Origin: Anaerolineales bacterium
GTDB lineage: Bacteria > Chloroflexota > Anaerolineae > Aggregatilineales > UBA2796
Direction of reading: 5' to 3'
Assembly (NCBI GenBank): GCA_015075625.1
Contig: JABTTZ010000001.1
Span: forward strand, 1,612,001-1,676,000
DNA length: 64,000 nucleotides
In this document: positions 1 through 64,000 of the stretch, piece by piece
Layout of the letters: every line of letters begins with the position of its first letter
Numbering within the stretch: the stretch's first letter is position 1
The notes under the pieces: generated by a model
Databases searched by the model: none
Told to the model about the DNA's origin: nothing
Seen by the model: only the letters and a program-made list of their open reading frames with translations
Position numbers and translations under genes: made by a program

Positions 1-208
1 GATGGTGCAGCGATGTGAGAGCGATGAGTCAACGACGGTAGTTCGATGCGGCTAGGATGGTGTTGTGTTGGTAATGTCGCTGATGTCCCGTTACAGTTGT
101 CAGTATATACCCATCTTTTGTCATTCTGTAGACAAAAAACCCTTATCATTATGAATTTTTTCTGAAGAATGTTCGGAAACAAGTGAAACGATTAACGAAG
201 GAACGCTA
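1..208. other. Upstream region of prmA, no gene seen
   Basis: No coding region or recognisable RNA gene is visible. The last 100 bases are AT-rich compared with the rest of the window and probably hold the prmA promoter. I could not pick a convincing -35/-10 pair. A purine-rich GAAGGA lies about 6 bases before the prmA start and can serve as the ribosome binding site. Confidence 0.4.
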
Positions 209-1132
209 ATGCAGTGGATTGAAGTCTCTCTTGAGGTTGATGGCGAGGCAGCGGAAGCCGTTGCCGAGGTCTTGCAGCGCTATGGACATCAGGGTGTTGC
301 CATTGAACAAGCCGGCTTTTTCATCGAGACTTGGGAAGATGATATTCCCACGCCGAAAAAGCTGATCGTCCGCGCTTATATTCCCGCCGATGAACATGCC
401 GAGGACGCCAAACGGCAGCTTGAGGATGCGCTTGGCTATCTACGCATGATGTACCCCATGCCTATTCCCCAGTATACCATAGTCGATGAGCAGGATTGGG
501 CGGATGCGTGGAAAGTCCATTACCACCCGCTCCGCTTGGGGCGGCATATCCTGATTCGCCCTCTGTGGGTCACCGATATCCCCGCCGAACCGGATGATAT
601 TGTGATCGCCCTTGATCCGGGCATGGCGTTCGGGACGGGGACGCACCCTAGCACACAGCTTGTTCTGGAGGCGGCGGAAGACCTCTTAGAAGATAGGGCG
701 GGGATCAGTGTCCTTGACTTAGGCTGTGGATCGGGCATTTTGGCGATAGGGGCGGTGAAGATGGGCGCGGGGCGAGTGCGGGCGGTGGATACCGACCCAA
801 TGGCAGTCCGCGTGACGGAAGAAAACGCCACCGAAAATGGCATCCCCGGACGGATTGAGAGTTCAAGGGGCAGCCTTGCCGATCTCTTGGCAACGGGCGA
901 GACGTTCGATCTGGCGCTGGTGAATATCCTTGCCAAAGTGATCATTGCCATGTGTGGGGAGGGCTTGGAGCGCGTCGTTAACCCCGGCGGGATCGCCGTC
1001 TTTGGCGGGATCATCGAGGAACAGGGGGACGAGGTGGAGGCGGCACTCAGCAGCGCCGGATTAACCCCCTACAAACGCCGCCTGTCAGGGGATTGGATCG
1101 TCATTGAGGCGCGGCGGGAGATGGGAGAGTAG
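209..1132 (+). CDS. prmA: Ribosomal protein L11 methyltransferase PrmA
   Basis: Cytoplasmic SAM-dependent methyltransferase that methylates ribosomal protein L11. At 307 residues it has the usual length. The N-terminal third is the L11-recognition domain. DPGMAFGTGTHPST (about residues 136-149) is the characteristic PrmA motif, followed by the SAM-binding motif I VLDLGCGSGILAIGA (about 167-181) and NILA (about 237), the substrate Asn-containing motif. The ATG is preceded by GAAGGA. It appears to be a single gene; the next gene is about 170 bases downstream behind a GC-rich hairpin and a structured leader. Family assignment is secure. Confidence 0.95.
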   Translation: MQWIEVSLEVDGEAAEAVAEVLQRYGHQGVAIEQAGFFIETWEDDIPTPKKLIVRAYIPADEHAEDAKRQLEDALGYLRMMYPMPIPQYTIVDEQDWADAWKVHYHPLRLGRHILIRPLWVTDIPAEPDDIVIALDPGMAFGTGTHPSTQLVLEAAEDLLEDRAGISVLDLGCGSGILAIGAVKMGAGRVRAVDTDPMAVRVTEENATENGIPGRIESSRGSLADLLATGETFDLALVNILAKVIIAMCGEGLERVVNPGGIAVFGGIIEEQGDEVEAALSSAGLTPYKRRLSGDWIVIEARREMGE

Positions 1133-1155
1133 CGGGGGGCTGCCCCACCCCGTAG

Positions 1156-1177
1156 GGGCGACCTTGTGTGGTCGCCC
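1156..1177 (+). terminator. GC hairpin downstream of prmA
   Basis: Perfect 8-bp stem GGGCGACC/GGTCGCCC with loop TTGTGT, 24 bases after the prmA stop. There is no T-tract, so it is only a possible terminator or RNA-stabilising 3' hairpin. It may belong to the GC-rich intergenic hairpin family found throughout the window. Confidence 0.3.
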
Positions 1178-1222
1178 GCGCCCCCACCCCGCGTCCATTT
1201 TCTGTATTATGTGACGAGGCGT

Positions 1223-1281
1223 TAGGTAGAATACCCCCATTCGCGGCGTCTATGCTTTAGCACGACGCTTTGCCCTACCTA
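1223..1281 (+). promoter_or_regulatory. Structured leader upstream of the sulfurtransferase
   Basis: The arms TAGGTAG (1223-1229) and CTACCTA (1275-1281) are complementary. They enclose a second stem, GCGTC (1246-1250) with GACGC (1264-1268), which itself contains TGC-TTTA-GCA. The nested fold ends 20 bases before the start codon and just ahead of the GAGGTG ribosome binding site. It matches no riboswitch I know. It could be a cis-regulatory leader or a chance structure. Confidence 0.35.
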
Positions 1282-1301
1282 TACCTAGATGAGGTGTTTT
1301 T

Positions 1302-2174
1302 ATGACTGCTCAGGATACAACCATTGCCGCTAAGGGCTATGCCCGCCCCGAAATGCTGGTCTCCACGACGTGGGCAGCCGATCATTTGAATGAGCCTGCC
1401 ATCCGTCTGATCGAATCGAACGAGGATATTCTGCTCTACGATCAAGGGCATATCCCTGGCGCCGTGCAGATTGATTGGGTGGGTGACCTAAACGACAAAA
1501 TCCGGCGCGACTATCTGGATCGCAAAGCCTTTGCCGCGCTGATGAGCAAGCATGGCATTAGCAATGATACATTGGTTGTGTTCTATGGCGATAAAAACAA
1601 TTGGTGGGCGGCATACAGCCTATGGGTTTTCCAATTGTTCGGGCATACGAAGGCGGCGATCATCGACGGCGGGCGAAAGAAGTGGATTGAAGAAGGGCGT
1701 CCTCTGACGCGGGAAACGCCCACCTACCCCCCCGCCACCTACAACGCCCCCGAACGCACCGATTGGAAGTTCCGCGCCTTTCGGGATCAGGTGGCGGCGC
1801 ACTCGGCTGCCAACAAACCCCTCATTGATGTCCGCAGCGCGAAGGAATATTCCGGCGAACTGCTTCATATGGAGGCATACCCCAATGAGGGGGCAATGCG
1901 CGGCGGGCATATTCCGGGGGCGAAGAACGTCCCCTGGGCAACCGCCGCCAACGAGGACGGCACATTCAAAAGCGCCGCCGAACTACGCGAGATTTACGAG
2001 AAAACGCAAGGACTTTCCAAAGAGGACGATGTGGTGACCTACTGCCGGATTGGGGAGCGCAGCAGCCACACCTGGTTTGTCCTTCATTATTTGCTTGGCT
2101 TCCCCAACGTCCGCAACTATGACGGTTCGTGGACGGAATGGGGTAATCTTGTTGGCGCACCGATTGAACGGTAG
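1302..2174 (+). CDS. Thiosulfate sulfurtransferase (tandem rhodanese)
   Basis: Two rhodanese domains in 290 residues, the classic thiosulfate:cyanide sulfurtransferase layout. The N-terminal domain is inactive (no Cys at the loop position). The C-terminal domain carries the active-site loop CRIGERSS with Cys near residue 248, which takes up sulfane sulfur as a persulfide. The ATG follows GAGGTG with good spacing. The gene leads a probable operon with a SufU-type scaffold 54 bases downstream and a Rieske ferredoxin. This suggests, but does not prove, a role supplying or shuttling sulfur for Fe-S work. Cytoplasmic; no signal peptide is visible. Confidence 0.92.
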
Positions 2175-2228
2175 CACAGCGCCGAGCAAGCGAACAAAAG
2201 CAGCATCGATCAGCAGAGGAGGCGTGCC

Positions 2229-2654
2229 ATGGATCGTCAAGCATACATTGAAAATATCCTTGATCATTATGAGCATCCCCGCAACCGAGGGGCGATGGAC
2301 GACGCCACCGTGTCGATCAAAGGGGGCAACCCAGGCTGTGGCGATATTGTCACCCTCTACCTCAAAATTGACGATCAGGAACGGATCACGGCGGTCAGCT
2401 TTGAGGGCGAGGGCTGCACGATCAGTCAGGCGGCTGCCTCCATGTTGACAGAGATGATCATCGGGCAAACGCTGACCGAGCTTTCCGCCCTTAGCCCCGA
2501 TGATTTTGTGGAGACCTTGGGGCGGGAGGTCGTCGTTAGCCGCCCGAAATGCGCCACGCTTGCCCTGAACACAGCGAAAGCGGCTGAACGGAAATACCGT
2601 GCCGGTTCGTCCGGCGGGGCGGGCGCTTCCTCAGACGAGCCGATTGAGGTCTGA
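2229..2654 (+). CDS. sufU: SufU/NifU-like Fe-S cluster scaffold protein
   Basis: A 141-residue NifU N-terminal-domain protein of the SufU type. The ligand set is intact: Cys37 and Asp39 in GNPGCGD, Cys63 in GEGC, and Cys108 in RPKCATL. In characterised SufU proteins these bind zinc and accept persulfide from SufS; in IscU they hold the nascent cluster. The ATG follows a strong AGGAGG. It sits between a rhodanese gene and a Rieske ferredoxin gene, presumably in one transcript. No sufS, sufB, sufC or sufD is in the window, so its desulfurase partner must be encoded elsewhere. Confidence 0.93.
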   Translation: MDRQAYIENILDHYEHPRNRGAMDDATVSIKGGNPGCGDIVTLYLKIDDQERITAVSFEGEGCTISQAAASMLTEMIIGQTLTELSALSPDDFVETLGREVVVSRPKCATLALNTAKAAERKYRAGSSGGAGASSDEPIEV

Positions 2655-2689
2655 GCGGAGAAGAACAGGTAAACCAATTGAGGGTTTTT

Positions 2690-2998
2690 ATGCCAGAATT
2701 CATCACCATTGCCGCTGCCGCCGATCTGAAATCCGGCGAGCGGATCGTTGTTGAGGTCAAGGATCACTACATTGCCGTGTTCAACGTTGGGGGGACGTAC
2801 TACGCCATTGAGGACATCTGCACCCACGACGATGGACCGCTTGCCGAAGGGGAATTGACCGAGTATGTCATCGAATGTCCGCGACACGGCGCACAGTTCG
2901 ATATTCGCAGCGGAAAAAATCTCTCGCTGATCGCCCCGCGCCCTGTCGCCCGCTACGAAGTGCGCGTGGAAAACGGGCAGGTTCAGATAGCCGTCTAA
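2690..2998 (+). CDS. Rieske-type [2Fe-2S] ferredoxin
   Basis: A 102-residue soluble Rieske protein. Cluster ligands are Cys44-x-His46 and Cys63-x-x-His66 (CTH and CPRH). I place the start at the ATG at 2690, which has GAGGG 7 bases upstream, not at the in-frame TTG at 2678. The protein resembles the small ferredoxins of dioxygenase and nitrite-reductase systems, but no oxygenase lies nearby. Its neighbours are a SufU scaffold and a sulfurtransferase, so it may be a general electron carrier or part of Fe-S metabolism. The exact partner is unknown. Confidence 0.9.
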   Translation: MPEFITIAAAADLKSGERIVVEVKDHYIAVFNVGGTYYAIEDICTHDDGPLAEGELTEYVIECPRHGAQFDIRSGKNLSLIAPRPVARYEVRVENGQVQIAV

Positions 2999-3084
2999 GT
3001 TCGCACCCCGACGTGAATCCCTGTGCGAAAGCGCGGGGCTGAAAATCAGGGAGTGATGCTGCGGGCGAGGGGGAATCAAAACAT

Positions 3085-3113
3085 CCCCCTTTGCCCACAG
3101 GCGGCAAAGGGGG
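3085..3113 (-). terminator. Terminator hairpin between the Rieske gene and groEL
   Basis: CCCCCTTTGCC (3085-3095) and GGCAAAGGGGG (3103-3113) form a perfect 11-bp stem. Read on the minus strand the hairpin lies about 30 bases past the groEL stop and is followed by ATGTTTTG, a weak T-tract. It separates two convergent genes and may stop transcripts from both. A near copy lies at 57565-57593. Confidence 0.6.
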
Positions 3114-3142
3114 ACGTTCAGGTTAAGGACGAGGGGAAGGGC

Positions 3143-4780
3143 TTAGAAGTCCATCCCGCCGCCGGGGGGCATCGGCGCAGCCTTCTCCGGCTCTTTCACA
3201 TCGGTGATCAGGGCTTCGGTGGTCAGGATCATCGAGGCGATGCTCGCCGCGTTCTCCAGCGCCCCACGAGTGACCTTCACTGGGTCGATGATCCCGCTCT
3301 GGATCATATCGACGTATTCGCCGCTGAGGACATCGTAACCGATGCGGACGGTGCTGTTGTCCTTGTGCATCTGGCGCACATTCTGGACGATCACCGCGCC
3401 ATCTTGTCCGGCGTTTGCGGCAATCTTGCGCATGGGTGCTTCGAGAGCGCGGCGCATAATGGCAACGCCGGTGCTTTCGTCGTCATAGTGGAGCTTCAGA
3501 CCCTCCAAGACCTTCGCCGCGACGATGAGCGCCACACCACCACCGGGGACAATGCCCTCCTCAACGGCGGCGCGGGTTGCGCTGAGGGCGTCCTCAACGC
3601 GGTGCTTCTTTTCCTTCAGTTCGACTTCCGTCGCCGCGCCAACGCGGATGACGGCGACGCCGCCCGCCAACTTCGCCAGACGTTCCTGAAGTTTCTCGCG
3701 GTCATAATCGCTGGTGGTGCGGTCAATCTCGGTGCGGATTTCAGCAACACGCCCCCTGATAGCGGCTTCGTCGCCCGCCCCATCAACAACCGTCGTGTCT
3801 TCCTTCGTGGCGACAACCTTCCGAGCCCGCCCCAGATCGTTGATCGTGACGTTTTCCAACTTGCGCCCGGTCTCTTCGCTGATGACCGTCCCGCCCGTCA
3901 GCACGGCAATATCTTGGAGCATCGCCTTGCGCCGATCCCCAAAGCCGGGGGCTTTGATGGCGAGGATGTTCAGCATCCCGCGCAGCTTGTTCAGAACAAG
4001 GGTCGCCAACGCCTCGCCGTCCACATCCTCGGCAAGGATGACAACGGCACGCTTGCCAATCTGGACAAGCTTTTCGAGGATCGGCACAATGTCTTGGGCG
4101 GCGCTGATCTTCTTCTCGTAGATCAAGATGTAGGGTTCTTCGATAACCGCTTCCATCGTATCGGTGGCGGTGACGAAGTAGGGGCTGATGTAGCCGCGAT
4201 CAAACTGCATCCCTTCGACGTATTCCGTCTCGAATTCGAGGCTCTTGCTCTCTTCGACGGTGATCACGCCTTCCTTGCCCACGCGATCCATCACATCGGC
4301 AATCAGCTTGCCGATTTCCGGGTCTTGGGCGGAGATAGAGGCAACCGAGGCGATTTCTTCTTTCGTGTCAATCGGCACAGCCATCTCACGGAGCGCCTTG
4401 GAGACGGCATCGGTAGCCGCTTCAATACCGCGCTTCAGCAGCATGGGGTTTGCGCCAGCGGCGACGTTCTTCAAGCCTTCGTTGACAATCGTCTGTGCCA
4501 AGACGGTGGCAGTGGTCGTGCCGTCGCCCGCAATATCGTTCGTCTTGGTTGCCGCTTCCTTCAGAAGCTGCGCCCCCATGTTTTCAAAGGGGTCTTCCAG
4601 TTCAATTTCCTTCGCCACCGTCACACCGTCATGGGTGACTGTGGGTGCGCCGAACTTCTTATCGAGCGCCACATTGCGCCCCTTCGGACCGAGCGTCGTG
4701 CTGACCGCCTCGGCGAGTTGATCGACCCCGCGCTTTAGCCGGCGGCGGGCGTCCTCAGAGAAAATCAATTGCTTGGGCAT
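3143..4780 (-). CDS. groEL: 60-kDa chaperonin GroEL
   Basis: A 545-residue ATP-dependent chaperonin subunit that forms the double-ring folding chamber capped by GroES. Diagnostic stretches are [10 protein letters not shown] near the N-terminus, the nucleotide-binding [11 protein letters not shown], and the Gly/Met-rich tail PPGGGMDF. It is the second gene of the groES-groEL operon, 54 bases after groES. Heat regulation is expected through HrcA at the CIRCE operators upstream of groES. A long antisense reading frame on the other strand (3023-4738) is a codon-bias shadow. Confidence 0.98.
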
Positions 4781-4834
4781 GGATTCATTACCTCGTATGT
4801 TTCGTGCGTTCGCTTATTCGGTGCTGTTTGGGGA

Positions 4835-5128
4835 TTACTCAACAATGGCGAGGATGTCGGTTTCCTTCAGGATCAAGACCTTCTTGCCATCGACCTTGAT
4901 CTCCGTGCCAGCGTATTTCGCGTACAGCACTTTGTCGCCCTTTTTCACATCCATCGGGATCAGCTTGCCGTCATCGTCACGGCGACCAGCGCCCACCGCA
5001 ACAATCACGCCCTGCTGCGGCTTTTCTTTCGCCGTCTCCGGCAAGTAAAGCCCGCCAGCCGTCACTTCTTCGCCTTCCGATGGTTCGATCACAACGCGAT
5101 CACCCAACGGGCGTAGATTCATACCCAT
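4835..5128 (-). CDS. groES: 10-kDa co-chaperonin GroES
   Basis: A 97-residue GroES, normal length, with the N-terminal LRPLGDRVV signature and the mobile-loop region about residues 17-35. It caps the GroEL ring. The start is the ATG with AGGAGG 11 bases upstream. A second in-frame ATG two codons later is possible but has worse spacing. It is the first gene of the operon; the promoter and two CIRCE elements lie 50-150 bases upstream. Confidence 0.97.
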
Positions 5129-5177
5129 GAGTTAGATGCCTCCTGAACAAGATGACACTTTAGGATTTAACACATTT

Positions 5178-5204
5178 TTAGCGCTCTCTTGTGGTGAGTG
5201 CTAA
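5178..5204 (-). promoter_or_regulatory. CIRCE operator, promoter-proximal (HrcA site)
   Basis: TTAGCGCTC-N9-GAGTGCTAA. It differs from the CIRCE consensus (TTAGCACTC-N9-GAGTGCTAA) at one base. It lies just downstream of the groES -10 box, near the expected transcription start, where HrcA would block initiation and where the hairpin would also be in the mRNA leader. Confidence 0.93.
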
Positions 5205-5215
5205 ATCTAGAGGAA

Positions 5216-5244
5216 AGTGTAATGAGATTGGGGGAAGATGTCAA
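5216..5244 (-). promoter_or_regulatory. groESL promoter (sigma70-type)
   Basis: On the minus strand a perfect -35 TTGACA (5239-5244) is separated by 17 bases from -10 TACACT (5216-5221; 4 of 6 consensus positions). The promoter sits exactly between the two CIRCE operators. Confidence 0.85.
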
Positions 5245-5252
5245 GGCAAAGT

Positions 5253-5279
5253 TTAGCACATTTCGTGGGGGAGTGCTAA
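5253..5279 (-). promoter_or_regulatory. Second CIRCE operator, upstream of the groESL -35
   Basis: TTAGCACAT-N9-GAGTGCTAA. The right arm is perfect and the left arm has two mismatches at its inner end. It lies 9 bases upstream of the -35 box. Two CIRCE copies flanking one promoter suggest cooperative HrcA binding or DNA looping. Confidence 0.85.
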
Positions 5280-5342
5280 AAGTGGGAAAGTATAATGGAT
5301 TTCTTACGGAGGTGCGCCCGTTTTCGCCCACCGTTAAACCAC

Positions 5343-5482
5343 GATGGGTAAGTACCTCGCCCTAAAGGACGGGGCTGAAAGCAGGGAAAGACAACCCCTG
5401 CCTTAACCCCCTGCATTAGCACAGGGGCAAGCCTGACGCCGCACCGTAGGGACACCCCAGGGGGCGTCCCTATGACCCTTCT
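5343..5482. repeat. GC-rich intergenic hairpin modules upstream of gatA
   Basis: The 5285-5560 interval has no gene. It contains members of the dispersed hairpin family: CGCCCTAAAGGACGGGG followed by GAAAGCAGGGAAAG, then the inverted pair GGGACACCCC/GGGGCGTCCC, the last near 5450-5473. TATACT near 5506 could be a -10 for gatA, but no good -35 accompanies it. Confidence 0.5.
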
Positions 5483-5560
5483 AGCCCAACCTCTCTGCTC
5501 ATGTGCTATACTTCCTCGCTGGCTGTGAAATTTCTCTCAATGGCACCCTGAGATAACCCA

Positions 5561-7018
5561 ATGACCGACCTGACGACCCTGACCCTTTCCGAGGCGCTCG
5601 ATCACTTGCGCAACCGTGATTTCAGCGCCGTTGACCTCACCCGCGCTTATGTAGAGCGGATTACCGCCCTTGAACCGAGGCTGAACGCTTTTCTGACCAT
5701 CACGGGGGAAAAGGCGCTGGAACACGCCCAACACGCCGACGCCCTGCGGGCAAAAGGCGAGGACAAGCCACTGCTAGGGATTCCCCTCGGAATCAAGGAT
5801 GTTCTGTGTACGGAGGGCGTCCAGACCACCGCCGGATCGCAGATTTTGAAGGGGTTTGTCCCGCCCTACACGGCGACGAGTGTCCGCCGCCTGTTTGACG
5901 CCGGAGCGACGATGCTTGGCAAGATGAACACCGATGAATTTGCGATGGGATCGTCTACCGAGAATTCCAGCTACCAGATCACGCGCAACCCCTGGGATAC
6001 GCGCCGCGTGCCGGGCGGCAGCAGTGGGGGCAGCGCGGCAGCCGTCGCCTCGCGGATGGTGGCGGGGGCATTGGGGACGGATACGGGCGGGTCGGTGCGG
6101 CAGCCCGCCGCCTTCTGTGGGATTGTCGGGATCAAGCCAAGCTACGGACGAGTCTCGCGCTATGGGCTGATCGCCTTTGCTTCCTCGCTGGATCAGGTGG
6201 GGGCAATGGGGCGCACCGTGCGCGACGCGGCGACGATTCTGAACGTGATCGCTGGCTATGATCCGATGGACTCCACCAGCATGAACACGCCCGTCCCCGA
6301 TTACACAGCGGCGCTGAAGGGCGATCTGAAGGGCGTCCGCGTCGGAGTCCCAAAGGAATACTTTATCGAGGGCATTGAACCCTCGGTGGAAAAGGCAGTC
6401 CGCGCCGCGATTGAGATGCTGCGGGGGTTGGGGGCAGAGATTCGGGAGGTGAGCCTCCCGCATACCGCCTACGGAATCCCGATTTATTACCTGATTGCGC
6501 CGGCGGAGGCAAGCGCGAACCTCGCCCGCTTCGATGGCGTGCGCTATGGGCTGCGCGTGGGGGCAGACGCTATGTGGGATAGCTATCGAGAGACGCGGGG
6601 GCAGGGTTTTGGCAAAGAAGTGAAACGGCGCATTATGTTAGGCACGTATGCGCTATCGGCAGGGTACTACGACGCTTACTACTTGAAGGCGCAGAAGGGG
6701 CGCACGCTGATCCGCCAAGATTTTGACAAGGCGTTTGCCGAGGTGGACGTGATCGCCACGCCCACGACGCCCCGCGCCGCCTTCATGGTGGGGGAAAAGG
6801 TTGATGATCCCTTGCAGATGTACCTTGAGGATGTGTTCACCGTCACGGCGAACCTCGGCGGGATTTGCGGGGTGAGCGTCCCCTGCGGCTTTGATGGGAA
6901 CAATATGCCGGTGGGGATGCAGATTCTGGGACCCGCCTTTGGCGAGGCGAAAATTCTTCATGCCGCCCACGCCTATGAACAGGCGACGGACTGGCACAAA
7001 CGGACGCCAACCCTGTAG
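5561..7018 (+). CDS. gatA: Aspartyl/glutamyl-tRNA amidotransferase subunit A
   Basis: A 485-residue amidase subunit of GatCAB, which converts misacylated Glu-tRNA(Gln) (and Asp-tRNA(Asn)) to the amide form in the cytoplasm. The amidase catalytic triad is present: Lys79 (GIKDV), cis-Ser154 (GGSSGGS) and Ser178 (DTGGSVRQ). Spacing matches bacterial GatA exactly. gatB and gatC are not adjacent, so the complex is encoded at scattered loci. The Shine-Dalgarno is weak (TGAG). Confidence 0.97.
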
Positions 7019-7040
7019 AGACGCCCCCTGAGGCATCCGC

Positions 7041-7345
7041 CCTCACGTCGTCGCCCGCCCCTAAAGGGGACGGGCTAAGGCTAACCACCCCTACGGGGCT
7101 TGGAAATCAAAAAGCCGCACCCTGCATTCCGCTTTAAGCCCCAACGGGGTGATCATGCCTAGCGCGGGTGTTTTAACCCCGCGCCATGTGTCGCCCGCCC
7201 ACCTCACGTTGTCGCCCCTCACGTCGTCGCCCGCCCCTAAAGGGGACGGGCTAAGGCTAACCACCCCTACGGGGCTTGGAATGCACCCCGTCTCGCATCT
7301 GTTTTGCCCCCTTTCTCCGTGTGCGGGGAAAGGGGGCGGGGGATT
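7041..7345. repeat. Intergenic hairpin repeats between gatA and the MltG-like gene
   Basis: This gene-free stretch (7019-7458) between convergent genes holds two copies of the hairpin unit 176 bases apart, starting at 7041 and 7217. Modules seen in order are GCCCGCCCCTAAAGGGGACGGGC, CCCCTACGGGG, AAGCCCCAACGGGG and GCGCGGG...CCCCGCGC. A CCCCCTTTC/GGGAAAGGGGG stem follows near 7310-7340. The last could terminate transcription from either side. Confidence 0.7.
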
Positions 7346-7458
7346 GGGGTTCTTCTAGAAATCTTCCTGACTGTCTACTCGTTCCCGGACAAGCCTTAAA
7401 GCAGCGGGCTGCCCCCAAGGGGTATCCACCGTGTATCGCCCCTCCCCACCCATCGTCC

Positions 7459-8859
7459 CTAATTGCACTTCAACCCCTGCACAAATTCCTCGTAGGTGCG
7501 CGTGTAGAAATTGCCCCCGCCGCCGCACTTGAAATTGAAATAGAGGTACTCGTGCGACGCCGGATATGCCGACGAACGGAGCGCACTCACCCCGGGATTC
7601 GAGATTGGAGAGGGCGGCAAGCCTCGGTACTTGCTCGTATTGTAGCGGGTGTCGGTATTGATGTTGCTTTTCGTGATCTTTACCCACCAATTCCCCGGCA
7701 CACCAAGCGCATATTGCAGTGTGACAAACGACGCCAAGCCCATCTGCCGCGCAAAACGGTTGTAAAAAACGCCCGCGATCAAGACCTGTTCTTCGGCGGC
7801 GTAGCTCTCCCGCTGGACGATGCTGGCGAAGGTGACGCCTTGCCAAAAGGACAAGCCCCGCGCCGCAAACGCCCCCTCTAAATCCGCGCCGACCATCTCG
7901 TTGAAGCGCCCCAACATGGCATCGCGCAGCGCCGCCGCCGTTGTGCCGTTTTCAATGGTGTAGGTGTCGGGGTACATGTACCCTTCTAGACTGACGCCCC
8001 CCGGACGGCTGCGCAAGAACCAGTAATCGGGGGCGCTTGCCCCCGCCGCCGTCGCCGCGAGGAAATCCCGCCCTCGGAACGGCGCGGGAAGGCTATCAAT
8101 GGCGGCGGCGATCTGCTCCAGACGCCACCCTTCGCGGACGCGCAGCCGGCATGGACACTTCCCATCTTGGGTGGTTGAATCGGGATCGCCATAGACGGCG
8201 GAATCGTCCACTTTCGGGGCGTTATCCCCGGCGCCGGCGGGGAGGAAGATCACCTGTCCAACCTGAAGGAAATTGTTTTCGAGGCAATTCCCGCGCATGA
8301 TCTCCGCCACCGTGACGGTGTTTTCCGTTCCAAGCTGAAAGCCAAAGAGCGTATCGCCGGGCTGCACCTGATAGGCAGCCCACCCCGCCGGACGCGGGCA
8401 AGGGTCAGCGGTGACGATCACGTAGATCGGTTCGGGCGTGGGCAGGTTGGGATCAACGGTAGCGCTTGGGGCAAGCGTCACCACATCCAAGCGGACGGTG
8501 GGGGCGGGGGGGACTGTCGCCGTCGGCGGGAAGGTCGGCGGGGCGAGGACGATCATCGGGAGCGGCGTCGCCGTTGGCGGGGCGGTTAGGGTTGGGCTAG
8601 GAGACAGCGGCTCTGTCGCCGCTGCCAGAGCCGTTGGGGAGGGCGTTTCGGTGGGAAGTGCCGTTGGATTGGGCGGGGTGAAGGTCGCCGCTGGTGTCAC
8701 GGTGGGGATCGCCGTCCCAATAACGGCAACCCCGATCAGGGTCGGGGTGGGTGGGGAGGGCTGCCCCTCCCGCAGAATCAGGGCGGCGATGGTGATCGTC
8801 CAGGCGAACGCCGCCACCCCAAGCAGGGCAAGGAGGGAAAGGCGGGCTGCTTTGTTCAT
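7459..8859 (-). CDS. LysM-containing MltG/YceG-like endolytic transglycosylase
   Basis: About 466 residues. It has an N-terminal membrane anchor (residues about 6-28), a long Thr/Pro-rich linker, a LysM peptidoglycan-binding motif (YQVQPGDTLFGFQ...) and a C-terminal MltG/YceG domain. The domain shows the hallmark stretches SIVQRES (catalytic Glu), YNRF and GLPPSPISNPG. MltG cleaves nascent glycan strands and is thought to set their length. Placing LysM before the catalytic domain is a known variant. The start is the ATG at 8859 behind GAGAGGA, 14 bases after the acyl-AMP ligase stop, so the genes are probably co-transcribed. The longer upstream reading frame is not needed. Confidence 0.85.
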   Translation of the reverse strand: MNKAARLSLLALLGVAAFAWTITIAALILREGQPSPPTPTLIGVAVIGTAIPTVTPAATFTPPNPTALPTETPSPTALAAATEPLSPSPTLTAPPTATPLPMIVLAPPTFPPTATVPPAPTVRLDVVTLAPSATVDPNLPTPEPIYVIVTADPCPRPAGWAAYQVQPGDTLFGFQLGTENTVTVAEIMRGNCLENNFLQVGQVIFLPAGAGDNAPKVDDSAVYGDPDSTTQDGKCPCRLRVREGWRLEQIAAAIDSLPAPFRGRDFLAATAAGASAPDYWFLRSRPGGVSLEGYMYPDTYTIENGTTAAALRDAMLGRFNEMVGADLEGAFAARGLSFWQGVTFASIVQRESYAAEEQVLIAGVFYNRFARQMGLASFVTLQYALGVPGNWWVKITKSNINTDTRYNTSKYRGLPPSPISNPGVSALRSSAYPASHEYLYFNFKCGGGGNFYTRTYEEFVQGLKCN

Positions 8860-8873
8860 CCTAATCCTCTCGC

Positions 8874-10625
8874 TCAGCGTGTCCCAAATTCGGCAAGGTA
8901 CTTCTCGCGGTTCGCCCCCCGCGCAATCTTGCCGCTGCTCGTCTTGTGCAGCCACTTCAGATCAACGACGCGGACATCGTTCAGGGTGACTTCCGTCTCC
9001 GCCGCCACGCGCAGGCGAATGCGGCGGGCAACCTCGAAACGGGCGTCCTCGTCCTCAATCTCCGATTCGGCAACGAGGACAATCGCCTCTGTGCCAAGCC
9101 GCGTATCATCGACGCCAAAGACGACGACGCGCCCCGCCTTCACCCCTTCGATGGTATCGGCAAGCGCTTCAAGGTCTTGCGGGTAGATGTTCTTCCCGCC
9201 AACGATGATCAGGTCTTTCTTCCGTCCGGTGATGTAGAGTCCGCCCTCGGCAAGATAGCCGTAATCGCCCGTCAGATACCAGCCATCAAAGAGGACAGCC
9301 TCAGTCAGATCGGGGCGGCGGTAGTATTCGCTCAACATGCTGTCGCTTTGCACGGCAACCTCGCCCACCTGCCGTTCGGGGAGGTCGCGCCGTTCGCCCT
9401 CAGGGGTGCTGCCAAGGATGCGCACGCGGCAGTTGGGGATCGCTGTCCCACAGCAGAGCATCTCGGCGTGGGGTTCGTCGCCTTGCGCGGAAAGCGCCCG
9501 ATTGCTTTCCATCAGGGCGGCGCGGCTGATGCGGTCAAGGCGCACGGGCGAGTCGATGCCCCCCTGTGTCACAGCGAAAGTATTTTCCGCCATTGCGTAA
9601 CAGGTGGTCAGCGCCTCTGGACGCAGCCCATACGCCCGGTAGCGATTCAAAAAGAGGCGGTGGCTCTCTGCCCGCATTGGCTCGGAGCAGTTCACGAAAG
9701 CACGCATCGTCTGGAGGTCAACGCCAGCGAGGGCGTCGTCACGGATGCGCGTCGCCATGAAGTTATAGGCAAAGTTGGGCAGCCAGCAGAGCGTCCCCCG
9801 ATGGCGGGTGATCGCCTGAAGCAAGATGCGCGGATCGCGCACCCAATGATGGGGCGACATGAGGATCAGCGGGATGCCCTGCACCAGCGGGAGGATGAAT
9901 CCGGCGATCAGCCCCATATCGTGGTAAAGGGGCAGCCACGAGACGATCACATCGTCCGGGGTAAGGCGCAGCGTATCGCTGTAGGCGGCAAGGTGGTTCA
10001 GCACCGCATCATGGGCGAGGGCAACCCCCTTTTGCAGTCCCGTTGTGCCGCTCGAATGTTGCAGAAAGGCGATTTGGTCGGGGGCGGTGGCGGGGAGCGC
10101 GATGTCCGCGCCCGCTGTTGGGTGAAGGTCGCGCTCGCTGAGGATGGCGACGCCTGACCCCGCCATGAGCGCCGAAAGCGACTCGGCATAGGCGGGGGAG
10201 GCGATCACCGCCCGCGCCCCCGAATGGCTGACGAGTGCCTTCACCCGCTCGAAATAGAGCGCCGCATCGAGTTTGTCGGAGAGGAAGGGGAACATGGAGG
10301 GAATCGCGCCGATGCGCAGCGCCCCCCAAAAGGCGTAGAGCAGCGGCTCGCCATGATCGATAACGAGGATGACAAGATCGCGCTGCCCAATGCCCACCGC
10401 CCGCAGCGCCGCCGCATAGCGCCCCGCGCCCTCCCAAAAGGCGGCATAGCTCAGGGTGGTTTCCGCCGCCCCGCCAGAGGGAATCAGGGTGACAGCGGCT
10501 GCCGAGGGACGTTCGGCGGCGTGGCGGGCAAGCCGCTCGGTGAGCGTTTTCGCCTCGGCGCGGTTCGCCCGTGTCAGAAGGTGGGTACTCAAAAGGTGGT
10601 TAGTGGGTGCGGTTGGCTTCAACAT
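8874..10625 (-). CDS. Fatty acyl-AMP ligase (adenylate-forming enzyme)
   Basis: A 583-residue member of the ANL superfamily. The P-loop SSGTTGLQKGV, the WLPLYHDMGLI block and the C-terminal GRKKDLIIVGGKNIYPQ hinge are all present. The WLPLYHDMGL/MSPHHW pattern is typical of fatty acyl-AMP ligases, which load acyl chains onto an acyl carrier protein rather than CoA. The carrier protein gene directly upstream overlaps it by 26 bases, which supports that reading. The product made from the acyl-ACP is not evident because no polyketide or peptide synthetase is adjacent. Confidence 0.88.
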   Translation of the reverse strand: MLKPTAPTNHLLSTHLLTRANRAEAKTLTERLARHAAERPSAAAVTLIPSGGAAETTLSYAAFWEGAGRYAAALRAVGIGQRDLVILVIDHGEPLLYAFWGALRIGAIPSMFPFLSDKLDAALYFERVKALVSHSGARAVIASPAYAESLSALMAGSGVAILSERDLHPTAGADIALPATAPDQIAFLQHSSGTTGLQKGVALAHDAVLNHLAAYSDTLRLTPDDVIVSWLPLYHDMGLIAGFILPLVQGIPLILMSPHHWVRDPRILLQAITRHRGTLCWLPNFAYNFMATRIRDDALAGVDLQTMRAFVNCSEPMRAESHRLFLNRYRAYGLRPEALTTCYAMAENTFAVTQGGIDSPVRLDRISRAALMESNRALSAQGDEPHAEMLCCGTAIPNCRVRILGSTPEGERRDLPERQVGEVAVQSDSMLSEYYRRPDLTEAVLFDGWYLTGDYGYLAEGGLYITGRKKDLIIVGGKNIYPQDLEALADTIEGVKAGRVVVFGVDDTRLGTEAIVLVAESEIEDEDARFEVARRIRLRVAAETEVTLNDVRVVDLKWLHKTSSGKIARGANREKYLAEFGTR

Positions 10626-10857
10626 ACTCTGCCATTTGCTTGAGCGTATCCATCGATTCCACCGTCATATCAATGTCGGCGGGGCGAAACCCGAATTGTT
10701 CTTCAATGAACAACTGCACCTCAACGAGGGCGAAGGAATCAATATAGCCGCCTTTGATCAGGGAGTCGGTGTCATTCAATTTGAGTTTAGGGTTGCGGAT
10801 CAGCCGGTTGAGGATGAATTCCTTCAATGTGTCCCGCGTTGTGTCGTAGGTTGTCAT
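10600..10857 (-). CDS. Acyl carrier protein
   Basis: An 85-residue carrier protein with phosphopantetheine-attachment Ser41 in the motif GGYIDSFALVE (a variant of DSL). It is distinct from a housekeeping FabF-linked acpP by context: it is coupled by overlap to an acyl-AMP ligase, which presumably charges it. Promoter signals upstream are not clear. Confidence 0.88.
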   Translation of the reverse strand: MTTYDTTRDTLKEFILNRLIRNPKLKLNDTDSLIKGGYIDSFALVEVQLFIEEQFGFRPADIDMTVESMDTLKQMAEYVEANRTH

Positions 10858-10901
10858 AGCCTCTGAACTTTCTTCAATTGCTTTGTAGGGACGCCCCCCG
10901 C

Positions 10902-11135
10902 GCCCTCGCCGCCTGTGATCGCCCGCCGCTAAAGCAGCGGGCTGAGATTGACCACCCCTTCGGGGCTTGAAGGCAAATGCCGCACGGTGTATTCCGTGTT
11001 AAGCCCCAACGGGGTGATTATGTCTAGCGCGGGCGTTTTAACCCCGCGCCCTCGCCGCCTGTGATCGCCCGCCGCTAAAGCAGCGGGCTGAAAGCAGCCA
11101 CCCCTTCGGGGCTTGAAAACCCCATTCACAGCATC
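10902..11135. repeat. Intergenic hairpin repeats between divergent ACP and chitinase genes
   Basis: Two copies of the unit begin 146 bases apart (10902 and 11048), each starting GCCCTCGCCGCCTGTGATC. Modules are GCCCGCCGCTAAAGCAGCGGGC, CCCCTTCGGGG, AAGCCCCAACGGGG and GCGCGGG...CCCCGCGC. The unit lies between two divergent genes, so it is not acting simply as a terminator for a flanking gene. Confidence 0.75.
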
Positions 11136-11227
11136 CCCATAGGGGCAATGCATTGCGCCCAATGCGCGTTAAAATTCAGGGTGCATTTTAAACTACCACC
11201 AAAAGAGATCAAAAAGAGAACAAACTG

Positions 11228-12436
11228 ATGAGAAAATTCCTACCACACACCCTCGCCGTGATGATCGTGATCATCGCCCTGAGCGCCGCGGCTCTGCCAA
11301 GCGCCGCCCTGCCCACCCGCGCCGAAACGCCAGAAAAGGTCATCATGGGCTACTTCCCCGAATGGAAGGTGAACGGCTATCCGGTGGAACGCATCCCCGC
11401 CGCGCACCTGACGCACATCCTCTATGCTTTTGGGAACATCAGTCCGGCGGGGACATGTTCGCTCTTTCAGACGCCCTACCTTGTCACCGTAAATCTGGAA
11501 AAACTGAAGGCGTTGAAGGAACAATACCCCCATTTGAAGGTGTTGATCTCGCTGGGGGGCTGGTCGGGATCGTCCAACTTTTCGCGGGGGGTGCGGACGG
11601 AAAAATCACGGGAGCGGATGGTCACCTCGTGTATTGAGATGTGGATCAAAGGGGGGACAGTGAAAGTCCCCGGCGTGATCGACGGCATTGATGTCGATTG
11701 GGAGTTTCCCGGCGTGGCGGGCATGACAAACAACTTCAGCCCCGACGACAAGGCAAATTTCGTCGCCGTGATGGAGTTGTTCCGCGCCGCGCTGGACGAA
11801 CAGGGTAAGATCGACGGGCGCTATTACTCGCTCTCGGCGGCGCTTAGCCCGAACCCCTCGGCGGTGGCGGCGGGGCTTGATCTCCCCGCGCTGGCAAAGG
11901 TGATGGATTACTTCAATATCATGACCTACGATTTTCATGGCGGGTGGTCGAAAACGACGAACTTCCACAACGGACTTTACGCCGTAAGCGACGATCCGGC
12001 GGGCGAGAGCGGCGCGACGGCAAACGTTGATTCCGCTGTTCAGCGCTATATTGAAGGGGGCGTCCCGCCGGAAAAGATCGTCGTCGGTATGCCGTTTTAT
12101 GGGCGCGGCTGGACGGGCGTTGAGCCGGGCGCGGCGGGCGATGGCTTGTTCCAACCGGTGACGGGCGCGTTGGAGATTGGCTATCGGGGGATTCTGGAGC
12201 AGTACACCGAAGGCTACACCGTGTTTCGCCATCCGCAGGCGCGTGTTCCGTATGTCTACAGCGCGGCGACGAAAACCTTCATCGCCTATGACGATCCCGA
12301 ATCGATCCAAGAGAAGGCACAGTACATCCTTGATCGGGGGTTGGCGGGCGGCATGTTTTGGGAACTGAGCCAAGACACAACAGACGCCCTCTTATCGGGG
12401 ACGTTGTGCCGCGCCTTGCGCGGGACGTGCGAGTAG
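11228..12436 (+). CDS. Secreted GH18 chitinase
   Basis: A 402-residue glycoside hydrolase family 18 enzyme with a Sec signal peptide (about residues 1-33). The catalytic signature DGIDVDWEF (about residues 152-160, last Glu is the acid) fits DxxDxDxE. The substrate-site stretches MTYDFHGGW, MPFYGRGW and GGMFWELS are intact. It should hydrolyse chitin or related GlcNAc polymers outside the cell. No carbohydrate-binding module is visible. nagA, for GlcNAc-6-P use, is in the same window at 33 kb but not linked in an operon. Confidence 0.93.
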   Translation: MRKFLPHTLAVMIVIIALSAAALPSAALPTRAETPEKVIMGYFPEWKVNGYPVERIPAAHLTHILYAFGNISPAGTCSLFQTPYLVTVNLEKLKALKEQYPHLKVLISLGGWSGSSNFSRGVRTEKSRERMVTSCIEMWIKGGTVKVPGVIDGIDVDWEFPGVAGMTNNFSPDDKANFVAVMELFRAALDEQGKIDGRYYSLSAALSPNPSAVAAGLDLPALAKVMDYFNIMTYDFHGGWSKTTNFHNGLYAVSDDPAGESGATANVDSAVQRYIEGGVPPEKIVVGMPFYGRGWTGVEPGAAGDGLFQPVTGALEIGYRGILEQYTEGYTVFRHPQARVPYVYSAATKTFIAYDDPESIQEKAQYILDRGLAGGMFWELSQDTTDALLSGTLCRALRGTCE

Positions 12437-12515
12437 GGTGGTCGCCCGATGGTTTAGCGGCGGGCGCCCCAGGGGCGCCCCTACGAGGGGTGCGGGCGAA
12501 TGAGGATCACAGCAC

Positions 12516-13313
12516 ATGCGGTTCACGCTCTATGCGGCAAATGCCCACCTGATCAACGAACTGAACGACGCCGGATCGATCCGCGATATTCTGCACAACG
12601 GCTACGATGTTGTTCATGCCTCCTTGCCCGGCGGGGAGCGCGTTGCCTTTCACTTCATCGAGCGCGATATTGATGTCGCCCTCATCGCTGCCACGCTGCG
12701 CGAAAACGCCGCCAAAGAAACCTATACCCTGTTCATCTTATGGGGGGCAATGCTGCTCCCCGAACACGGCGAGCATTACCCCCCTTACGACTGGATGTTG
12801 GCGCTGCTGACGCTCTACGACGATAAAATCTATGGCTTTGAGGCAGAAGGGGAGCGGGCTTGGATTTACCCCGTTCACTTCCACCCACAGGCGACGGGGA
12901 TTCACCGCCTGATTGAGTATGGCGAGACGGTCAACTTTGCCCATCTGGGCGTGGAGGTGATTCAGACGGTGGATGGCGTCCTGAACGGGCGCTGGCATAT
13001 TGCCGATTTTGAAGATCGTCCCGCCGCCCGCCAGCGCAAAGGGCGCGATTCCAGCGGGGAGACCACCCGCCAGCGCGTCTATGCCGTCTATCGCAGCCCC
13101 TTACGGGCGCAGTTTGACGTTCTCGGCGTCAGCCTTGATGCCGACCTCGCCACAATTCGCCAAGCCTACCGAGCGTTGGCGCGGGAATTTCACCCCGATC
13201 TCAACCCCGACCCCGCCGCCGCCGAACGGATGAAACGGATCAACGCCGCTTATGGGCTGATTATGACCGTCTTAGAGGGCGAGGCAGCGAACCAGAATGA
13301 CGACCCTGCCTAA
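12516..13313 (+). CDS. J-domain protein with unknown N-terminal domain
   Basis: 265 residues. The last 65 or so form a J domain (DVLGVSLDADLATIRQAYRAL, then the HPD motif near residue 226) that would stimulate a DnaK ATPase. The first about 190 residues are an uncharacterised alpha/beta domain I do not recognise, and there is no G/F region, zinc finger or C-terminal substrate domain. It is therefore a class C (type III) J protein whose N-terminal part probably chooses the client. It is about 80 bases downstream of the chitinase gene; a GGGGCGCCCC-type hairpin lies between them. Confidence 0.8.
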   Translation: MRFTLYAANAHLINELNDAGSIRDILHNGYDVVHASLPGGERVAFHFIERDIDVALIAATLRENAAKETYTLFILWGAMLLPEHGEHYPPYDWMLALLTLYDDKIYGFEAEGERAWIYPVHFHPQATGIHRLIEYGETVNFAHLGVEVIQTVDGVLNGRWHIADFEDRPAARQRKGRDSSGETTRQRVYAVYRSPLRAQFDVLGVSLDADLATIRQAYRALAREFHPDLNPDPAAAERMKRINAAYGLIMTVLEGEAANQNDDPA

Positions 13314-13327
13314 TGGTGATCAACCCT

Positions 13328-13436
13328 AGCCCGATGGGTTGGCGGCGGTTGGAAACGGACGCCCCAGGGGTCGCCCCTACGGGTTGCGGGGTGCGGTCTT
13401 TCCCTGTTTTCAGCCCCGTCTTTGAGGGCGGGGCAG
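13328..13436. repeat. GC-rich hairpin segment between convergent genes
   Basis: Short intergenic stretch with an inverted GGGGTCGCCCCTACGGG segment and the module CAGCCCCGTCTTTGAGGGCGGGG. It belongs to the same dispersed hairpin family and lies where two convergent transcripts must end. Confidence 0.4.
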
Positions 13437-13438
13437 TC

Positions 13439-14800
13439 TTAGATCGTGGGAATCAGCCCCATCAGCACCCGCGCTAGTTTCGTCGGGCTGTGCCGCCAGG
13501 GGCGGTTGGGATCAGCGAGGTCAACCTCAATCAGGCGGTAGCGTTCCCGAATCGGATCGTGGGGGTGCGCCAAGGGAACGTACTTTGTCCGTTCGCCCGC
13601 GTTCAATTGTGGGGTGGCGTTATTCGCCAAAATGATATCGATCACCCCCTTGCCAATGTGATGCTCCAGCGCCGCCACGTGGTCGGCAACGCCGTACCCG
13701 CCTGTCTCGCCCTGTTGGGTGGCAATGTTGCACACGTAAACACACAGCGCTGAGGAGGCGCGGATTGCCTCTGGCATCCCCTCAACAAGCAAGTTGGGGA
13801 GGATGCTGGTGTAGAGGCTGCCGGGACCGATCACGACGAGATCGGCGTTCAGAATGGCGCGGATGGTGTCTGGGTAGGGGCGGGGGTGTTCCGGCTCAAG
13901 GTAAACACGCTCTACCCGTCCGCCCGCTTCGGGGATGTTCGATTCGCCTTCTACCCGCCGCAGCCCGCGTTCATCGCGCACCTCGGCACAGAGCTTCACA
14001 TCGCTCAGCGTCGCGGGCAGCACGCGCCCGGTGATGTTCAAGACCTTGCCCGCCTCAATGATCGCCTGATCCATGCTGCCGGTAATGTCCGCCATTGCCG
14101 TCAGCAGCAGATTGCCAAAGCTGTGACCCGCCAAGCCGCCGCCGTTCTCAAAGCGGTATTGGAACAACTGGGTAACAAGGTGTTCATCATCGGCAAGGGC
14201 GGCAATGTTGTTGCGAATATCGCCGGGCGGCAGCACCCCCATCTCCCGCCGCAGCTTGCCCGAACTGCCGCCATCATCAGCAACGGTGACAATGGCTGTC
14301 AGGTTCAGGGTATAGGGTTTCATCGCCCGCAGCACAGCGGGCAGCCCCGTCCCCCCCCCAATGGCGACGACCCGCGCCCCGCGTTGGCGGCGGTAATAGG
14401 CTTCCACCGTGTTCACGAAGGAATCGGCATCGCGTTTGACAAACGGGGCAAGGATTGAACGGTTCAATTTGTAAAAGGCAAGGAGGATCACCCCCACGCC
14501 GAGGATCAGCCCCACGAGGATGCGCGGGGTGGGCAGCAAAAACCGCAGGGTGACGAGGTGCAGCAAGGGCGAAAGCGTCCCGCCGTCGGCGTTTTGGCGC
14601 AGGAATTCGGCAATGGCAATGCCGCACACGGCAATCCCCGCCATTAGCAAGAGCGCCCACCGCTTGACGCCGATTCCCGGCGTCAGCCAGGTGCGCATCA
14701 GCCGCGCCCCGCGCCGCACCGTTTGGACGGTCTGCGTTTGGCGGGGGAGGGTCTGCGCGGCGCTCCCTTTCGCCTTCAGAGGGAGGTCTGAGTTTGCCAT
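13439..14800 (-). CDS. yvcK: YvcK/CofD-like protein, membrane-anchored
   Basis: 453 residues. Two N-terminal membrane segments (about 45-65 and 80-115) are followed by a YvcK/CofD-family Rossmann-like domain starting VVAIGGGTGLPAVL near residue 145, with VADDGGSSGKLR and PPGDIRNNIAAL. In Bacillus, YvcK binds UDP-sugars and supports cell shape and growth on gluconeogenic carbon. The membrane anchor is an addition found in some lineages. It follows an unknown gene by 3 bases, so the two are probably one transcript. Confidence 0.88.
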   Translation of the reverse strand: MANSDLPLKAKGSAAQTLPRQTQTVQTVRRGARLMRTWLTPGIGVKRWALLLMAGIAVCGIAIAEFLRQNADGGTLSPLLHLVTLRFLLPTPRILVGLILGVGVILLAFYKLNRSILAPFVKRDADSFVNTVEAYYRRQRGARVVAIGGGTGLPAVLRAMKPYTLNLTAIVTVADDGGSSGKLRREMGVLPPGDIRNNIAALADDEHLVTQLFQYRFENGGGLAGHSFGNLLLTAMADITGSMDQAIIEAGKVLNITGRVLPATLSDVKLCAEVRDERGLRRVEGESNIPEAGGRVERVYLEPEHPRPYPDTIRAILNADLVVIGPGSLYTSILPNLLVEGMPEAIRASSALCVYVCNIATQQGETGGYGVADHVAALEHHIGKGVIDIILANNATPQLNAGERTKYVPLAHPHDPIRERYRLIEVDLADPNRPWRHSPTKLARVLMGLIPTI

Positions 14801-14803
14801 GAC

Positions 14804-15814
14804 TCACTTCGTTCCAATCGTGCGTGCCACCTTCAGTTGCTTCAAAAAGACGGGCAAAAATTCCACAAACCCTTCGGGATATTTTCTGATCTCGTCCTGA
14901 TAGCGGCGCATCAGCGTGACCACTGCGGGCAGGGAGGTGAACCCTTCGACCTTGCCCATCTGTTGGACATAGCTGCGTGCTTCTAAGGCGCTGACCGAAT
15001 CTTCAAGGAACATGGCGGTGGTTGCCGCCCGGAACATGGCGATAAATTGATCGCGCCAGCCGCCGTGTGCGTTCAGGAATTTTTCTTCTAGGGGGAGCGG
15101 CTTATCGGTCAGCGGGGTGACTTCTGCCTCGTGCTGGCGGAGGTAATGATCGAGGATCATCCCCCCATACTCGCCAATGGCGGCGCGGTAGGCAAGCGCC
15201 GGATCGTCCTTATAGGGCCACGGCGGGCTATCGCCCCACGCCATCGGCGGCGGCATGATCACCACCAACTGCCCGCCCAAACGCAGGCTAAGTGTCTGAT
15301 CGGATGGGTAGGTGATGTTCGGCATAAAGACGAACTGTTCAACCACCGTCCCCAAATAGGGCTTGAAGAAGGCGTAGAGGTCGATATTGGCGAATGCCTC
15401 GCGCAGGTGGCGCAGCGGCGGCTCCCACGCCCCATCTTCATCCACCCACCATTTTGCCAAGCCCGCCACCTCGTAAAATTTGGCAAGGTGTTCGTTCCAG
15501 CGCGGCGGTACCCAGCGCGGCGGCTCGTCATCGATTTGGAAAGTCGGCAGCGCCAGGCGAAGGGCATAGTTCATGATCGATGCCAGCGGAATCCCTTGCG
15601 TTAGAAGGACTTGCATGGCATGGACAGCCGGATGGTGGGAATATTCCGCTACCAAGCGCTTCGTCCCCCGTGCGTGGGGGTGTGTCCCGTGTTTGCGCCG
15701 CTCTTGGGATTTTTCTGGGTAATCTGTAGCGGCAAGCACCGCTGAGAGCAAACGCACCCGATCATCAATCCGAACGTTGATTGGTCGTCCTTTTGGTGTG
15801 GTCGTCCCGTCCAC
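14804..15814 (-). CDS. Conserved-looking hypothetical protein upstream of yvcK
   Basis: 336 residues, GTG start, no signal peptide or membrane segment. I do not recognise the family with confidence. The N-terminal pattern (INVRIDD..LLSAVLAATDYP, then SHHPAVHAM) recalls DUF4932-type proteins, but this is a weak impression. It is rich in Trp and Pro in the middle third. Its stop is 3 bases before the yvcK start, so translational coupling is likely. Confidence 0.65.
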   Translation of the reverse strand: MDGTTTPKGRPINVRIDDRVRLLSAVLAATDYPEKSQERRKHGTHPHARGTKRLVAEYSHHPAVHAMQVLLTQGIPLASIMNYALRLALPTFQIDDEPPRWVPPRWNEHLAKFYEVAGLAKWWVDEDGAWEPPLRHLREAFANIDLYAFFKPYLGTVVEQFVFMPNITYPSDQTLSLRLGGQLVVIMPPPMAWGDSPPWPYKDDPALAYRAAIGEYGGMILDHYLRQHEAEVTPLTDKPLPLEEKFLNAHGGWRDQFIAMFRAATTAMFLEDSVSALEARSYVQQMGKVEGFTSLPAVVTLMRRYQDEIRKYPEGFVEFLPVFLKQLKVARTIGTK

Positions 15815-15884
15815 AGCCCGCCCCCTTCACCTGATGGCATGATAGGAATGATGCGACAATTTCTTTTACCATTGTACCTGATAG

Positions 15885-16046
15885 TGCAGTACCCTCGCTG
15901 GTTGAACGGCAACCAGCCCTCTTACAAGAAGGACGGGCGTAGGTTCATTTACCCCTTAATCACCGCAGCATATCCCATCGATAAGTCTAACGTGATGAGC
16001 AGGGCTGTCAACCACTAAGGGATCACTTTCCATGAAAAATGCTGTA
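15885..16046 (+). repeat. Dispersed 160-bp structured element, copy A
   Basis: One of three related intergenic elements (others at 34218 and 50324, same strand). It starts TGCAGTA and ends TGCTGTA, which can pair (with G-U). Inside are the hairpin CTGGTTG-AACGG-CAACCAG and a second hairpin around CTTACAAG. This copy has one mismatch in the second stem. It lies directly upstream of the FAD oxidoreductase gene, ending 17 bases before its ATG. Function unknown: a structured RNA or a small non-autonomous mobile element. Confidence 0.75.
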
Positions 16047-16063
16047 GGGCGGGGTGAGTGCCA

Positions 16064-17503
16064 ATGACTCGTTATGATGGGATTGTGATCGGCTCAGGAC
16101 CAAACGGCTTGGCAGCGGCGATCACCCTTGCCCAAGCGGGCTGGCGCGTACTGCTGATCGAAGGGAAAGCGACGCTTGGCGGCGGGCTGCGCACGCTGGA
16201 ACTGACACGCCCCGGCTTTCGCCATGACATGTGTTCCGCCGTCCACCCTTTGGCGCTCATCTCGCCGTTTTTTCGCGCCTTAACGCTGCCCATCCCCTGG
16301 CTTTACCCCTCGGCAGAGCTTGCCCATCCCCTGGATGATGCCCCTGCCGTCTTGGTGGAGCGCTCCCTTGAGGCGACGGCAGCAGGCTTAGGATCAGCGC
16401 TGGACGCAAGGCGCTACCGTCAGGTGTTTGCCCCGTTGGTCGATGGGGCGGAAGCCCTCATCGATCAGTTCCTTGCCCCGCTGCACTTCCCGCGCCATCC
16501 GTTTCGTTCGGGCTATTTTGGGGCGTTGGCGCTGCTCTCGGCGCGGCGTTTGGCGCGGACTGCCTTTGAGGGCGAACGGGCGCGGGCGCTCTTTGGCGGC
16601 ATGGCGGCACATGGGCTAATCCCTTTAACACATCCAACGACGGCGGCATTTGGGCTGCTCCTCACCACGCTGGCACACGCCGTTGGCTGGGCGCTGCCAC
16701 GCGGCGGCTCGCAGACGATTGCCGATGCCCTTGCCGCCCATTTGCGGGCGCTTGGCGGCGAGATCGTCACCGATCTGCCGATCACCGCGATGCGCGATCT
16801 GCCCCCTGCCCGCGCCTATTTTTTTGATGTTGCCCCGCGTAACCTGCTGCGCATCGTTGGAGATCGTTTTCCCCCGCGCTACCGCCGCCAGTTGGATGCT
16901 TTTCGCTATGGGGCGGGCGTGTTCAAGATCGATTACGCCCTCTCAGAGCCAATCCCCTGGCGCGATCCCGCCATCTGGCGGGCGGCAACCGTCCACCTCG
17001 GCGGAACATTGGCGGAACTATGCGACAGCGAACGCGCCATGAGGGAGGGGCGGCACGCCGAACGCCCCTATACGCTGCTTGTCCAGCCCACTCTGTTTGA
17101 TGCGAGCCGCATCCCGCCGGAGTATGCGGGGGCGCATATCGCGTGGGCATATTGCCATGTGCCGCATGGCTCAACCACCGATATGACTGCCGCCATCGAG
17201 CGGCAATTTGAACGCTTTGCGCCGGGCTTTCGCCACTGCATCACGGCGCGGGTGACGCACCACACCGCTGCGTTGGAGGCATACAACCCGAATTACATCG
17301 GCGGTGATATCAACGCTGGCGTCCAAGATTGGCGGCAGCTTTACACCCGCCCAGTTCTGCGCTGGTCGCCCTACACCACGCCCGATCCGGCGATTTACCT
17401 GTGTTCCTCATCAACGCCGCCCGGTGGGGGCGTGCATGGGCTGTGCGGCTGCCACGCGGCACGGGCGGCGCTCCATCGCTTAGGAGGAAAGGGGGGGATT
17501 TAA
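16064..17503 (+). CDS. FAD-dependent oxidoreductase, phytoene-desaturase-like
   Basis: About 479 residues. The N-terminal dinucleotide-binding fold is VIGSGPNGLAAAITLAQAG (about residues 8-26), followed by LLIEGKATLGGGLRT, the CrtI/COG1233 pattern. The C-terminus has the matching FAD-contact block (SSSTPPGGGVHGLCG). No carotenoid gene is adjacent, so the substrate cannot be named. I take the ATG at 16064 (GGTGAG upstream), not the GTG at 16058. The gene lies immediately behind dispersed element copy A. Confidence 0.82.
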   Translation: MTRYDGIVIGSGPNGLAAAITLAQAGWRVLLIEGKATLGGGLRTLELTRPGFRHDMCSAVHPLALISPFFRALTLPIPWLYPSAELAHPLDDAPAVLVERSLEATAAGLGSALDARRYRQVFAPLVDGAEALIDQFLAPLHFPRHPFRSGYFGALALLSARRLARTAFEGERARALFGGMAAHGLIPLTHPTTAAFGLLLTTLAHAVGWALPRGGSQTIADALAAHLRALGGEIVTDLPITAMRDLPPARAYFFDVAPRNLLRIVGDRFPPRYRRQLDAFRYGAGVFKIDYALSEPIPWRDPAIWRAATVHLGGTLAELCDSERAMREGRHAERPYTLLVQPTLFDASRIPPEYAGAHIAWAYCHVPHGSTTDMTAAIERQFERFAPGFRHCITARVTHHTAALEAYNPNYIGGDINAGVQDWRQLYTRPVLRWSPYTTPDPAIYLCSSSTPPGGGVHGLCGCHAARAALHRLGGKGGI

Positions 17504-17581
17504 AAACTTCGTTTTGTATCTCCCTAGCCTTGCGCTATACTCCCTAACGTTCCCGCCCATGAGAAAGCATCACGGTAGGCT

Positions 17582-19546
17582 TTGGCAACACGCACACTCC
17601 TCGGCAAGTATGAATTGATCGAACGCCTCGGACGCGGTGGTATGGCGGAGGTGTTCAAATCCTACCAAGCGCGGCTGGATCGTATGGTAGCGATCAAGCT
17701 CCTCCACCCCTTCCTTGCCGACGACAGCGAATTCAAAGAACGCTTCACCCGCGAGGCGCAGAATGTCGCCCGTCTGCGCCACCCGAACATTGTCCAAGTT
17801 TACGACTTTGACTTTGACCCGGAGACGGAAAGTTTCTTCATGGTCATGGAACTCCTTGAAGGGGGGACGCTCAAGGATCACATTGCGAAGGCAGAGGGCA
17901 GCAAACTCCCCATTGAGGAAACCCTGCGCATCGTTCGCAAGGCGGTGGAAGCGCTTGCCTATGCCCACACGCGGGGGATGATTCACCGTGACCTGAAGCC
18001 CGCCAACCTGATGTTGGAAAAAGATGGGCGCGTTGTCCTCACCGATTTCGGCATTGCCAAAATCGTCACCGGCAATCAGTTCACCGCCAGCGGCGGGATG
18101 GTGGGGACGCCCGCCTACATGGCGCCCGAACAGGGCTTGGGCGATATTGGCGACGAACGTTCCGACCTCTACAGCGTCGGGATCATGCTCTACCAAATGG
18201 CGACGGGCAAGCTCCCCTATGACGCCGAAACGCCCGTTGCCACCATTCTCAAACACCTTAACGAGCCGATCCCCGATATTACGCAGATCGCCCCTGCCCT
18301 GCCGGAATCGGTGGTGACGCTCATCCTACGGGCGATGGCGAAAGACCCCGATGATCGTTACCAAAGCGCCAACGAGATGCTGGCGGCGTTGGATGCGGTG
18401 ATCAATGGACAGCCGCTGCCCCCCATTGGGGCGACGAAAAACCTTGAAACGCCCGCCATCGCCCCCCGCGATACCTCCCCCAAGCGCCCCACGAATGGCG
18501 GCGCGGCGGGCGCTCCACCAGCGGGGACTTCCGGTGGGGATACGGTGGTGCTTCCCAACGAGGGCAATTACCAAACTCAACGCATCGTCATGCCGACGGA
18601 ACTGGGGCGGCGCGGTGGTTTTTGGATCGGTATTTTTGCTGGTATCGCCGTGATCGCCGTCATTGGGGCAAGCCTTGCCACCGGACGTATTTTCGGTATT
18701 GGTCCGGTCTTTTTGCCTTCCCCAACGGCAACCCCTACCGCAACGGCGACGATCACCCCAACGAACACGGCGACGGCAACGGATACGATCACCCCGACGC
18801 CCACCGCAACAGCGACGATCACCCCCACCGACACGCCGACGATCACGCCGACACCGACGGACACGCCGACGATCACCCTGACGGCTTCGCGAACGCCGAC
18901 GAATACGATCACGCCTTCGCCCACGCAGACCTATACCGCCACCCATACGCCATCGCGGACGCCCACCGAGACGCCGACGAACACGCCGACCTTCACGCCG
19001 ACGAATACGAACACGCCGACGAACACCCCCACGCCCACCCTTGATCTGACGGCGACGGTAGGGGCGGCGACGGCGCTGGCACAGGCGCGGACAGCAACCG
19101 TCGTCCAACTGACGCTGGAGGCGTTCTTCCTCACACAGCAGGCAGGGACGACGCCCACCCCCAATTACACGGCGACGGCGCGGCTCTGCGAGCGCGAATA
19201 TTTGCTAGAGAAGCCGAGACGCCCCAATCCGGCGAATCCCGATGATCCGATCAAGATCGACCTTCAAAATGAATTCGAGCGCGAGATCGTGATCAAAAAC
19301 CTCAGCACCTGCGATTGGCTGCCCGGAACGGCGCTCTATTACAGATCGGGCGAACGCTTCAGCGCCCCCCGCAAAATCGAAATGACGAACACCGTCCCCG
19401 TGAAACCGGGCGAGCTTGCCCGCTTCATCTTCCGCGGACGGACGCCCTCGCCGGGCGGCTTGTTGGCGGGGTTGTGGGAATTGAAAACAGAAGGCGGCGT
19501 CTTGATCGACCCGCCCGTTGAAATCGCCTTCTATATTTATCAGTAG
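17582..19546 (+). CDS. Ser/Thr protein kinase with Thr/Pro linker and NBR1-Ig-like domain
   Basis: 654 residues. The eukaryote-like kinase domain (about 9-270) has the glycine loop [24 protein letters not shown] near residue 135, DFGIAK and APEQG. One membrane segment lies near 343-362, then about 130 residues of TPT/TIT repeats that should span the cell wall. The extracellular C-terminal domain (about 540-654) looks like an NBR1/FW-type Ig-like fold ([24 protein letters not shown]). The start is a TTG at 17582 with only a weak Shine-Dalgarno; no better in-frame start exists. TATACT near 17537 may be its -10. The extracellular domain may sense wall or ligand state. Confidence 0.9.
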
Positions 19547-19785
19547 GGACGCCCCCTGGGGCGTCCGCTTGCACCCGCCGCACCCCGTCGCCCGCCGCTA
19601 AAGCAGCGGGCTAAGGTTAACCGCCCCGCCCTTTAGGACGGGGCTTGGAAACCCTCACCCCCTAGCCCCCTCTCCCACAAGGAGAGAGGGGGAATCCATG
19701 CGTCGCACCCATCTTGCGTCTTAAGCCCCAACGGGGTGATTAATCCTAGCGCGGGCGTTTTAACCCCGCGCCATGTGTCTCCCAC
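19547..19785. repeat. Intergenic hairpin repeat downstream of the kinase
   Basis: One unit of the modular hairpin family (GCCCGCCGCTAAAGCAGCGGGC, CCCCGCCCTTTAGGACGGGG, AAGCCCCAACGGGG, GCGCGGG...CCCCGCGC). A CCCCCTCTCCC/GGAGAGAGGGGG stem lies near 19667-19691. Confidence 0.7.
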
Positions 19786-19946
19786 CCCCGCAAAGGAAAA
19801 AACAGGGCGTTTTCGGGGGGTATTTCGCAAGTCCCTCTCCGACATACCGTTTTATAGAGCGCTGATCGTCGGGTAGACATACTCTTTCTTGAAGGGACTT
19901 TCCTTGAATTTACCCATCCCCTGTGCATGGAGCGGCTTTCGCAACT

Positions 19947-19983
19947 CCCGCCGAAAGCCCGTCGCAACTCGGCGGGTTTTTTT
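19947..19983 (+). terminator. Intrinsic terminator upstream of the CRISPR leader
   Basis: CCCGCCGA (19947-19954) pairs with TCGGCGGG (19969-19976), followed by seven T residues. It is a good rho-independent terminator on the plus strand. No protein-coding gene lies between the kinase stop and this point. It therefore either ends the kinase transcript 430 bases late or ends a small RNA from 19790-19970. Confidence 0.75.
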
Positions 19984-20019
19984 GACAGGGATCGACTTTC
20001 GAAAATCGGGACAAATTGC

Positions 20020-20047
20020 TTGACATTTTTGGAATAGGGTGTATGAT
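20020..20047 (+). promoter_or_regulatory. Promoter of the CRISPR array
   Basis: A perfect -35 TTGACA (20020-20025), a 16-base spacer and -10 TATGAT (20042-20047, 5 of 6). Transcription would start near 20054 and run through an about 80-base leader into the first repeat. The surrounding 19980-20100 stretch is AT-rich for this genome, as CRISPR leaders usually are. Confidence 0.78.
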
Positions 20048-20132
20048 GATCGCTATCGAGGAACGCCCAAATTTGAACGAAAATGATCCCAAAGGTCATT
20101 TTGCACCCCGTGAGGCGTTTGAATGAGGGGCG

Positions 20133-21182
20133 GTTGCAACCACATCCAGCCCGTTGAGGGTACTGAAACATCCCGCAGGTTGTGGGCATGGGTGAGGATT
20201 GCCTGTTGCAACCACATCCAGCCCGTTGAGGGTACTGAAACACCTCCAGCGCCACCTCAAGCGCCACGCGGGCTGCGAGTTGCAACCACATCCAGCCCGT
20301 TGAGGGTACTGAAACCTCTACCTTCTGCCGTTCATACTCTGTTTTCATTTGTTGCAACCACATCCAGCCCGTTGAGGGTACTGAAACGAAAGGTCGGCAT
20401 CACTTAGGTCTGTGCCTCGCAGGGTTGCAACCACATCCAGCCCGTTGAGGGTACTGAAACTGATGCGCGTAGCGGCGGGCGAGACCCTCTACCGGTTGCA
20501 ACCACATCCAGCCCGTTGAGGGTACTGAAACGGATATCGGGGCGGCTGTCGGCAATCGCTAACTCCGAGTTGCAACCACATCCAGCCCGTTGAGGGTACT
20601 GAAACAGCAGCTCGCGCTTAGCACCCCGTCCGATACGCTTCGTTGCAACCACATCCAGCCCGTTGAGGGTACTGAAACAGTGTTCTCAACGGTAATCTGT
20701 CGCAAGCCGTAATGTTGCAACCACATCCAGCCCGTTGAGGGTACTGAAACCGCGTATCTGAAACGCGAGCGCGGACACTGGTACTGTTGCAACCACATCC
20801 AGCCCGTTGAGGGTACTGAAACAACTAAAAGAAGCACTAATCGGGCAGCACCTGAGTTGCAACCACATCCAGCCCGTTGAGGGTACTGAAACCCCCGCTC
20901 ATTCAAACGGTACACGCGGATGTAAGTTGCAACCACATCCAGCCCGTTGAGGGTACTGAAACAGCGTAATGACTTGGATGAGGTTACCGACATTAATCGG
21001 TTGCAACCACATCCAGCCCGTTGAGGGTACTGAAACGCTTTCAGAATTTCTGGCAGAAGTCTCACACTGTCGGTTGCAACCACATCCAGCCCGTTGAGGG
21101 TACTGAAACGTCTGCGATGAGGTCTTTAACACTCATATCGATGAGGTTGCAACCACATCCAGCCCGTTGAGGGTACTGAAAC
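20133..21182 (+). CRISPR. CRISPR array, 15 repeats and 14 spacers
   Basis: The 37-base repeat begins GTTGCAACCACATCC and ends GGGTACTGAAAC. Repeats start at 20133, 20205, 20279, 20351, 20424, 20495, 20569, 20642, 20714, 20786, 20856, 20926, 21000, 21073 and 21146. All 15 look identical, including the last. Spacers are 33-37 bases and all different. The GAAAC 3' end and the promoter upstream both indicate plus-strand transcription. No cas gene is in the window, so the subtype cannot be set; repeat length and ending would suit type I or type III systems. Cas proteins must be supplied from elsewhere if the array works. Confidence 0.98.
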
Positions 21183-21224
21183 TGGGAGGGGGGGAGGCGT
21201 GCGCCCGCTTGCATCTGCCGCACC

Positions 21225-21825
21225 CCGACGCCCGCCGCTAAAGCAGCGGGCTAAGGCTGACCACCCCGCCCTTTAGGGGCGGGGCTGAAAACAGGGAAAG
21301 GCAATTCCCCCCGCGTCCGTGTTAAGCCCCAACGGGGTGATTAGTCCTAGCGCGGGTGTTTTAACCCCGCGCCTTGTGTTTCCCCCCGCCCCGTCCACCC
21401 ATGATCGCCCGCCGCTAAAGCAGCGGGCTAAGGCTGACCACCCCGCCCTTTAGGGCGGGGCTGAAAACAGAGAAAGGCAATTCCCCCCGCGTCCGTGTTA
21501 AGCCCCAACGGGGTGATTAGTCCTAGCGCGGGTGTTTTAACCCCGCGCCTTGTGTTTCCCCCCGCCCCGTCCACCCATGATCGCCCGCCGCTAAAGCAGC
21601 GGGCTAAGGCTGACCACCCCGCCCTTTAGGGCGGGGCTGAAAACAGAGAAAGGCAATTCCCCCCGCGTCCGTGTTAAGCCCCAACGGGGCGGTTATTCCT
21701 AGCGCGGGTGTTTTAACCCCGCGCCCCCCTACGGGGCTTGAAGGCAAAGGCGCATCCTGTATTCTGGTTTAAGCCCCAACGGGGCGGTTATTCCTAGCGC
21801 GGGTGTTTTAACCCCGCGCCTCGTC
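21225..21825. repeat. Tandem hairpin-repeat array (176-bp period) next to the CRISPR
   Basis: Three units begin near 21230, 21406 and 21582, each 176 bases long, followed by a shorter partial unit to about 21825. Each unit holds GCCCGCCGCTAAAGCAGCGGGC, CCCCGCCCTTTAGGGCGGGG, AAGCCCCAACGGGG and GCGCGGG...CCCCGCGC. Adjacent units are nearly identical, which implies recent duplication or gene conversion. The whole 21183-21854 interval has no gene. Confidence 0.9.
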
Positions 21826-21854
21826 GCCTCCCCTCCCACAGGGTATAGGATAAT

Positions 21855-22187
21855 TCATTTAGGCGGTGTGGCGAGGGGCGTCCGCGTTAAGAGGTCTTTG
21901 GTCACCAGATGAAAAAAAGTCGCTTTCAAGGAGCGTGAAAAGGCGGTTGCCGTCAGACTTTCTTCTGTTGGACCCACCGTTGGCAGAAAGGTGATCGCGG
22001 GGAGGCGCTCTAGCTGATCGGCAATGAGAACGCCCGCCGAAATGCCGAAGATCACCCCGAAAAGAACAATGGCGACAGCGATTAACCCTGTTCGTAGGAT
22101 GAAGTGGGCGGGGGAAGAGTGCGGCGCGAGAGGGCGCATGGGTGTCGTCGTGATCCGGTCATCCATCTTGCTAGGCGGCTCAGACAT
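21855..22187 (-). CDS. Small single-pass membrane protein, unknown
   Basis: 110 residues with one strong membrane segment (about 31-55). The N-terminal about 30 residues are Pro/Ser-rich and the C-terminal about 50 residues are probably outside. No family is recognised. It overlaps the end of the response-regulator gene by 8 bases and so belongs to the histidine kinase-response regulator transcript. It might be an accessory sensor or a target of the system. Confidence 0.65.
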   Translation of the reverse strand: MSEPPSKMDDRITTTPMRPLAPHSSPAHFILRTGLIAVAIVLFGVIFGISAGVLIADQLERLPAITFLPTVGPTEESLTATAFSRSLKATFFHLVTKDLLTRTPLATPPK

Positions 22188-22869
22188 CTTGCAAAAGGTT
22201 GTATTGTAAGGCGATGCTCACCGCCGCTGCCCGTGTGTTGACCCCAAACTTGGTGAAGATGTTCTCCAAATGTGCCTTCACCGTGCGTTCGCTGATCCCT
22301 AAATCAAAGGCAATCGCTTTGCTGCTGACCCCCTTTGCCACCTGCTGAAGCACCTCAATTTCGCGGCTGGTGAGGGCAAAGGGGGTTTCTTCTTCGCTGT
22401 GGTTGGGCGCCGCTTGTTTGCTAGAGGACGCCATATAGTCCATCAGGCGTTTTGTCGTCTCTGGACTCAAGAGGGTTTCGCCCCGTAAGGCGGCATCAAT
22501 CGTGTTCAGGAGCGTCTCGCGTCCGGTGTCTTTCAGCAGATAGCCCTGAGCGCCAAGCTGCAACCCCTGTACCATCAACGAATCTTCGTTGTAGGTCGTC
22601 AGGATCACAATGGCAATGTCGTGCCACTGTGCCTTGATCAATTGGATCGCCTCCAAACCATCCATGCCGGGCATTCGCAAATCCATCAAGATCAAATCAG
22701 GGCGATGTTGTTCGGTCAGCATGACGGCTTCCTTGCCGTTGAGCGCCTCACCAACAATCTCAAAGCGCCCTGTCGCTTCCAAGATCAGGCGCAGCCCCTC
22801 CCGCACAACGAAATGATCGTCGGCAATAATCAGACGCACCTTGTCTGGGTGAGTTGGTTGACCAGTCAT
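22180..22869 (-). CDS. NarL/FixJ-family response regulator
   Basis: 229 residues. The receiver domain has the phospho-acceptor Asp63 (LMDLRMPGMDG) and an acidic pair near residues 17-18 (ADDH). A LuxR-type helix-turn-helix follows at the C-terminus (LTSREIEVLQQVAKG...SERTVKAHLENIF). It should bind DNA when phosphorylated by the sensor kinase encoded 4 bases upstream. Confidence 0.95.
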   Translation of the reverse strand: MTGQPTHPDKVRLIIADDHFVVREGLRLILEATGRFEIVGEALNGKEAVMLTEQHRPDLILMDLRMPGMDGLEAIQLIKAQWHDIAIVILTTYNEDSLMVQGLQLGAQGYLLKDTGRETLLNTIDAALRGETLLSPETTKRLMDYMASSSKQAAPNHSEEETPFALTSREIEVLQQVAKGVSSKAIAFDLGISERTVKAHLENIFTKFGVNTRAAAVSIALQYNLLQDV

Positions 22870-22873
22870 TCGT

Positions 22874-24097
22874 TTAAACTACCTTCAGGCTCAGATCAAT
22901 CATCGTCCCAATACCGAGTTTACTGTAAATTTCAAAAATTCCGCCAAGCAGCCGCGCCCGCTCACGCATCCCCAAAAGCCCATAATGCCCAATCTTCTGG
23001 GCAGCCATATCGACATCAAAGCCCACCCCATCATCACTTAACTGGATGTGCAGCATATCCTCGTTTTGGGAGACGGTAAGGGATACATGCGTGGCGTGGG
23101 CGTGGCGGGCGATGTTCGATAACCCCTCGCTAATACAGCGCAGAACATGCTCGCCTATCTCGTAAGGGACAAAAAAGCTCGGCGGCAAATCAAGCGTGTA
23201 GGTAATGCTGGTGGCTTCGGCAAAGCGCTTAATCTCGTGTTCGATCATCTCCAAGAGCGAGAGGCGCTCCGGCGTCTGTTGGCGGAGATCGTCAATGGCA
23301 CGGCGCGAGTCTGCCAGCGCGGATCGCGCCCGCTTTTTCACTTGGGTGGCAATGCTCACCGCTTTGGGAACATCCCCGATTTCTACATAGGCTTCCAACG
23401 CCTCTAGTTGGAGGATCGTCCCCGTCAGCCCTTGCGAGAGGGTATCGTGCAGTTCCCGCGCCATCCGCGCCCGCTCGCTGGTGAGGGTCAATTTCTCAAT
23501 TTGAACGGCATACTCCGTTAACCGCCGGTGGGCGCTTTCTAACTCGGTGAGCATGGCGCTTATCTGCCGCCGCCCGCGCACTTGGAGCAAGAGCGCACTC
23601 ACATAAGGCGCTTGCCCGATGAACCACCACACCGACCACCACGAGATGGTGACGACCAGCCTATCGGCATAGGCAACACCAAAACTGATATAGCCCTGCA
23701 CAATATCGAAGCCAAACATGATCGCAGCGGCGAGGACGGCAAACCAGAGCGTCTTTGTATAGAGGAGCATTTCCCCCAGAAGGGGGAGGTAAAGCCACTC
23801 GCGCAGTTGACCAGAGCGCCCAACCATGCTGAGCGTGTAGATGAGGACGCTTTGAACAATGAGATAGGCGATGACTGCCAGTGGGTTGTGACTCAGCCGG
23901 CGGGCGACGACATGCAAGCCAAAGTGAACGCCGAACAGGGCGGCAAAGAGGATCACCTGATCCGGCTGCCAGCCTTTAGACTCCCAATAAAGAAGGCGTT
24001 CGCCCAAGAGAAACCAGAAAAACTGAACAGCGACACTGATCAGGATAATCCGATGAAATAAGGTTGTTTCAGGCAGCCGTTTTTGTTTGAGAGACAT
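22874..24097 (-). CDS. NarL-type sensor histidine kinase (HisKA_3)
   Basis: 407 residues. The N-terminal half has about five to six membrane helices with short loops and no large periplasmic domain, so the signal is probably membrane-derived. A HisKA_3 dimerisation domain follows (ARELHDTLSQGL, His near residue 215), then HATPase_c with N-box SEGLSNIARHA and G-boxes DDGVGFD and GLLGMRERA. It is the first gene of the operon with the response regulator and a small membrane protein. Confidence 0.94.
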   Translation of the reverse strand: MSLKQKRLPETTLFHRIILISVAVQFFWFLLGERLLYWESKGWQPDQVILFAALFGVHFGLHVVARRLSHNPLAVIAYLIVQSVLIYTLSMVGRSGQLREWLYLPLLGEMLLYTKTLWFAVLAAAIMFGFDIVQGYISFGVAYADRLVVTISWWSVWWFIGQAPYVSALLLQVRGRRQISAMLTELESAHRRLTEYAVQIEKLTLTSERARMARELHDTLSQGLTGTILQLEALEAYVEIGDVPKAVSIATQVKKRARSALADSRRAIDDLRQQTPERLSLLEMIEHEIKRFAEATSITYTLDLPPSFFVPYEIGEHVLRCISEGLSNIARHAHATHVSLTVSQNEDMLHIQLSDDGVGFDVDMAAQKIGHYGLLGMRERARLLGGIFEIYSKLGIGTMIDLSLKVV

Positions 24098-24128
24098 TGC
24101 CGATCATCTGCGCTCCACTACGTTGCCC

Positions 24129-24179
24129 CATTGTACATACATTGGAAAGAGGGGTCACTTGTCCGTTCGGACATTGTAC
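24129..24179. promoter_or_regulatory. Candidate operator between divergent genes
   Basis: The intergenic region between the histidine kinase (minus) and a secreted-protein gene (plus) has CATTGTAC twice (24129-24136 and 24172-24179) and the near-palindrome GTCCG-TT-CGGAC (24161-24172). These could be binding sites for the NarL-type regulator of this locus. This is pattern evidence only. Confidence 0.35.
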
Positions 24180-24283
24180 GAACGACTCGCTACACCTGAT
24201 CGAAGGGACGATTCCGTATCCCTTTCTTTACCGTTACCATGTGGACATCGTTTCGGTTCTGCACATTCAAGGGAGATAAACAC

Positions 24284-24826
24284 ATGAACTCGCGTCTTCG
24301 GATTGTCCTTATTGTGGTGGTGGTGGTGGGTGGCGCTGCGCTTTTGGGCGTTGGTGCGCTGATGCTCAAGGCGGATCAGGATGCGGCTGTCGCCAAATTT
24401 GGGGAAGCCGTGATCAATCTCTGCAAAGGGGACATGACGGCAACGGTGAGCGGGCGTCTGCCAGAAAACGCCAAACTCGTTTTCATTGACGCAAACTCAG
24501 CAACGGTGGAAGGCTCTTACCAACCGAAGTTGTCCACAGCCTCTGCCGCTACCAGCAAGGACGATGTGACGCATGTGGCTTGCGTGAAGAAGGTCGATGC
24601 GCTCCATAACGTGTTGGAATATGGGGCAACGGGTAAGTACAAGTGCCGTCAATATGCGCGGAATCTGGAGATCGGCATCTTTGACGCCAAGACGAACCAG
24701 CAGATCGCCTTCTACACGGTCAAGGGGAACACCCCTCCGACTTGCCCGGACAAGACGGACAAGAGTCTGACCAAGTATGGGACACCGCCGGAAGCGGCAG
24801 AGGTGTTCCGCGCCATCGGAATTTAG
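24284..24826 (+). CDS. Membrane-anchored or secreted protein, unknown
   Basis: 180 residues with an N-terminal hydrophobic segment (about 7-29) that is either an uncleaved signal anchor or a signal peptide. The exported part has four Cys (in INLCKGD, HVACVKK, YKCRQ and PTCPDK), which could form two disulfides. No family is recognised. The start is the ATG at 24284 with GGGAG upstream; the longer frame from 24239 lacks a binding site. It diverges from the two-component genes and may be one of their targets. A terminator follows at 24856. Confidence 0.72.
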   Translation: MNSRLRIVLIVVVVVGGAALLGVGALMLKADQDAAVAKFGEAVINLCKGDMTATVSGRLPENAKLVFIDANSATVEGSYQPKLSTASAATSKDDVTHVACVKKVDALHNVLEYGATGKYKCRQYARNLEIGIFDAKTNQQIAFYTVKGNTPPTCPDKTDKSLTKYGTPPEAAEVFRAIGI

Positions 24827-24855
24827 CCCAACATCTTTCCGGTTACGCACAGGAG

Positions 24856-24880
24856 GAGCGCTCAGATGGGCGCTCTTTTT
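24856..24880 (+). terminator. Intrinsic terminator
   Basis: GAGCGC-TCAGATGG-GCGCTC followed by TTTTT, 30 bases after the stop of the preceding gene. It fits rho-independent termination well. Confidence 0.85.
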
Positions 24881-24894
24881 CGTTTCTGCCCTCC

Positions 24895-25245
24895 CCCACA
24901 CCCTCGTAGGGGCGCAATGCCTTGCGCCCATCACCGTGCGTGACGCCCATCCCTAACCCATCGGGCTGCGATTGACCACTCCCACGGGGCTTGAGAGGCA
25001 ACACGGTGCATGACGCATCCTTTTTAAGCCCCAACGGGGCGGTTAGTCCTAGCGCGGGCGTTTTAACCCCGCGCCATTCCCCGTCTCCCCTCCAGACAAC
25101 CGCCCGCCGCTAAAGCAGCGGGCTAGGATTAACCACCCCTATGGGGCTTGGAAACCAACCGCCGCGCATCTGGTTTGCCCCCCTTCCCTGTGGACGGGGA
25201 AAGGGGCGGGGGGATAGGGGTTCTTCCTCGCCCCGCCTCTGCGTT
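24895..25245. repeat. Intergenic hairpin repeats before the ClC gene
   Basis: One and a half units of the modular family (CCCACGGGG, AAGCCCCAACGGGG, GCGCGGG...CCCCGCGC, GCCCGCCGCTAAAGCAGCGGGC, CCCCTATGGGG), then a CCCTTCCC/GGGGAAAGGGG stem near 25180-25206. No gene is visible between 24827 and 25279. Confidence 0.7.
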
Positions 25246-25279
25246 ACACTCTGGTTTTCCTATTGGGGAGTGCCTCTCT

Positions 25280-26683
25280 ATGCAGCCTTCTGCCACCTTC
25301 GCCGAATATCGAATCATCGTCTTGGTCAGTCTCAAATGGATACTGTTGGGGGTGTTGGTCGGTCTTTTTGCCGGAGTTGCTTCGGCAGTCTTTCTTGTCG
25401 GGTTGGAGTGGGCGACGGCGACGCGCCTAGCCAATCCCACGCTCTTAGTGCTGCTGCCCTTGGCTGGTTTTGCCGTTGGGTGGGTCTATCATCGTTTGGG
25501 GGGCGCTGCCGGGCGGGGGAGCAACCTTGTCATTGAGGAAGCCCGCGCCACCCGCGCCCGCATCCCGCTCCGCATGACGCCGTTGGTCTTGGTTGGCTCT
25601 GTCGTTGGGCATCTGTTTGGGGCGTCCATTGGGCGGGAAGGTTCGGCGGTGCAGATGGGCGCAAGTCTGGCGGATACGCTCCGGCGCGTCCTTCGCCTTC
25701 GCCATCGAGATCGGCGCTTGATGATCATGGCGGGCATCAGCGGCGGCTTTGGGGCGGTCTTTGGGACGCCCATCGCCGCGTTTTTGTTTGGGATGGAGGT
25801 GCAGTCCGCCGGGCGGATTCGCTACGATGGGCTTGTGCCGTGCTTCGCCGCCGCCTTCGCCGGCGATTGGATCGTCCGCAGGCTAGGGATTCATGACGCG
25901 CATATCTCCCATCTGCCTGACCTCTCCGTAGACCCCATTTTAGGTGTGAAGATCAGCCTTGCGGCAATCGCCTTTGGGGTTATGGCGCTTGCCTTCATCG
26001 AATTCACCCACGCCGTGAAACACCTTGCCAAACGGATCGCCTATCCACCGCTGCGCCCCTTTCTGGGCGGGGTCGTGATCCTTGCCCTGACGGGCATCCT
26101 CGGCACGAACGATTACTTGGGGCTAGGCTCGCCACTCATCGCCGCTGCCTTAAACGGTACAGGAGTCCCGACCCTCGCCTTCTTTTGGAAGATGATCTTC
26201 ACTGGCATCTGCTTGGGGATGGGCTTTGTCGGTGGGGAGGTGACGCCGCTCTTTTTCATGGGGGCAACGCTTGGCTCTGTGCTTGGGAAGCCACTCGGCA
26301 TTGAGCCGACCCTCTTAGCGGCGGTGGGCTTTGTGGCGGTGTTTGCGGCTGCCAGCAATACCCCGCTTGCCACGGCGATCATGGGGGTGGAGCTTTTCGG
26401 CGGCGGGGCGATTCTTTACCTCTTTCTGGGGACGCTGATCAGCTACCTGACCGTCGGGCATCGGGGGATTTATGGGTCACAGATGGTCGCCGTCACAAAG
26501 GCATATGGCGTGCCAATTCGCAGCGAATCAACCCTTGAAGAAGTCCAACACAAACGACAGGAACAGGCGAACGGATCGGTTTTCGCTCGCCTGCTCTCGG
26601 TAGGGTTGTTTTCCCTAAGACGACCACGCACTCCAGACGAACAACCAGAGGACGATCAAGCCAATGACGGCAATGGCGGCTAG
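25280..26683 (+). CDS. ClC-family chloride channel/transporter
   Basis: 467 residues with about ten to twelve hydrophobic helices. ClC signatures are GREGSAVQ with the gating Glu near residue 120, GFGAVFGTPIAAFLFGMEV, GGEVTPLFFMGATLG and SNTPLATAIMGVE. It moves chloride or fluoride across the cytoplasmic membrane. No cytoplasmic CBS domains are present. I use the ATG at 25280 (GGGGAG upstream). The longer frame reads through hairpin-repeat DNA. The last 69 bases overlap the 3' end of the kinase gene on the other strand. Confidence 0.92.
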   Translation: MQPSATFAEYRIIVLVSLKWILLGVLVGLFAGVASAVFLVGLEWATATRLANPTLLVLLPLAGFAVGWVYHRLGGAAGRGSNLVIEEARATRARIPLRMTPLVLVGSVVGHLFGASIGREGSAVQMGASLADTLRRVLRLRHRDRRLMIMAGISGGFGAVFGTPIAAFLFGMEVQSAGRIRYDGLVPCFAAAFAGDWIVRRLGIHDAHISHLPDLSVDPILGVKISLAAIAFGVMALAFIEFTHAVKHLAKRIAYPPLRPFLGGVVILALTGILGTNDYLGLGSPLIAAALNGTGVPTLAFFWKMIFTGICLGMGFVGGEVTPLFFMGATLGSVLGKPLGIEPTLLAAVGFVAVFAAASNTPLATAIMGVELFGGGAILYLFLGTLISYLTVGHRGIYGSQMVAVTKAYGVPIRSESTLEEVQHKRQEQANGSVFARLLSVGLFSLRRPRTPDEQPEDDQANDGNGG

Positions 26684-28045
26684 ACCCGCCAGAAGCAGCG
26701 TCGCCATCTCCAACCGTGCGGGCGGGGGGATGTATTGGTAGCTGTAACTTTGGCTATAGCTCTGCAAGAGATCGCTGCGCGTGCCGCTCGTCCCGCTGAC
26801 GGGCTGGTTTTGTCCCGGATTCGGTGTGTAGGTGGGAATGGGCATCACCCCTTGCGGCGGCGGGGTATAGGCGGGCGGCGGCTGAAAAGTCTGGTTGCCC
26901 AGACTGCCAAAGCCACCGCTCACCGGACGCGAGGGGTCGGGCGGGGTATAGCTCCCCCCCTGACTGATCGTTGGCGCTTGCGGCGTGCCCGGCGCCCCGC
27001 CGGGCTGGTAAGGTTGGGCGTAGGGCTGCGGCGTCGATTGAATGGGCGCGACAGGCGGCAAAAAGACAGGTTTCGCCGCCCCGCTGCTTGGGTCGGGCGG
27101 CGGCTGCGGGCTGCTCTTATCGGGCATGATCACGTTTGGCGCAGCGCGTGTGCCAACAGGTTTGGGGGCTGCCTGTGTTGGCGGTTTGGGGGGCGTTGCC
27201 GATGATCCCATCCCTTCGGTGACAATCTGCGCCAAGATGCGCCCCAATTGGTCGGCGTTGCGGTAGCGCTGTTCTGGCTCTTTGGACATCACCTTGTGAA
27301 CAAGCCAATCCAAGCGCTGCGGGATACTCGGATTCACATCGCGCACATGGGGAATCTGTTCCTTCACATGGGCAAGGGCGAGTTCCTCGCCAGAATTGCC
27401 GCTGTAGGGGAGCTTTCCGGTGAGCATCTCGAACATAACGACGCCAATGGCATAGACATCGGAGGCGGGCGTTGGCGGCTCACCGCGTGCCTGTTCGGGA
27501 GCAAAGTAATGGGGACTCCCCCAAACGACATTCGTCCGTTGGCGCTCCCCTGCCTGTGTCTGGGAGATCGCTTGGGCAATGCCAAAATCGGTGATCTTCA
27601 CCATGTCGCCGCTGGTCATCAGAATGTTTTGCGGCTTCACATCGGCGTGAACAAGTTCAGAGCGGTGGGCGTAGCCCAAACCGGCGCAAATTTGCACGGT
27701 GAGGTTCATCACGCGCTCAACAGAGAGCGGCGCGGCGGAGCGGACGATCTTTTTCAGGTCTTGCCCATCGATGAATTCCATGACCATGTAATAGGTGTTG
27801 CCGTCTTGTCCGACATCGTGCAAGGTGACGATGTTGGGGTGGGCAAGGTTGGCAACATTCCGCGCTTCTTGCCGAAAGCGAACAAGGAATTGGGGGTCGC
27901 TGGTCAGGCTAGGGCGTAGGATTTTGATCGCCACTGAACGGCTGAGGGCGAGATCGGTTGCCTTATAGACAACCGCCATCCCGCCCGATCCCTGTTGGGC
28001 GACGAGTTGATAACGTCCGTTTAAGATGGTTTCTTCGGCTGCCAT
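26615..28045 (-). CDS. Ser/Thr protein kinase, tail-anchored, non-RD type
   Basis: 476 residues. The kinase domain (about 11-272) has GSGGMAVVYKA, VAIKIL, DFGIAQ and APEQA. The catalytic loop reads VHADVKPQN, so the usual HRD Arg is Ala; the catalytic Asp remains. A Pro/Gln-rich linker (about 275-440) leads to a single C-terminal membrane helix with almost no outside tail. It therefore has no extracellular sensor and must respond to internal partners. Its 3' end overlaps the convergent ClC gene by 69 bases. Confidence 0.92.
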   Translation of the reverse strand: MAAEETILNGRYQLVAQQGSGGMAVVYKATDLALSRSVAIKILRPSLTSDPQFLVRFRQEARNVANLAHPNIVTLHDVGQDGNTYYMVMEFIDGQDLKKIVRSAAPLSVERVMNLTVQICAGLGYAHRSELVHADVKPQNILMTSGDMVKITDFGIAQAISQTQAGERQRTNVVWGSPHYFAPEQARGEPPTPASDVYAIGVVMFEMLTGKLPYSGNSGEELALAHVKEQIPHVRDVNPSIPQRLDWLVHKVMSKEPEQRYRNADQLGRILAQIVTEGMGSSATPPKPPTQAAPKPVGTRAAPNVIMPDKSSPQPPPDPSSGAAKPVFLPPVAPIQSTPQPYAQPYQPGGAPGTPQAPTISQGGSYTPPDPSRPVSGGFGSLGNQTFQPPPAYTPPPQGVMPIPTYTPNPGQNQPVSGTSGTRSDLLQSYSQSYSYQYIPPPARLEMATLLLAGLAAIAVIGLIVLWLFVWSAWSS

Positions 28046-28149
28046 GAGCGAGTTTCTCCCTGATCCTTGTTCATTGTACCCTTGTTTAGGGGTAATCGGG
28101 GCGGAAAATCAGCGCCCAATTTGTGGGGGTATATGGCGGCGGGCGGTTG

Positions 28150-28345
28150 TCTGGAGGGGATGCGGCGAATGGCGCGGGGAAACACATAGCGCGGGGTTAA
28201 AACGCCCGCGCTAAGAATAACCACCCCGTTGGAGCTTAAGACGGACGCGGGGGAATTGCCTTCAAGCCCCGTAGGGGTGGTCAGCCTTAGCCCGCTGCTT
28301 TAGCGGCGGGCGGTTGGGGGGCGTCCTTACATAGGTGTGGAGGGT
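28150..28345. repeat. Intergenic hairpin repeat, reverse orientation
   Basis: One unit read in the opposite orientation to the CRISPR-side array: GCGCGGGGTTAAAAC, CACCCCGTTGGAGC, CCCCGTAGGGG, then GCCCGCTGCTTTAGCGGCGGGC. It fills most of the gene-free 28046-28352 gap between two minus-strand genes. Confidence 0.7.
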
Positions 28346-28352
28346 GCGCTGG

Positions 28353-28871
28353 CTAGACGGGCAGTTTCTCCCGCAGCGCGTCCGCAATCCCTTGCGCCCA
28401 AGCATTGATCGACGCCCAATCCCGAAAATCACCAACCGGCGCACGCACCGTGCGGATGATCAAACGCTCTGCGAAATTCAGTTTCTCCAGATTGAGAACG
28501 CCATGGAAAAAGGCAATGGCGCGGGGCTGAATGGCTTCAATCGTTTGCCGCATAGTGTCTGGGTAGCGATAGCCCTTCATCAGTGTAGAGGCATCGCCCT
28601 CGCCCGTCGGTCCGCTGGAGAACAACCACACCGGTTTTTGGCTAAGAATCAGGCTGTGTTGTTCCAAAAGATGGGTCACTGGCTTTAACCACTGTCCGGC
28701 ATAGACGCCGCTCCCGATAATGACGGCGCTGTAGGGCGCCACATCCTCGATCTCCTCGGCACGACGCACTTCCACAGGGAAGCCATCGGCATGGAGCATC
28801 GTCCCAATCCGTTCGGCAATCCCTGCTGTCCCCCCATATTTGCTGGCATAAGCAATAAGAATAGGTAGCAT
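28353..28871 (-). CDS. Flavodoxin-domain protein, HemG-like
   Basis: 172 residues. It starts PILIAYASKYGGTAGIAERI, the FMN phosphate-binding loop of flavodoxins, then IIGSGVYAGQW and LFSSGPTGEG. Length and pattern match the flavodoxin-like protoporphyrinogen IX dehydrogenase family (HemG) and related menaquinone-dependent proteins. No haem gene is adjacent, so substrate is not certain. The start has GAAGGAG 10 bases upstream. Confidence 0.78.
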   Translation of the reverse strand: MLPILIAYASKYGGTAGIAERIGTMLHADGFPVEVRRAEEIEDVAPYSAVIIGSGVYAGQWLKPVTHLLEQHSLILSQKPVWLFSSGPTGEGDASTLMKGYRYPDTMRQTIEAIQPRAIAFFHGVLNLEKLNFAERLIIRTVRAPVGDFRDWASINAWAQGIADALREKLPV

Positions 28872-28971
28872 GATCGTTTTACTCCTTCACCATCTCCCAT
28901 CTTTAGGGATACATCACCTAGGGAGGGAAGGGAAGTATCATTTGTCACCATATTCTTAGGAGGGTGGGGCA

Positions 28972-29155
28972 AATGGGAATAAAGGGAGTGGGCGACCACA
29001 GCGGGTCGCCCCTAGGGAACGGCGTGCAAGCGGAAGTACAGGACGAAAAGACGTGTGCGGAAAGCGCGGTAAGCGTCTCCCCCTGATCTCAGCCCCGTGC
29101 TTTAGCGCGGGGCTGCCAACGCGCACAATCGGTGCGGCTGATGTGCCACACGCCC
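28972..29155. repeat. Short GC-rich hairpins upstream of the flavodoxin gene
   Basis: Weak members of the hairpin family, e.g. GGGCGACCACAGCGGGTCGCCC near 28990-29011 and CAGCCCCGTGCTTTAGCGCGGGG near 29090-29112. The region separates the tkt stop from the flavodoxin promoter. Confidence 0.45.
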
Positions 29156-29157
29156 CC

Positions 29158-31167
29158 TCACCGCCCAATGAGTTCCCGTGCCGCCCGCACCACCGCCTCG
29201 CTGGTAATGCCCAATTCCTTGTAGATTACTTCTTGCGGGGCAGACGCGCCAAAGCGATTCAGCGCCACAATCCGCCCTCGCTCGCCAATGTATTTGTGCC
29301 ATCCCATAGGAACACCCGCCTCCACCGCGACGCGGGCGCTGACGCTTGGCGGGAGAACGGCATCACGGTACGCCTGATCTTGCTGATCGAACAGTTCCCA
29401 ACTGGGCATACTGACCACCCGCGCCGCAATCCCTGCCGCGCTCAAGGTTTCGGCTGCCTCCATAGCGAGGGAAAGCTCTGACCCTGTTGCCAAGAGCAGC
29501 ACCTCTGGCAGCCCATTGGGAGCATCCGCCTTGATGTATGCGCCACGCGCCACCGCCTCTAGGACGCCTTCCGGCGCATAGACGGGGAGTTTCTGGCGGC
29601 TAAAAACGAGGACAGTCGGCGTTTTCAGCGTCATTGCCGCCCGCCATGCGCCAACACTTTCATTGGCATCGCCCGGACGGATCACCGTCAGGTGGGGGAT
29701 TGCCCGCAGCGCGGCAAGGTGTTCCACCGGCTGATGTGTCGGTCCATCTTCCCCAACGCCGATGCTGTCGTGGGTGAAGATGAAAATCGGCGCGATTTCC
29801 ATCAGCGCGGCGAGGCGGATTGCCGGACGCATGTAATCGGAAAAAGTCATGAAGGTTGCCGTGTAGGGCTTGATGATTCCACCATGCAGGATCAACCCAT
29901 TGGTGATCGATCCCATGGCGTGTTCCCGAATTCCATATTGCAGGTTGCGCGCTGCCCGATCCACGCCCGAAAACAGACGCGATTCCTTGATCTGCGTTTT
30001 GGTCGAACTGGAGAGATCAGCATCACCACCAATGAAGGTGGGGACACGTTTGGCAATCGCGTTGAGCGCATCCCCGTTGGCGTCACGGGTTGCCATCGGT
30101 TTCGTCCCGATGGGGTAAGTTGGCAGGCTGCTATCCCACCCCTCTGGCAGGCGTCCGGCAAAGGCATCCTCCCAGAGTGCCGCCATTTCGGGGTACTGCT
30201 GTGCATAGGCGGCAAACAGGCTGTTCCATTCTTGTTCGTGCCGCGCCCCTTGGTCAATCGCGCTGCGCATATGCTCCAAGACCTGACCGGGAATCAGAAA
30301 TTCTGCCGCCGGGTCCCAGCCCAAAACGCGCTTTGTCAGTTTCACTTCCTCTGCGCCCAATGGTTCCCCGTGTGCTTTGAATGTCCCTGCCTTATTGGGG
30401 CTGCCAAAGCCGATAATCGTCCGCACGGCGATCAACGTTGGGCGGGATTCATTCGTCGTCGCCGTCTCAATAGCGTGGGCAATCGCCTCAATGTCGTTGC
30501 CATCTTCAATTTGGATGGTTTGCCAGCCATAAGCGTCAAAGCGCTTGAGAACATCCTCACTGAAGGCAGCGGCGGTGGGCGCGGAGAGCATGATCTGGTT
30601 GTCGTCATAGAGGACGATCAGCTTGCCCAGTTTGAGGTGTCCGGCAAGCGACGCCGCCTCCGACGCAATGCCTTCCATCAGATCGCCATCACTGGCAATC
30701 ACATAGGTGAAGTGATCGATCAGCGGGAAATCGGGGCGGTTGAAGGTGGCAGCAAGGAATGCCTCGGCAATCGCCATTCCTACGGCGTTCCCAAAGCCTT
30801 GCCCAAGCGGACCCGTCGTTGTCTCTACGCCCGGTGTCAGGTGGCTTTCGGGGTGTCCGGGGGTGATGCCCCCCCACTGGCGAAACTGTTTGATCTGATC
30901 GAGCGTCACCTCGTAGCCCGTCAGATGGAGCAAGCTGTAGAGGAGCATCGACCCATGTCCGGCGGAGAGGACAAACCGATCTCGGTTGATCCAATGCGGG
31001 TTACGGGGATTATGGCGAAGGTAACGCTGCCAGAGGGTATACGCCATAGGCGCTGCGCCAAGCGGCAGCCCCGGATGCCCAGAATTTGCCTTTTGCACAG
31101 CGTCTATGCTGAGTGTCCGAATGGTGTTGATCGACAATTGATCGAGCGAGACAGCAGAATCAGTCAC
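29158..31167 (-). CDS. tkt: Transketolase
   Basis: A 669-residue full-length transketolase. It transfers two-carbon ketol units in the pentose phosphate pathway with thiamine diphosphate. Features are [17 protein letters not shown] near the N-terminus, the ThDP/Mg motif [20 protein letters not shown], and the Pyr-domain block [20 protein letters not shown]. The start is a GTG with AGGGGGA upstream. It is monocistronic by spacing. The thiN gene in the same window would make its cofactor. Confidence 0.97.
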
Positions 31168-31254
31168 GGCGGTGTCCCCCTAAACAGACCAATAAAACGT
31201 CTGTCAATTGTGGCGCAAGGGAGCGCCTCTTGCCACATGACTCCTATGACCCCT

Positions 31255-31560
31255 AACGGAAAGAACCCCTATCCCCTCCCACCCCTTTCCTTGCAAGCGG
31301 GGAAAGGGGGTGAGAGTCCCTCTCGTTGTTTATGGGACGGCTGCTTTCAGCCCGCTGCTTTAGCGGCGGGCGCATACCATAGGTGAGGCGGCGCAGCGCG
31401 GGGCTAAAGCCCTCGCGCTAGGAATGATCACCCCGTTGGGGCTTGAATACACAATGCCTTGCCTTCAAGCCCCGAAGGGGTGGCTGCTTTCAGCCCGCTG
31501 CTTTAGCGGCGGGCGCTCACGCAGGGGGATGGGCGCAATGCATTGCGCCCCTACTATCAA
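31255..31560. repeat. Intergenic hairpin repeats between tkt and fabG
   Basis: Gene-free 31168-31582. It contains a CCCCTTTCC/GGGGAAAGGGG stem near 31283-31310, two GCCCGCTGCTTTAGCGGCGGGC hairpins (near 31350 and 31495), one GCGCGGGGCTAAAGCCCTCGCGC module and a CCCCGAAGGGG hairpin. Confidence 0.7.
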
Positions 31561-31582
31561 CATACCCTAGCTCACAGACGGC

Positions 31583-32332
31583 TCAACCCATGACCAGTCC
31601 GCCATCGACGGTGAGAATTTGTCCAGTGATGTAGCTTGCCTCATCTGCGGCAAGGAACGCCACCGCATAGGCAATATCTTCCGGCGATCCATAGCGTCCC
31701 AAAAGAATCCGTTTGTCTAGTTCCGCTTTCATCTCTGCCGCAAGGGTGCTGGTCATATCGGTGGTGATGAATCCCGGCGCAACGGCGTTCACGGTGATAT
31801 TGCGGGCGGCAAGCTCCCGCGCCAACGATTTCGTCAAGCCAATCAAGCCGGCTTTGCTGGCGGCATAGTTGCTCTGTCCGGCTTGCCCCGTCAGCCCGAC
31901 AACGCTGGTGATATTCACAATTCGCCCGTAGCGCTTGCGCATCATCACCTTCGAGGCGGCGCGGGCGCAGTTCCACGCGCTTTTCAGGTTCGTCGTCAAG
32001 ACGGTATCCCAATCCTCCTCTTTCATGAGCATGATCAGGTTATCCCGCGTGACGCCGGCGTTGTTGATCAAAATGTCGAGCTTACCATAGGTATCTACCG
32101 CCGCTTTGATCAGAGTGTCTGCCTCGGCAAGGTTGCTCACATCGGCTTTGACGGCAGCCGCCTTCCCCCCCGCCGCCGTGATCGCCGCCACGACCTCCTC
32201 GGCGGCGCTGGCGCTGCTGTGGTAATTGACAATGACGCTCACCCCTGCTTTTGCCAGTTCAAGGGCAATGCCCCGTCCAATGCCACGACTTCCGCCAGTG
32301 ACAATAGCGACGCGCTCTGCAAATGTGGGCAT
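31583..32332 (-). CDS. fabG: 3-oxoacyl-[ACP] reductase FabG
   Basis: A 249-residue short-chain dehydrogenase. GGSRGIGRGIALELA is the NADPH-binding loop, NNAGVTRDNL and the catalytic YAASK are present, and GYITGQILTVDGG-like C-terminal sequence matches FabG. It reduces 3-oxoacyl-ACP in fatty acid synthesis. Other fab genes are not adjacent. The start has AGGAG 9 bases upstream. Confidence 0.9.
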   Translation of the reverse strand: MPTFAERVAIVTGGSRGIGRGIALELAKAGVSVIVNYHSSASAAEEVVAAITAAGGKAAAVKADVSNLAEADTLIKAAVDTYGKLDILINNAGVTRDNLIMLMKEEDWDTVLTTNLKSAWNCARAASKVMMRKRYGRIVNITSVVGLTGQAGQSNYAASKAGLIGLTKSLARELAARNITVNAVAPGFITTDMTSTLAAEMKAELDKRILLGRYGSPEDIAYAVAFLAADEASYITGQILTVDGGLVMG

Positions 32333-32410
32333 AACTGGTAACTCCTAAACGGTGTTGATTGTTCGGCACATGGTATGATTCCACTATAGTACCGCAAGGA
32401 ATGGGGATAT

Positions 32411-32629
32411 ATGCCAACGAAAACACCCCTTCAAATTCAGATTGGGGATACGATCCAAATGCGGAAGGTACATCCCTGCGGCTCAGATCGCTGGACGATC
32501 TATCGGGTGGGGGCGGATGTGGGGATCAAGTGCGCTGGCTGTGGGCGGCGGGTCATGCTCACGCGGCGGGAATTCGATAAGGCGGCGAAGGCGAAGCTCC
32601 CGCCCGCACCAGAGAGCGACGAAGGCTGA
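32411..32629 (+). CDS. DUF951-family protein
   Basis: A 72-residue protein with the DUF951 pattern: GDTIQMRKVHPCGSDRW, then GADVGIKCAGCGRRVMLTR. The Cys residues (HPCG and CAGC) suggest a bound metal, probably zinc, though this is inference. The family is widespread and uncharacterised, often next to replication or translation genes. Here it is divergent from fabG. Confidence 0.88.
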   Translation: MPTKTPLQIQIGDTIQMRKVHPCGSDRWTIYRVGADVGIKCAGCGRRVMLTRREFDKAAKAKLPPAPESDEG

Positions 32630-32631
32630 AG

Positions 32632-32950
32632 ATCATGGCTGGACGGGACGCGGGAAGGGCGCGGGGTTAAAACACCCGCGCTAGGCATAATCACCCCGTT
32701 GGGGCTTAAAACGGAATACACCGTGTAGCATTTGCCTTCAAGCCCCGAAGGGGTGGTCAGCCTCAGCCCGCTGCTTTAGCGGCGGGCGATCATGGCTGGA
32801 CGGGACGCGGGGAGGGCGCGGGGTTAAAACACCCGCGCTAGGAATAATCACCCCGTTGGGGTTTAAAACGGAATACACCGTGCCGCATTTGCCTTCAAGC
32901 CCCGAAGGGGTGGCTGTTTTCAGCCCGCTGCTTTAGCGGCGGGCGATCAT
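32632..32950. repeat. Two tandem hairpin-repeat units, reverse orientation
   Basis: Two units begin GATCATGGCTGGACGGGACG at 32631 and about 32787, so the period is near 157 bases. A third start GATCATG appears at the array end. Modules are GCGCGGGGTTAAAAC, CACCCCGTTGGGG, CCCCGAAGGGG and GCCCGCTGCTTTAGCGGCGGGC. They lie between convergent genes; no gene is visible in 32630-32981. Confidence 0.8.
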
Positions 32951-32981
32951 GCGTTATCCCGCCTTTTCACTGTGTTTGTAC

Positions 32982-34142
32982 TTAGGACTTCCGCTGATAG
33001 ACGACGTTCCCCCCAACGATGGTGATTTGTATCTCCCCGTGCGAATCGAGAAGGATCAGATCGGCGTCATAGTCAACGCGGATCATGCCCTTTTGCCCCC
33101 CGTACCCCGCTTGGCGGGCGGGCGTCGCGCTTGCCATGCGGCTGATCGTCGTCCAATCCAACCCCGTCACCGCCCGCGCATTGCGCACCGCCTGATCCAT
33201 CGTGACGATGCTCCCCGCCAATGTGCCATCGGCAAGGGTCGCCTCGCCGTTGCGCACCGTCACCGCCTGCCCGCCGAGGTCGTAAATGCCATCGGACATC
33301 CCCGCGCCGGCAATGGCGTCTGTGATCAGGGCAACCTGATCGCTCCCCTTTGCCGCCGCGACAAGGCTCACCATTGCGCCGTGAACATGGAACAGATCGG
33401 GGATAATCTCGCAGGTGATGCGTGGGTCGGTCAAGACCGCGCCAACGACGCCCGGTTTGCGGTGGTGGAGTGGGGTCATGGCGTTAAACGTGTGTGTGGC
33501 GTGGCTAATCCCCATATCGAAGGCGGCAAGGGCTTCCTCATAGGTCGCTTGGGTATGCCCGATAGAGACAACGATCCCGCGTTCGAGACAGGCGCGGATG
33601 AACGCCCGATTCGCCTCAATTTCGGGGGCAACCGTCGTGAGGCGGATCGCCCCCGTCGCCAGCCAGCGCTCATATTCGGCGGGGTCGGCGGGGCGGACAA
33701 ACGCCCCATTTTGCGCCCCCTTTGCCTTCATGTTGATATAGGGTCCCTCAAGGTGCGCCCCCAAAACCGCCGCACCGGGCATCCGTTTGCCCATGTGTGC
33801 GGCGACATTCTCAAGGGCGCGGTGCGTTGCCGCGTCGGAGTTCGTCACCGTTGTTGCCAGCCATCCCGTGACCCCCTTTGAGGCAAAGAAGGTGGAGAGC
33901 GCCGCCAACGCTTCGGGCGTGCCGTTCATCGTATCACAACCGATGCTGCCATGGACGTGGATATCGATGTAACCGGGCAAGACGACCCACCCTTCATCGC
34001 CCCGCCCGTTCAGGTAGTCATCAGCGGGGGGCGGGTGGTGTTCGCCGATAACGGCAATACGCCCCTTATCGAGCAGCAGCCATCCTTTTGTGAGCGTCCC
34101 GCTAGGGGTGATCAGCGTGGCGTTGTCAATCAACTGGGTCAT
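32982..34142 (-). CDS. nagA: N-acetylglucosamine-6-phosphate deacetylase
   Basis: A 386-residue amidohydrolase. It deacetylates GlcNAc-6-P in amino-sugar recycling. The metal motif IDIHVHGSIG, the ligand Glu in GAHLEGPYI, the His residues in SIGHTQATYEEA and ATHTFNAM, and the catalytic Asp in LITDAIAGAG are intact. nagB is not adjacent. It could serve use of chitin products (a chitinase is at 11 kb) or cell-wall turnover; dispersed element copy B lies just upstream. Confidence 0.95.
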   Translation of the reverse strand: MTQLIDNATLITPSGTLTKGWLLLDKGRIAVIGEHHPPPADDYLNGRGDEGWVVLPGYIDIHVHGSIGCDTMNGTPEALAALSTFFASKGVTGWLATTVTNSDAATHRALENVAAHMGKRMPGAAVLGAHLEGPYINMKAKGAQNGAFVRPADPAEYERWLATGAIRLTTVAPEIEANRAFIRACLERGIVVSIGHTQATYEEALAAFDMGISHATHTFNAMTPLHHRKPGVVGAVLTDPRITCEIIPDLFHVHGAMVSLVAAAKGSDQVALITDAIAGAGMSDGIYDLGGQAVTVRNGEATLADGTLAGSIVTMDQAVRNARAVTGLDWTTISRMASATPARQAGYGGQKGMIRVDYDADLILLDSHGEIQITIVGGNVVYQRKS

Positions 34143-34217
34143 GGGTTGTTCGTATCTTTCTTGATATTGAAAAAACAGGTTACTCGCTGTGCAGTGTTTG
34201 GAGGAGATTTTGTCTAT

Positions 34218-34378
34218 TGCAGTACCCTCACTGGTTGGTCTGCAACCAGCCTTCTTACAAGAAGGGCGGGCGTCGTTCGTTTACCCCATGATCACCACTG
34301 CCTGACCCATTGGTAATTATATCGTGATACGTGGGGCTGGCAACCATTAAGGGGTCAATCTCCTTGAAAAATACTGTA
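34218..34378 (+). repeat. Dispersed 160-bp structured element, copy B
   Basis: It starts TGCAGTA (34218) and ends TACTGTA (34372-34378), which pair with one G-U. It has the hairpin CTGGTTG-GTCTG-CAACCAG, where the stem is identical to copies A and C but the loop differs. The perfect second hairpin CCTTCT-TACA-AGAAGG follows. It lies in the gap between two minus-strand genes (nagA start and the M23 gene stop). The rest of 34143-34448 shows only one short hairpin module near 34410. Confidence 0.75.
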
Positions 34379-34448
34379 GGTTCTGCTGACCGTGTAACCC
34401 CAGTGATCCCGCCGCGAAAGCAGCGGACTGAGATCAATTACCCCTCCC

Positions 34449-36035
34449 TCACCCGCAGGACTCTACACCGGCGAGTTGAAAACCATCGACGGTGGCAATC
34501 GAGAGGTAGCCCGCCGAAAAGCGCACCATATCGCCGGGCAGCACCTCCAGTAGACGCGCCGCTGGCACTTGCGCCGCGCCGCCCGCGTAAAGGGTCGTCA
34601 CTCCCCGCAGGCTGCCATCTTCGGCATTGAACGCCATCAGCGAGCCGGAATCGGTAAGAGCGTACAGAACGCAGCCCGCCCCAATACCAAGCAGCGGGGC
34701 TTCACGGGGCAAGCCTGCTAAGCGTGCCGTCCAGCGCAGCGAACCATCGGCGGCATAGGCGTTTAGGTACGCGCCCTGTCCAGGGTACACGTACAGATTC
34801 CCTCCCGCATCCAGCGCCGCCGCCGCCGAACGCCCAAAGGGCTGCCCAATGTCCATCAGCCCGATGATCGTCCCATCCGGCACAAGCAGACTCGCCTGTG
34901 TGCCGACCAAGAGCAGAAACCCGTAGGGCGTGGCGATGGGAATGATCGGGGCGGGAGCGCCGCCCTCATAGCGAAAATGCCCCGTCGGGTCGATCACCCA
35001 CAGGCGATCCACACCTCCCCGCTGCCCGCTAATGGCAACCAGATCGCCGCTGACAACGACATGTTCCAAATAGGCGCTGAGCGGGTCCGTCATCCAGTTC
35101 AAGCCGCCCTCGGCGGTGTAGCTGATAAGGCGGTGATCGTCGCTGAGGAAGGCGACGCCCCCCCCAAGTAAAAAGGGCGGGGAGCGCAAAGGGCGATCTG
35201 GCAGCCACGAGGCGACAAAGCGCCCTCCCTGAAAGAGCAGGACTTGATTCTCCCTCGTCCGCCCCAACAGACGCCCATCGGGAAGGGAGACGACCCCCAA
35301 CAAGCCGTTCACACTCAGCCGCCACAACGAACGATTGCCCGGATCCATCATTTCGATCTGGTGTGTGCCGGCAAAGACGACGTTCCCATCGGGCAAGACG
35401 AGGGGCATCCCCAAAAGAGTTCCGGTGCTGGTGATCACATTCCGAAAGGCGGGTGTCAGGCGCAGCCGCCATTGTTCGGTGAACTCAATGGGGTGAAACC
35501 AGCCCTCCGAGAGCGGATCGCCAAAGGCGTAGCCGGGACCGCCCGCGCTCGCCCGCATCTGCCGAATCTCATAGTGAAGGTGAATGGCGCTCGCTTTGGG
35601 GTTGCCCACCGCGCCGATGATATCGCCCAACGAGACACACTGCCCCACTTTGGGAAAGGTGTAAGCGTTCACTTCTTCCATATGCCCATAGAGGGTGAAA
35701 TAGGTGCTGCCATCGGGGAAAAGGTGTTCGAGAATGACCACCCCTTTTTCGTCTGCCCACCCCGCTGTATCGCTGAAGGTGACGCGCCCCCGCGCCGTCG
35801 CCCGCACCGGCTCGCCATAGCGCCCGAATGCCATATCGATGCCAGCATGGTAGCCGCCAAAGCCCGCCCGAAAAAAGCCAAAATCGTCATGCTCAATGCT
35901 GATTCCATCCAGCGGGTAGTCGATGGCGTTTACCACCCCGCAATCTACCTGTGGTTGGGCAAGGCTTGGGCGAATCATGCCCGCGCTGAGCAGCGCCAAA
36001 AGGGTGAGGACGATCAGGACGCGACGAAAACCCAT
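34449..36035 (-). CDS. Secreted M23 peptidase fused to PQQ-like beta-propeller
   Basis: About 528 residues with a signal peptide (about 1-27). An M23/LytM metallopeptidase domain follows (HAGID gives HxxxD; HLHYE gives HxH), the zinc site of peptidoglycan endopeptidases. From about residue 200 to the end there are repeated blades of the form GG.LY....DGSLRW, typical of PQQ/quinoprotein-like propellers. The start at 36035 lacks a clear Shine-Dalgarno; an upstream frame to 36077 is possible. The propeller may bind wall polymer or partner proteins. Confidence 0.82.
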   Translation of the reverse strand: MGFRRVLIVLTLLALLSAGMIRPSLAQPQVDCGVVNAIDYPLDGISIEHDDFGFFRAGFGGYHAGIDMAFGRYGEPVRATARGRVTFSDTAGWADEKGVVILEHLFPDGSTYFTLYGHMEEVNAYTFPKVGQCVSLGDIIGAVGNPKASAIHLHYEIRQMRASAGGPGYAFGDPLSEGWFHPIEFTEQWRLRLTPAFRNVITSTGTLLGMPLVLPDGNVVFAGTHQIEMMDPGNRSLWRLSVNGLLGVVSLPDGRLLGRTRENQVLLFQGGRFVASWLPDRPLRSPPFLLGGGVAFLSDDHRLISYTAEGGLNWMTDPLSAYLEHVVVSGDLVAISGQRGGVDRLWVIDPTGHFRYEGGAPAPIIPIATPYGFLLLVGTQASLLVPDGTIIGLMDIGQPFGRSAAAALDAGGNLYVYPGQGAYLNAYAADGSLRWTARLAGLPREAPLLGIGAGCVLYALTDSGSLMAFNAEDGSLRGVTTLYAGGAAQVPAARLLEVLPGDMVRFSAGYLSIATVDGFQLAGVESCG

Positions 36036-36193
36036 AGGTTCATAATTTACCACTAAGGAACGGGGTGATCCTAACACACACCGGAGAACGGCTCAAGAAA
36101 GATATAGTGTTTTGATGTATCATCGACGGCGGATCGTCGTTTGAGGTGAACGACGTGCCAAACTTGCCAGCAGAGAAACCAAAGGGGATTTTA

Positions 36194-36703
36194 ATGACCA
36201 CTGAAATGCTTTTGATTGCCACACTCCGCCTGATTCATATTGTCTCGGCGGTGATCTGGGTGGGCGTTGCCTTCGCCCTTGCCATGATGATCGTCCCGCC
36301 GGTGAAGGGTGAGGAGGGAATGCGCTATATGAAAGCCTTCATGAATAAATCGCGCATTTCAATCATTTTCCCCATCGCAGCCAGCCTGACCACCCTCGCT
36401 GGAATCATCCTCTACGCGACCGGTTCGCCAAGCCGCTTTACCACGACGGGGAATATGGTTTTGGGGGTTGGCACGTTGGCGGGCTTACTTGCCTTTGGGC
36501 ATGGGGCAAGCGCCATGCGGTCTCTAACGACAAAACTGACCCAAGCGCTAAATGGCGGGGTCTTGGACGAAAACCCCTCAATCTCCGCCACCATCCTCAG
36601 CGAACTGACCGCCCTCGTGGAGCGCTACCGCCGCAACGGGATGGTCAGTCTGCTGTTGAGTCTGATTGCCCTTGTGGGGATGGGAGCAGCCCGTTATATG
36701 TAG
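36194..36703 (+). CDS. Four-helix integral membrane protein, CopD/DUF2269-like
   Basis: 169 residues with about four hydrophobic helices. The N-terminal segment LRLIHIVSAVIWVGVAFALAMM, with His in the first helix and Trp in HIVSAVIW, resembles CopD/DUF2269-type membrane proteins. Assignment is by general pattern and is tentative. The ATG at 36194 has AAAGGGGA upstream. It is divergent from the M23 peptidase gene. Confidence 0.65.
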   Translation: MTTEMLLIATLRLIHIVSAVIWVGVAFALAMMIVPPVKGEEGMRYMKAFMNKSRISIIFPIAASLTTLAGIILYATGSPSRFTTTGNMVLGVGTLAGLLAFGHGASAMRSLTTKLTQALNGGVLDENPSISATILSELTALVERYRRNGMVSLLLSLIALVGMGAARYM

Positions 36704-36744
36704 AGCGAAGGGAATGCGCCCTTCCCCCGCAAGGGTACACTTTT

Positions 36745-37644
36745 CAAGCCCCGAAGGGGTGGCTGCTTTCAGCCCGCTGCTTTAGCGGCGGGCAGTTGTC
36801 TGGAGGGGAGGCGGCGAATGGCGCGGGGTTAAAACGCCCGCGCTAAGAATAATCACCCCGTTGGGGCTTAAGACAGACGCGGGGGAATTGCCTTCAAGCC
36901 CCGAAGGGGTGGCTGCTTTCAGCCCGCTGCTTTAGCGGCGGGCGCATACCATAGACGAGGCGGCGAATGGCGCGGGGTTAAAACGCCCGCGCTAAGAATA
37001 ATCACCCCGTTGGGGCTTAAGACGGACGCGGGGGAATTGCCTTCAAGCCCCGAAGGGGTGGCTGCTTTCAGCCCGCTGCTTTAGCGGCGGGCGGTTGTCT
37101 GGAGGGGAGGCGGCGAATGGCGCGGGGTTAAAACGCCCGCGCTAAGAATAATCACCCCGTTGGGGCTTAAGACGGACGCGGGGGAATTGCCTTCAAGCCC
37201 CGTAGGGGTGGTCAGTCTCAGCCCGCTGCTTTAGCGGCGGGCGCATACCATAGACGAGGTGGCGAATGGCGCGGGGTTAAAACACAGCCCGCTGACAGAC
37301 GCGGGGGTCTTTGGCTGCTTTCAGCCCGCTGCTTTAGCGGCGGGCGCATACCATAGACGAGGCGGCGAATGGCGCGGGGTTAAAACGCCCGCGCTAAGAA
37401 TAATCACCCCGTTGGGGCTTAAGACGGACGCGGGGGAATTGCCTTCAAGCCCCGAAGGGGTGGCTGCTTTCAGCCCGCTGCTTTAGCGGCGGGCAGTTGT
37501 CTGGAGGGGAGGCGGCGAATGGCGCGGGGTTAAAACGCCCGCGCTAGGAATGATCACCCCGTTGGGGCTTAAGACAGACGCGGGGGAATTGCTTTCAAGC
37601 CCCGAAGGGGTGGCTGCTTTCAGCCCGCTGCTTTAGCGGCGGGC
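36745..37644. repeat. Large tandem hairpin array, about 150-bp period
   Basis: Six units, marked by GCGCGGGGTTAAAAC at 36821, 36970, 37120, 37269, 37372 and 37522. Spacing is 149, 150, 149, 103 and 150, so the fourth unit is short by about 46 bases. GCCCGCTGCTTTAGCGGCGGGC hairpins occur seven times. Units alternate between two linkers, GTTGTCTGGAGGGG and GCATACCATAGACGAGG. Copies are almost identical. The whole 36704-37707 gap between two convergent genes holds no gene. Confidence 0.95.
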
Positions 37645-37707
37645 GCTCACGGGTGGCGATGGGCGCAATGCCTGGCGTCCCTATGGGAATCACACTGTCA
37701 ACAGAAC

Positions 37708-38982
37708 CTAGTCGCGCTTGAACTTTGTGTAGTCGGGGGCGCGGTAACGGCTGCGCCCGCCGCCATCAATGTTGATCAGGGCGTCGATCTTGTTCGGCAA
37801 GCCAAAGAGGTGGATGAACCCTTCGGCATCCTTCTGATCGTAAATGTCCATCCGCCCGAACGAGGCGTAATCCTCACGGTACAGGCTGTTGGGGCTGCGC
37901 CGTCCGGTGACGATCACGTTTCCCTTATAGAGATCAAGGCGCACGTCGCCCGTCATGGGCTGCTGCGTCACATCGACAAAGGCATCCAGCGCATCGCGCA
38001 GGGTGCTGTACCACTGCCCGTTGTAAACGAGTTCGGCATATTTGATCGCCATCTGCAGCTTCATGTGGAGCGTCGCTTTGTCGAGGCAAATGCTCTCCAA
38101 CGCCTGATGCGCCTTAAAGAGGATCGTCCCACCGGGCGTTTCGTAGACCCCGCGTGATTTCATCCCGACAAGACGGTTTTCGACCATATCGACCCGTCCA
38201 ATACCGTGTTTCGCGCCGAGATCGTTCAGGGCGAGGAACAGATCAAGCGCCTCCATCGGAGCGCCATCGAGCGCCACCGGATAGCCCTCTTTAAAACTGA
38301 TCTCCACCGCTTCGGTTAAGTCGGGAGCCTCTTGCGGGCTTTTGGAAAGGGTGAACATCGATTCTTCCGGTTTGTTCCAGGGATTCTCCAGCGGTCCCCC
38401 TTCGTGGCTCATATGGAACATGTTCCGATCCCGACTGTAGATCGATTTCAGCGTTGCCGAAACAGGAATCCCCCGTTCTTCGGCATACTCTACGGCGTCC
38501 TCCCGACTCCGAATGAACCAGCGGTCATCGCGCCAGGGGGCGATGATCCCCAACTTCGGGTTAAGCGCCATGACAGTGACTTCAAAGCGCACCTGATCAT
38601 TGCCCTTGCCTGTACAGCCATGCGCAACGGCATCGCCGCCTTCTTCTTCGGCAATCTCCACCAAGTGGCGGGCGATCAGCGGACGGGCAAAGGACGTGCC
38701 AAGCAGATAATCGCGCTCGTAAATTGCCCCTGCTCGCATCGTCGGAAAAACGAACTCGGTCAGGAATTCCTTGCGCAGATCGCGGATGATCAATTTGCTG
38801 GCGCCGCTTTTCTTTGCCTTTTCTTCCAGCCCGTCTAGTTCGTCGCCCTGTCCCAGATCGGCGGTGAAACAGACGACCTCGCAGTTGAACGTCTCCCGCA
38901 GCCAGGGGACGATCACCGAAGTGTCCAGCCCGCCGCTGTAAGAAAGAACAACTTTCTTGTACTGTTGTGGTTGTTTCGACAT
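37708..38982 (-). CDS. argG: Argininosuccinate synthase
   Basis: About 424 residues. ATP-dependent joining of citrulline and aspartate, the penultimate step to arginine. The ATP-binding loop VVLSYSGGLDTSV lies near the N-terminus; GCTGKGNDQVRFE and the C-terminal region match ArgG. The start at 38982 (MSKQ) is chosen from family alignment sense, although no strong Shine-Dalgarno precedes it. It is the last gene of the arg cluster, 7 bases after an unknown gene. Confidence 0.96.
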   Translation of the reverse strand: MSKQPQQYKKVVLSYSGGLDTSVIVPWLRETFNCEVVCFTADLGQGDELDGLEEKAKKSGASKLIIRDLRKEFLTEFVFPTMRAGAIYERDYLLGTSFARPLIARHLVEIAEEEGGDAVAHGCTGKGNDQVRFEVTVMALNPKLGIIAPWRDDRWFIRSREDAVEYAEERGIPVSATLKSIYSRDRNMFHMSHEGGPLENPWNKPEESMFTLSKSPQEAPDLTEAVEISFKEGYPVALDGAPMEALDLFLALNDLGAKHGIGRVDMVENRLVGMKSRGVYETPGGTILFKAHQALESICLDKATLHMKLQMAIKYAELVYNGQWYSTLRDALDAFVDVTQQPMTGDVRLDLYKGNVIVTGRRSPNSLYREDYASFGRMDIYDQKDAEGFIHLFGLPNKIDALINIDGGGRSRYRAPDYTKFKRD

Positions 38983-38989
38983 AGTAGGT

Positions 38990-39487
38990 TTAGGTAATCC
39001 CCTCTGTGGGTGGTTGTATGGGTGGTTCGCTTGACGCATCCATCGATGATTTTACCGGTGTGTCTATCTCTGGCGGCAAATCGACAGAGACTGCCTTTGC
39101 TTGAAGGGCATCCTCCGCCGCCAAGAGTGCGCTGAGCTTTGCCCGCGCCTCCGCCTCTGTTTTGGTGATGATCAGTTGGTTCGGCAGCAGCCGCGCCATT
39201 GCCTGCAACAGGATATCGACAATGATCGATGCGCCAAACACAATGGCGATCCCATTGTTCGGATGTTTCCAACCGGGTAAGGCACGCATGCGCAAAATAC
39301 CCTGTGGAATATGGCGCATTTTGCTCATATCAATCAGTGAATGGCACTTTTTCGATGTTTGGGACAAGGTGTTTAAATGCTTGAACACCATCTCGGCATT
39401 CGTGTACAGGTTGTCCATATGCCAGGGATCGGTGAAAACGATGTAGGCAACACGTCCATCTTCGATAAGTTCAAGATTCGCGGGCAT
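38990..39487 (-). CDS. Unknown protein inside the arginine cluster
   Basis: About 165 residues, start at the ATG at 39487 with AAGGAA upstream. The N-terminal about 130 residues form a small alpha/beta domain (IEDGRVAYIVFTDPWHM, then CHSLIDMSKMRHIPQG) that recalls STAS/SpoIIAA-like folds. The tail is Pro/Ser-rich. No catalytic motif is seen. It lies between argD and argG on the same strand, 7 bases from argG, so it is probably co-transcribed. Confidence 0.65.
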   Translation of the reverse strand: MPANLELIEDGRVAYIVFTDPWHMDNLYTNAEMVFKHLNTLSQTSKKCHSLIDMSKMRHIPQGILRMRALPGWKHPNNGIAIVFGASIIVDILLQAMARLLPNQLIITKTEAEARAKLSALLAAEDALQAKAVSVDLPPEIDTPVKSSMDASSEPPIQPPTEGIT

Positions 39488-39595
39488 GAGGCTGTTCCTT
39501 TTGCTCAGTGTCGATACCAATGTCGTGCCACTACCTCTCTTAGGAAGTGTAGCATGATGCCCAAAAGGTGATGGTATGTCTGCCTCTTATAGCGC

Positions 39596-40804
39596 TTACA
39601 GGGCTGCCAAGATGTCCGAAAGGCGTTCGACAAACGTATCGCAATCGGCTTTTTCAGCGATCAGCGGCGGGATCACTCGCAGGACGTTCTGCCCCGATCC
39701 CACCAAGAGCAGCCCCTTTTCTTGCCCCTTTTTGACAAGATCGGCAACGGCAATATCGAACTCCACGCCCAGCATGAAGCCCCGTCCGCGCACCTCGGTG
39801 ATGTGTGGGCTGGTGATCTCCTCCAAGCGTTCTTTCAGGTAAGTTCCCGTCTCCCGAACATGGGTCAGGAAGGATTCTGCGTTGATCCGGTCAAAAACGT
39901 AGTTTGCTACCGCCGTGATCAATGGACCGCCGGCAAAGGTACTGCCGTGATCGCCGGGCTTGAGCGCCGCTCCCACCCGTTCGGTGACGAGGATTGCGCC
40001 GATGGGCAGCCCGCCCGCCAGCGGCTTTGCCAGCGTCATCATATCGGGCATGACGCCCCCCGCCGTGTGCGCCCAGAGGTCGCCTGTGCGCCCCAAGCCG
40101 CACTGCACCTCATCAAAAATGAGGAGCGCCCCCACTGAATCGCACCGCGCCCGCACCGCCCGCAAAAAGTCCGCCGAAAAGGGGTGAATCCCGCCTTCGC
40201 CTTGCACGGGTTCAAGGAACACGGCGCAGGTGTCCTCGGTGATCGCCGTCTCTAGGGCGCTGATCTCGTTGAAGGGGGCGACAGTGACGCCGGGCAGAAG
40301 GGGCTTGAAGGGGTCTTGATAGGCGGCTTTCGGGGTCAGGGAAAGCGATCCCATCGTCCGCCCGTGAAAGGCATGATCAAAACAGACCAGTCCGGCTTTG
40401 TGATGGTGACCGTTGGCGCGGGCGAACTTACGGGCAAACTTGATCGCCCCCTCGTTTGCCTCTGTCCCAGAGTTTGTGAAAAAGACGCGATCAGCAAAGC
40501 TGTGCGCCGTCAGCTTTTCGGCAAGCTGCACAGCGGGAATCGTGTGGTAGAGGTTGCTGGTGTGGATCAACTTTTGCGCTTGCGCCGCCAACACCTCGGC
40601 AATGCCCGGATCGGCATGACCGAGGGCGTTCACGGCGATCCCCGCCATAAAATCAAGGTATTCGTTGCCGGCAGTATCCCACACACGCATCCCCGCCCCA
40701 TGCGAAAGGACGAACGGCGGACGGGCATAAACTTGGACGATGTGATCGCTCTCCACCCCCATGATGTGGGCGGCGGTCTGGTCGGGCGAAACAAGACTAG
40801 TCAT
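39596..40804 (-). CDS. argD: Acetylornithine aminotransferase
   Basis: About 402 residues, class III PLP-dependent transaminase. It converts N-acetylglutamate semialdehyde to N-acetylornithine. Landmarks are FTNSGTEANEGAIKFAR, IFDEVQCGLGRTG and LAKPLAGGLPIGA, which includes the PLP Lys. Start at 40804 with GGAAG upstream. It lies between argB and the unknown gene; a hairpin module in the 240-base gap after argB may cause partial termination or RNA processing. Confidence 0.93.
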   Translation of the reverse strand: MTSLVSPDQTAAHIMGVESDHIVQVYARPPFVLSHGAGMRVWDTAGNEYLDFMAGIAVNALGHADPGIAEVLAAQAQKLIHTSNLYHTIPAVQLAEKLTAHSFADRVFFTNSGTEANEGAIKFARKFARANGHHHKAGLVCFDHAFHGRTMGSLSLTPKAAYQDPFKPLLPGVTVAPFNEISALETAITEDTCAVFLEPVQGEGGIHPFSADFLRAVRARCDSVGALLIFDEVQCGLGRTGDLWAHTAGGVMPDMMTLAKPLAGGLPIGAILVTERVGAALKPGDHGSTFAGGPLITAVANYVFDRINAESFLTHVRETGTYLKERLEEITSPHITEVRGRGFMLGVEFDIAVADLVKKGQEKGLLLVGSGQNVLRVIPPLIAEKADCDTFVERLSDILAAL

Positions 40805-40869
40805 GCGTTTCTTCCTTTTCTCTGCTGTCCTATACACATCCCCAACGCTTGGGCGGTGGGGCTAGAGTT

Positions 40870-40945
40870 TGGTGGGGTTGCCGCGCCCGGCGCTAAAGCG
40901 GCGGGCTGAAAGCAGCCTCCCCTTCGGGGCTTAAAAGACGCCCCG
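40870..40945. repeat. Hairpin module inside the arg cluster
   Basis: A short unit with GCCCGGCGCTAAAGCGGCGGGC and CCCCTTCGGGG in the argB-argD gap. It belongs to the dispersed hairpin family. Confidence 0.55.
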
Positions 40946-41043
40946 CAATCCTCCGCACCATGAACACTTCTGATAATGTTTCTTATCATTCTCCAACAGA
41001 ATCTACGACGATTCCCCCCCTCGCAGCGGCGCTCAACCAGTGT

Positions 41044-41793
41044 TTACAAGTCATGGCTAATCGTTGTCCCCGTCCCCGCCGCCAAGCCCGCAAGGTCGGT
41101 GATTACAGCAGCGCGGACTCCGGCGCTCAGGGCGTCTAGGGCGGCGTTCACCTTCACCGCCATCCCCCCTGTGATCACCCCCGCGTTGATCTGAGTTTGG
41201 ATCGCCGTGCGGTTTAGGGTGGGAATCACTGCCCCCTCTTTCAACACACCGCGGACGTTCGTCAGAAAAACGACGCGCTCTGCATTCAGCGCCGCGCCCA
41301 CCGCCCCCGCCGCCCGATCTGCGTTGATGTTGAAGAATGTGCCATCTATCCCTAGCATGATTGGGGCGATCACCGGCACAATGCCCGCCGCCAACAACCC
41401 GCGCAGAACCTCCGCACGCACAGTGGTGATCACCCCCACCGCGCCGAGATCGCCATCAGGGTGGCTCAGTTTTTCCCCCCGCAGCAGCCCTTGATCTGCC
41501 CCATTGAAGCCCTGCGCCTGAACGCCCTGTGTTTGCAGCGCGGCGACAAGCATCGGGTTGATCGCCCCGATCAGGCTCATCATGACAATGGTCAGGGTTT
41601 CGGGGTCGGTCACGCGAAGCCCGCCCACATAGCGGGGGACAATTCCTAAGCGCTCTTGAAGCGCCTTGATGCTCTGCCCACCGCCATGAACAATCACCGC
41701 CGGGGCAGGGAGCGCCTTCACCGCCGCCGCCATCCCCGCGATGAAGGCGGGGTCATCCAATTGATTTCCCCCAATTTTCAAGACGAGTGTCAT
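41044..41793 (-). CDS. argB: Acetylglutamate kinase
   Basis: A 249-residue amino acid kinase. It phosphorylates N-acetylglutamate, usually the feedback-controlled step. Motifs are LVLKIGGNQL at the start, IVHGGGQSIKALQERLG for substrate binding, and GGMAVKVNAALDAL near the C-terminus. It is shorter than arginine-inhibited ArgB forms, whose N-terminal helix is absent here, so feedback inhibition may be weak. It overlaps argC by 4 bases (ATGA). Confidence 0.95.
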   Translation of the reverse strand: MTLVLKIGGNQLDDPAFIAGMAAAVKALPAPAVIVHGGGQSIKALQERLGIVPRYVGGLRVTDPETLTIVMMSLIGAINPMLVAALQTQGVQAQGFNGADQGLLRGEKLSHPDGDLGAVGVITTVRAEVLRGLLAAGIVPVIAPIMLGIDGTFFNINADRAAGAVGAALNAERVVFLTNVRGVLKEGAVIPTLNRTAIQTQINAGVITGGMAVKVNAALDALSAGVRAAVITDLAGLAAGTGTTISHDL

Positions 41794-42833
41794 AGCAGTC
41801 CCGTCTCCGTTGGCAGACCGCTCATCAGGTTGAAGTTCTGCACCGCCTGACTTGCCGCCCCTTTCCGCAGGTTATCAATGGCGCTGGTGACGATCAGGGT
41901 ATCCCCTTCCAATGCGGCGACGCCGATCACGGCTTTGTTCGTGTGGGTCGCCGCCTTCATGGGGGCGGGCGTCCCCTCTGGTAGAAGGTCGATCAGCGGT
42001 TCGCCCTCGTATTCGCTGCGGAACGCAGCCATGATGCGCGGCAGCGACCAGCCCCCCTTCAGCCGAACATAGACTGTCGCCAGCAGCCCAACATCAACAG
42101 GCACAACATGGGGGGTAAAGAGGATCGATCCAGCATCCGCTTGCCATTTGTGAAGTTCTTGCTCCATCTCCGGCACATGGCGGTGATTGCGTCCGGGTTT
42201 GTAGGGGCGAACATCGCCATACACTTCCACAAACAGCGAATCGAGCTTGAGCGCCTTCCCCGCCCCCGAAATGCCCGTCTTGGTATCGGCAATGATCGGG
42301 TCGCCCGTCAGCGCCCGCGCCCGCGCTAAGGGGTAAAGCGCCAACAGCACCGCCGTCACATGGCAGCCCGGGTTGGCGACGATCTGCGCCGTCTTAATCG
42401 CTCCCCCGTAGACCTCGCTGAGTCCGTACACGGCGGGGAGCAGATGGGGCGCGGGGTGATCATGCCCGTACCATGTCTTATACAGGTCGGGCGTGTCCAG
42501 CCGCAGATCGGCGCTGAGGTCGATGACGCGAACGCCGCGCGCCGCCGCCTTCGCCGCGATCTCGCCAGAGACGCCGTGCGGCAGACAGAGGAAAATCGTC
42601 CCCACCTGATCCAGCGGCGCTTCGGCAATGGGGAGCAGATTCAGCCCACCCACCGTCTCGCGAGAACTTTCGGAGGTGGCAAAGGCAACCCGCGCCGCTG
42701 GATGTTTGGCAAGCAAGCTGAGCAGGGTTTGTCCGGTGTAGCCTGTCGCCCCGTACACGCCAACGTTGTGGATGGTCATTGTCTGGCGGATGGTTGGTAA
42801 GGCTGGTGAGGCATTGGGTGATTGTGCGGTCAT
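41790..42833 (-). CDS. argC: N-acetyl-gamma-glutamyl-phosphate reductase
   Basis: 347 residues. NADPH-dependent reduction of acetylglutamyl phosphate. It shows the nucleotide loop GVYGATGYTGQTLLSLL, the active-site region NPGCHVTAVLLALYPL (catalytic Cys) and the GISGAGK loop. The ATG at 42833 has GAAGGA upstream, which supports keeping the 18-residue N-terminal extension. It is the first structural gene of the arg cluster and lies just downstream of the leader peptide and attenuator. Confidence 0.96.
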   Translation of the reverse strand: MTAQSPNASPALPTIRQTMTIHNVGVYGATGYTGQTLLSLLAKHPAARVAFATSESSRETVGGLNLLPIAEAPLDQVGTIFLCLPHGVSGEIAAKAAARGVRVIDLSADLRLDTPDLYKTWYGHDHPAPHLLPAVYGLSEVYGGAIKTAQIVANPGCHVTAVLLALYPLARARALTGDPIIADTKTGISGAGKALKLDSLFVEVYGDVRPYKPGRNHRHVPEMEQELHKWQADAGSILFTPHVVPVDVGLLATVYVRLKGGWSLPRIMAAFRSEYEGEPLIDLLPEGTPAPMKAATHTNKAVIGVAALEGDTLIVTSAIDNLRKGAASQAVQNFNLMSGLPTETGLL

Positions 42834-42878
42834 TGGTTTCCTTCGGTTTTGCCCTTTCGTGATCTTCGCCCTCGAAAC

Positions 42879-42912
42879 AAAAAACCCTCCAGACCGTTTG
42901 TGGTCTGGAGGG
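42879..42912 (-). terminator. Attenuator terminator upstream of argC
   Basis: On the minus strand CCCTCCAGACC (42902-42912) pairs perfectly with GGTCTGGAGGG (42885-42895), loop ACAAAC, followed by six T residues (42884-42879). It lies about 46 bases before the argC start codon, between the promoter and the operon. Confidence 0.93.
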
Positions 42913-42927
42913 TTTTGAACTCACCCC

Positions 42928-42981
42928 GGCGCCGTCCGTCTTAGTCCATGCAGCGGCGCCATCCAGACCTTATGCTGGTGG
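42928..42981 (-). promoter_or_regulatory. Attenuator alternative pairing segments
   Basis: Segment 1, CCACCAG (42975-42981), can pair with segment 2, CTGG-A-TGG. Segment 2, GGTCTGGATGG (42959-42969), can also pair with the terminator 5' arm (10 of 11 positions), forming an antiterminator. An extra hairpin, GGCGCCG (42954-42960) with CGGCGCC (42928-42934), spans the leader stop codon. These are the parts of a 1:2 / 2:3 / 3:4 switch. Confidence 0.85.
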
Positions 42982-43018
42982 TACGGCGGCTGCGGCGGCG
43001 CGGGGACAGAACGAGCAT
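42941..43018 (-). CDS. Arginine-rich leader peptide of the arg operon
   Basis: A 25-codon open reading frame, too short for standard gene calls. The peptide has Arg at positions 7, 8, 9, 11, 12, 17, 21 and 22, including the runs PRRRSRR and WRRC; 8 of 25 residues are Arg. Its stop codon lies 29 bases before the terminator 5' arm. A ribosome stalled at Arg codons 7-12 would cover segment 1 and free segment 2 for antitermination. A ribosome that reaches the stop would cover segment 2 and allow termination. The Shine-Dalgarno is weak (GGAA about 12 bases upstream). Confidence 0.85.
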   Translation of the reverse strand: MLVLSPRRRSRRTTSIRSGWRRCMD

Positions 43019-43055
43019 GGTGAGCAATTTCCGAGTGTGACGAATTGATAAGTAC

Positions 43056-43061
43056 AGTATA
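43056..43061 (-). promoter_or_regulatory. Candidate -10 box for the arg operon
   Basis: TATACT on the minus strand, 5 of 6 consensus. No strong -35 at 16-18 bases. Transcription would begin near 43049, about 30 bases before the leader peptide start. Confidence 0.4.
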
Positions 43062-43144
43062 GCGAATGACCCTAGTGTAAATCATTTGGTGAGCTTGCAC
43101 AAGAGCGCAAACGGCGTAGGATTAGGGTGTATTTGTAATTCCTG

Positions 43145-43325
43145 TAGGGGCGCAATGCTTTGCGCCCATCGTCGCCCGTGAGCGCCCGCCGCTAAAGCAG
43201 CGGGCTGAAAGCAGCCACCCCTTCGGGGCTTGGAAAGCCCCACCCTGTCAACAGAGAGAGGGAATGCATTTTCCCCCTCTCCTCGTTTGCGTGGGAGGGG
43301 GGCTAGGGATGAGGGGTTCTGAACC
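43145..43325. repeat. Hairpin modules upstream of the membrane kinase
   Basis: GCCCGCCGCTAAAGCAGCGGGC with CCCCTTCGGGG (43186-43228), then a CCCCCTCTCC/GGGAGGGGGG stem (about 43271-43303). The remaining sequence between the arg promoter and 43385 shows no gene. Confidence 0.6.
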
Positions 43326-43385
43326 AAAAACGTCAACAGAACCTACAAAAGCATCGGTGAACACACCCTTTCATGGAATCGGATC

Positions 43386-45452
43386 ATGACCAACACAACA
43401 AACAGCACCCTTCTGCTTGATAACGCCGCGCAATTGCCGCCAGCAGCAACTGGAAGCAGACGGCTGACGCTTGTTCGCCTCGGTTGGATTCTGTTCATGA
43501 TCGGGCTTGGTGTGTACATTTTTGGGGTGATGATTCCCATCGACATTCTGCGGTGGGGAAGCCGCCAATGCAATCCCACGTTTAACGGCGGAATGCTGTT
43601 TCCAGAGTCAGTTTGCGCCTATGCGTTGGCGGCAAGCGAGGGGCTTTACATCATTTTCCTCTGCCTGCTAGGGACGCTGATCATCTGGCAAAAAAAGCAC
43701 GACAAAATGACCATCTTCACCGCCTTTGGGCTTGTGTTTAGCGGGCTGGCGGTCACACCGGGCAGCACCTACCTCCCCGTTTTCCAAGAAACCGCCCCGT
43801 TTGCGCTCCCCGTCACCGCCCTTGGCTTCATTTGGCTTTCGCTCATCTTCCTCATCGCCCCTGATGGGCAGTTTGTCCCCCGTTGGTCGCGGCTGATTGC
43901 CGTTGCGCTAATTCTTTGGTTTGGGTCGTGGGTGGTGATTCCTGGGGCGTTCCCCATTCAAGTGGCGGCGCTGGACACCCCCAGTCTGGTGACACGCGGC
44001 TTATTGATTATTTATCTGAGTATAGCCCCATCGTTTCTGGTGCAGCTTTACCGCTATCGCAACGCTTATAACGCCACCCAACGGCAGCAGGCGAAAGTGC
44101 TTGTCTTTGCCGTCAGTTTTGCCTTTGCCAGCTATTTGGCGGTGATCATCCTTGAGGTGAGCGTGCGGACGGCATTTGCCGGAACACCTCTTGTGGGGCA
44201 AATGACCCAATTGGGCATCATCCTTCGCCTGATCTGTATCTCGTTTGGCACGGTGGGGATCGCCGTCTCTGCGCTGCGCTACCGCCTTTGGGAAGCCGAT
44301 CTGGTGATCACCCGCTCGCTTGTCGTGGGGATGGTCACGGCGGTCTTAGGGGGCGTCTTTTTCGGGGTGACGATCCTCATCCAGCGGATCGCCCTCAGCA
44401 TCACAGGCGGGCAGCGTTCGGAAGTGGCGGTGGTCGTCGCCGCGTTCTCCATTGCCCTCGCCTTTACGCCCACGCTCAACCGCTTAAAAACCGTCATTGA
44501 TCGCCGCTTTTACCCCAAATATCTGGCGAAAGCCGAGGCGCTTAAAACGGCAACCCAACAGCAGCGGAACAACCAGTCCGGGCAAGGGGTGACCATCAGC
44601 GCAGCGCCGATGGGAAAGGTGGTTGGCAGCTACGAGGTCTTTGAACCCATTGGGCGGGGCGGCATGGCAGATGTCTATCGGGGGCGGCATATTACGCTCA
44701 GCCGTCCGGCGGCGATCAAAATCATGGCGGCGCAGGCGGGAAGTGCCGCTGAAGAGAGGGGGGATGCGCTCACCCGCTTTGAGCGTGAGGCGAAAGTGAT
44801 CGCCGGACTGCGCCACCCCAACATCGTTCAAGTGTACGATTTCGGCGTGGCTGATGGCATGTATTACATTGCGATGGAGTTGATCAACGGGCAGGATTTA
44901 GCCCAGGTGATTCGTGAACGTGGGGCGCTGCCCTTTGCCGAAGCGCTCAGCTTGATCAAACAGCTTGCCGACGCGCTGGACTACGCACACAGCGTCGGCG
45001 TTGTTCACCGCGATGTGAAGCCGCAAAATGTCCTTATGCAGCCAACGACGGCAGTGAATATGTTTACCCTTGCCCCGCTGCGCCCTATCCTGACCGATTT
45101 TGGTATTGCCAAGCTGACCGAAAGCGACAGCGGCTTAACGAAAACGGGCGTGTTGGGGACGCTTGATTACATTGCCCCAGAGCAAATCCTTGCCGCCACC
45201 CATGCCGATGGGCGTGCCGATCAATACGCGCTAGGAATCATGGCCTTTCAGATGCTCACCGGGCGGCTGCCTTTCATTGCCCATAATCCGGGGGCGCTGG
45301 TTTTGGCACATTTGCAACAGAAACCGTCCGACCCCCGCCAACTGCGAGCGGATTTACCGCCCACTGTAACGAAGGCGCTTGAGCGCGTCTTGGCAAAAGA
45401 ACCCTCCGAACGCTACCCAACGGCTGCCGAATTTGCGGCGGCATTGGCGTGA
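43386..45452 (+). CDS. Multi-helix membrane domain fused to Ser/Thr protein kinase
   Basis: 688 residues. The N-terminal about 365 residues carry about eight hydrophobic helices. The last part (ALRYRLWEADLVITRSLVVGM, then IDRRFYPK) matches the membrane domain usually found ahead of Chloroflexota histidine kinases and other sensors. The cytoplasmic kinase domain (about 417-688) has GRGGMADVYRG, AIKIM, HRDVKPQN near 541, DFGIAK and APEQI. It has no linker or external domain after the kinase. The signal is probably sensed within the membrane. Confidence 0.9.
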   Translation: MTNTTNSTLLLDNAAQLPPAATGSRRLTLVRLGWILFMIGLGVYIFGVMIPIDILRWGSRQCNPTFNGGMLFPESVCAYALAASEGLYIIFLCLLGTLIIWQKKHDKMTIFTAFGLVFSGLAVTPGSTYLPVFQETAPFALPVTALGFIWLSLIFLIAPDGQFVPRWSRLIAVALILWFGSWVVIPGAFPIQVAALDTPSLVTRGLLIIYLSIAPSFLVQLYRYRNAYNATQRQQAKVLVFAVSFAFASYLAVIILEVSVRTAFAGTPLVGQMTQLGIILRLICISFGTVGIAVSALRYRLWEADLVITRSLVVGMVTAVLGGVFFGVTILIQRIALSITGGQRSEVAVVVAAFSIALAFTPTLNRLKTVIDRRFYPKYLAKAEALKTATQQQRNNQSGQGVTISAAPMGKVVGSYEVFEPIGRGGMADVYRGRHITLSRPAAIKIMAAQAGSAAEERGDALTRFEREAKVIAGLRHPNIVQVYDFGVADGMYYIAMELINGQDLAQVIRERGALPFAEALSLIKQLADALDYAHSVGVVHRDVKPQNVLMQPTTAVNMFTLAPLRPILTDFGIAKLTESDSGLTKTGVLGTLDYIAPEQILAATHADGRADQYALGIMAFQMLTGRLPFIAHNPGALVLAHLQQKPSDPRQLRADLPPTVTKALERVLAKEPSERYPTAAEFAAALA

Positions 45453-45469
45453 GAAGGGCAAAGCGTGGG

Positions 45470-45625
45470 CGTCCGCGCCCATGTCCACGCCCTTTAGGGC
45501 GGGGCTGAAAATAGGGAAAGACGAAAAACCTGCTTTCAGCATGCGGGCTTTAGCCCCGTGCCTCCCTGCATCCCACTCCCCCGCACCCCGTAGGGACGCC
45601 CCATGGGGGGCGTCTGCCCATCTCC
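45470..45625. repeat. GC-rich hairpin modules before glnA
   Basis: CGCCCTTTAGGGCGGGG with GAAAATAGGGAAAGACG (near 45488-45525), and the inverted pair GGGACGCCCC/GGGGGGCGTC near 45592-45613. No gene lies in 45453-45743. Confidence 0.5.
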
Positions 45626-45743
45626 CCACCGAACACCTGTTTTGTGCATCTTGTCCAAACCCTGTTGACGAAAAGTAAAACTTGATGAACAATGAGAGGA
45701 TGGATTCGTCACCTTGTTGAACAAGTAACTTTCAGGAGCGTCT

Positions 45744-47084
45744 GTGACGGCTTCCCCCAACCTGCCACCCGATGTCGAACCGGTGATCCGTGCCATACAG
45801 GACGATGGGATCATCTCCCTCACCCTCCAATTTACCGATGTGATGGGCATTGTCAAAGCGGTGCAGATTCCCCCCCGCCAAATCGAAACCGCCTTCCGCA
45901 CGGGGATTTGGTTTGATGGCTCATCCCTTGAAGGGTTCGCTCGCGTTGCCGAGTCGGACATGTACCTTCGCCCTGACGCTGCCACTTACAGCGTGCTGCC
46001 CAACACAGGCGGCAAAAGCGCCCGCCTGATCTGCGATGTCTATACGCCCTCTGGCGATCCCTTCGCCGGCGATCCGCGTGCCGTCTTGCGGCGGGCGCTC
46101 CATATGGCGGCAGAGATGGGCTACCGCTTCACCGTTGCCCCAGAGGTGGAATTTTTCCTCCTGCGCACGCCGATCACCCTGACCGACCTCCAAACGCACG
46201 ACCACGCTGGCTATTTTGATCTGGGGGAGGGCGAATCGGGCGAGGTGCAGCGGGCGATTGCCGATGCCCTCAGCGCGATGACCGTTCAGATTGATTCGCT
46301 CCATCACGAGGTGGGTGGTGGGCAGCATGAGATTGACCTTACCCCACTGGATGCCCTGGCGATGGCAGATGCGATTGTCACCGCACGGCAGACGATCAAA
46401 GCAGTGGCGGCGCGTTATGGCTTAATCGCCACCTTCATGCCCAAACCGTTGGCGCGGGTGGCGGGGTCGGGGATGCACGTTCACCAGACGCTTTACCATT
46501 ATGAAAGCGGGCGAAACTGCTTTGCCGAACCAAGCGCCGAATATGGCTTATCCAAAGTGGGGCGGGCGTTCCTTGCCGGACAGCTTGCCCATGCGCGGGG
46601 GATGTGCGCCGTCCTTGCCCCGCTGGTGAACAGCTACAAGCGCCTTGTCGCTGGCTTGGAAGCGCCCGTCTACATCACCTGGGCGCAGTTGAACCGTTCG
46701 GCGCTCATCCGCGTCCCTCGGTTGGTCGATGGGCAAGCAGACATGGCGCGGATCGAACTGCGCTGTATCGATCCATCCTGCAACCCCTACCTTGCCTTCG
46801 CCGTCATGGTGCGGGCGGGCTTGGAGGGCATTCTGCACAACATGGAACTCCCTAGTGCGGCGGAAGAAGAACTTTACCTGTTCAACGCCCGCCGCCGCCA
46901 ACTGCCCACCCTGCCCACCTCGCTTCACGAGGCGATCAGCGCGATGGAGGCGTCCGCGCTGATCAGCGATACGCTCGGTCTGAGCGTCTTTGAGGGCTTT
47001 CTAGAGGCAAAGCGGATGGAATGGAACGACTATATTTTGGACATCAGCGCGTGGGAACTGCGCCGCTATCTCCATCAGTATTAG
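45744..47084 (+). CDS. glnA: Glutamine synthetase, type I alpha
   Basis: 446 residues, GTG start with CAGGAG upstream. It makes glutamine from glutamate, ammonia and ATP. Motifs are FDGSSLEGF, PEVEFFLL (metal Glu), GGGQHEID, MPKPLARVAGSGMHVHQ, NSYKRLVAGLEAP and ELRCIDPSCNPYLAF. Length and lack of a NLYDLP adenylylation site indicate the GSI-alpha group, which is not controlled by adenylylation. The PucR-type regulator gene lies 67 bases downstream on the same strand. Confidence 0.95.
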   Translation: MTASPNLPPDVEPVIRAIQDDGIISLTLQFTDVMGIVKAVQIPPRQIETAFRTGIWFDGSSLEGFARVAESDMYLRPDAATYSVLPNTGGKSARLICDVYTPSGDPFAGDPRAVLRRALHMAAEMGYRFTVAPEVEFFLLRTPITLTDLQTHDHAGYFDLGEGESGEVQRAIADALSAMTVQIDSLHHEVGGGQHEIDLTPLDALAMADAIVTARQTIKAVAARYGLIATFMPKPLARVAGSGMHVHQTLYHYESGRNCFAEPSAEYGLSKVGRAFLAGQLAHARGMCAVLAPLVNSYKRLVAGLEAPVYITWAQLNRSALIRVPRLVDGQADMARIELRCIDPSCNPYLAFAVMVRAGLEGILHNMELPSAAEEELYLFNARRRQLPTLPTSLHEAISAMEASALISDTLGLSVFEGFLEAKRMEWNDYILDISAWELRRYLHQY

Positions 47085-47151
47085 CCCATAGGTCAACCTT
47101 AGTAGTAGCCCCTATTCGAGTCAACACAAGGGATGAGGCTGTTCAGCGACC

Positions 47152-47352
47152 ATGACCCCGCAACGCGCCCAAGCATCCATCCTTGATCTCCTCCGCCACG
47201 CCCTGCCCATCGGGACGCGAGTCGTCGCTGGTATGCGCGGTGTCCACCGTCCGGTGACGTGGGTTTCCGTCTTGCATGCCCGCCCGCCCGCCTTTCCTCC
47301 CTCGAAGGGCGCGAGATCGCCCTGCTCTCGATGGACGCCCTCCACCTTCTAA
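47152..47352 (+). pseudogene. N-terminal part of the PucR regulator in a shifted frame
   Basis: The first about 48 codons read MTPQRAQASILDLL, LPIGTRVVAGMRGVHRPVTW and VSVLHARPPAF, which is the beginning of the PucR N-terminal domain. The frame then departs from the family near 47296. Restoring one base in the TTTCCTCCC run at 47293-47300 would join it to the long downstream frame (SLEGREIALLS). This is either a real one-base deletion, a sequencing error or, less likely, programmed -1 frameshifting. Confidence 0.8.
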
Positions 47353-48821
47353 GCGACAAACTGACCCTTGCCGATCTCGTTCACGATTTGGCGGAAATGG
47401 ATGTGGCGGGGATCGGCGTGGTGGGGACGGTGGATGCCCGCGCCCGCAGCGCCGCCGATGATCACGATCTGCCGCTGCTAAACCTTCCCGCCGGAACGCA
47501 AACGCGCCAGATCGAAAAAGACATTGTGCGCGTCTTGGTCGGTCCGCCGCCCCCCGTCGAACTACGCGGGGCAGAGATTCACCAACAGTTGATCCAGCTT
47601 AGCACCGAAAATCGCGGGATGCGAGCATTGATCAGCGCCCTTGCCGATTCTTCTGGACGAACGATCATCGTCCAAGACAAGCGCTTTGATATGCTTGCCT
47701 CGGCGGGCGACCTGACCGATCATCCCTCATGGGGTGAGATTGAGAGCGAGCTAAGCCGCGAGGAATCGCTGCCGGAAGGTTTTCGCAATCGCCTTGAGGT
47801 TGCCCAGAATCTCCCCGAACCCGTCGATTTGTCCGTTGCCGAATTCGGCATACGGCGCTTGATTTTGCCAATCATTGCCAACCGCATGGGGCGCGGCTTC
47901 ATCTCTTTCTTGATGCCTGACGATGGGACGCCGGGTTTTGACGGGCTGGATCATCAGTTCATCCGGCACGGGGCTGCCGTTTGCGCCCTTGAAATGGCGA
48001 AGGAAAAAGCCGTCCGCGAGGCGCAAAAGCGCGTACAAGGCGGCGTTTTGGAGCGTCTGCTCTTGGGGACGATCCCACCCGATCAGGCGGGGCGGCAGTT
48101 GGTGCGGCTTGGGCATCAGCCCAACGGGCGGCTCTACTGCGCCATTGCCATGTGCTGGACAGACGAGGACAGCCCCTCGGATCGCCGTCTAGAGACGACC
48201 TTTAACGAGGAACTGACGACGCGCAGCCACGAAGCGCTTGTCCAACTGCTGGATGGCGGGATCGTCGCCTTCTGCGCTGTTGACGCCGCCGCCGCCCACA
48301 CCAAGATGATTCCCCGTGCGGTGAAGAACCTTGCCGAGGCGGTTATTCAGCGGGCGGCAATTCACGCGCCGGGGAAGCGCATCGGGGTTGGGGTGGGGCG
48401 TCCGGTGTCAGCCCTCGCGGAATGGCGCAGCAGCTACCAAGAAGCGCTCGCCGCGCAGCGCATCGCCATTCAGTGGCGGGTGGAGCAGCCGCTCTATTTT
48501 GCCGATCTGGGCATCTACCGCTTGCTCTCGCTGCTTTTGGAAACGCCCGAACTGCGCAGCTTTTATCGGGAGACGCTTGGCGACCTTACCGATGGCAGCC
48601 CCGTCAGCGATGAATTTATCGCCACGCTGGAGACCTTTTTTGAAGAACACGGCAACCTTAGCCAGACAGCAAACCGCTTGCACGTCCACCGCAACACCTT
48701 GCTCTACCGCATGGATCGCATTGCCCAGATTGGTGGGATCGATTTTGATAACCCTGAAACGCGCCTCGCCGTCCATCTGGCATTGAAGATTCGGCGGCTG
48801 CTTGGGTCGATGCGCTTGTGA
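47259..48821 (+). CDS. PucR-family transcriptional regulator (5' frameshift)
   Basis: 520 codons are open from a GTG at 47259, but the true gene probably starts at 47152 in another frame. The body has the rest of the PucR N-terminal domain (EGREIALLSMDAL, LTLADLVHDLAEMDVAGIGVVG), a middle GAF/GGDEF-like region, and the C-terminal PucR helix-turn-helix (NLSQTANRLHVHRNTLLYRMDRI). PucR proteins commonly control purine or nitrogen-compound use. Position after glnA suggests a nitrogen-related role. Confidence 0.85.
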   Translation: MGFRLACPPARLSSLEGREIALLSMDALHLLSDKLTLADLVHDLAEMDVAGIGVVGTVDARARSAADDHDLPLLNLPAGTQTRQIEKDIVRVLVGPPPPVELRGAEIHQQLIQLSTENRGMRALISALADSSGRTIIVQDKRFDMLASAGDLTDHPSWGEIESELSREESLPEGFRNRLEVAQNLPEPVDLSVAEFGIRRLILPIIANRMGRGFISFLMPDDGTPGFDGLDHQFIRHGAAVCALEMAKEKAVREAQKRVQGGVLERLLLGTIPPDQAGRQLVRLGHQPNGRLYCAIAMCWTDEDSPSDRRLETTFNEELTTRSHEALVQLLDGGIVAFCAVDAAAAHTKMIPRAVKNLAEAVIQRAAIHAPGKRIGVGVGRPVSALAEWRSSYQEALAAQRIAIQWRVEQPLYFADLGIYRLLSLLLETPELRSFYRETLGDLTDGSPVSDEFIATLETFFEEHGNLSQTANRLHVHRNTLLYRMDRIAQIGGIDFDNPETRLAVHLALKIRRLLGSMRL

Positions 48822-48831
48822 AAAAGCCCCC

Positions 48832-48858
48832 AATTTTTGGGCAAAATGCCCAAAAATT
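48832..48858 (+). terminator. Hairpin after the PucR gene
   Basis: Perfect 11-bp stem AATTTTTGGGC/GCCCAAAAATT with loop AAAAT, 10 bases after the stop codon. A TATTTTTGGG tract follows about 8 bases later. Its U-rich stem and missing immediate T-run make it an imperfect terminator. Confidence 0.55.
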
Positions 48859-49015
48859 AGGGCATATTTTTGGGCAGATTAGCAGAAGAAAAAACGGGTA
48901 GTGTCTTTTATACTGTGGCTTCAACTTGTTTGATACCACTGTGCAACCAGTGTTTCCCTCCTGTTGATGGCATGGCGGTGGGGGCGCTTGAGGGGGCAAA
49001 CTCATCATCATGCAA

Positions 49016-49055
49016 ACACAGACTCCTGTAGAACATACAGGAGTCTGTGTTTTTT
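49016..49055 (+). terminator. Strong intrinsic terminator
   Basis: ACACAGACTCCTGTA pairs perfectly with TACAGGAGTCTGTGT (15 bp, loop GAACA) and is followed by six T residues. It lies 195 bases beyond the PucR stop, with a TATACT box at 48910 in between, so it may end an independent small transcript. Confidence 0.9.
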
Positions 49056-49079
49056 AAGTATCTATCTAGCACACCTTAC

Positions 49080-49365
49080 ACACAGACCCTCATCCCCCTG
49101 CCCCCCTTCTCCCTGTGGGAGAAGGGGGAATCACGTTTTTTGAGGGGGCTTCCCCCTCATCCCCCCTCACCCACAGGATTTCTCCCCTTTCTCCGCGTGT
49201 GGGGAAAGGGAGGCAGCCCAGATGCGGGGAAACACATGGCGCGGGGTTAAACCGCCCGCGCTAGGAATAATCACCCCGTTGGGGCTTAAACCAGATGCGG
49301 GGAGAGCCTCTTTGCCTTCAAGCCCCGAAGGGGTGGCTGCTTTAGCGGCGGGCGCTCACTCTCAA
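49080..49365. repeat. Intergenic hairpin repeats upstream of the copper-chaperone-like gene 3' end
   Basis: Two CCCCCTTCTCC/GGAGAAGGGGG-type stems (49100-49130 and 49180-49212), then one reverse-orientation unit with GCGCGGGGTTAAACC, CACCCCGTTGGGG, CCCCGAAGGGG and a truncated CTTTAGCGGCGGGC. It fills the gap to the convergent gene. Confidence 0.7.
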
Positions 49366-49371
49366 CACACC

Positions 49372-50199
49372 CTAGTTGACGGTGTTCACCGGCACAGCAA
49401 GACTCACCACGGTGCCGGATTCAAAGGTCAGGGTGAAGGGGAGCGTCGTCCCCGCCATAAGGTCTTCCCCCAACCTCATCAGCATAATGTGCATCCCGCC
49501 GGGTTTTAATGCCGCGGTCCCCCCCGCCGGAATCTCAATGCCCGCCGTGAGGGGCATCATCTTCGCCACCTCATTTTCAATCTTCGTCTCGTGCAGTTCG
49601 ACCATCGCCGGAATGCCCACCTCAACCTTCAGCAAGCGGTCTGCCTTATCGCCACTGTTGGCGATCACCATGTAGGCGGCGGAGACGCCCCCCTTTTGGG
49701 CGGCGCGGGCATAGGCCCCGCTGATGGTGATCACCCCGGCGCCCCCTTCAGCGACGACCATTTCCCCGCTGTGTTCACCTTCGCCAGATCCCTCTGAATG
49801 GGCGGCTTCCGCTTTCGGTCCGTCGTGCGGCAGGCGGACAACCGTCAGCGCATCCCCCACCATGTAGATTACGAAGGTGTAAAAGCCGCCGTCCCCTTCT
49901 TCAAAGGTGAAGGCAGCGGGTTCGGGCGTCAGCGCATCGCCCAGCTTCCCGCCCGCCCGAACAAGAACCAGCGCGAATTCATAGCCTTCGACGCTCATGT
50001 AGTCGGTCACGTCCTCGTAAGCGACCCCATCGGCAAGCAGCGTATCCCCCACATAGACATCAACGGCGGGTGCGCCTTCGGCAAGGTGAGCAATCCGCAC
50101 ATGGGGTCCACCGGCGTGGGCGGCAAGATGGGGAATTCCGCCGAGCAGCCCAACGGCGCATATCAGGGCAAGAGCAAGCACACTCATTTTTCGCATCAT
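49372..50199 (-). CDS. Secreted DUF4397 plus PCu(A)C copper-chaperone-like protein
   Basis: About 275 residues. Signal peptide (about 1-28), then a DUF4397 domain (VRIAHLAEGAPAVDVYVGD), a His/Glu-rich linker (AAHSEGSGEGEHSGEM) and a PCu(A)C domain with metal ligands in VELHETKIENEVAKMMP and GGMHIMLM (the H...M...H.M pattern). PCu(A)C proteins hold Cu(I) outside the cell and deliver it to cytochrome oxidase. DUF4397 is often in exported adhesion-type proteins. Start is the ATG at 50199 with AGGGAG upstream. Confidence 0.88.
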   Translation of the reverse strand: MMRKMSVLALALICAVGLLGGIPHLAAHAGGPHVRIAHLAEGAPAVDVYVGDTLLADGVAYEDVTDYMSVEGYEFALVLVRAGGKLGDALTPEPAAFTFEEGDGGFYTFVIYMVGDALTVVRLPHDGPKAEAAHSEGSGEGEHSGEMVVAEGGAGVITISGAYARAAQKGGVSAAYMVIANSGDKADRLLKVEVGIPAMVELHETKIENEVAKMMPLTAGIEIPAGGTAALKPGGMHIMLMRLGEDLMAGTTLPFTLTFESGTVVSLAVPVNTVN

Positions 50200-50323
50200 G
50201 TGGCAATCTCCCTTATTGTTCACAAACTATAGGGCGATTGTATCCTGTAGGGGCATAGGCGCCCATGTGACAGAAAGCATCTTTAAAGAGGGCGAACGTC
50301 AAGAAAAATGATTCTATATTGAT

Positions 50324-50483
50324 TGCAGTACCCTCACTGGTTGGACGGCAACCAGCCTTCTTACAAGAAGGACGGGCGTCGTTCGTTTGCCCTTGATCAC
50401 CACCGCCTGCCCATCGGTAAGCCTATCGTGCTAGGCGGGGCTGTCAACCACTGAGGTGGTCAATCTCGTTGTAAAATGCTGTA
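50324..50483 (+). repeat. Dispersed 160-bp structured element, copy C
   Basis: Starts TGCAGTA and ends TGCTGTA. Hairpins: CTGGTTG-GACGG-CAACCAG; CCTTCT-TACA-AGAAGG; GCCTA-TCGTGC-TAGGC; ACCAC-TGAG-GTGGT. This is the best-folded copy. It is upstream of the copper-chaperone-like gene on the opposite strand and directly precedes the 132-bp repeat array. Confidence 0.78.
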
Positions 50484-51065
50484 GGGCGCGGACGCGCCAG
50501 GGGTCGCCCCTACGGTGCGGTATCAGGCTTGCCCTCCCGCGAAACCATAGTGCTGAGATTAGGTTTTCGTCTTTCCCCACTTTCAGCCCCGCCCTAAAGG
50601 GCGGGGTGGTCAATCTTAGCCCGTCCCCTTTAGGGGCGGGCGCAGCCGAACGCCCCAGGGGGATGCGGGGCTAAAGCCCACGTACTGAAAGCAGATTTTC
50701 GTCTTTCCCCGATTTTCAGCCCCCGCCCTAAAGGGCGGGGTGGTCAATCTTAGCCCGTCCCCTTAGGGCGGGCGCAGCCGAACGCCCAGGGGGATGCGGG
50801 GCTAAAGCCCACGTACTGAAAGCAGATTTTTCGTCTTTCCCCGCTTTCAGCCCCGCCCTAAAGGGCGGGGGTGGTCAATCTTAGCCCGTCCCCTTTAGGG
50901 GCGGGCGCAGCCGAACGCCCAGGGGGATGCGGGGCTAAAGCCCACGTACTGAAAGCAGATTTTTCGTCTTTCCCCGCTTTCAGCCCCGCCCTAAAGGGCG
51001 GGGTGGTCAATCTTAGCCCGTCCCCTTTAGGGGCGGGCGCAGCCGAACGCCCCAGGGGGGAGTCC
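50484..51065. repeat. Tandem hairpin array, about 132-bp period
   Basis: Four units marked by CGTCTTTCCCC at 50568, 50700, 50832 and 50965 (spacing 132, 132, 133). Each holds CCCCGCCCTAAAGGGCGGGG, GCCCGTCCCCTTTAGGGGCGGGC and GGGGCTAAAGCCC. The units differ only at a few bases. This unit type is distinct from, but uses the same kind of hairpins as, the 150- and 176-bp arrays. The 50484-51104 interval has no gene. Confidence 0.92.
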
Positions 51066-51104
51066 CTACGGATGCGGCGCGGGGGGTTAGAATGTCACCA
51101 AATC

Positions 51105-51899
51105 CTAGTAAATGCCGGGTTCCTCCCATTGGGCGGCGCGGGCATCGGTGAAAAACCAGGGCATCAGCCACCGTTCGATGATCCCCACCAAAACAACAAG
51201 GGCGACGCTGATCAAGGCGCTGATCCCCACCGCTGCAAAGGTGGCATCAGTGCTGCCGCTGTTGTAACTTGCCCGTAGGTAGCGCCCTAATCCGCTTTGC
51301 GCGGTGATGAACTCACCGAGGATCGCCCCGCTGATCGCATAGGTCGCCGCGATACGCACCCCGCTGAAGAAGGACGGCAGCGCGGCGGGCAAGCGCACCG
51401 CCCACCACACCCTTCCCCGCCCCGCCCCCATCGCCCGCAGCAGCGCCACATAATCGGGATCGGTTGCCGCCAGCCCGTCGATCAGGGCGACGGCGATGGG
51501 AAAAAAAGTGAACAAAATGACGGTGATCACCTTCGCCCCAATACCGAAGCCAAAGATCAGAATCAGCGCCGGCGCAATGGCAATGATCGGAATCGTTTGG
51601 GAGAGGATCAAGAGCGGGTAAATGGCGCGTTTTAGGGGTGAGGAGACATCCAAAAGCGCCGCCAACCCCGCCCCAATGAGAATGGCGATCAGCAGCCCAA
51701 GCCCCGCCTCCAAAAGGGTGATCGGGATATGGACGGTGAATAGAAGATGGGCATCGCGGAAAAATGCCCCAAGGACTGCCGAGGGCGCGGGGAGGATGTG
51801 AACGCGGTTCGTATCGGCACGGACGAGGAGTTCCCACCCCACAAGAAGAATCGCCAGCAGAAGAAGTGGGGGGAGAATTCGCTGCCGAAGGCGCTTCAT
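51105..51899 (-). CDS. ABC transporter permease, SsuC/TauC/ThiX type
   Basis: 264 residues with about six membrane helices. It has the binding-protein-dependent permease pattern, including ALLRAMGAGRGRVWWAVRLP as the ATPase-contact (EAA) loop. This subfamily imports small organic molecules such as sulfonates, taurine or thiamine precursors. The start at 51899 overlaps the thiN stop by 4 bases (ATGA), so translation is coupled. The link to thiN suggests uptake of thiamine or its pyrimidine precursor. The ATPase and binding-protein genes are not here. Confidence 0.85.
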   Translation of the reverse strand: MKRLRQRILPPLLLLAILLVGWELLVRADTNRVHILPAPSAVLGAFFRDAHLLFTVHIPITLLEAGLGLLIAILIGAGLAALLDVSSPLKRAIYPLLILSQTIPIIAIAPALILIFGFGIGAKVITVILFTFFPIAVALIDGLAATDPDYVALLRAMGAGRGRVWWAVRLPAALPSFFSGVRIAATYAISGAILGEFITAQSGLGRYLRASYNSGSTDATFAAVGISALISVALVVLVGIIERWLMPWFFTDARAAQWEEPGIY

Positions 51900-52561
51900 G
51901 CCCGCCCCGTTGTGTGGACAATGAGCAGCAACCCAGAGGCAAAACGCACCTCTGCCGCCGCCGCCGTCATCACATTGGACACCCCCCGCGACGGACCGAC
52001 GCGCAGCGCCTCTCCCTGAAGGGGATAGTGCAAGCCCTGTGTGTAAATCCCCTCCACACTGGTGGTCAGGGGGATCAGCGAGATCGTATCGCCCGCCGCG
52101 CCGCTGAGGGACGTGCTGCCGGGGTGGGCAACCCATGTTGTCTCTCGCCCGTTGACGATGCGCACATCACGCCCTTGCAAGGCGGGCAAAGTCAGCAGTT
52201 GAAGGTTGCCAAGCGTCTGATCCAAACGCCCGCCAAGCGCCCCAATCAGACGGAGGGTTGTACCTCCCTTCTCCAACGCGGCGAGCAGCGCTAGTTCGAG
52301 GTCGGTTTCGTCTTTTGCCGCCGGAAAGCGCCGCACCTCAGCGCCCTTTGCCGCCACCTCTGCCAAGCGTTGGGGGTCAGCCGAATCCAAATCGCCCACG
52401 ACAATATCCGGCTGAACGCCAAGATGAAGGGCATGGCGCAGCCCGCCATCAGCAACAACGGCGAGACGTCGATCAGGAGGGGTTGTTTGATACCCTTCGA
52501 GCGCGGCGTGGACGGCTTCCCCCTCATGAAGATCGCCATTGGCAAAAAGAAGAACGTACAT
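51896..52561 (-). CDS. thiN: Thiamine diphosphokinase
   Basis: About 221 residues. It transfers pyrophosphate from ATP to thiamine to make the cofactor ThDP. It starts YVLLFANGDL and has VVADGGLRHALHLG, PDIVVGDLDSADP and KDETDLELAL, all typical thiamine pyrophosphokinase motifs, then GALGGRLDQTLGNLQLL. Start at 52561 with AAGGTG upstream. Coupled to the permease gene. Confidence 0.95.
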   Translation of the reverse strand: MYVLLFANGDLHEGEAVHAALEGYQTTPPDRRLAVVADGGLRHALHLGVQPDIVVGDLDSADPQRLAEVAAKGAEVRRFPAAKDETDLELALLAALEKGGTTLRLIGALGGRLDQTLGNLQLLTLPALQGRDVRIVNGRETTWVAHPGSTSLSGAAGDTISLIPLTTSVEGIYTQGLHYPLQGEALRVGPSRGVSNVMTAAAAEVRFASGLLLIVHTTGRA

Positions 52562-52676
52562 GGTCACCTTTTTATCTCTCTCTAAGTGCCTCTCCAGCGG
52601 CGGGCGCAAGCATCGCGCCCCTACGGATGCGAGATCATAGGCGCTCCCGCCTGTTCATTGTGGTTATACGTAGTCG

Positions 52677-55600
52677 CTATCCACCCTGCCGTTCTAACCA
52701 CGCCGCCGCCTCGGATAAAACCTCATCCAAGGAACGCCCGTTTTCCAATGCGGGAAAGGAGCGCAAGGCGTCACGCTGCGCTTTGGGAAAGCGTTCCCAC
52801 AGCAGCGCCGCCTCATTCTGATGATCCGGCTCAAAGGGGTGGGCGTCTGCGATCCGTAAAAAGATGGCGGCTTTTGCCCGCTGTCCCAGGGCAAAGGCGT
52901 AGGCGGCAAGGCTGGTCATGATCTCCACTTTCACCCACATCACATCGCCAATGCTTGGAATGATCGTCATCGCTTCTAACAAGAGCGTGCGTGCTTCGGC
53001 AAGATTGTCTATATCGATATGAAGGGCAGCCAGTTTGCCCAAGCCAATGACCAACGTATGGGTGGAACGCATGGCGCGGCGCAGCGCTAGACTTTCTTCA
53101 AGGTAGGTGCGGGCTTCCTCAAAGCGCCCCTGCCGGCGGGCGATGATTCCCAGATTTTTGGCGCACATGGCGCTTTCATAGCGGTTGCCATACTGCCGGA
53201 AACGCTCCAACGAGGCGCTTAGATAGACAATGGCAGCCTCGTATTCGCGCCGAAAGAAGGCAATCCGTCCCCGCCCCATGTCAATGTATGCCTTGCCAAA
53301 ATCATCCCCAATCTGGCTGCACAACTGATAACTCTGTTCAAAATAAACTTCGGCACGGGGATAATCGCCCAAAAAGGTGAGCGAGGTGGCGCATTCCCAG
53401 GCGCAGGTGGCGGCATTTTGAATATCACCCACGTGCTGATACCCCGCCAACGCCTGTTCATAATTGGTAAGTGATTGCGGAGTACGCCCCTGAATGTGGT
53501 TGAAATAGGCAAGCGCATAATGTCCCGCTGCCAAACCAACCGGATCGTTTAAGGTGGTGTGGAGTGCCAACCCTTCTTCAAGGACCTTTTCGGACTCAGC
53601 AAAGCGCCCCGCCCGCAGCAGCGCATTGCCAAAGCCAAGGAGAAGTTTCCCTTTTTGGGATGGATCAAAGTTTTCTGCCTGTGGTAACAGGCTGAGCGCC
53701 TCTTGAAAGACTTCTGGCGCGGCGCTTAAATCGCCCCGTTTGGTAAGGTACTGCCCCTTCAGGCGCAAAAAGATCACACGGCGGGCAATATCTTGCGGCG
53801 GAATGAGCGCTAAGCCTTCCTCTAGAAGGCGGAGTGCCTCCGGCAAATTTCGCTGAAGGCGGTGCCCCTCCGTCGCCTGTTGGATGTAATGAAGTGTCTT
53901 GGCAGCATCGCCCGCCGCCCGCCAATGGTAAAGCAGCCGCATGGCATGGGCAGGTGATTCAGGGTACAGCCTCTCAATAATCTGGGCAGCGGTGCGGTTC
54001 AGCGTAAGGCGTTCGGTATTCTCCAAACTATATAAAAGCCCCTCTCGAATCTTGTCGTGGCTAAAGCGCCATACATAGCCATCGACCTCCACAATATGGG
54101 CATCAGCACAGGCGCTCAGCCAGTGTTCCAAGTTCAGCCCAGGCTCGTAACAGGCGATCACATCGAGATCAAGGGTGCGCCCCAAGACCGCCGCAAAACG
54201 CACACTAGGGTGAAAGGCAGCGGGGAGGCGCGTAAGACGATGATGGACAACGCTCAAAATGTGTTTGGAGATCAACTGCGAGGGGAGTGTTTTCTCTCCG
54301 ATGAAATCGAGGCTGCCAGCCGTTTCCGCCAAAATATGGAGGACATCAATGGCAAAGAAGATATTCCCTTCGCTGTGATCGGCAACAAACGACACCACCT
54401 GCGGGTTGCGCCCGCTCTCGCCCACCATTGCCGTTGTCAGCGAGGCGATTGCCGCCGGAGGGAGGCGTTTCAAATTCAGATGGGTTGTCCCTGGCGGAAA
54501 GGTCTCGGCAAAGTGTGGATAATCGTCACTGCGATAGGTTGCCATGATCGCTATCGGTCTGGTGAGGGCAAGCTGAAAGAGGTTATGGATCAGATCGGTA
54601 TCATCCTCTGCCCAATGAATATCCTCCAAAAGGATGAGCAGCGGGGAGGTCTGCCGCTCCAGAAGTCCACGAATCACTTGGAAAAGGCGAATACCATCGT
54701 GGGGCGCTTCTAAAATGGGGATATCGGGAATGTCCTGATCGAGCAGCGTGTTTATCTCCGGTAACACTGTCTTCAAGACACCCGCTTCCAACGGGCTGAG
54801 ATCGCTTTGAATCACCAATGGGGCAAGAATGCCGCGCAGCAGCGCATGAGGAATGCCGCGCCCTTCTTGTGCCTGCCCGCGCAGCACCTGAATACCCCGC
54901 ACCAACGCCCGTATCCGTAGTTCCTCCAACAGGCGGGATTTGCCAATGCCGGCTTCCCCGCCAATCAGCCGCGCCGTGCCTTTGCCCCCCTCAACGGCAG
55001 TGAGCGCCGCCTCCAATTGGGCAAGCTCATTCTCGCGCCCAATGAAGGGCGCATGGGCAAGGAAACTTTCGCGGACGGTGTATGTTTCAGGCAGGGTGGA
55101 CACCGCCGCCGCCTGAAGGGAAAGCGCCGCCGCCAACGCTGAAGGAAAGCGTGTGGTTGGCTTTGTCGCCAGAAGGTGCTTTATCCACCCCGCCAGCGAA
55201 ACGCCCGCTGCCTCGATGAGCGGATTATCGTCACGTGTTCCCTTAAACAGGGCATCAAGAAAGGCGTCCAGCGTGAGCGCGTTCAGAGGGCGCTCCCCCA
55301 TGAACAATTCATAGGCGATAACGCCCACCGCATACAAATCCGTCGCTTCGCTTGGGGCGTCTCCACGTAAAATTTCAGGGGCAATATAGAGGATTGATCC
55401 GGCAATCGGCATTTTTTGAGTATGGTCTTTCAATGCCAAACCGAAATCGAGGACTTTCAACCCGCCCCCGACGGGGATCACGATATTGCTTGGTTTAAGG
55501 TCACGGTGGACAATGCCATGACGGTGAAGGTAGCGCAAGGCGGCAAGAATGTCCAAGAGCAGCCCCACCCGCCCGCTGATGGGCAGCGTCCGCCCGATGC

Positions 55601-55928
55601 TGACGACATCCTGCGGGGCGGCGAGCAGTTCCATCGTGAAAAACGGCTGGTGGGCAGCGTCCACCCCATAATCAAGGACGCTGACAATATTTGGATGGCG
55701 CAGCGACGCCAACAAGCGAAACTCGTGGGTCAGGGCGAGCAGGTTTTCCCGCTCGATGCTCTCGGTCGTCCCCTGGAGGGCAGCGGGGGGAATAATTCGT
55801 TTGAGGGCAACATCCTTCCCCCGTAGGCGATCATAGGCGCGGTAGACTTCCCCCATACCCCCCGTGCCGAGGGGTTCAAGAAGGCGATAGCGGTTTCCAA
55901 TAAAGGCAATAGTCTGTTTGTCGTCCAT
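52677..55928 (-). CDS. PknK-like Ser/Thr kinase with AAA ATPase and TPR repeats
   Basis: About 1083 residues, soluble. The N-terminal kinase domain (about 13-265) has GTGGMGEVYRAYD, VALKRI, HRDLKPSN, DFGLAL and APEIL. Next is an AAA_16/STAND ATPase (about 295-600): FIGRENELAQLE, Walker A GGEAGIGKS, Walker B LLILLEDIHWA. The C-terminal about 400 residues are TPR-like repeats (e.g. YALAYFNHIQGR, CAKNLGIIARRQGRFEEA). The architecture matches PknK-type signalling ATPases but without a DNA-binding domain. Start taken at the ATG at 55928; a GTG two codons earlier is possible. Confidence 0.92.
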   Translation of the reverse strand: MDDKQTIAFIGNRYRLLEPLGTGGMGEVYRAYDRLRGKDVALKRIIPPAALQGTTESIERENLLALTHEFRLLASLRHPNIVSVLDYGVDAAHQPFFTMELLAAPQDVVSIGRTLPISGRVGLLLDILAALRYLHRHGIVHRDLKPSNIVIPVGGGLKVLDFGLALKDHTQKMPIAGSILYIAPEILRGDAPSEATDLYAVGVIAYELFMGERPLNALTLDAFLDALFKGTRDDNPLIEAAGVSLAGWIKHLLATKPTTRFPSALAAALSLQAAAVSTLPETYTVRESFLAHAPFIGRENELAQLEAALTAVEGGKGTARLIGGEAGIGKSRLLEELRIRALVRGIQVLRGQAQEGRGIPHALLRGILAPLVIQSDLSPLEAGVLKTVLPEINTLLDQDIPDIPILEAPHDGIRLFQVIRGLLERQTSPLLILLEDIHWAEDDTDLIHNLFQLALTRPIAIMATYRSDDYPHFAETFPPGTTHLNLKRLPPAAIASLTTAMVGESGRNPQVVSFVADHSEGNIFFAIDVLHILAETAGSLDFIGEKTLPSQLISKHILSVVHHRLTRLPAAFHPSVRFAAVLGRTLDLDVIACYEPGLNLEHWLSACADAHIVEVDGYVWRFSHDKIREGLLYSLENTERLTLNRTAAQIIERLYPESPAHAMRLLYHWRAAGDAAKTLHYIQQATEGHRLQRNLPEALRLLEEGLALIPPQDIARRVIFLRLKGQYLTKRGDLSAAPEVFQEALSLLPQAENFDPSQKGKLLLGFGNALLRAGRFAESEKVLEEGLALHTTLNDPVGLAAGHYALAYFNHIQGRTPQSLTNYEQALAGYQHVGDIQNAATCAWECATSLTFLGDYPRAEVYFEQSYQLCSQIGDDFGKAYIDMGRGRIAFFRREYEAAIVYLSASLERFRQYGNRYESAMCAKNLGIIARRQGRFEEARTYLEESLALRRAMRSTHTLVIGLGKLAALHIDIDNLAEARTLLLEAMTIIPSIGDVMWVKVEIMTSLAAYAFALGQRAKAAIFLRIADAHPFEPDHQNEAALLWERFPKAQRDALRSFPALENGRSLDEVLSEAAAWLERQGG

Positions 55929-56053
55929 ACCCACATCTCATCCCACTTGGAGGAGGGATTATAGATCGGCGTTTGAAAAAACATAGGCGTTAAGACAAAA
56001 TGATAGTCTGTACGGTACAATGGCAAAAAACGACGAGACGAGGGCTATTTCCG

Positions 56054-56701
56054 TTGTCTGACCTAATCACCCTGCGCGATCCGCGTTCGCCGGCTGCCGA
56101 AGCCTATCGCGCCTTGCGCACCAGTATTCAATTTGCTGGCGTCGATGCGCCCATTCACACCCTGCTGGTGACTGCCTGTGCAGGAGAAGATGGGAAAAGC
56201 CTCGCCATTGCCAACCTTGCCGTCACCCTGGCGCAAGGCGGGCAGTCGACCATCCTTGCCGATGCCGATTTGCGCCGTCCGGCACAGCATACACTTTGGA
56301 AACAGGGCAACGAGAAGGGCATGACAACAATGATCCTAGACGGCGAGGCGCTTCGTGAGCCACCCCTAAAGCCCGTCGGCGTGGAGAATCTTGCCCTGCT
56401 CACCAGTGGAATAATCCCGCCCAATCCGGCGGATTTGTTCGGCTCGAAACGGATAGATGAGGTCATTGCGGCGCTGAAGGGGCGGGCAAATCTGGTCGTC
56501 TTTGACGCCCCGCCTGTCCTCGCCGTGACGGATACGGCGCTTTTGGCTACAAAGGTCGATGCCGTGCTGCTTGTCATTCGCGCCGGAGTCACCCGCCGCG
56601 ACCATGCCCGCCGCGCCCGCGAGATGCTGGAGGGGTTAAAGGTGCGCGTCATTGGCGCGGCGCTGACGAACGCCCCCCGCGAGGCAGGCGTAACCTATTG
56701 A
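56054..56701 (+). CDS. CapB/CpsD-like tyrosine-kinase-family ATPase
   Basis: About 215 residues from the TTG at 56054 (MSDLITLRDPRSPAAEAYR); an ATG at 56000 gives 18 more residues without a binding site. It is the cytoplasmic half of a bacterial tyrosine kinase: Walker A in ACAGEDGKSLAIA (residues about 44-49, with an Asp inserted relative to GEGKS), Walker A' LADADLRRP and Walker B VVFDAPPVL. The C-terminus has a single Tyr at the end rather than a Tyr cluster. No Wzz/CapA membrane partner or polysaccharide gene is adjacent. Confidence 0.85.
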   Translation: MSDLITLRDPRSPAAEAYRALRTSIQFAGVDAPIHTLLVTACAGEDGKSLAIANLAVTLAQGGQSTILADADLRRPAQHTLWKQGNEKGMTTMILDGEALREPPLKPVGVENLALLTSGIIPPNPADLFGSKRIDEVIAALKGRANLVVFDAPPVLAVTDTALLATKVDAVLLVIRAGVTRRDHARRAREMLEGLKVRVIGAALTNAPREAGVTY

Positions 56702-56790
56702 TCTCGCCACTGGGGGGCTTCTCCAAACCTGTGCGAAGCGCCCCCGCGCCATTCGTTATGAAGCTTACACACTAAAGAAGGTTTTGGCTC

Positions 56791-57510
56791 ATGCGCTATG
56801 ATTTTGCCCTTTGGCACGCTCAATTTCCGCGGTTCACCTTCCGCGATTTTTACGCCTTTGAAGCGCACGTCAAAACCGCCCGCGCCCGTCGGGGGCTGCC
56901 GATGATCCCCGAATGGTATCAGTTTCCCGTCTTTTATTTCTCCAACCCCCGCGCCTTTTTCTACCATGACGACCCCATCCACGCGCCAGCGCGGACAGAA
57001 GCGCTCGATTTTGAATTGGAGGTGGCGGCGATCATCGGCACGCCCGGAATGAACATCCCCGCAGACGAAGCAGATCACTATATTGCTGGCTACACCATCC
57101 TGAACGATTGGTCGGCGCGGGATATTCAACGCGAAGAAGTCAAGGTGGGCTTGGGTCCGGCAAAGGGCAAAGACTTTGCCACCTCCATTGGCGCATACCT
57201 TGTGACGCCCGATGACCTGGCGGATCGCCGTTCGGGGAAGGGCTACGACCTGACAATGATCGCCCGCCGCAACGGGATCGAGATCACAGGCGGAAATTGG
57301 AACACGATCACCTTCAGCTTTGCTGAGATGATCGCCCGTGCCAGCGAGGATGCCATGCTCTATCCGGGCGATGTCATTGGGTCGGGGACGGTGGGCGGCG
57401 GCTGTATTTTGGAGTTGGGCGCAGAGAACGCCGGCGGGTGGTTACAGGCGGGCGACGTGATCGAATTGGAGATCGAACGGTTGGGAATTCTGCGGAACAA
57501 GATCGTTTAA
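56791..57510 (+). CDS. Fumarylacetoacetate hydrolase family protein
   Basis: 239 residues with the FAH catalytic domain. LDFELEVAAIIG supplies metal-ligand Glu residues, GYTILNDWSARDIQ and KGKDFATSIG follow, and the C-terminal GDVIGSGTVGGGC is diagnostic. Such enzymes cleave or hydrate beta-diketones in aromatic catabolism; substrate cannot be assigned from sequence. It is separated from the CapB-like gene by 89 bases; a terminator-like hairpin follows. Confidence 0.9.
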   Translation: MRYDFALWHAQFPRFTFRDFYAFEAHVKTARARRGLPMIPEWYQFPVFYFSNPRAFFYHDDPIHAPARTEALDFELEVAAIIGTPGMNIPADEADHYIAGYTILNDWSARDIQREEVKVGLGPAKGKDFATSIGAYLVTPDDLADRRSGKGYDLTMIARRNGIEITGGNWNTITFSFAEMIARASEDAMLYPGDVIGSGTVGGGCILELGAENAGGWLQAGDVIELEIERLGILRNKIV

Positions 57511-57564
57511 AGCGCCGCCGCATCCTCCCTCTGCGCAGTGGTTATGCTCATCGGTACGCCGCTG

Positions 57565-57593
57565 CCCCCTTTGCCTCCTTGTGGCAGAGGGGG
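57565..57593 (+). terminator. Hairpin downstream of the FAH-family gene
   Basis: CCCCCTTTGCC/GGCAGAGGGGG, 11 bp with one G-U, loop TCCTTGT. Nearly the same stem as at 3085-3113, so the hairpin is itself a repeated element. No T-tract follows. The rest of 57511-57804 carries TATACT at 57600 and no gene. Confidence 0.5.
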
Positions 57594-57804
57594 TGAGTGC
57601 TATACTGAACGAAAGCGATACTGAGTTGAGATAAAACGATCATCCCCTAATCGCTAAAGACTCTCTGCCGGCTTGCCCTTTTCCTCGTCTACGGAGAGGG
57701 CGTTAGGGGGGGGACCCGTTTTGCCTCACGTTCACACTCTGTTTACATCTGTAAGGTATCTTCCCATAGGGTAGCGAACGATCCCCTGAACGGGAGCAAG
57801 GAAA

Positions 57805-60000
57805 GTGGCAGGGCATATGGGCTTCTCCATTGGCGAGACCGTTGGTCCGTATCGCATCACACAGCAGCTAGGGCTTGGCGGCATGGCAACCGTCTACAGC
57901 GCATACCATGCGAATTTGGATCGCTATGTCGCTATCAAAGTCCTCCACGCGGCGCTGAAGGCAGATTCCGCCTTTGAGGAACGCTTCCGGCGGGAGGCGC
58001 AGATCGTTGCCAAACTGGAACATCCGAACATCGTCCCCGTCTATGATTACAGCCAGTACGAGGGCGAGCCGTACCTCGTCATGAAGTTTATCGAGGGCGA
58101 GACGCTCAAAGCCCGTATAGGCGGCGAGGCGCTTTCCCTAGCGGAAACGCTGCGCCTGATCAACGCCGTCAGCGCCGCCCTGACCTATGCCCACGAGCGC
58201 GACATCCTTCACCGCGACATCAAACCCTCAAACATCCTGATCGAAACCCGCACGGGTGAGCCGTACATTGCCGATTTCGGCTTGGCGCGGATCGCCAGCA
58301 TGGGCGAATCGACCCTGAGCAAAGACATGCTTCTGGGGACGCCGCAGTACCTCTCTCCCGAACAGGCATCGGGCGGGGCGCTTGCGCCGGCAACGGACAT
58401 TTATTCCCTCGGCGTCGTCGTCTATGAGATGGTCTGCGGGCGCGTCCCCTTCACGGCGGATACACCCTACGCCATCATCCACAACCACATTTACGCCCCG
58501 CTGCCCATGCCCCGCCAGATGAACCCCACCATTCCGGCGGCGGTGGAGCGCGTCTTGTTGAAAGTCTTGGCGAAAGACCCCGCAGACCGCTACCCAACAG
58601 CGGTTGCCTTTGCCCAAGCCTTCACCACAGCGGTGCGAGAAAGCGGGCTTCGAGATTTTGCGACGAAAGACGTTCGCCCGCCGCGCCCTAGTGCTTCTGG
58701 CATGAATGATTTCAAGATCACCGCGCCCTCAGTGGCAAAAAGCGCCGCCGAACGCACGCCCTCGCCCATCCCCAACCCGATTGGCGCGGAGAGCAAGGCA
58801 GCCCGCAGCAGCGCCGTCCCCGCCGCCGAGGGAAAATCGACAGCGCTGAATGCCCCAACGGGCTATGTGAAACCCACTCCCCGCCAGCGCGGAGGGATGG
58901 CGCTCTTGTGGGGGGGCGTGCTGGTTGCCTTCGCCGTTGTTGTGGCGTTGATTGTCGTCATTGCCACCCGCCCGCACCCCCTAAGCGTGGCGAATGCGGC
59001 AACAACGCCCGCTGTTAACCCCTTATTGGTTACCAATTTAGCCGCTACCGGCGCGGCGAACCAGACCGCAGCGGCGCGGGCGCTAACGCCCACTGATGTG
59101 CCGCCGACCTTCCTTTTTTGGCATACCCCCACGCCCGACGAAGAGGCGACGCGCATCGCCGCCCTCCCGCCGACATGGACGCCCACCTACACGGTGACGC
59201 CACGCCCCACCCGCCCGACGAACACGCCGCGCCCAACGAGTACCCCGCGCCCTGCCGCTGCCACACCGCCGCCGCCCTCAGCGCCGCCGCCCTCACCGCC
59301 GCCGTCGCCATCGGGGGGCGGTCAGCCCGGTCAGCCCCCGCCTGTGGAGCAGCTTTACAACGGGGCGGACATTGCCGAGATCACCGCCTTTATCGCTCAG
59401 AATCCGGGGAACGTCCATGGCTATATGGCGCTGGCGCTGCGGCAGAGCGTTTCGGGGACGACAGCAGAGGTTGAGGCGAACGCGCTGAAGGCAGTTGAGA
59501 TGGCGGGGAAGGAACTGTTCCTTTTGCGCGATATGCTCACCTTTACCGAGCAGTTCAACGCCCGCACCCCAACAAGTTTTTCAAAAGCCGCCATTGGCAT
59601 CCTTAACGGGCTGCTTTATGCCTATACCCCCCTGCGCGAAGCAGTCGTCCGTAACAGCGCCTCTCTCGCCATGTTCACCTTTGCTAAGTCGGCAACGGTG
59701 GCGAACGGCTATGCAAAGGTCTTGGTCGATCTCGCCCAAAAGACGGACAGTGATCCGTACCTGATGATGCTTTCGGCAATGGCGCTGTTGAAAACGAACA
59801 ACACAACGGACGGTCTGGCGGCGATGACCCATGCCGCCAGCGGACGTCGGCTTGCCGCTGAAACCCATCTGGTACACGGTATAATCTTGAAGGCGTTGGG
59901 GCAGAAAGACAAAGCGAAAGCCGCCTTTGAAGAGGCGAACGGACGCCTTGCCCCCACCTGGGTGCGTGATGAAGTGCTGCGACAACTGGAAGGGATGTGA
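57805..60000 (+). CDS. Ser/Thr protein kinase with external helical-repeat domain
   Basis: 731 residues, GTG start. Kinase domain (about 13-275): GLGGMATVYSA, VAIKVL, HRDIKPSN near 138, DFGLAR, SPEQA. A membrane helix lies at about 366-390 (ALLWGGVLVAFAVVVALIVV), then a Thr/Pro-rich wall-spanning linker to about 515. The C-terminal about 215 residues are outside and look like TPR-type helical repeats (MLSAMALLKTNN, HGIILKALGQKDKAKAAFEEA). Its stop lies 3 bases before the tpiA start, so the two are co-transcribed. Confidence 0.92.
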   Translation: MAGHMGFSIGETVGPYRITQQLGLGGMATVYSAYHANLDRYVAIKVLHAALKADSAFEERFRREAQIVAKLEHPNIVPVYDYSQYEGEPYLVMKFIEGETLKARIGGEALSLAETLRLINAVSAALTYAHERDILHRDIKPSNILIETRTGEPYIADFGLARIASMGESTLSKDMLLGTPQYLSPEQASGGALAPATDIYSLGVVVYEMVCGRVPFTADTPYAIIHNHIYAPLPMPRQMNPTIPAAVERVLLKVLAKDPADRYPTAVAFAQAFTTAVRESGLRDFATKDVRPPRPSASGMNDFKITAPSVAKSAAERTPSPIPNPIGAESKAARSSAVPAAEGKSTALNAPTGYVKPTPRQRGGMALLWGGVLVAFAVVVALIVVIATRPHPLSVANAATTPAVNPLLVTNLAATGAANQTAAARALTPTDVPPTFLFWHTPTPDEEATRIAALPPTWTPTYTVTPRPTRPTNTPRPTSTPRPAAATPPPPSAPPPSPPPSPSGGGQPGQPPPVEQLYNGADIAEITAFIAQNPGNVHGYMALALRQSVSGTTAEVEANALKAVEMAGKELFLLRDMLTFTEQFNARTPTSFSKAAIGILNGLLYAYTPLREAVVRNSASLAMFTFAKSATVANGYAKVLVDLAQKTDSDPYLMMLSAMALLKTNNTTDGLAAMTHAASGRRLAAETHLVHGIILKALGQKDKAKAAFEEANGRLAPTWVRDEVLRQLEGM

Positions 60001-60003
60001 TTC

Positions 60004-60774
60004 GTGCGGAAACCGATCATTGCTGGCAATTGGAAGATGAACAAGACCCCCGCCGAGGCGGTCAATTTCGCCTTAGCCCTCGCCCCCCGTCTGCGCGAGT
60101 ATGGGGCGGTGGAATCGGTGGTTTGCCCCCCCTTTGTGGCGCTTGCCGGAGTTGCCGCCGCCCTCGCCGGCAGCGGCGTCCGCGTGGGGGCGCAGAACGT
60201 CCACGAGAAAGACAGCGGGGCGTTCACCGGACAGGTCTCCCCGCCCATGCTGAAGGGGCTTGTCGCCTACGTGATCATCGGTCATTCCGAGGTGCGCGCC
60301 TATCAGGGCGAGACGGACGCCCAGATCAACCTGAAGGCAAAGGCGCTCCTCGCGCACGGCTTGACACCGATCATCGCTGTTGGCGAAAGTGACGCGGTGA
60401 ATCGGGCGGGCGGCACCCTTGCCACCGTTGGGGCGCAGGTGCGGGCGGCACTAGCGGGCGTTTCTGCGGCGGAGGCTGCCTCTCTGGTCATTGCCTATGA
60501 GCCGATTTGGGCAATTGGCACGGGGCGCGTCCCTAGCCCAGAGGAAGCCAACGCGATCATCAAGGGGGCGGTGCGCGATGTCCTTGCCGAACTGTACAGC
60601 GCACAGACCGCCGCCCAAGTGCGCATCCAATACGGGGGAAGCGTCACGCCGGCAAACATGGTCGGCTTTATGTCCCAACCCGATATTGATGGGGCGTTGG
60701 TGGGTGGCGCCTCGTTAAAGGTGGATGATTTCCTCAGCCTTGTCGCGGCGGCGCGACAAGCGAAGGGTCTCTAG
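60004..60774 (+). CDS. tpiA: Triosephosphate isomerase
   Basis: 256 residues, GTG start. Interconverts glyceraldehyde-3-P and dihydroxyacetone-P. Catalytic residues: Lys11 in AGNWKMN, His in IIGHSEVR (family usually GHSERR), Glu in AYEPIWAIGTG; the phosphate loop is IQYGGSVTP. Full length. It sits between a kinase gene and a membrane-protein gene; other glycolytic genes are absent. Confidence 0.97.
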   Translation: MRKPIIAGNWKMNKTPAEAVNFALALAPRLREYGAVESVVCPPFVALAGVAAALAGSGVRVGAQNVHEKDSGAFTGQVSPPMLKGLVAYVIIGHSEVRAYQGETDAQINLKAKALLAHGLTPIIAVGESDAVNRAGGTLATVGAQVRAALAGVSAAEAASLVIAYEPIWAIGTGRVPSPEEANAIIKGAVRDVLAELYSAQTAAQVRIQYGGSVTPANMVGFMSQPDIDGALVGGASLKVDDFLSLVAAARQAKGL

Positions 60775-60808
60775 CCGAGACGACAGCCCCAGGCGAAGGG
60801 CGATCATT

Positions 60809-62488
60809 ATGGCGGCAGTGCTGAACCTCCTCATCCCATGGATCACCCTCGCGGTGGTCACCTTCTGTGTGATCACCATCCGCAATTGGATTCTGCGCCA
60901 CCTCTTTGGGGTCAGTTGGCTTGCCAGCCGCGAACGCAACCTCGCCGTGATCATCTACCTGATCGCCCTTCTGCCGGGCGTCTTGCTGCGGGAGGGAAGC
61001 CGTTATTTTGTGGCGGGGCTGCTGCGCCTGAAGCCCGCCTTCATCCAAGTGACGCCCACCGTCGGCAGCGATGGCATTGTTGAGATTCGCTTTGTCCACT
61101 TTCTGGTTCTGAACCCCGTCTTTGCGGCGCTGATCGCCCTTGCCCCCTTCATCAGCGGGCTGATCATCACCTACCTTGTTGCCATGCACGGGCTGAACGT
61201 CCCCGCGCTCATGGCGGCGGCAACCTCCTCCCAAGGGGCGGCGTTTGGCACAGCAATCCAGCGGACGCTGACGACGCCAAATTTTCTGCTCTTTGCCTAC
61301 ATCCTCTTTGGGATCGCCAACACCTGCCTTCCCACCAGCAGCGAACTGCGGGCGACATGGTTTTTCTGGGTGGGGGGCGTGTTGTTCCTCGGCTTGCTGA
61401 TGGTGGCGGGGCTTTACAACGCGATCTTCCTCATTTTGGATGGACCCGTCACGCGGTTGGTCTATGGTTTGGCGACGATTCTGACCGTCATTGTGGGGAT
61501 GAACCTGCTGGTGGCGGCGGGATTGTTCGTCCTTGAGCGCCTTGTCGAGATGATCACGGATCGAAAGGTGGAATACACGCCCGCCCAAGCCGCCGTAAAG
61601 ACGAGCCGCGCTGGAAACGTCTTGCGCAGCGTGGAGGATTTGCGCCTGCCCGTGCCAAGCATCCCGGGCAAGGATGTGCCGATTGTCATTGCCCCACCCG
61701 TCGCCCCGCCGGAAGCGCCGCCGAAGATCGACGTGCCAACGCTCCCTGCTCCGGCGGAACGTCCGGCGATCACCCCGCCCGCCGCCGCTGCCAGCCTGCC
61801 CGCCCGCACCACAGGGACGGGGCTGCCCGCCGTGCCAGAAAGAGCCGCCCCGCCGCCACCGCGTCCGGCGGCATCCGTCCCCTTGCCCCCGCCCAAGATC
61901 GCCTCTACCCCTGCCGACGAGCCAGCGAAAGCTGCCAGCCCGCTAAGACCGCCCTTCGCGCCGGCGGCAAAACAACCGACGGGCGAGACAAAAGCCATCC
62001 CTACGGGGGCATCCGGTGGGACAGCGGGCGGGGCGTTTCCGGCGGCAAGAACAACCGGCGAGACAAAGCCACCCGCCTTTGGTGGGAGTGGGGGGGCAGC
62101 GGGGGCGCTGAGCAAACCGCTCCCCACCGCGCCAACGCCGCCGCCGCTGAAGCCGCCCTCACCCGCCGCCAACCCGCCCAAGATTGGCACACCCTTTGCC
62201 AACCGCGATGTGCGCCCCGCCCCCAAACCCGCCAGCGGCGCGTTTAACAAGCCAACATCCCCCGCCGATGATGATGTCATTGATGCGGAGTTGATTGAGG
62301 ACGAGGATTACATCGACGCCGACGTGATTGAGGCGGATGTCATTGACGAAGCGCCGCCGCCCAAGCCCTCTGGCGGGTTTAACAAACCCTTTGGCAGGTC
62401 ACCCTTTAACGCCACAGGCAGCAAACCGAGCGGCGACAAGAAAGACGACGACGAGACCCTGAAATACGTGGACGCCGATAAACTGTAG
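60809..62488 (+). CDS. Membrane protein with Pro/Ala-rich acidic tail
   Basis: About 559 residues. The N-terminal about 250 residues have six or seven hydrophobic helices and include LREGSRYFVAGLLRLKP, which faintly resembles site-2-protease-like or metal-binding membrane proteins but lacks HExxH. The remaining about 300 residues are low-complexity Pro/Ala/Lys with an acidic segment (DDDVIDAELIEDEDYID) near the end and are probably disordered. I do not recognise a family. Start at 60809 with GAAGGG upstream, 34 bases after tpiA. Confidence 0.75.
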   Translation: MAAVLNLLIPWITLAVVTFCVITIRNWILRHLFGVSWLASRERNLAVIIYLIALLPGVLLREGSRYFVAGLLRLKPAFIQVTPTVGSDGIVEIRFVHFLVLNPVFAALIALAPFISGLIITYLVAMHGLNVPALMAAATSSQGAAFGTAIQRTLTTPNFLLFAYILFGIANTCLPTSSELRATWFFWVGGVLFLGLLMVAGLYNAIFLILDGPVTRLVYGLATILTVIVGMNLLVAAGLFVLERLVEMITDRKVEYTPAQAAVKTSRAGNVLRSVEDLRLPVPSIPGKDVPIVIAPPVAPPEAPPKIDVPTLPAPAERPAITPPAAAASLPARTTGTGLPAVPERAAPPPPRPAASVPLPPPKIASTPADEPAKAASPLRPPFAPAAKQPTGETKAIPTGASGGTAGGAFPAARTTGETKPPAFGGSGGAAGALSKPLPTAPTPPPLKPPSPAANPPKIGTPFANRDVRPAPKPASGAFNKPTSPADDDVIDAELIEDEDYIDADVIEADVIDEAPPPKPSGGFNKPFGRSPFNATGSKPSGDKKDDDETLKYVDADKL

Positions 62489-62645
62489 GGGCGACCATGT
62501 GCGGCGTCCACGCATGATCGCCCGCCGCTAAAGCAGCGGGCTGAGGCTGACCACCCCTACGGGGCTTGAAGGCAGTTCCCCCGCGTCCGTCTTAAGCCCC
62601 AACGGGGTGATTATTCTTAGCGCGGGCGTTTTAACCCCGCGCCCG
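62489..62645. repeat. Intergenic hairpin repeat unit
   Basis: One unit in the CRISPR-side orientation: GCCCGCCGCTAAAGCAGCGGGC, CCCCTACGGGG, AAGCCCCAACGGGG and GCGCGGG...CCCCGCGC. It lies between two convergent genes. Confidence 0.75.
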
Positions 62646-62658
62646 TTTTTGCCCCGCC

Positions 62659-64000
62659 CTAGCGCGGCGTCACCCGAAACTGCTGCAACACCTCTGGCTG
62701 ATAGGCGAGATACGCCGTCGGATCGGCGCGTATCTCCGCTGGCGTAGGGGCGGGAATCCCGTAGGTTGTCACCGTCAGAACACCCTCGGCGTCAATCTCG
62801 AAGGCAGTCCAGCCGAAGGTGTGTGCCAAGACATTCCCCCCCGTGATCCATTCATAGGCAATGCCCGACCCCACCAACCCCAGCGGATCGTACCCCGACG
62901 CCATGAGCAGGGTGTTCAAGCCGACCTCGGCAAAGGTATCCTTCAGGGCGCGGGGGGCGGCTTGATACAGGTTGTACTGCGTTTGGCTGATCGCACCGAG
63001 GGCGCGGAAAGCAGTTACTGCCAGCGTTCCGAACGGCGGATCGACGGCAACCGCGCCGGTGACGATTTCAAAGTAGCCCGTTTCAATCTGCGGATCGCCC
63101 GGGGTGAGGGCGTAGGTTAGGTTGTTCACAAACGTCCCGTGAAAATCAGCGGCGACGAACACGGCATTCGTGATTCCATTCCTCACCATGAAGTCCAAGA
63201 GGTCGGCGCGTTCCGCCGCGTAGCCCTCAAAGCGATCTCCGGCGTTGAACACCCCAAACTGTTGAATCGGCTGCGGGACGGCGATCACTTTCCAGAGAAT
63301 GCCCGCCGCCTGTGCCGCCAGCAGATCAGCTTTCAATTGCGCCAACTGCGCCGCGCCAAGCATCGTCCGTGTTGGGTCGTAGGCTTTGTTTAGGAATGTC
63401 CGTATCGCCGCCGGATCGGTAGCGCCCCGTGCGCTAGGCGATGCCAAGCTCGCGTCGCGGAAGGTGCGGGCGTCCAAAACGAACAAGGCGGCGTCCTTCC
63501 CAAACGTCCGGTAGCGGTAGAGATTCGGCTTGCCCGCTGTGCGCGGGTCGCCCGTCGCGCCCCAGACCTCAGCACGGATGGGCATGTAGTCAAGGAACGC
63601 CTGATAACCGTTCTGGAACAGCGCCGTGTCGTGGATATATGCCCCCCGCCGATCAAAGCGGTTATCAGAGGCGGGCGGTGCGCCGCCCGCAAAATCGTCG
63701 GTGATTTCGTGATCGTCCAGCGTGGCGTAGATGGGGGTCGTCTGGTAAATGTCACGCCAGAGATTCAGGTCGTTCACCGTCAGCATATTTTCGGCGTGTT
63801 TTGCCCGAAATTGGGCGAGCGTTTGCGCCTGCCGAAGGGGAACATCTGGCGAGGTGACATCGGCGTAGACCGTATCGCCCAAGAGGACGAAGAAATCAAG
63901 GGCGTGGGCGGGGGCGTTCCGCACGACGATATAGGGCATGAATGCCGCCTGCCAATCGCCCGTAATGCCAAAACGAAGTCCGCGCTGAACGTCCGGTGGG
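62659..64000 (-). CDS. PhoD-like alkaline phosphatase, 5' end outside the window
   Basis: The C-terminal about 447 residues of a PhoD-family metallophosphoesterase. The frame stays open through the window edge: residues encoded upstream of the internal ATG at 63939 read LRFGITGDWQAAF, which matches the PhoD N-terminal core, so that ATG is not the start. Metal motifs are LLGDTVYAD, LDDHEITDDF and VFVAADFHGTFVNN. The enzyme is normally exported (Tat) and cleaves phosphodiesters or monoesters. The signal peptide would be beyond the window. Confidence 0.88.
   Translation of the reverse strand, partial: PPDVQRGLRFGITGDWQAAFMPYIVVRNAPAHALDFFVLLGDTVYADVTSPDVPLRQAQTLAQFRAKHAENMLTVNDLNLWRDIYQTTPIYATLDDHEITDDFAGGAPPASDNRFDRRGAYIHDTALFQNGYQAFLDYMPIRAEVWGATGDPRTAGKPNLYRYRTFGKDAALFVLDARTFRDASLASPSARGATDPAAIRTFLNKAYDPTRTMLGAAQLAQLKADLLAAQAAGILWKVIAVPQPIQQFGVFNAGDRFEGYAAERADLLDFMVRNGITNAVFVAADFHGTFVNNLTYALTPGDPQIETGYFEIVTGAVAVDPPFGTLAVTAFRALGAISQTQYNLYQAAPRALKDTFAEVGLNTLLMASGYDPLGLVGSGIAYEWITGGNVLAHTFGWTAFEIDAEGVLTVTTYGIPAPTPAEIRADPTAYLAYQPEVLQQFRVTPR

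Follow-up and report, generated by a model that had tools for sequence, protein, structure and literature searches.

Ahead of the arginine biosynthesis operon of an Anaerolineae bacterium lies what is very probably a transcription attenuator of the trp/his type, ribosome-mediated and specific in this instance for arginine (a reading to which I give a probability of about 0.93, judging from comparative sequence analysis). A sequence-only reading of the window, by which I mean the whole stretch of 64,000 nucleotides that was analysed, had proposed just such a switch, and the proposal is supported by the conservation of the leader, by covariation in all three of its helices, and by the presence of the same leader before other arginine genes. 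The host genome (4.68 Mb, 98% complete) belongs to the phylum Chloroflexota, class Anaerolineae.

The leader and the genes behind it

All that the sequence-only reading had described just upstream of argC is there (Table 1): a frame of 25 codons with eight for arginine, a segment 1 that pairs with segment 2, a segment 2 that can pair with the 5' arm of the terminator at 10 of 11 positions, and a perfect 11-bp terminator with six Ts, followed by argC. Segment 2 sits within the leader frame. The terminator, whose stem reaches 15 bp if flanking A-T pairs are counted, is intrinsic, with a U-run, and is placed between the leader frame and argC. The genes that follow, identified by NCBIfam matches, form an operon for making the very amino acid that the codon run of the leader encodes. 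Their order had been given as argCB-D-G, and the names stand, but an ORF of 176 amino acids (38990-39520, minus strand), with no NCBIfam or Pfam match, intervenes between argD and argG.

Table 1. Features of the arginine locus, in window coordinates
Feature	Position	Strand	Remarks
Possible sigma-70-type promoter of the leader transcript, ATGATT-18-TATACT	43056..43085	-	8/12 match; weak here, clearer in relatives
Leader peptide ORF, MLVLSPRRRSRRTTSIRSGWRRCMD	42941..43018	-	25 aa, 8 Arg codons; ATG 43018-43016, TAA 42943-42941; frame kept in relatives
Segment 1, CCACCAG	42975..42981	-	pairs with segment 2; 1:2 helix covaries across 41 leaders
Segment 2, GGTCTGGATGG, antiterminator 5' arm	42959..42969	-	complementary to terminator 5' arm; covaries
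Segment 3, CCCTCCAGACC, terminator 5' arm and antiterminator 3' arm	42902..42912	-	pairing, covariation
Segment 4, GGTCTGGAGGG (42895-42885), and T6 (42884-42879), terminator 3' arm and U-run	42879..42895	-	intrinsic terminator
argC, N-acetyl-gamma-glutamyl-phosphate reductase	41790..42833	-	first regulated gene; first ATG at 42833; TIGR01850, E 1.8e-94, over cut-off
argB, acetylglutamate kinase	41044..41793	-	overlaps argC; TIGR00761 over cut-off
argD, acetylornithine transaminase	39596..40837	-	TIGR00707 over cut-off
argG, argininosuccinate synthase	37708..39039	-	TIGR00032 over cut-off; start may be an internal ATG

In the window genome both the Shine-Dalgarno sequence of the leader and its promoter are weak, and a stricter scan of the window locus did not recover the promoter candidate. 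Relatives are clearer in this respect: promoter matches of at least 10/12 lie upstream of 35 of 67 leaders, as against 0/67 in shuffled sequence.

When the upstream region was shuffled so as to preserve dinucleotides, none of 5,000 sequences contained an arginine-rich short ORF together with a terminator scoring at least 18, and none of 5,000 contained ORF, terminator and antiterminator jointly. The leader RNA folds with a z-score of -5.16, and 0/200 shuffles were equally stable. A proline-rich frame (59 aa, GTG start) overlaps the leader; it was rejected because relatives conserve the arginine frame, exchanging CGC and CGT, while their other frames are interrupted. A scan of the whole window for codon runs found no second convincing attenuator.

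Relatives keep the design and change the sequence

The argC gene was searched for in 61 relatives, 298 genomes of the class, 251 of the phylum and one named collection, and the upstream DNA of 210 argC loci was examined by an automatic scan that requires three parts in the proper geometry: a short ORF rich in arginine codons, a terminator, and a segment able to pair with the terminator's 5' arm. At a strict threshold, positives lay ahead of argC in 30/30 loci from the same order, 66/80 named contigs of Anaerolineae type, and 16/40 further loci of the class, where the order and named counts are not independent because some named loci come from the same genomes as order loci. The background of the scan was 11/4,200 shuffles and 1/210 reverse strands. 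Arginine frame and terminator, one or other of which the sequence-only reading needed to find in relatives, are both retained throughout the order and in a large part of the class. Some class loci below the threshold have the same design with fewer arginine codons or a shorter ORF (L138, L145, L147, L148), and in some members of the class the leader has merely one to three arginine codons. Six of 60 loci from elsewhere in the phylum were positive, and four of these look real by eye, two from one family (L170, L205) and two from another (L189, L190); the remaining two (L191, L200) look like GC-rich false positives. An Anaerolineae-type argC with the same leader also occurs in an assembly filed under the cyanobacterium Pleurocapsa minor (L085; JAHHHY010000001.1), which is probably mislabelled or mixed.

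The segments vary widely in sequence (GGTCTGG, GAGGTTCG, GGGTCCGG, AGAAGTTCGG, GTGTGTGCCGGG, and others), while their pairing persists. In permutation tests, which like the column shuffles below control for shared ancestry only in part, the segment 2 of each of 67 non-redundant leaders scored 13.60 against its own terminator arm versus 10.64 against the arms of other species (z 13.4; 0/20,000 permutations), and a test of the same type on 61 leaders gave 0/10,000 for the terminator and 4/10,000 for the 1:2 helix. Aligning argC leaders from related genomes had been suggested as a check, and the alignment, made with MAFFT from 41 leaders and blind to structure, brings out covariation in all three helices. 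Pairs changed on both sides make up 8 of 12 in the 2:3 helix, 3 of 4 in the 1:2 helix and 5 of 8 in the terminator. Each helix beats column shuffles in the number of cells paired (0/500), and each beats all slides of one to three columns both in cells paired and in covariation score. The mutually exclusive 1:2, 2:3 and 3:4 helices are present and all covary, the 1:2 helix being the shortest and not universal.

The peptide is as distinctive as the RNA. In the final 26 residues of the leader peptides arginine makes up 23.2%, versus 4.3% in ArgC, and the codons that specify it are differently chosen: CGT 186, CGC 146, AGG 29, CGG 15, CGA 14 and AGA 6 in the leaders, CGC 314, CGG 141, CGT 75, CGA 33, AGG 17 and AGA 7 in argC. 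CGT and CGC together supply 84% of the arginine codons in leaders, where CGT stands at 47% versus 13% in argC and CGG at 4% versus 24%. Since the third base moves freely between C and T (CGC/CGT), selection evidently acts on the arginine frame. That CGT is enriched and CGG scarce hints that the sensor is one isoacceptor of arginine tRNA; RNA structure could contribute to the bias. The leaders amount to natural data on which arginine codons act as sensors.

If codons are what the leader reads, then they should follow the gene downstream, and they do. A covariance model trained on argC leaders alone has one strong match in the window genome, the argC leader itself (E 8.5e-13). In relatives, the next-best credible matches are arginine-rich leaders with terminators before stand-alone argG genes in seven genomes (L250, L251, L253, L255, L256, L257, L258; two of these argG genes were checked by NCBIfam and the others assigned by close sequence similarity to those two), and in one genome an arginine-rich leader with a terminator stands before a separately placed argD (L265). 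A specificity control for the model is provided by a locus (L266; G125:C1:1304050-1306100, at about 80-330) where the same design, including a segment 2 that fits the terminator arm, precedes alaS. Its frame from the ATG, MLNVPFKHVNFAAAAQTASLVGIVA, has a run of alanine codons (GCC x4) in place of arginine, making it a candidate alanine-specific attenuator. With arginine before argC, argG and argD and alanine before alaS, the codons correspond to the gene that follows, which is what attenuation by a leader peptide demands.

One further match (L254; G016:C27:18000-20000) combines an arginine-rich leader, MFYKTLISRRSRRNTRIAQVRRG, with a terminator and an antiterminator before the gene of an M28-family peptidase, which is probably secreted and is possibly a target for arginine scavenging. 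Six others (L252, L259, L260, L261, L262, L263) were coding-like or leaderless and were discarded as chance. One may go on to imagine the Anaerolineae scaffold as a single modular sensor in which nothing but the codons of a CGCC-type repeat, or its reading frame, determines the amino acid sensed (arginine for CGC/CGT before argC, argG and argD, alanine for GCC before alaS). Such a scaffold would be re-coded by small changes of frame and would underlie an ArgR-free arginine regulon. I consider this larger idea rather unlikely.

How the switch would work

I propose that a ribosome translates the arginine-rich peptide, as it presumably can, while RNA polymerase transcribes the leader. When charged arginine tRNA is scarce, the ribosome would stall on the run of CGC and CGT codons and cover segment 1, so that segment 2 would be free to pair with the 5' arm of the terminator as that arm emerges. 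The terminator would then be blocked, and argCBD, probably argG too, would be transcribed. When arginine is plentiful, the ribosome would read on through segment 2 as far as the stop codon, or segment 2 would refold with segment 1; the terminator would form, and transcription would end about 45 nucleotides before argC. The direction of this response is a prediction of the model, as is its size.

The spacing of the parts is compatible with such a stall: over 67 leaders, the median gap from the end of the last preceding arginine codon to segment 2 is 11 nucleotides, and the predicted stall position covers segment 1 and exposes segment 2. Modelled with a stalled ribosome in place and segment 4 not yet transcribed, 64/67 leaders are predicted to form the 2:3 helix with high probability. 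With no ribosome the median probability of that helix is 0.12, since segment 2 is then held in upstream pairing (the value for the window genome, as naked RNA, is 0.28), and when the full-length leader is folded the terminator is preferred in 66/67. The least certain step is termination when arginine is replete. In the window genome and most relatives, a ribosome at the stop codon leaves segment 2 mostly upstream of it; with segment 2 not fully covered, termination would depend on timing and on refolding of the 1:2 helix, and in some relatives the 1:2 hairpin is poor.

Other explanations and other systems

It may be objected that DNA rich in CGC, GCC and CCG readily encodes runs of arginine, alanine or proline, that the locus has a proline-rich alternative frame besides, and that we are looking at an ordinary intrinsic terminator, which ends an upstream transcript or attenuates constitutively, with an arginine-rich frame beside it by chance. 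An accidental frame would hardly be conserved throughout the class with synonymous exchange of CGC and CGT, nor recur before argG and argD, nor contain a segment that covaries with the terminator arm, and shuffled sequence yields the design in only 11/4,200 cases; the objection strikes me as very improbable indeed. Quite improbable, too, is a mechanism in which the arginine-rich nascent peptide senses free arginine or a related metabolite and itself halts the ribosome, in the manner of SpeFL or of the arginine attenuator peptide of fungi, with slow decoding of arginine codons playing no part. Arrest peptides are frequently basic, and within the family of the window genome the peptide has a near-fixed core, PRRxSRRTTSH.SGW. 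Outside that family, however, the arginine run alone is kept while flanking residues and spacing vary freely, and the same scaffold before alaS carries an alanine run, which fits codon matching but not a peptide that binds arginine.

There is also the view that the operon answers to a T-box, some other ligand-binding RNA or an ArgR-type operator, with the leader frame incidental. ArgR is, after all, the classical repressor of arginine biosynthesis, and the window genome does use T-boxes. Against this, a search of Rfam gave no match anywhere in the window, there is no T-box at the argC locus, and the DNA-binding domain of ArgR was not found in the window genome by a search whose controls were positive. 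I take the odds of this view to be close to negligible, and the locus presumably lacks other arginine regulators. In view of the same Rfam result I dropped a plus-strand string that resembles a T-box (GGTGGTACGGCGG, near 42980). Elsewhere in the window genome there are four T-box matches, for example near an anthranilate synthase gene and leuS (G000, L032, L034), so this genome would combine T-box control for some amino acids with a leader peptide for arginine.

To return to the attenuator, the sequence-only reading had thought codon-based attenuation unusual in a setting classically governed by ArgR. The attenuation is supported, but ArgR itself is not detected in the window genome, so the case is one of attenuation where the classical repressor is missing, not of ArgR plus attenuation. 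Nor did a search with the DNA-binding domain find any credible ArgR in 297 genomes of the class; four matches over the cut-off, from one family (f8), are weak, cover part of the HTH model only and lie in frames of 112 amino acids, and they were not counted. In the 251 genomes of the phylum, 55 pass the ArgR cut-off, all in families outside the class. Among the loci there whose upstream DNA was examined, the ArgR-bearing ones (such as G400, G407, G432, G443, G446, G453, G485, G488, G492 and G537) are without the leader, and those with the leader (G413, G477, G505, G526) are absent from the ArgR list. Judged by that domain, ArgR and leader look mutually exclusive in the sampled genomes, and the attenuator may stand in for ArgR; some Chloroflexota lineages have neither. 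With the leader in much of a class without credible ArgR, and ArgR without the leader in other families, the phylum offers a clear example of a regulatory logic exchanged for another, and the leader is likely the general mode of arginine control in this little-studied group, most of whose members are uncultured.

There are RNA switches for arginine in other bacteria. The arginine T-box riboswitches of Firmicutes bind uncharged tRNA directly and have no translated leader; like the present leader they respond to the charging of arginine tRNA and can use a choice between terminator and antiterminator, but they do so without a ribosome reading codons, and none is found at the argC locus. The attenuators of trp, his, leu, thr and ilv in Proteobacteria and of trp and ilvB in Actinobacteria have the same anatomy as the one described here: a leader ORF with cognate codons, segments 1 to 4, the 1:2, 2:3 and 3:4 helices, a terminator with a U-run, and a biosynthetic operon. 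They belong to other amino acids and other phyla, whereas here arginine is the amino acid and Chloroflexota the phylum, and the stop codon is often placed far beyond segment 2. In Actinobacteria no RNA element was seen ahead of arginine genes, and T-boxes were cited as the RNA control of arginine elsewhere (PMC1262725).

Consecutive arginine codons in a leader do sense arginine by ribosome pausing in the speF leader orf34, or SpeFL, of Salmonella and E. coli, but that leader governs polyamine synthesis by way of Rho, translation and RNase G, lacks an intrinsic terminator switch, and has two consecutive arginine codons, not a longer run (PMC6386406). The present locus, with arginine biosynthesis genes downstream and a strong intrinsic terminator, is not of the SpeFL/orf34 type. 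Leader peptides outside Proteobacteria and Actinobacteria were presented as new in 2010, with the histidine leader peptides of bacilli (hisS/hisZ paralogs), which share attenuation by leader peptide with the case at hand and differ in amino acid, gene and phylum (PMC2965389). Searches of the open-licence literature turned up no attenuator built on arginine codons for any bacterial operon of arginine biosynthesis, though an earlier report is possible, and none built on arginine codons in Chloroflexota. Set beside these systems, the leader before argC appears to be a classical ribosome-mediated attenuator whose specificity is new, one that much of its class retains and that apparently replaces ArgR.
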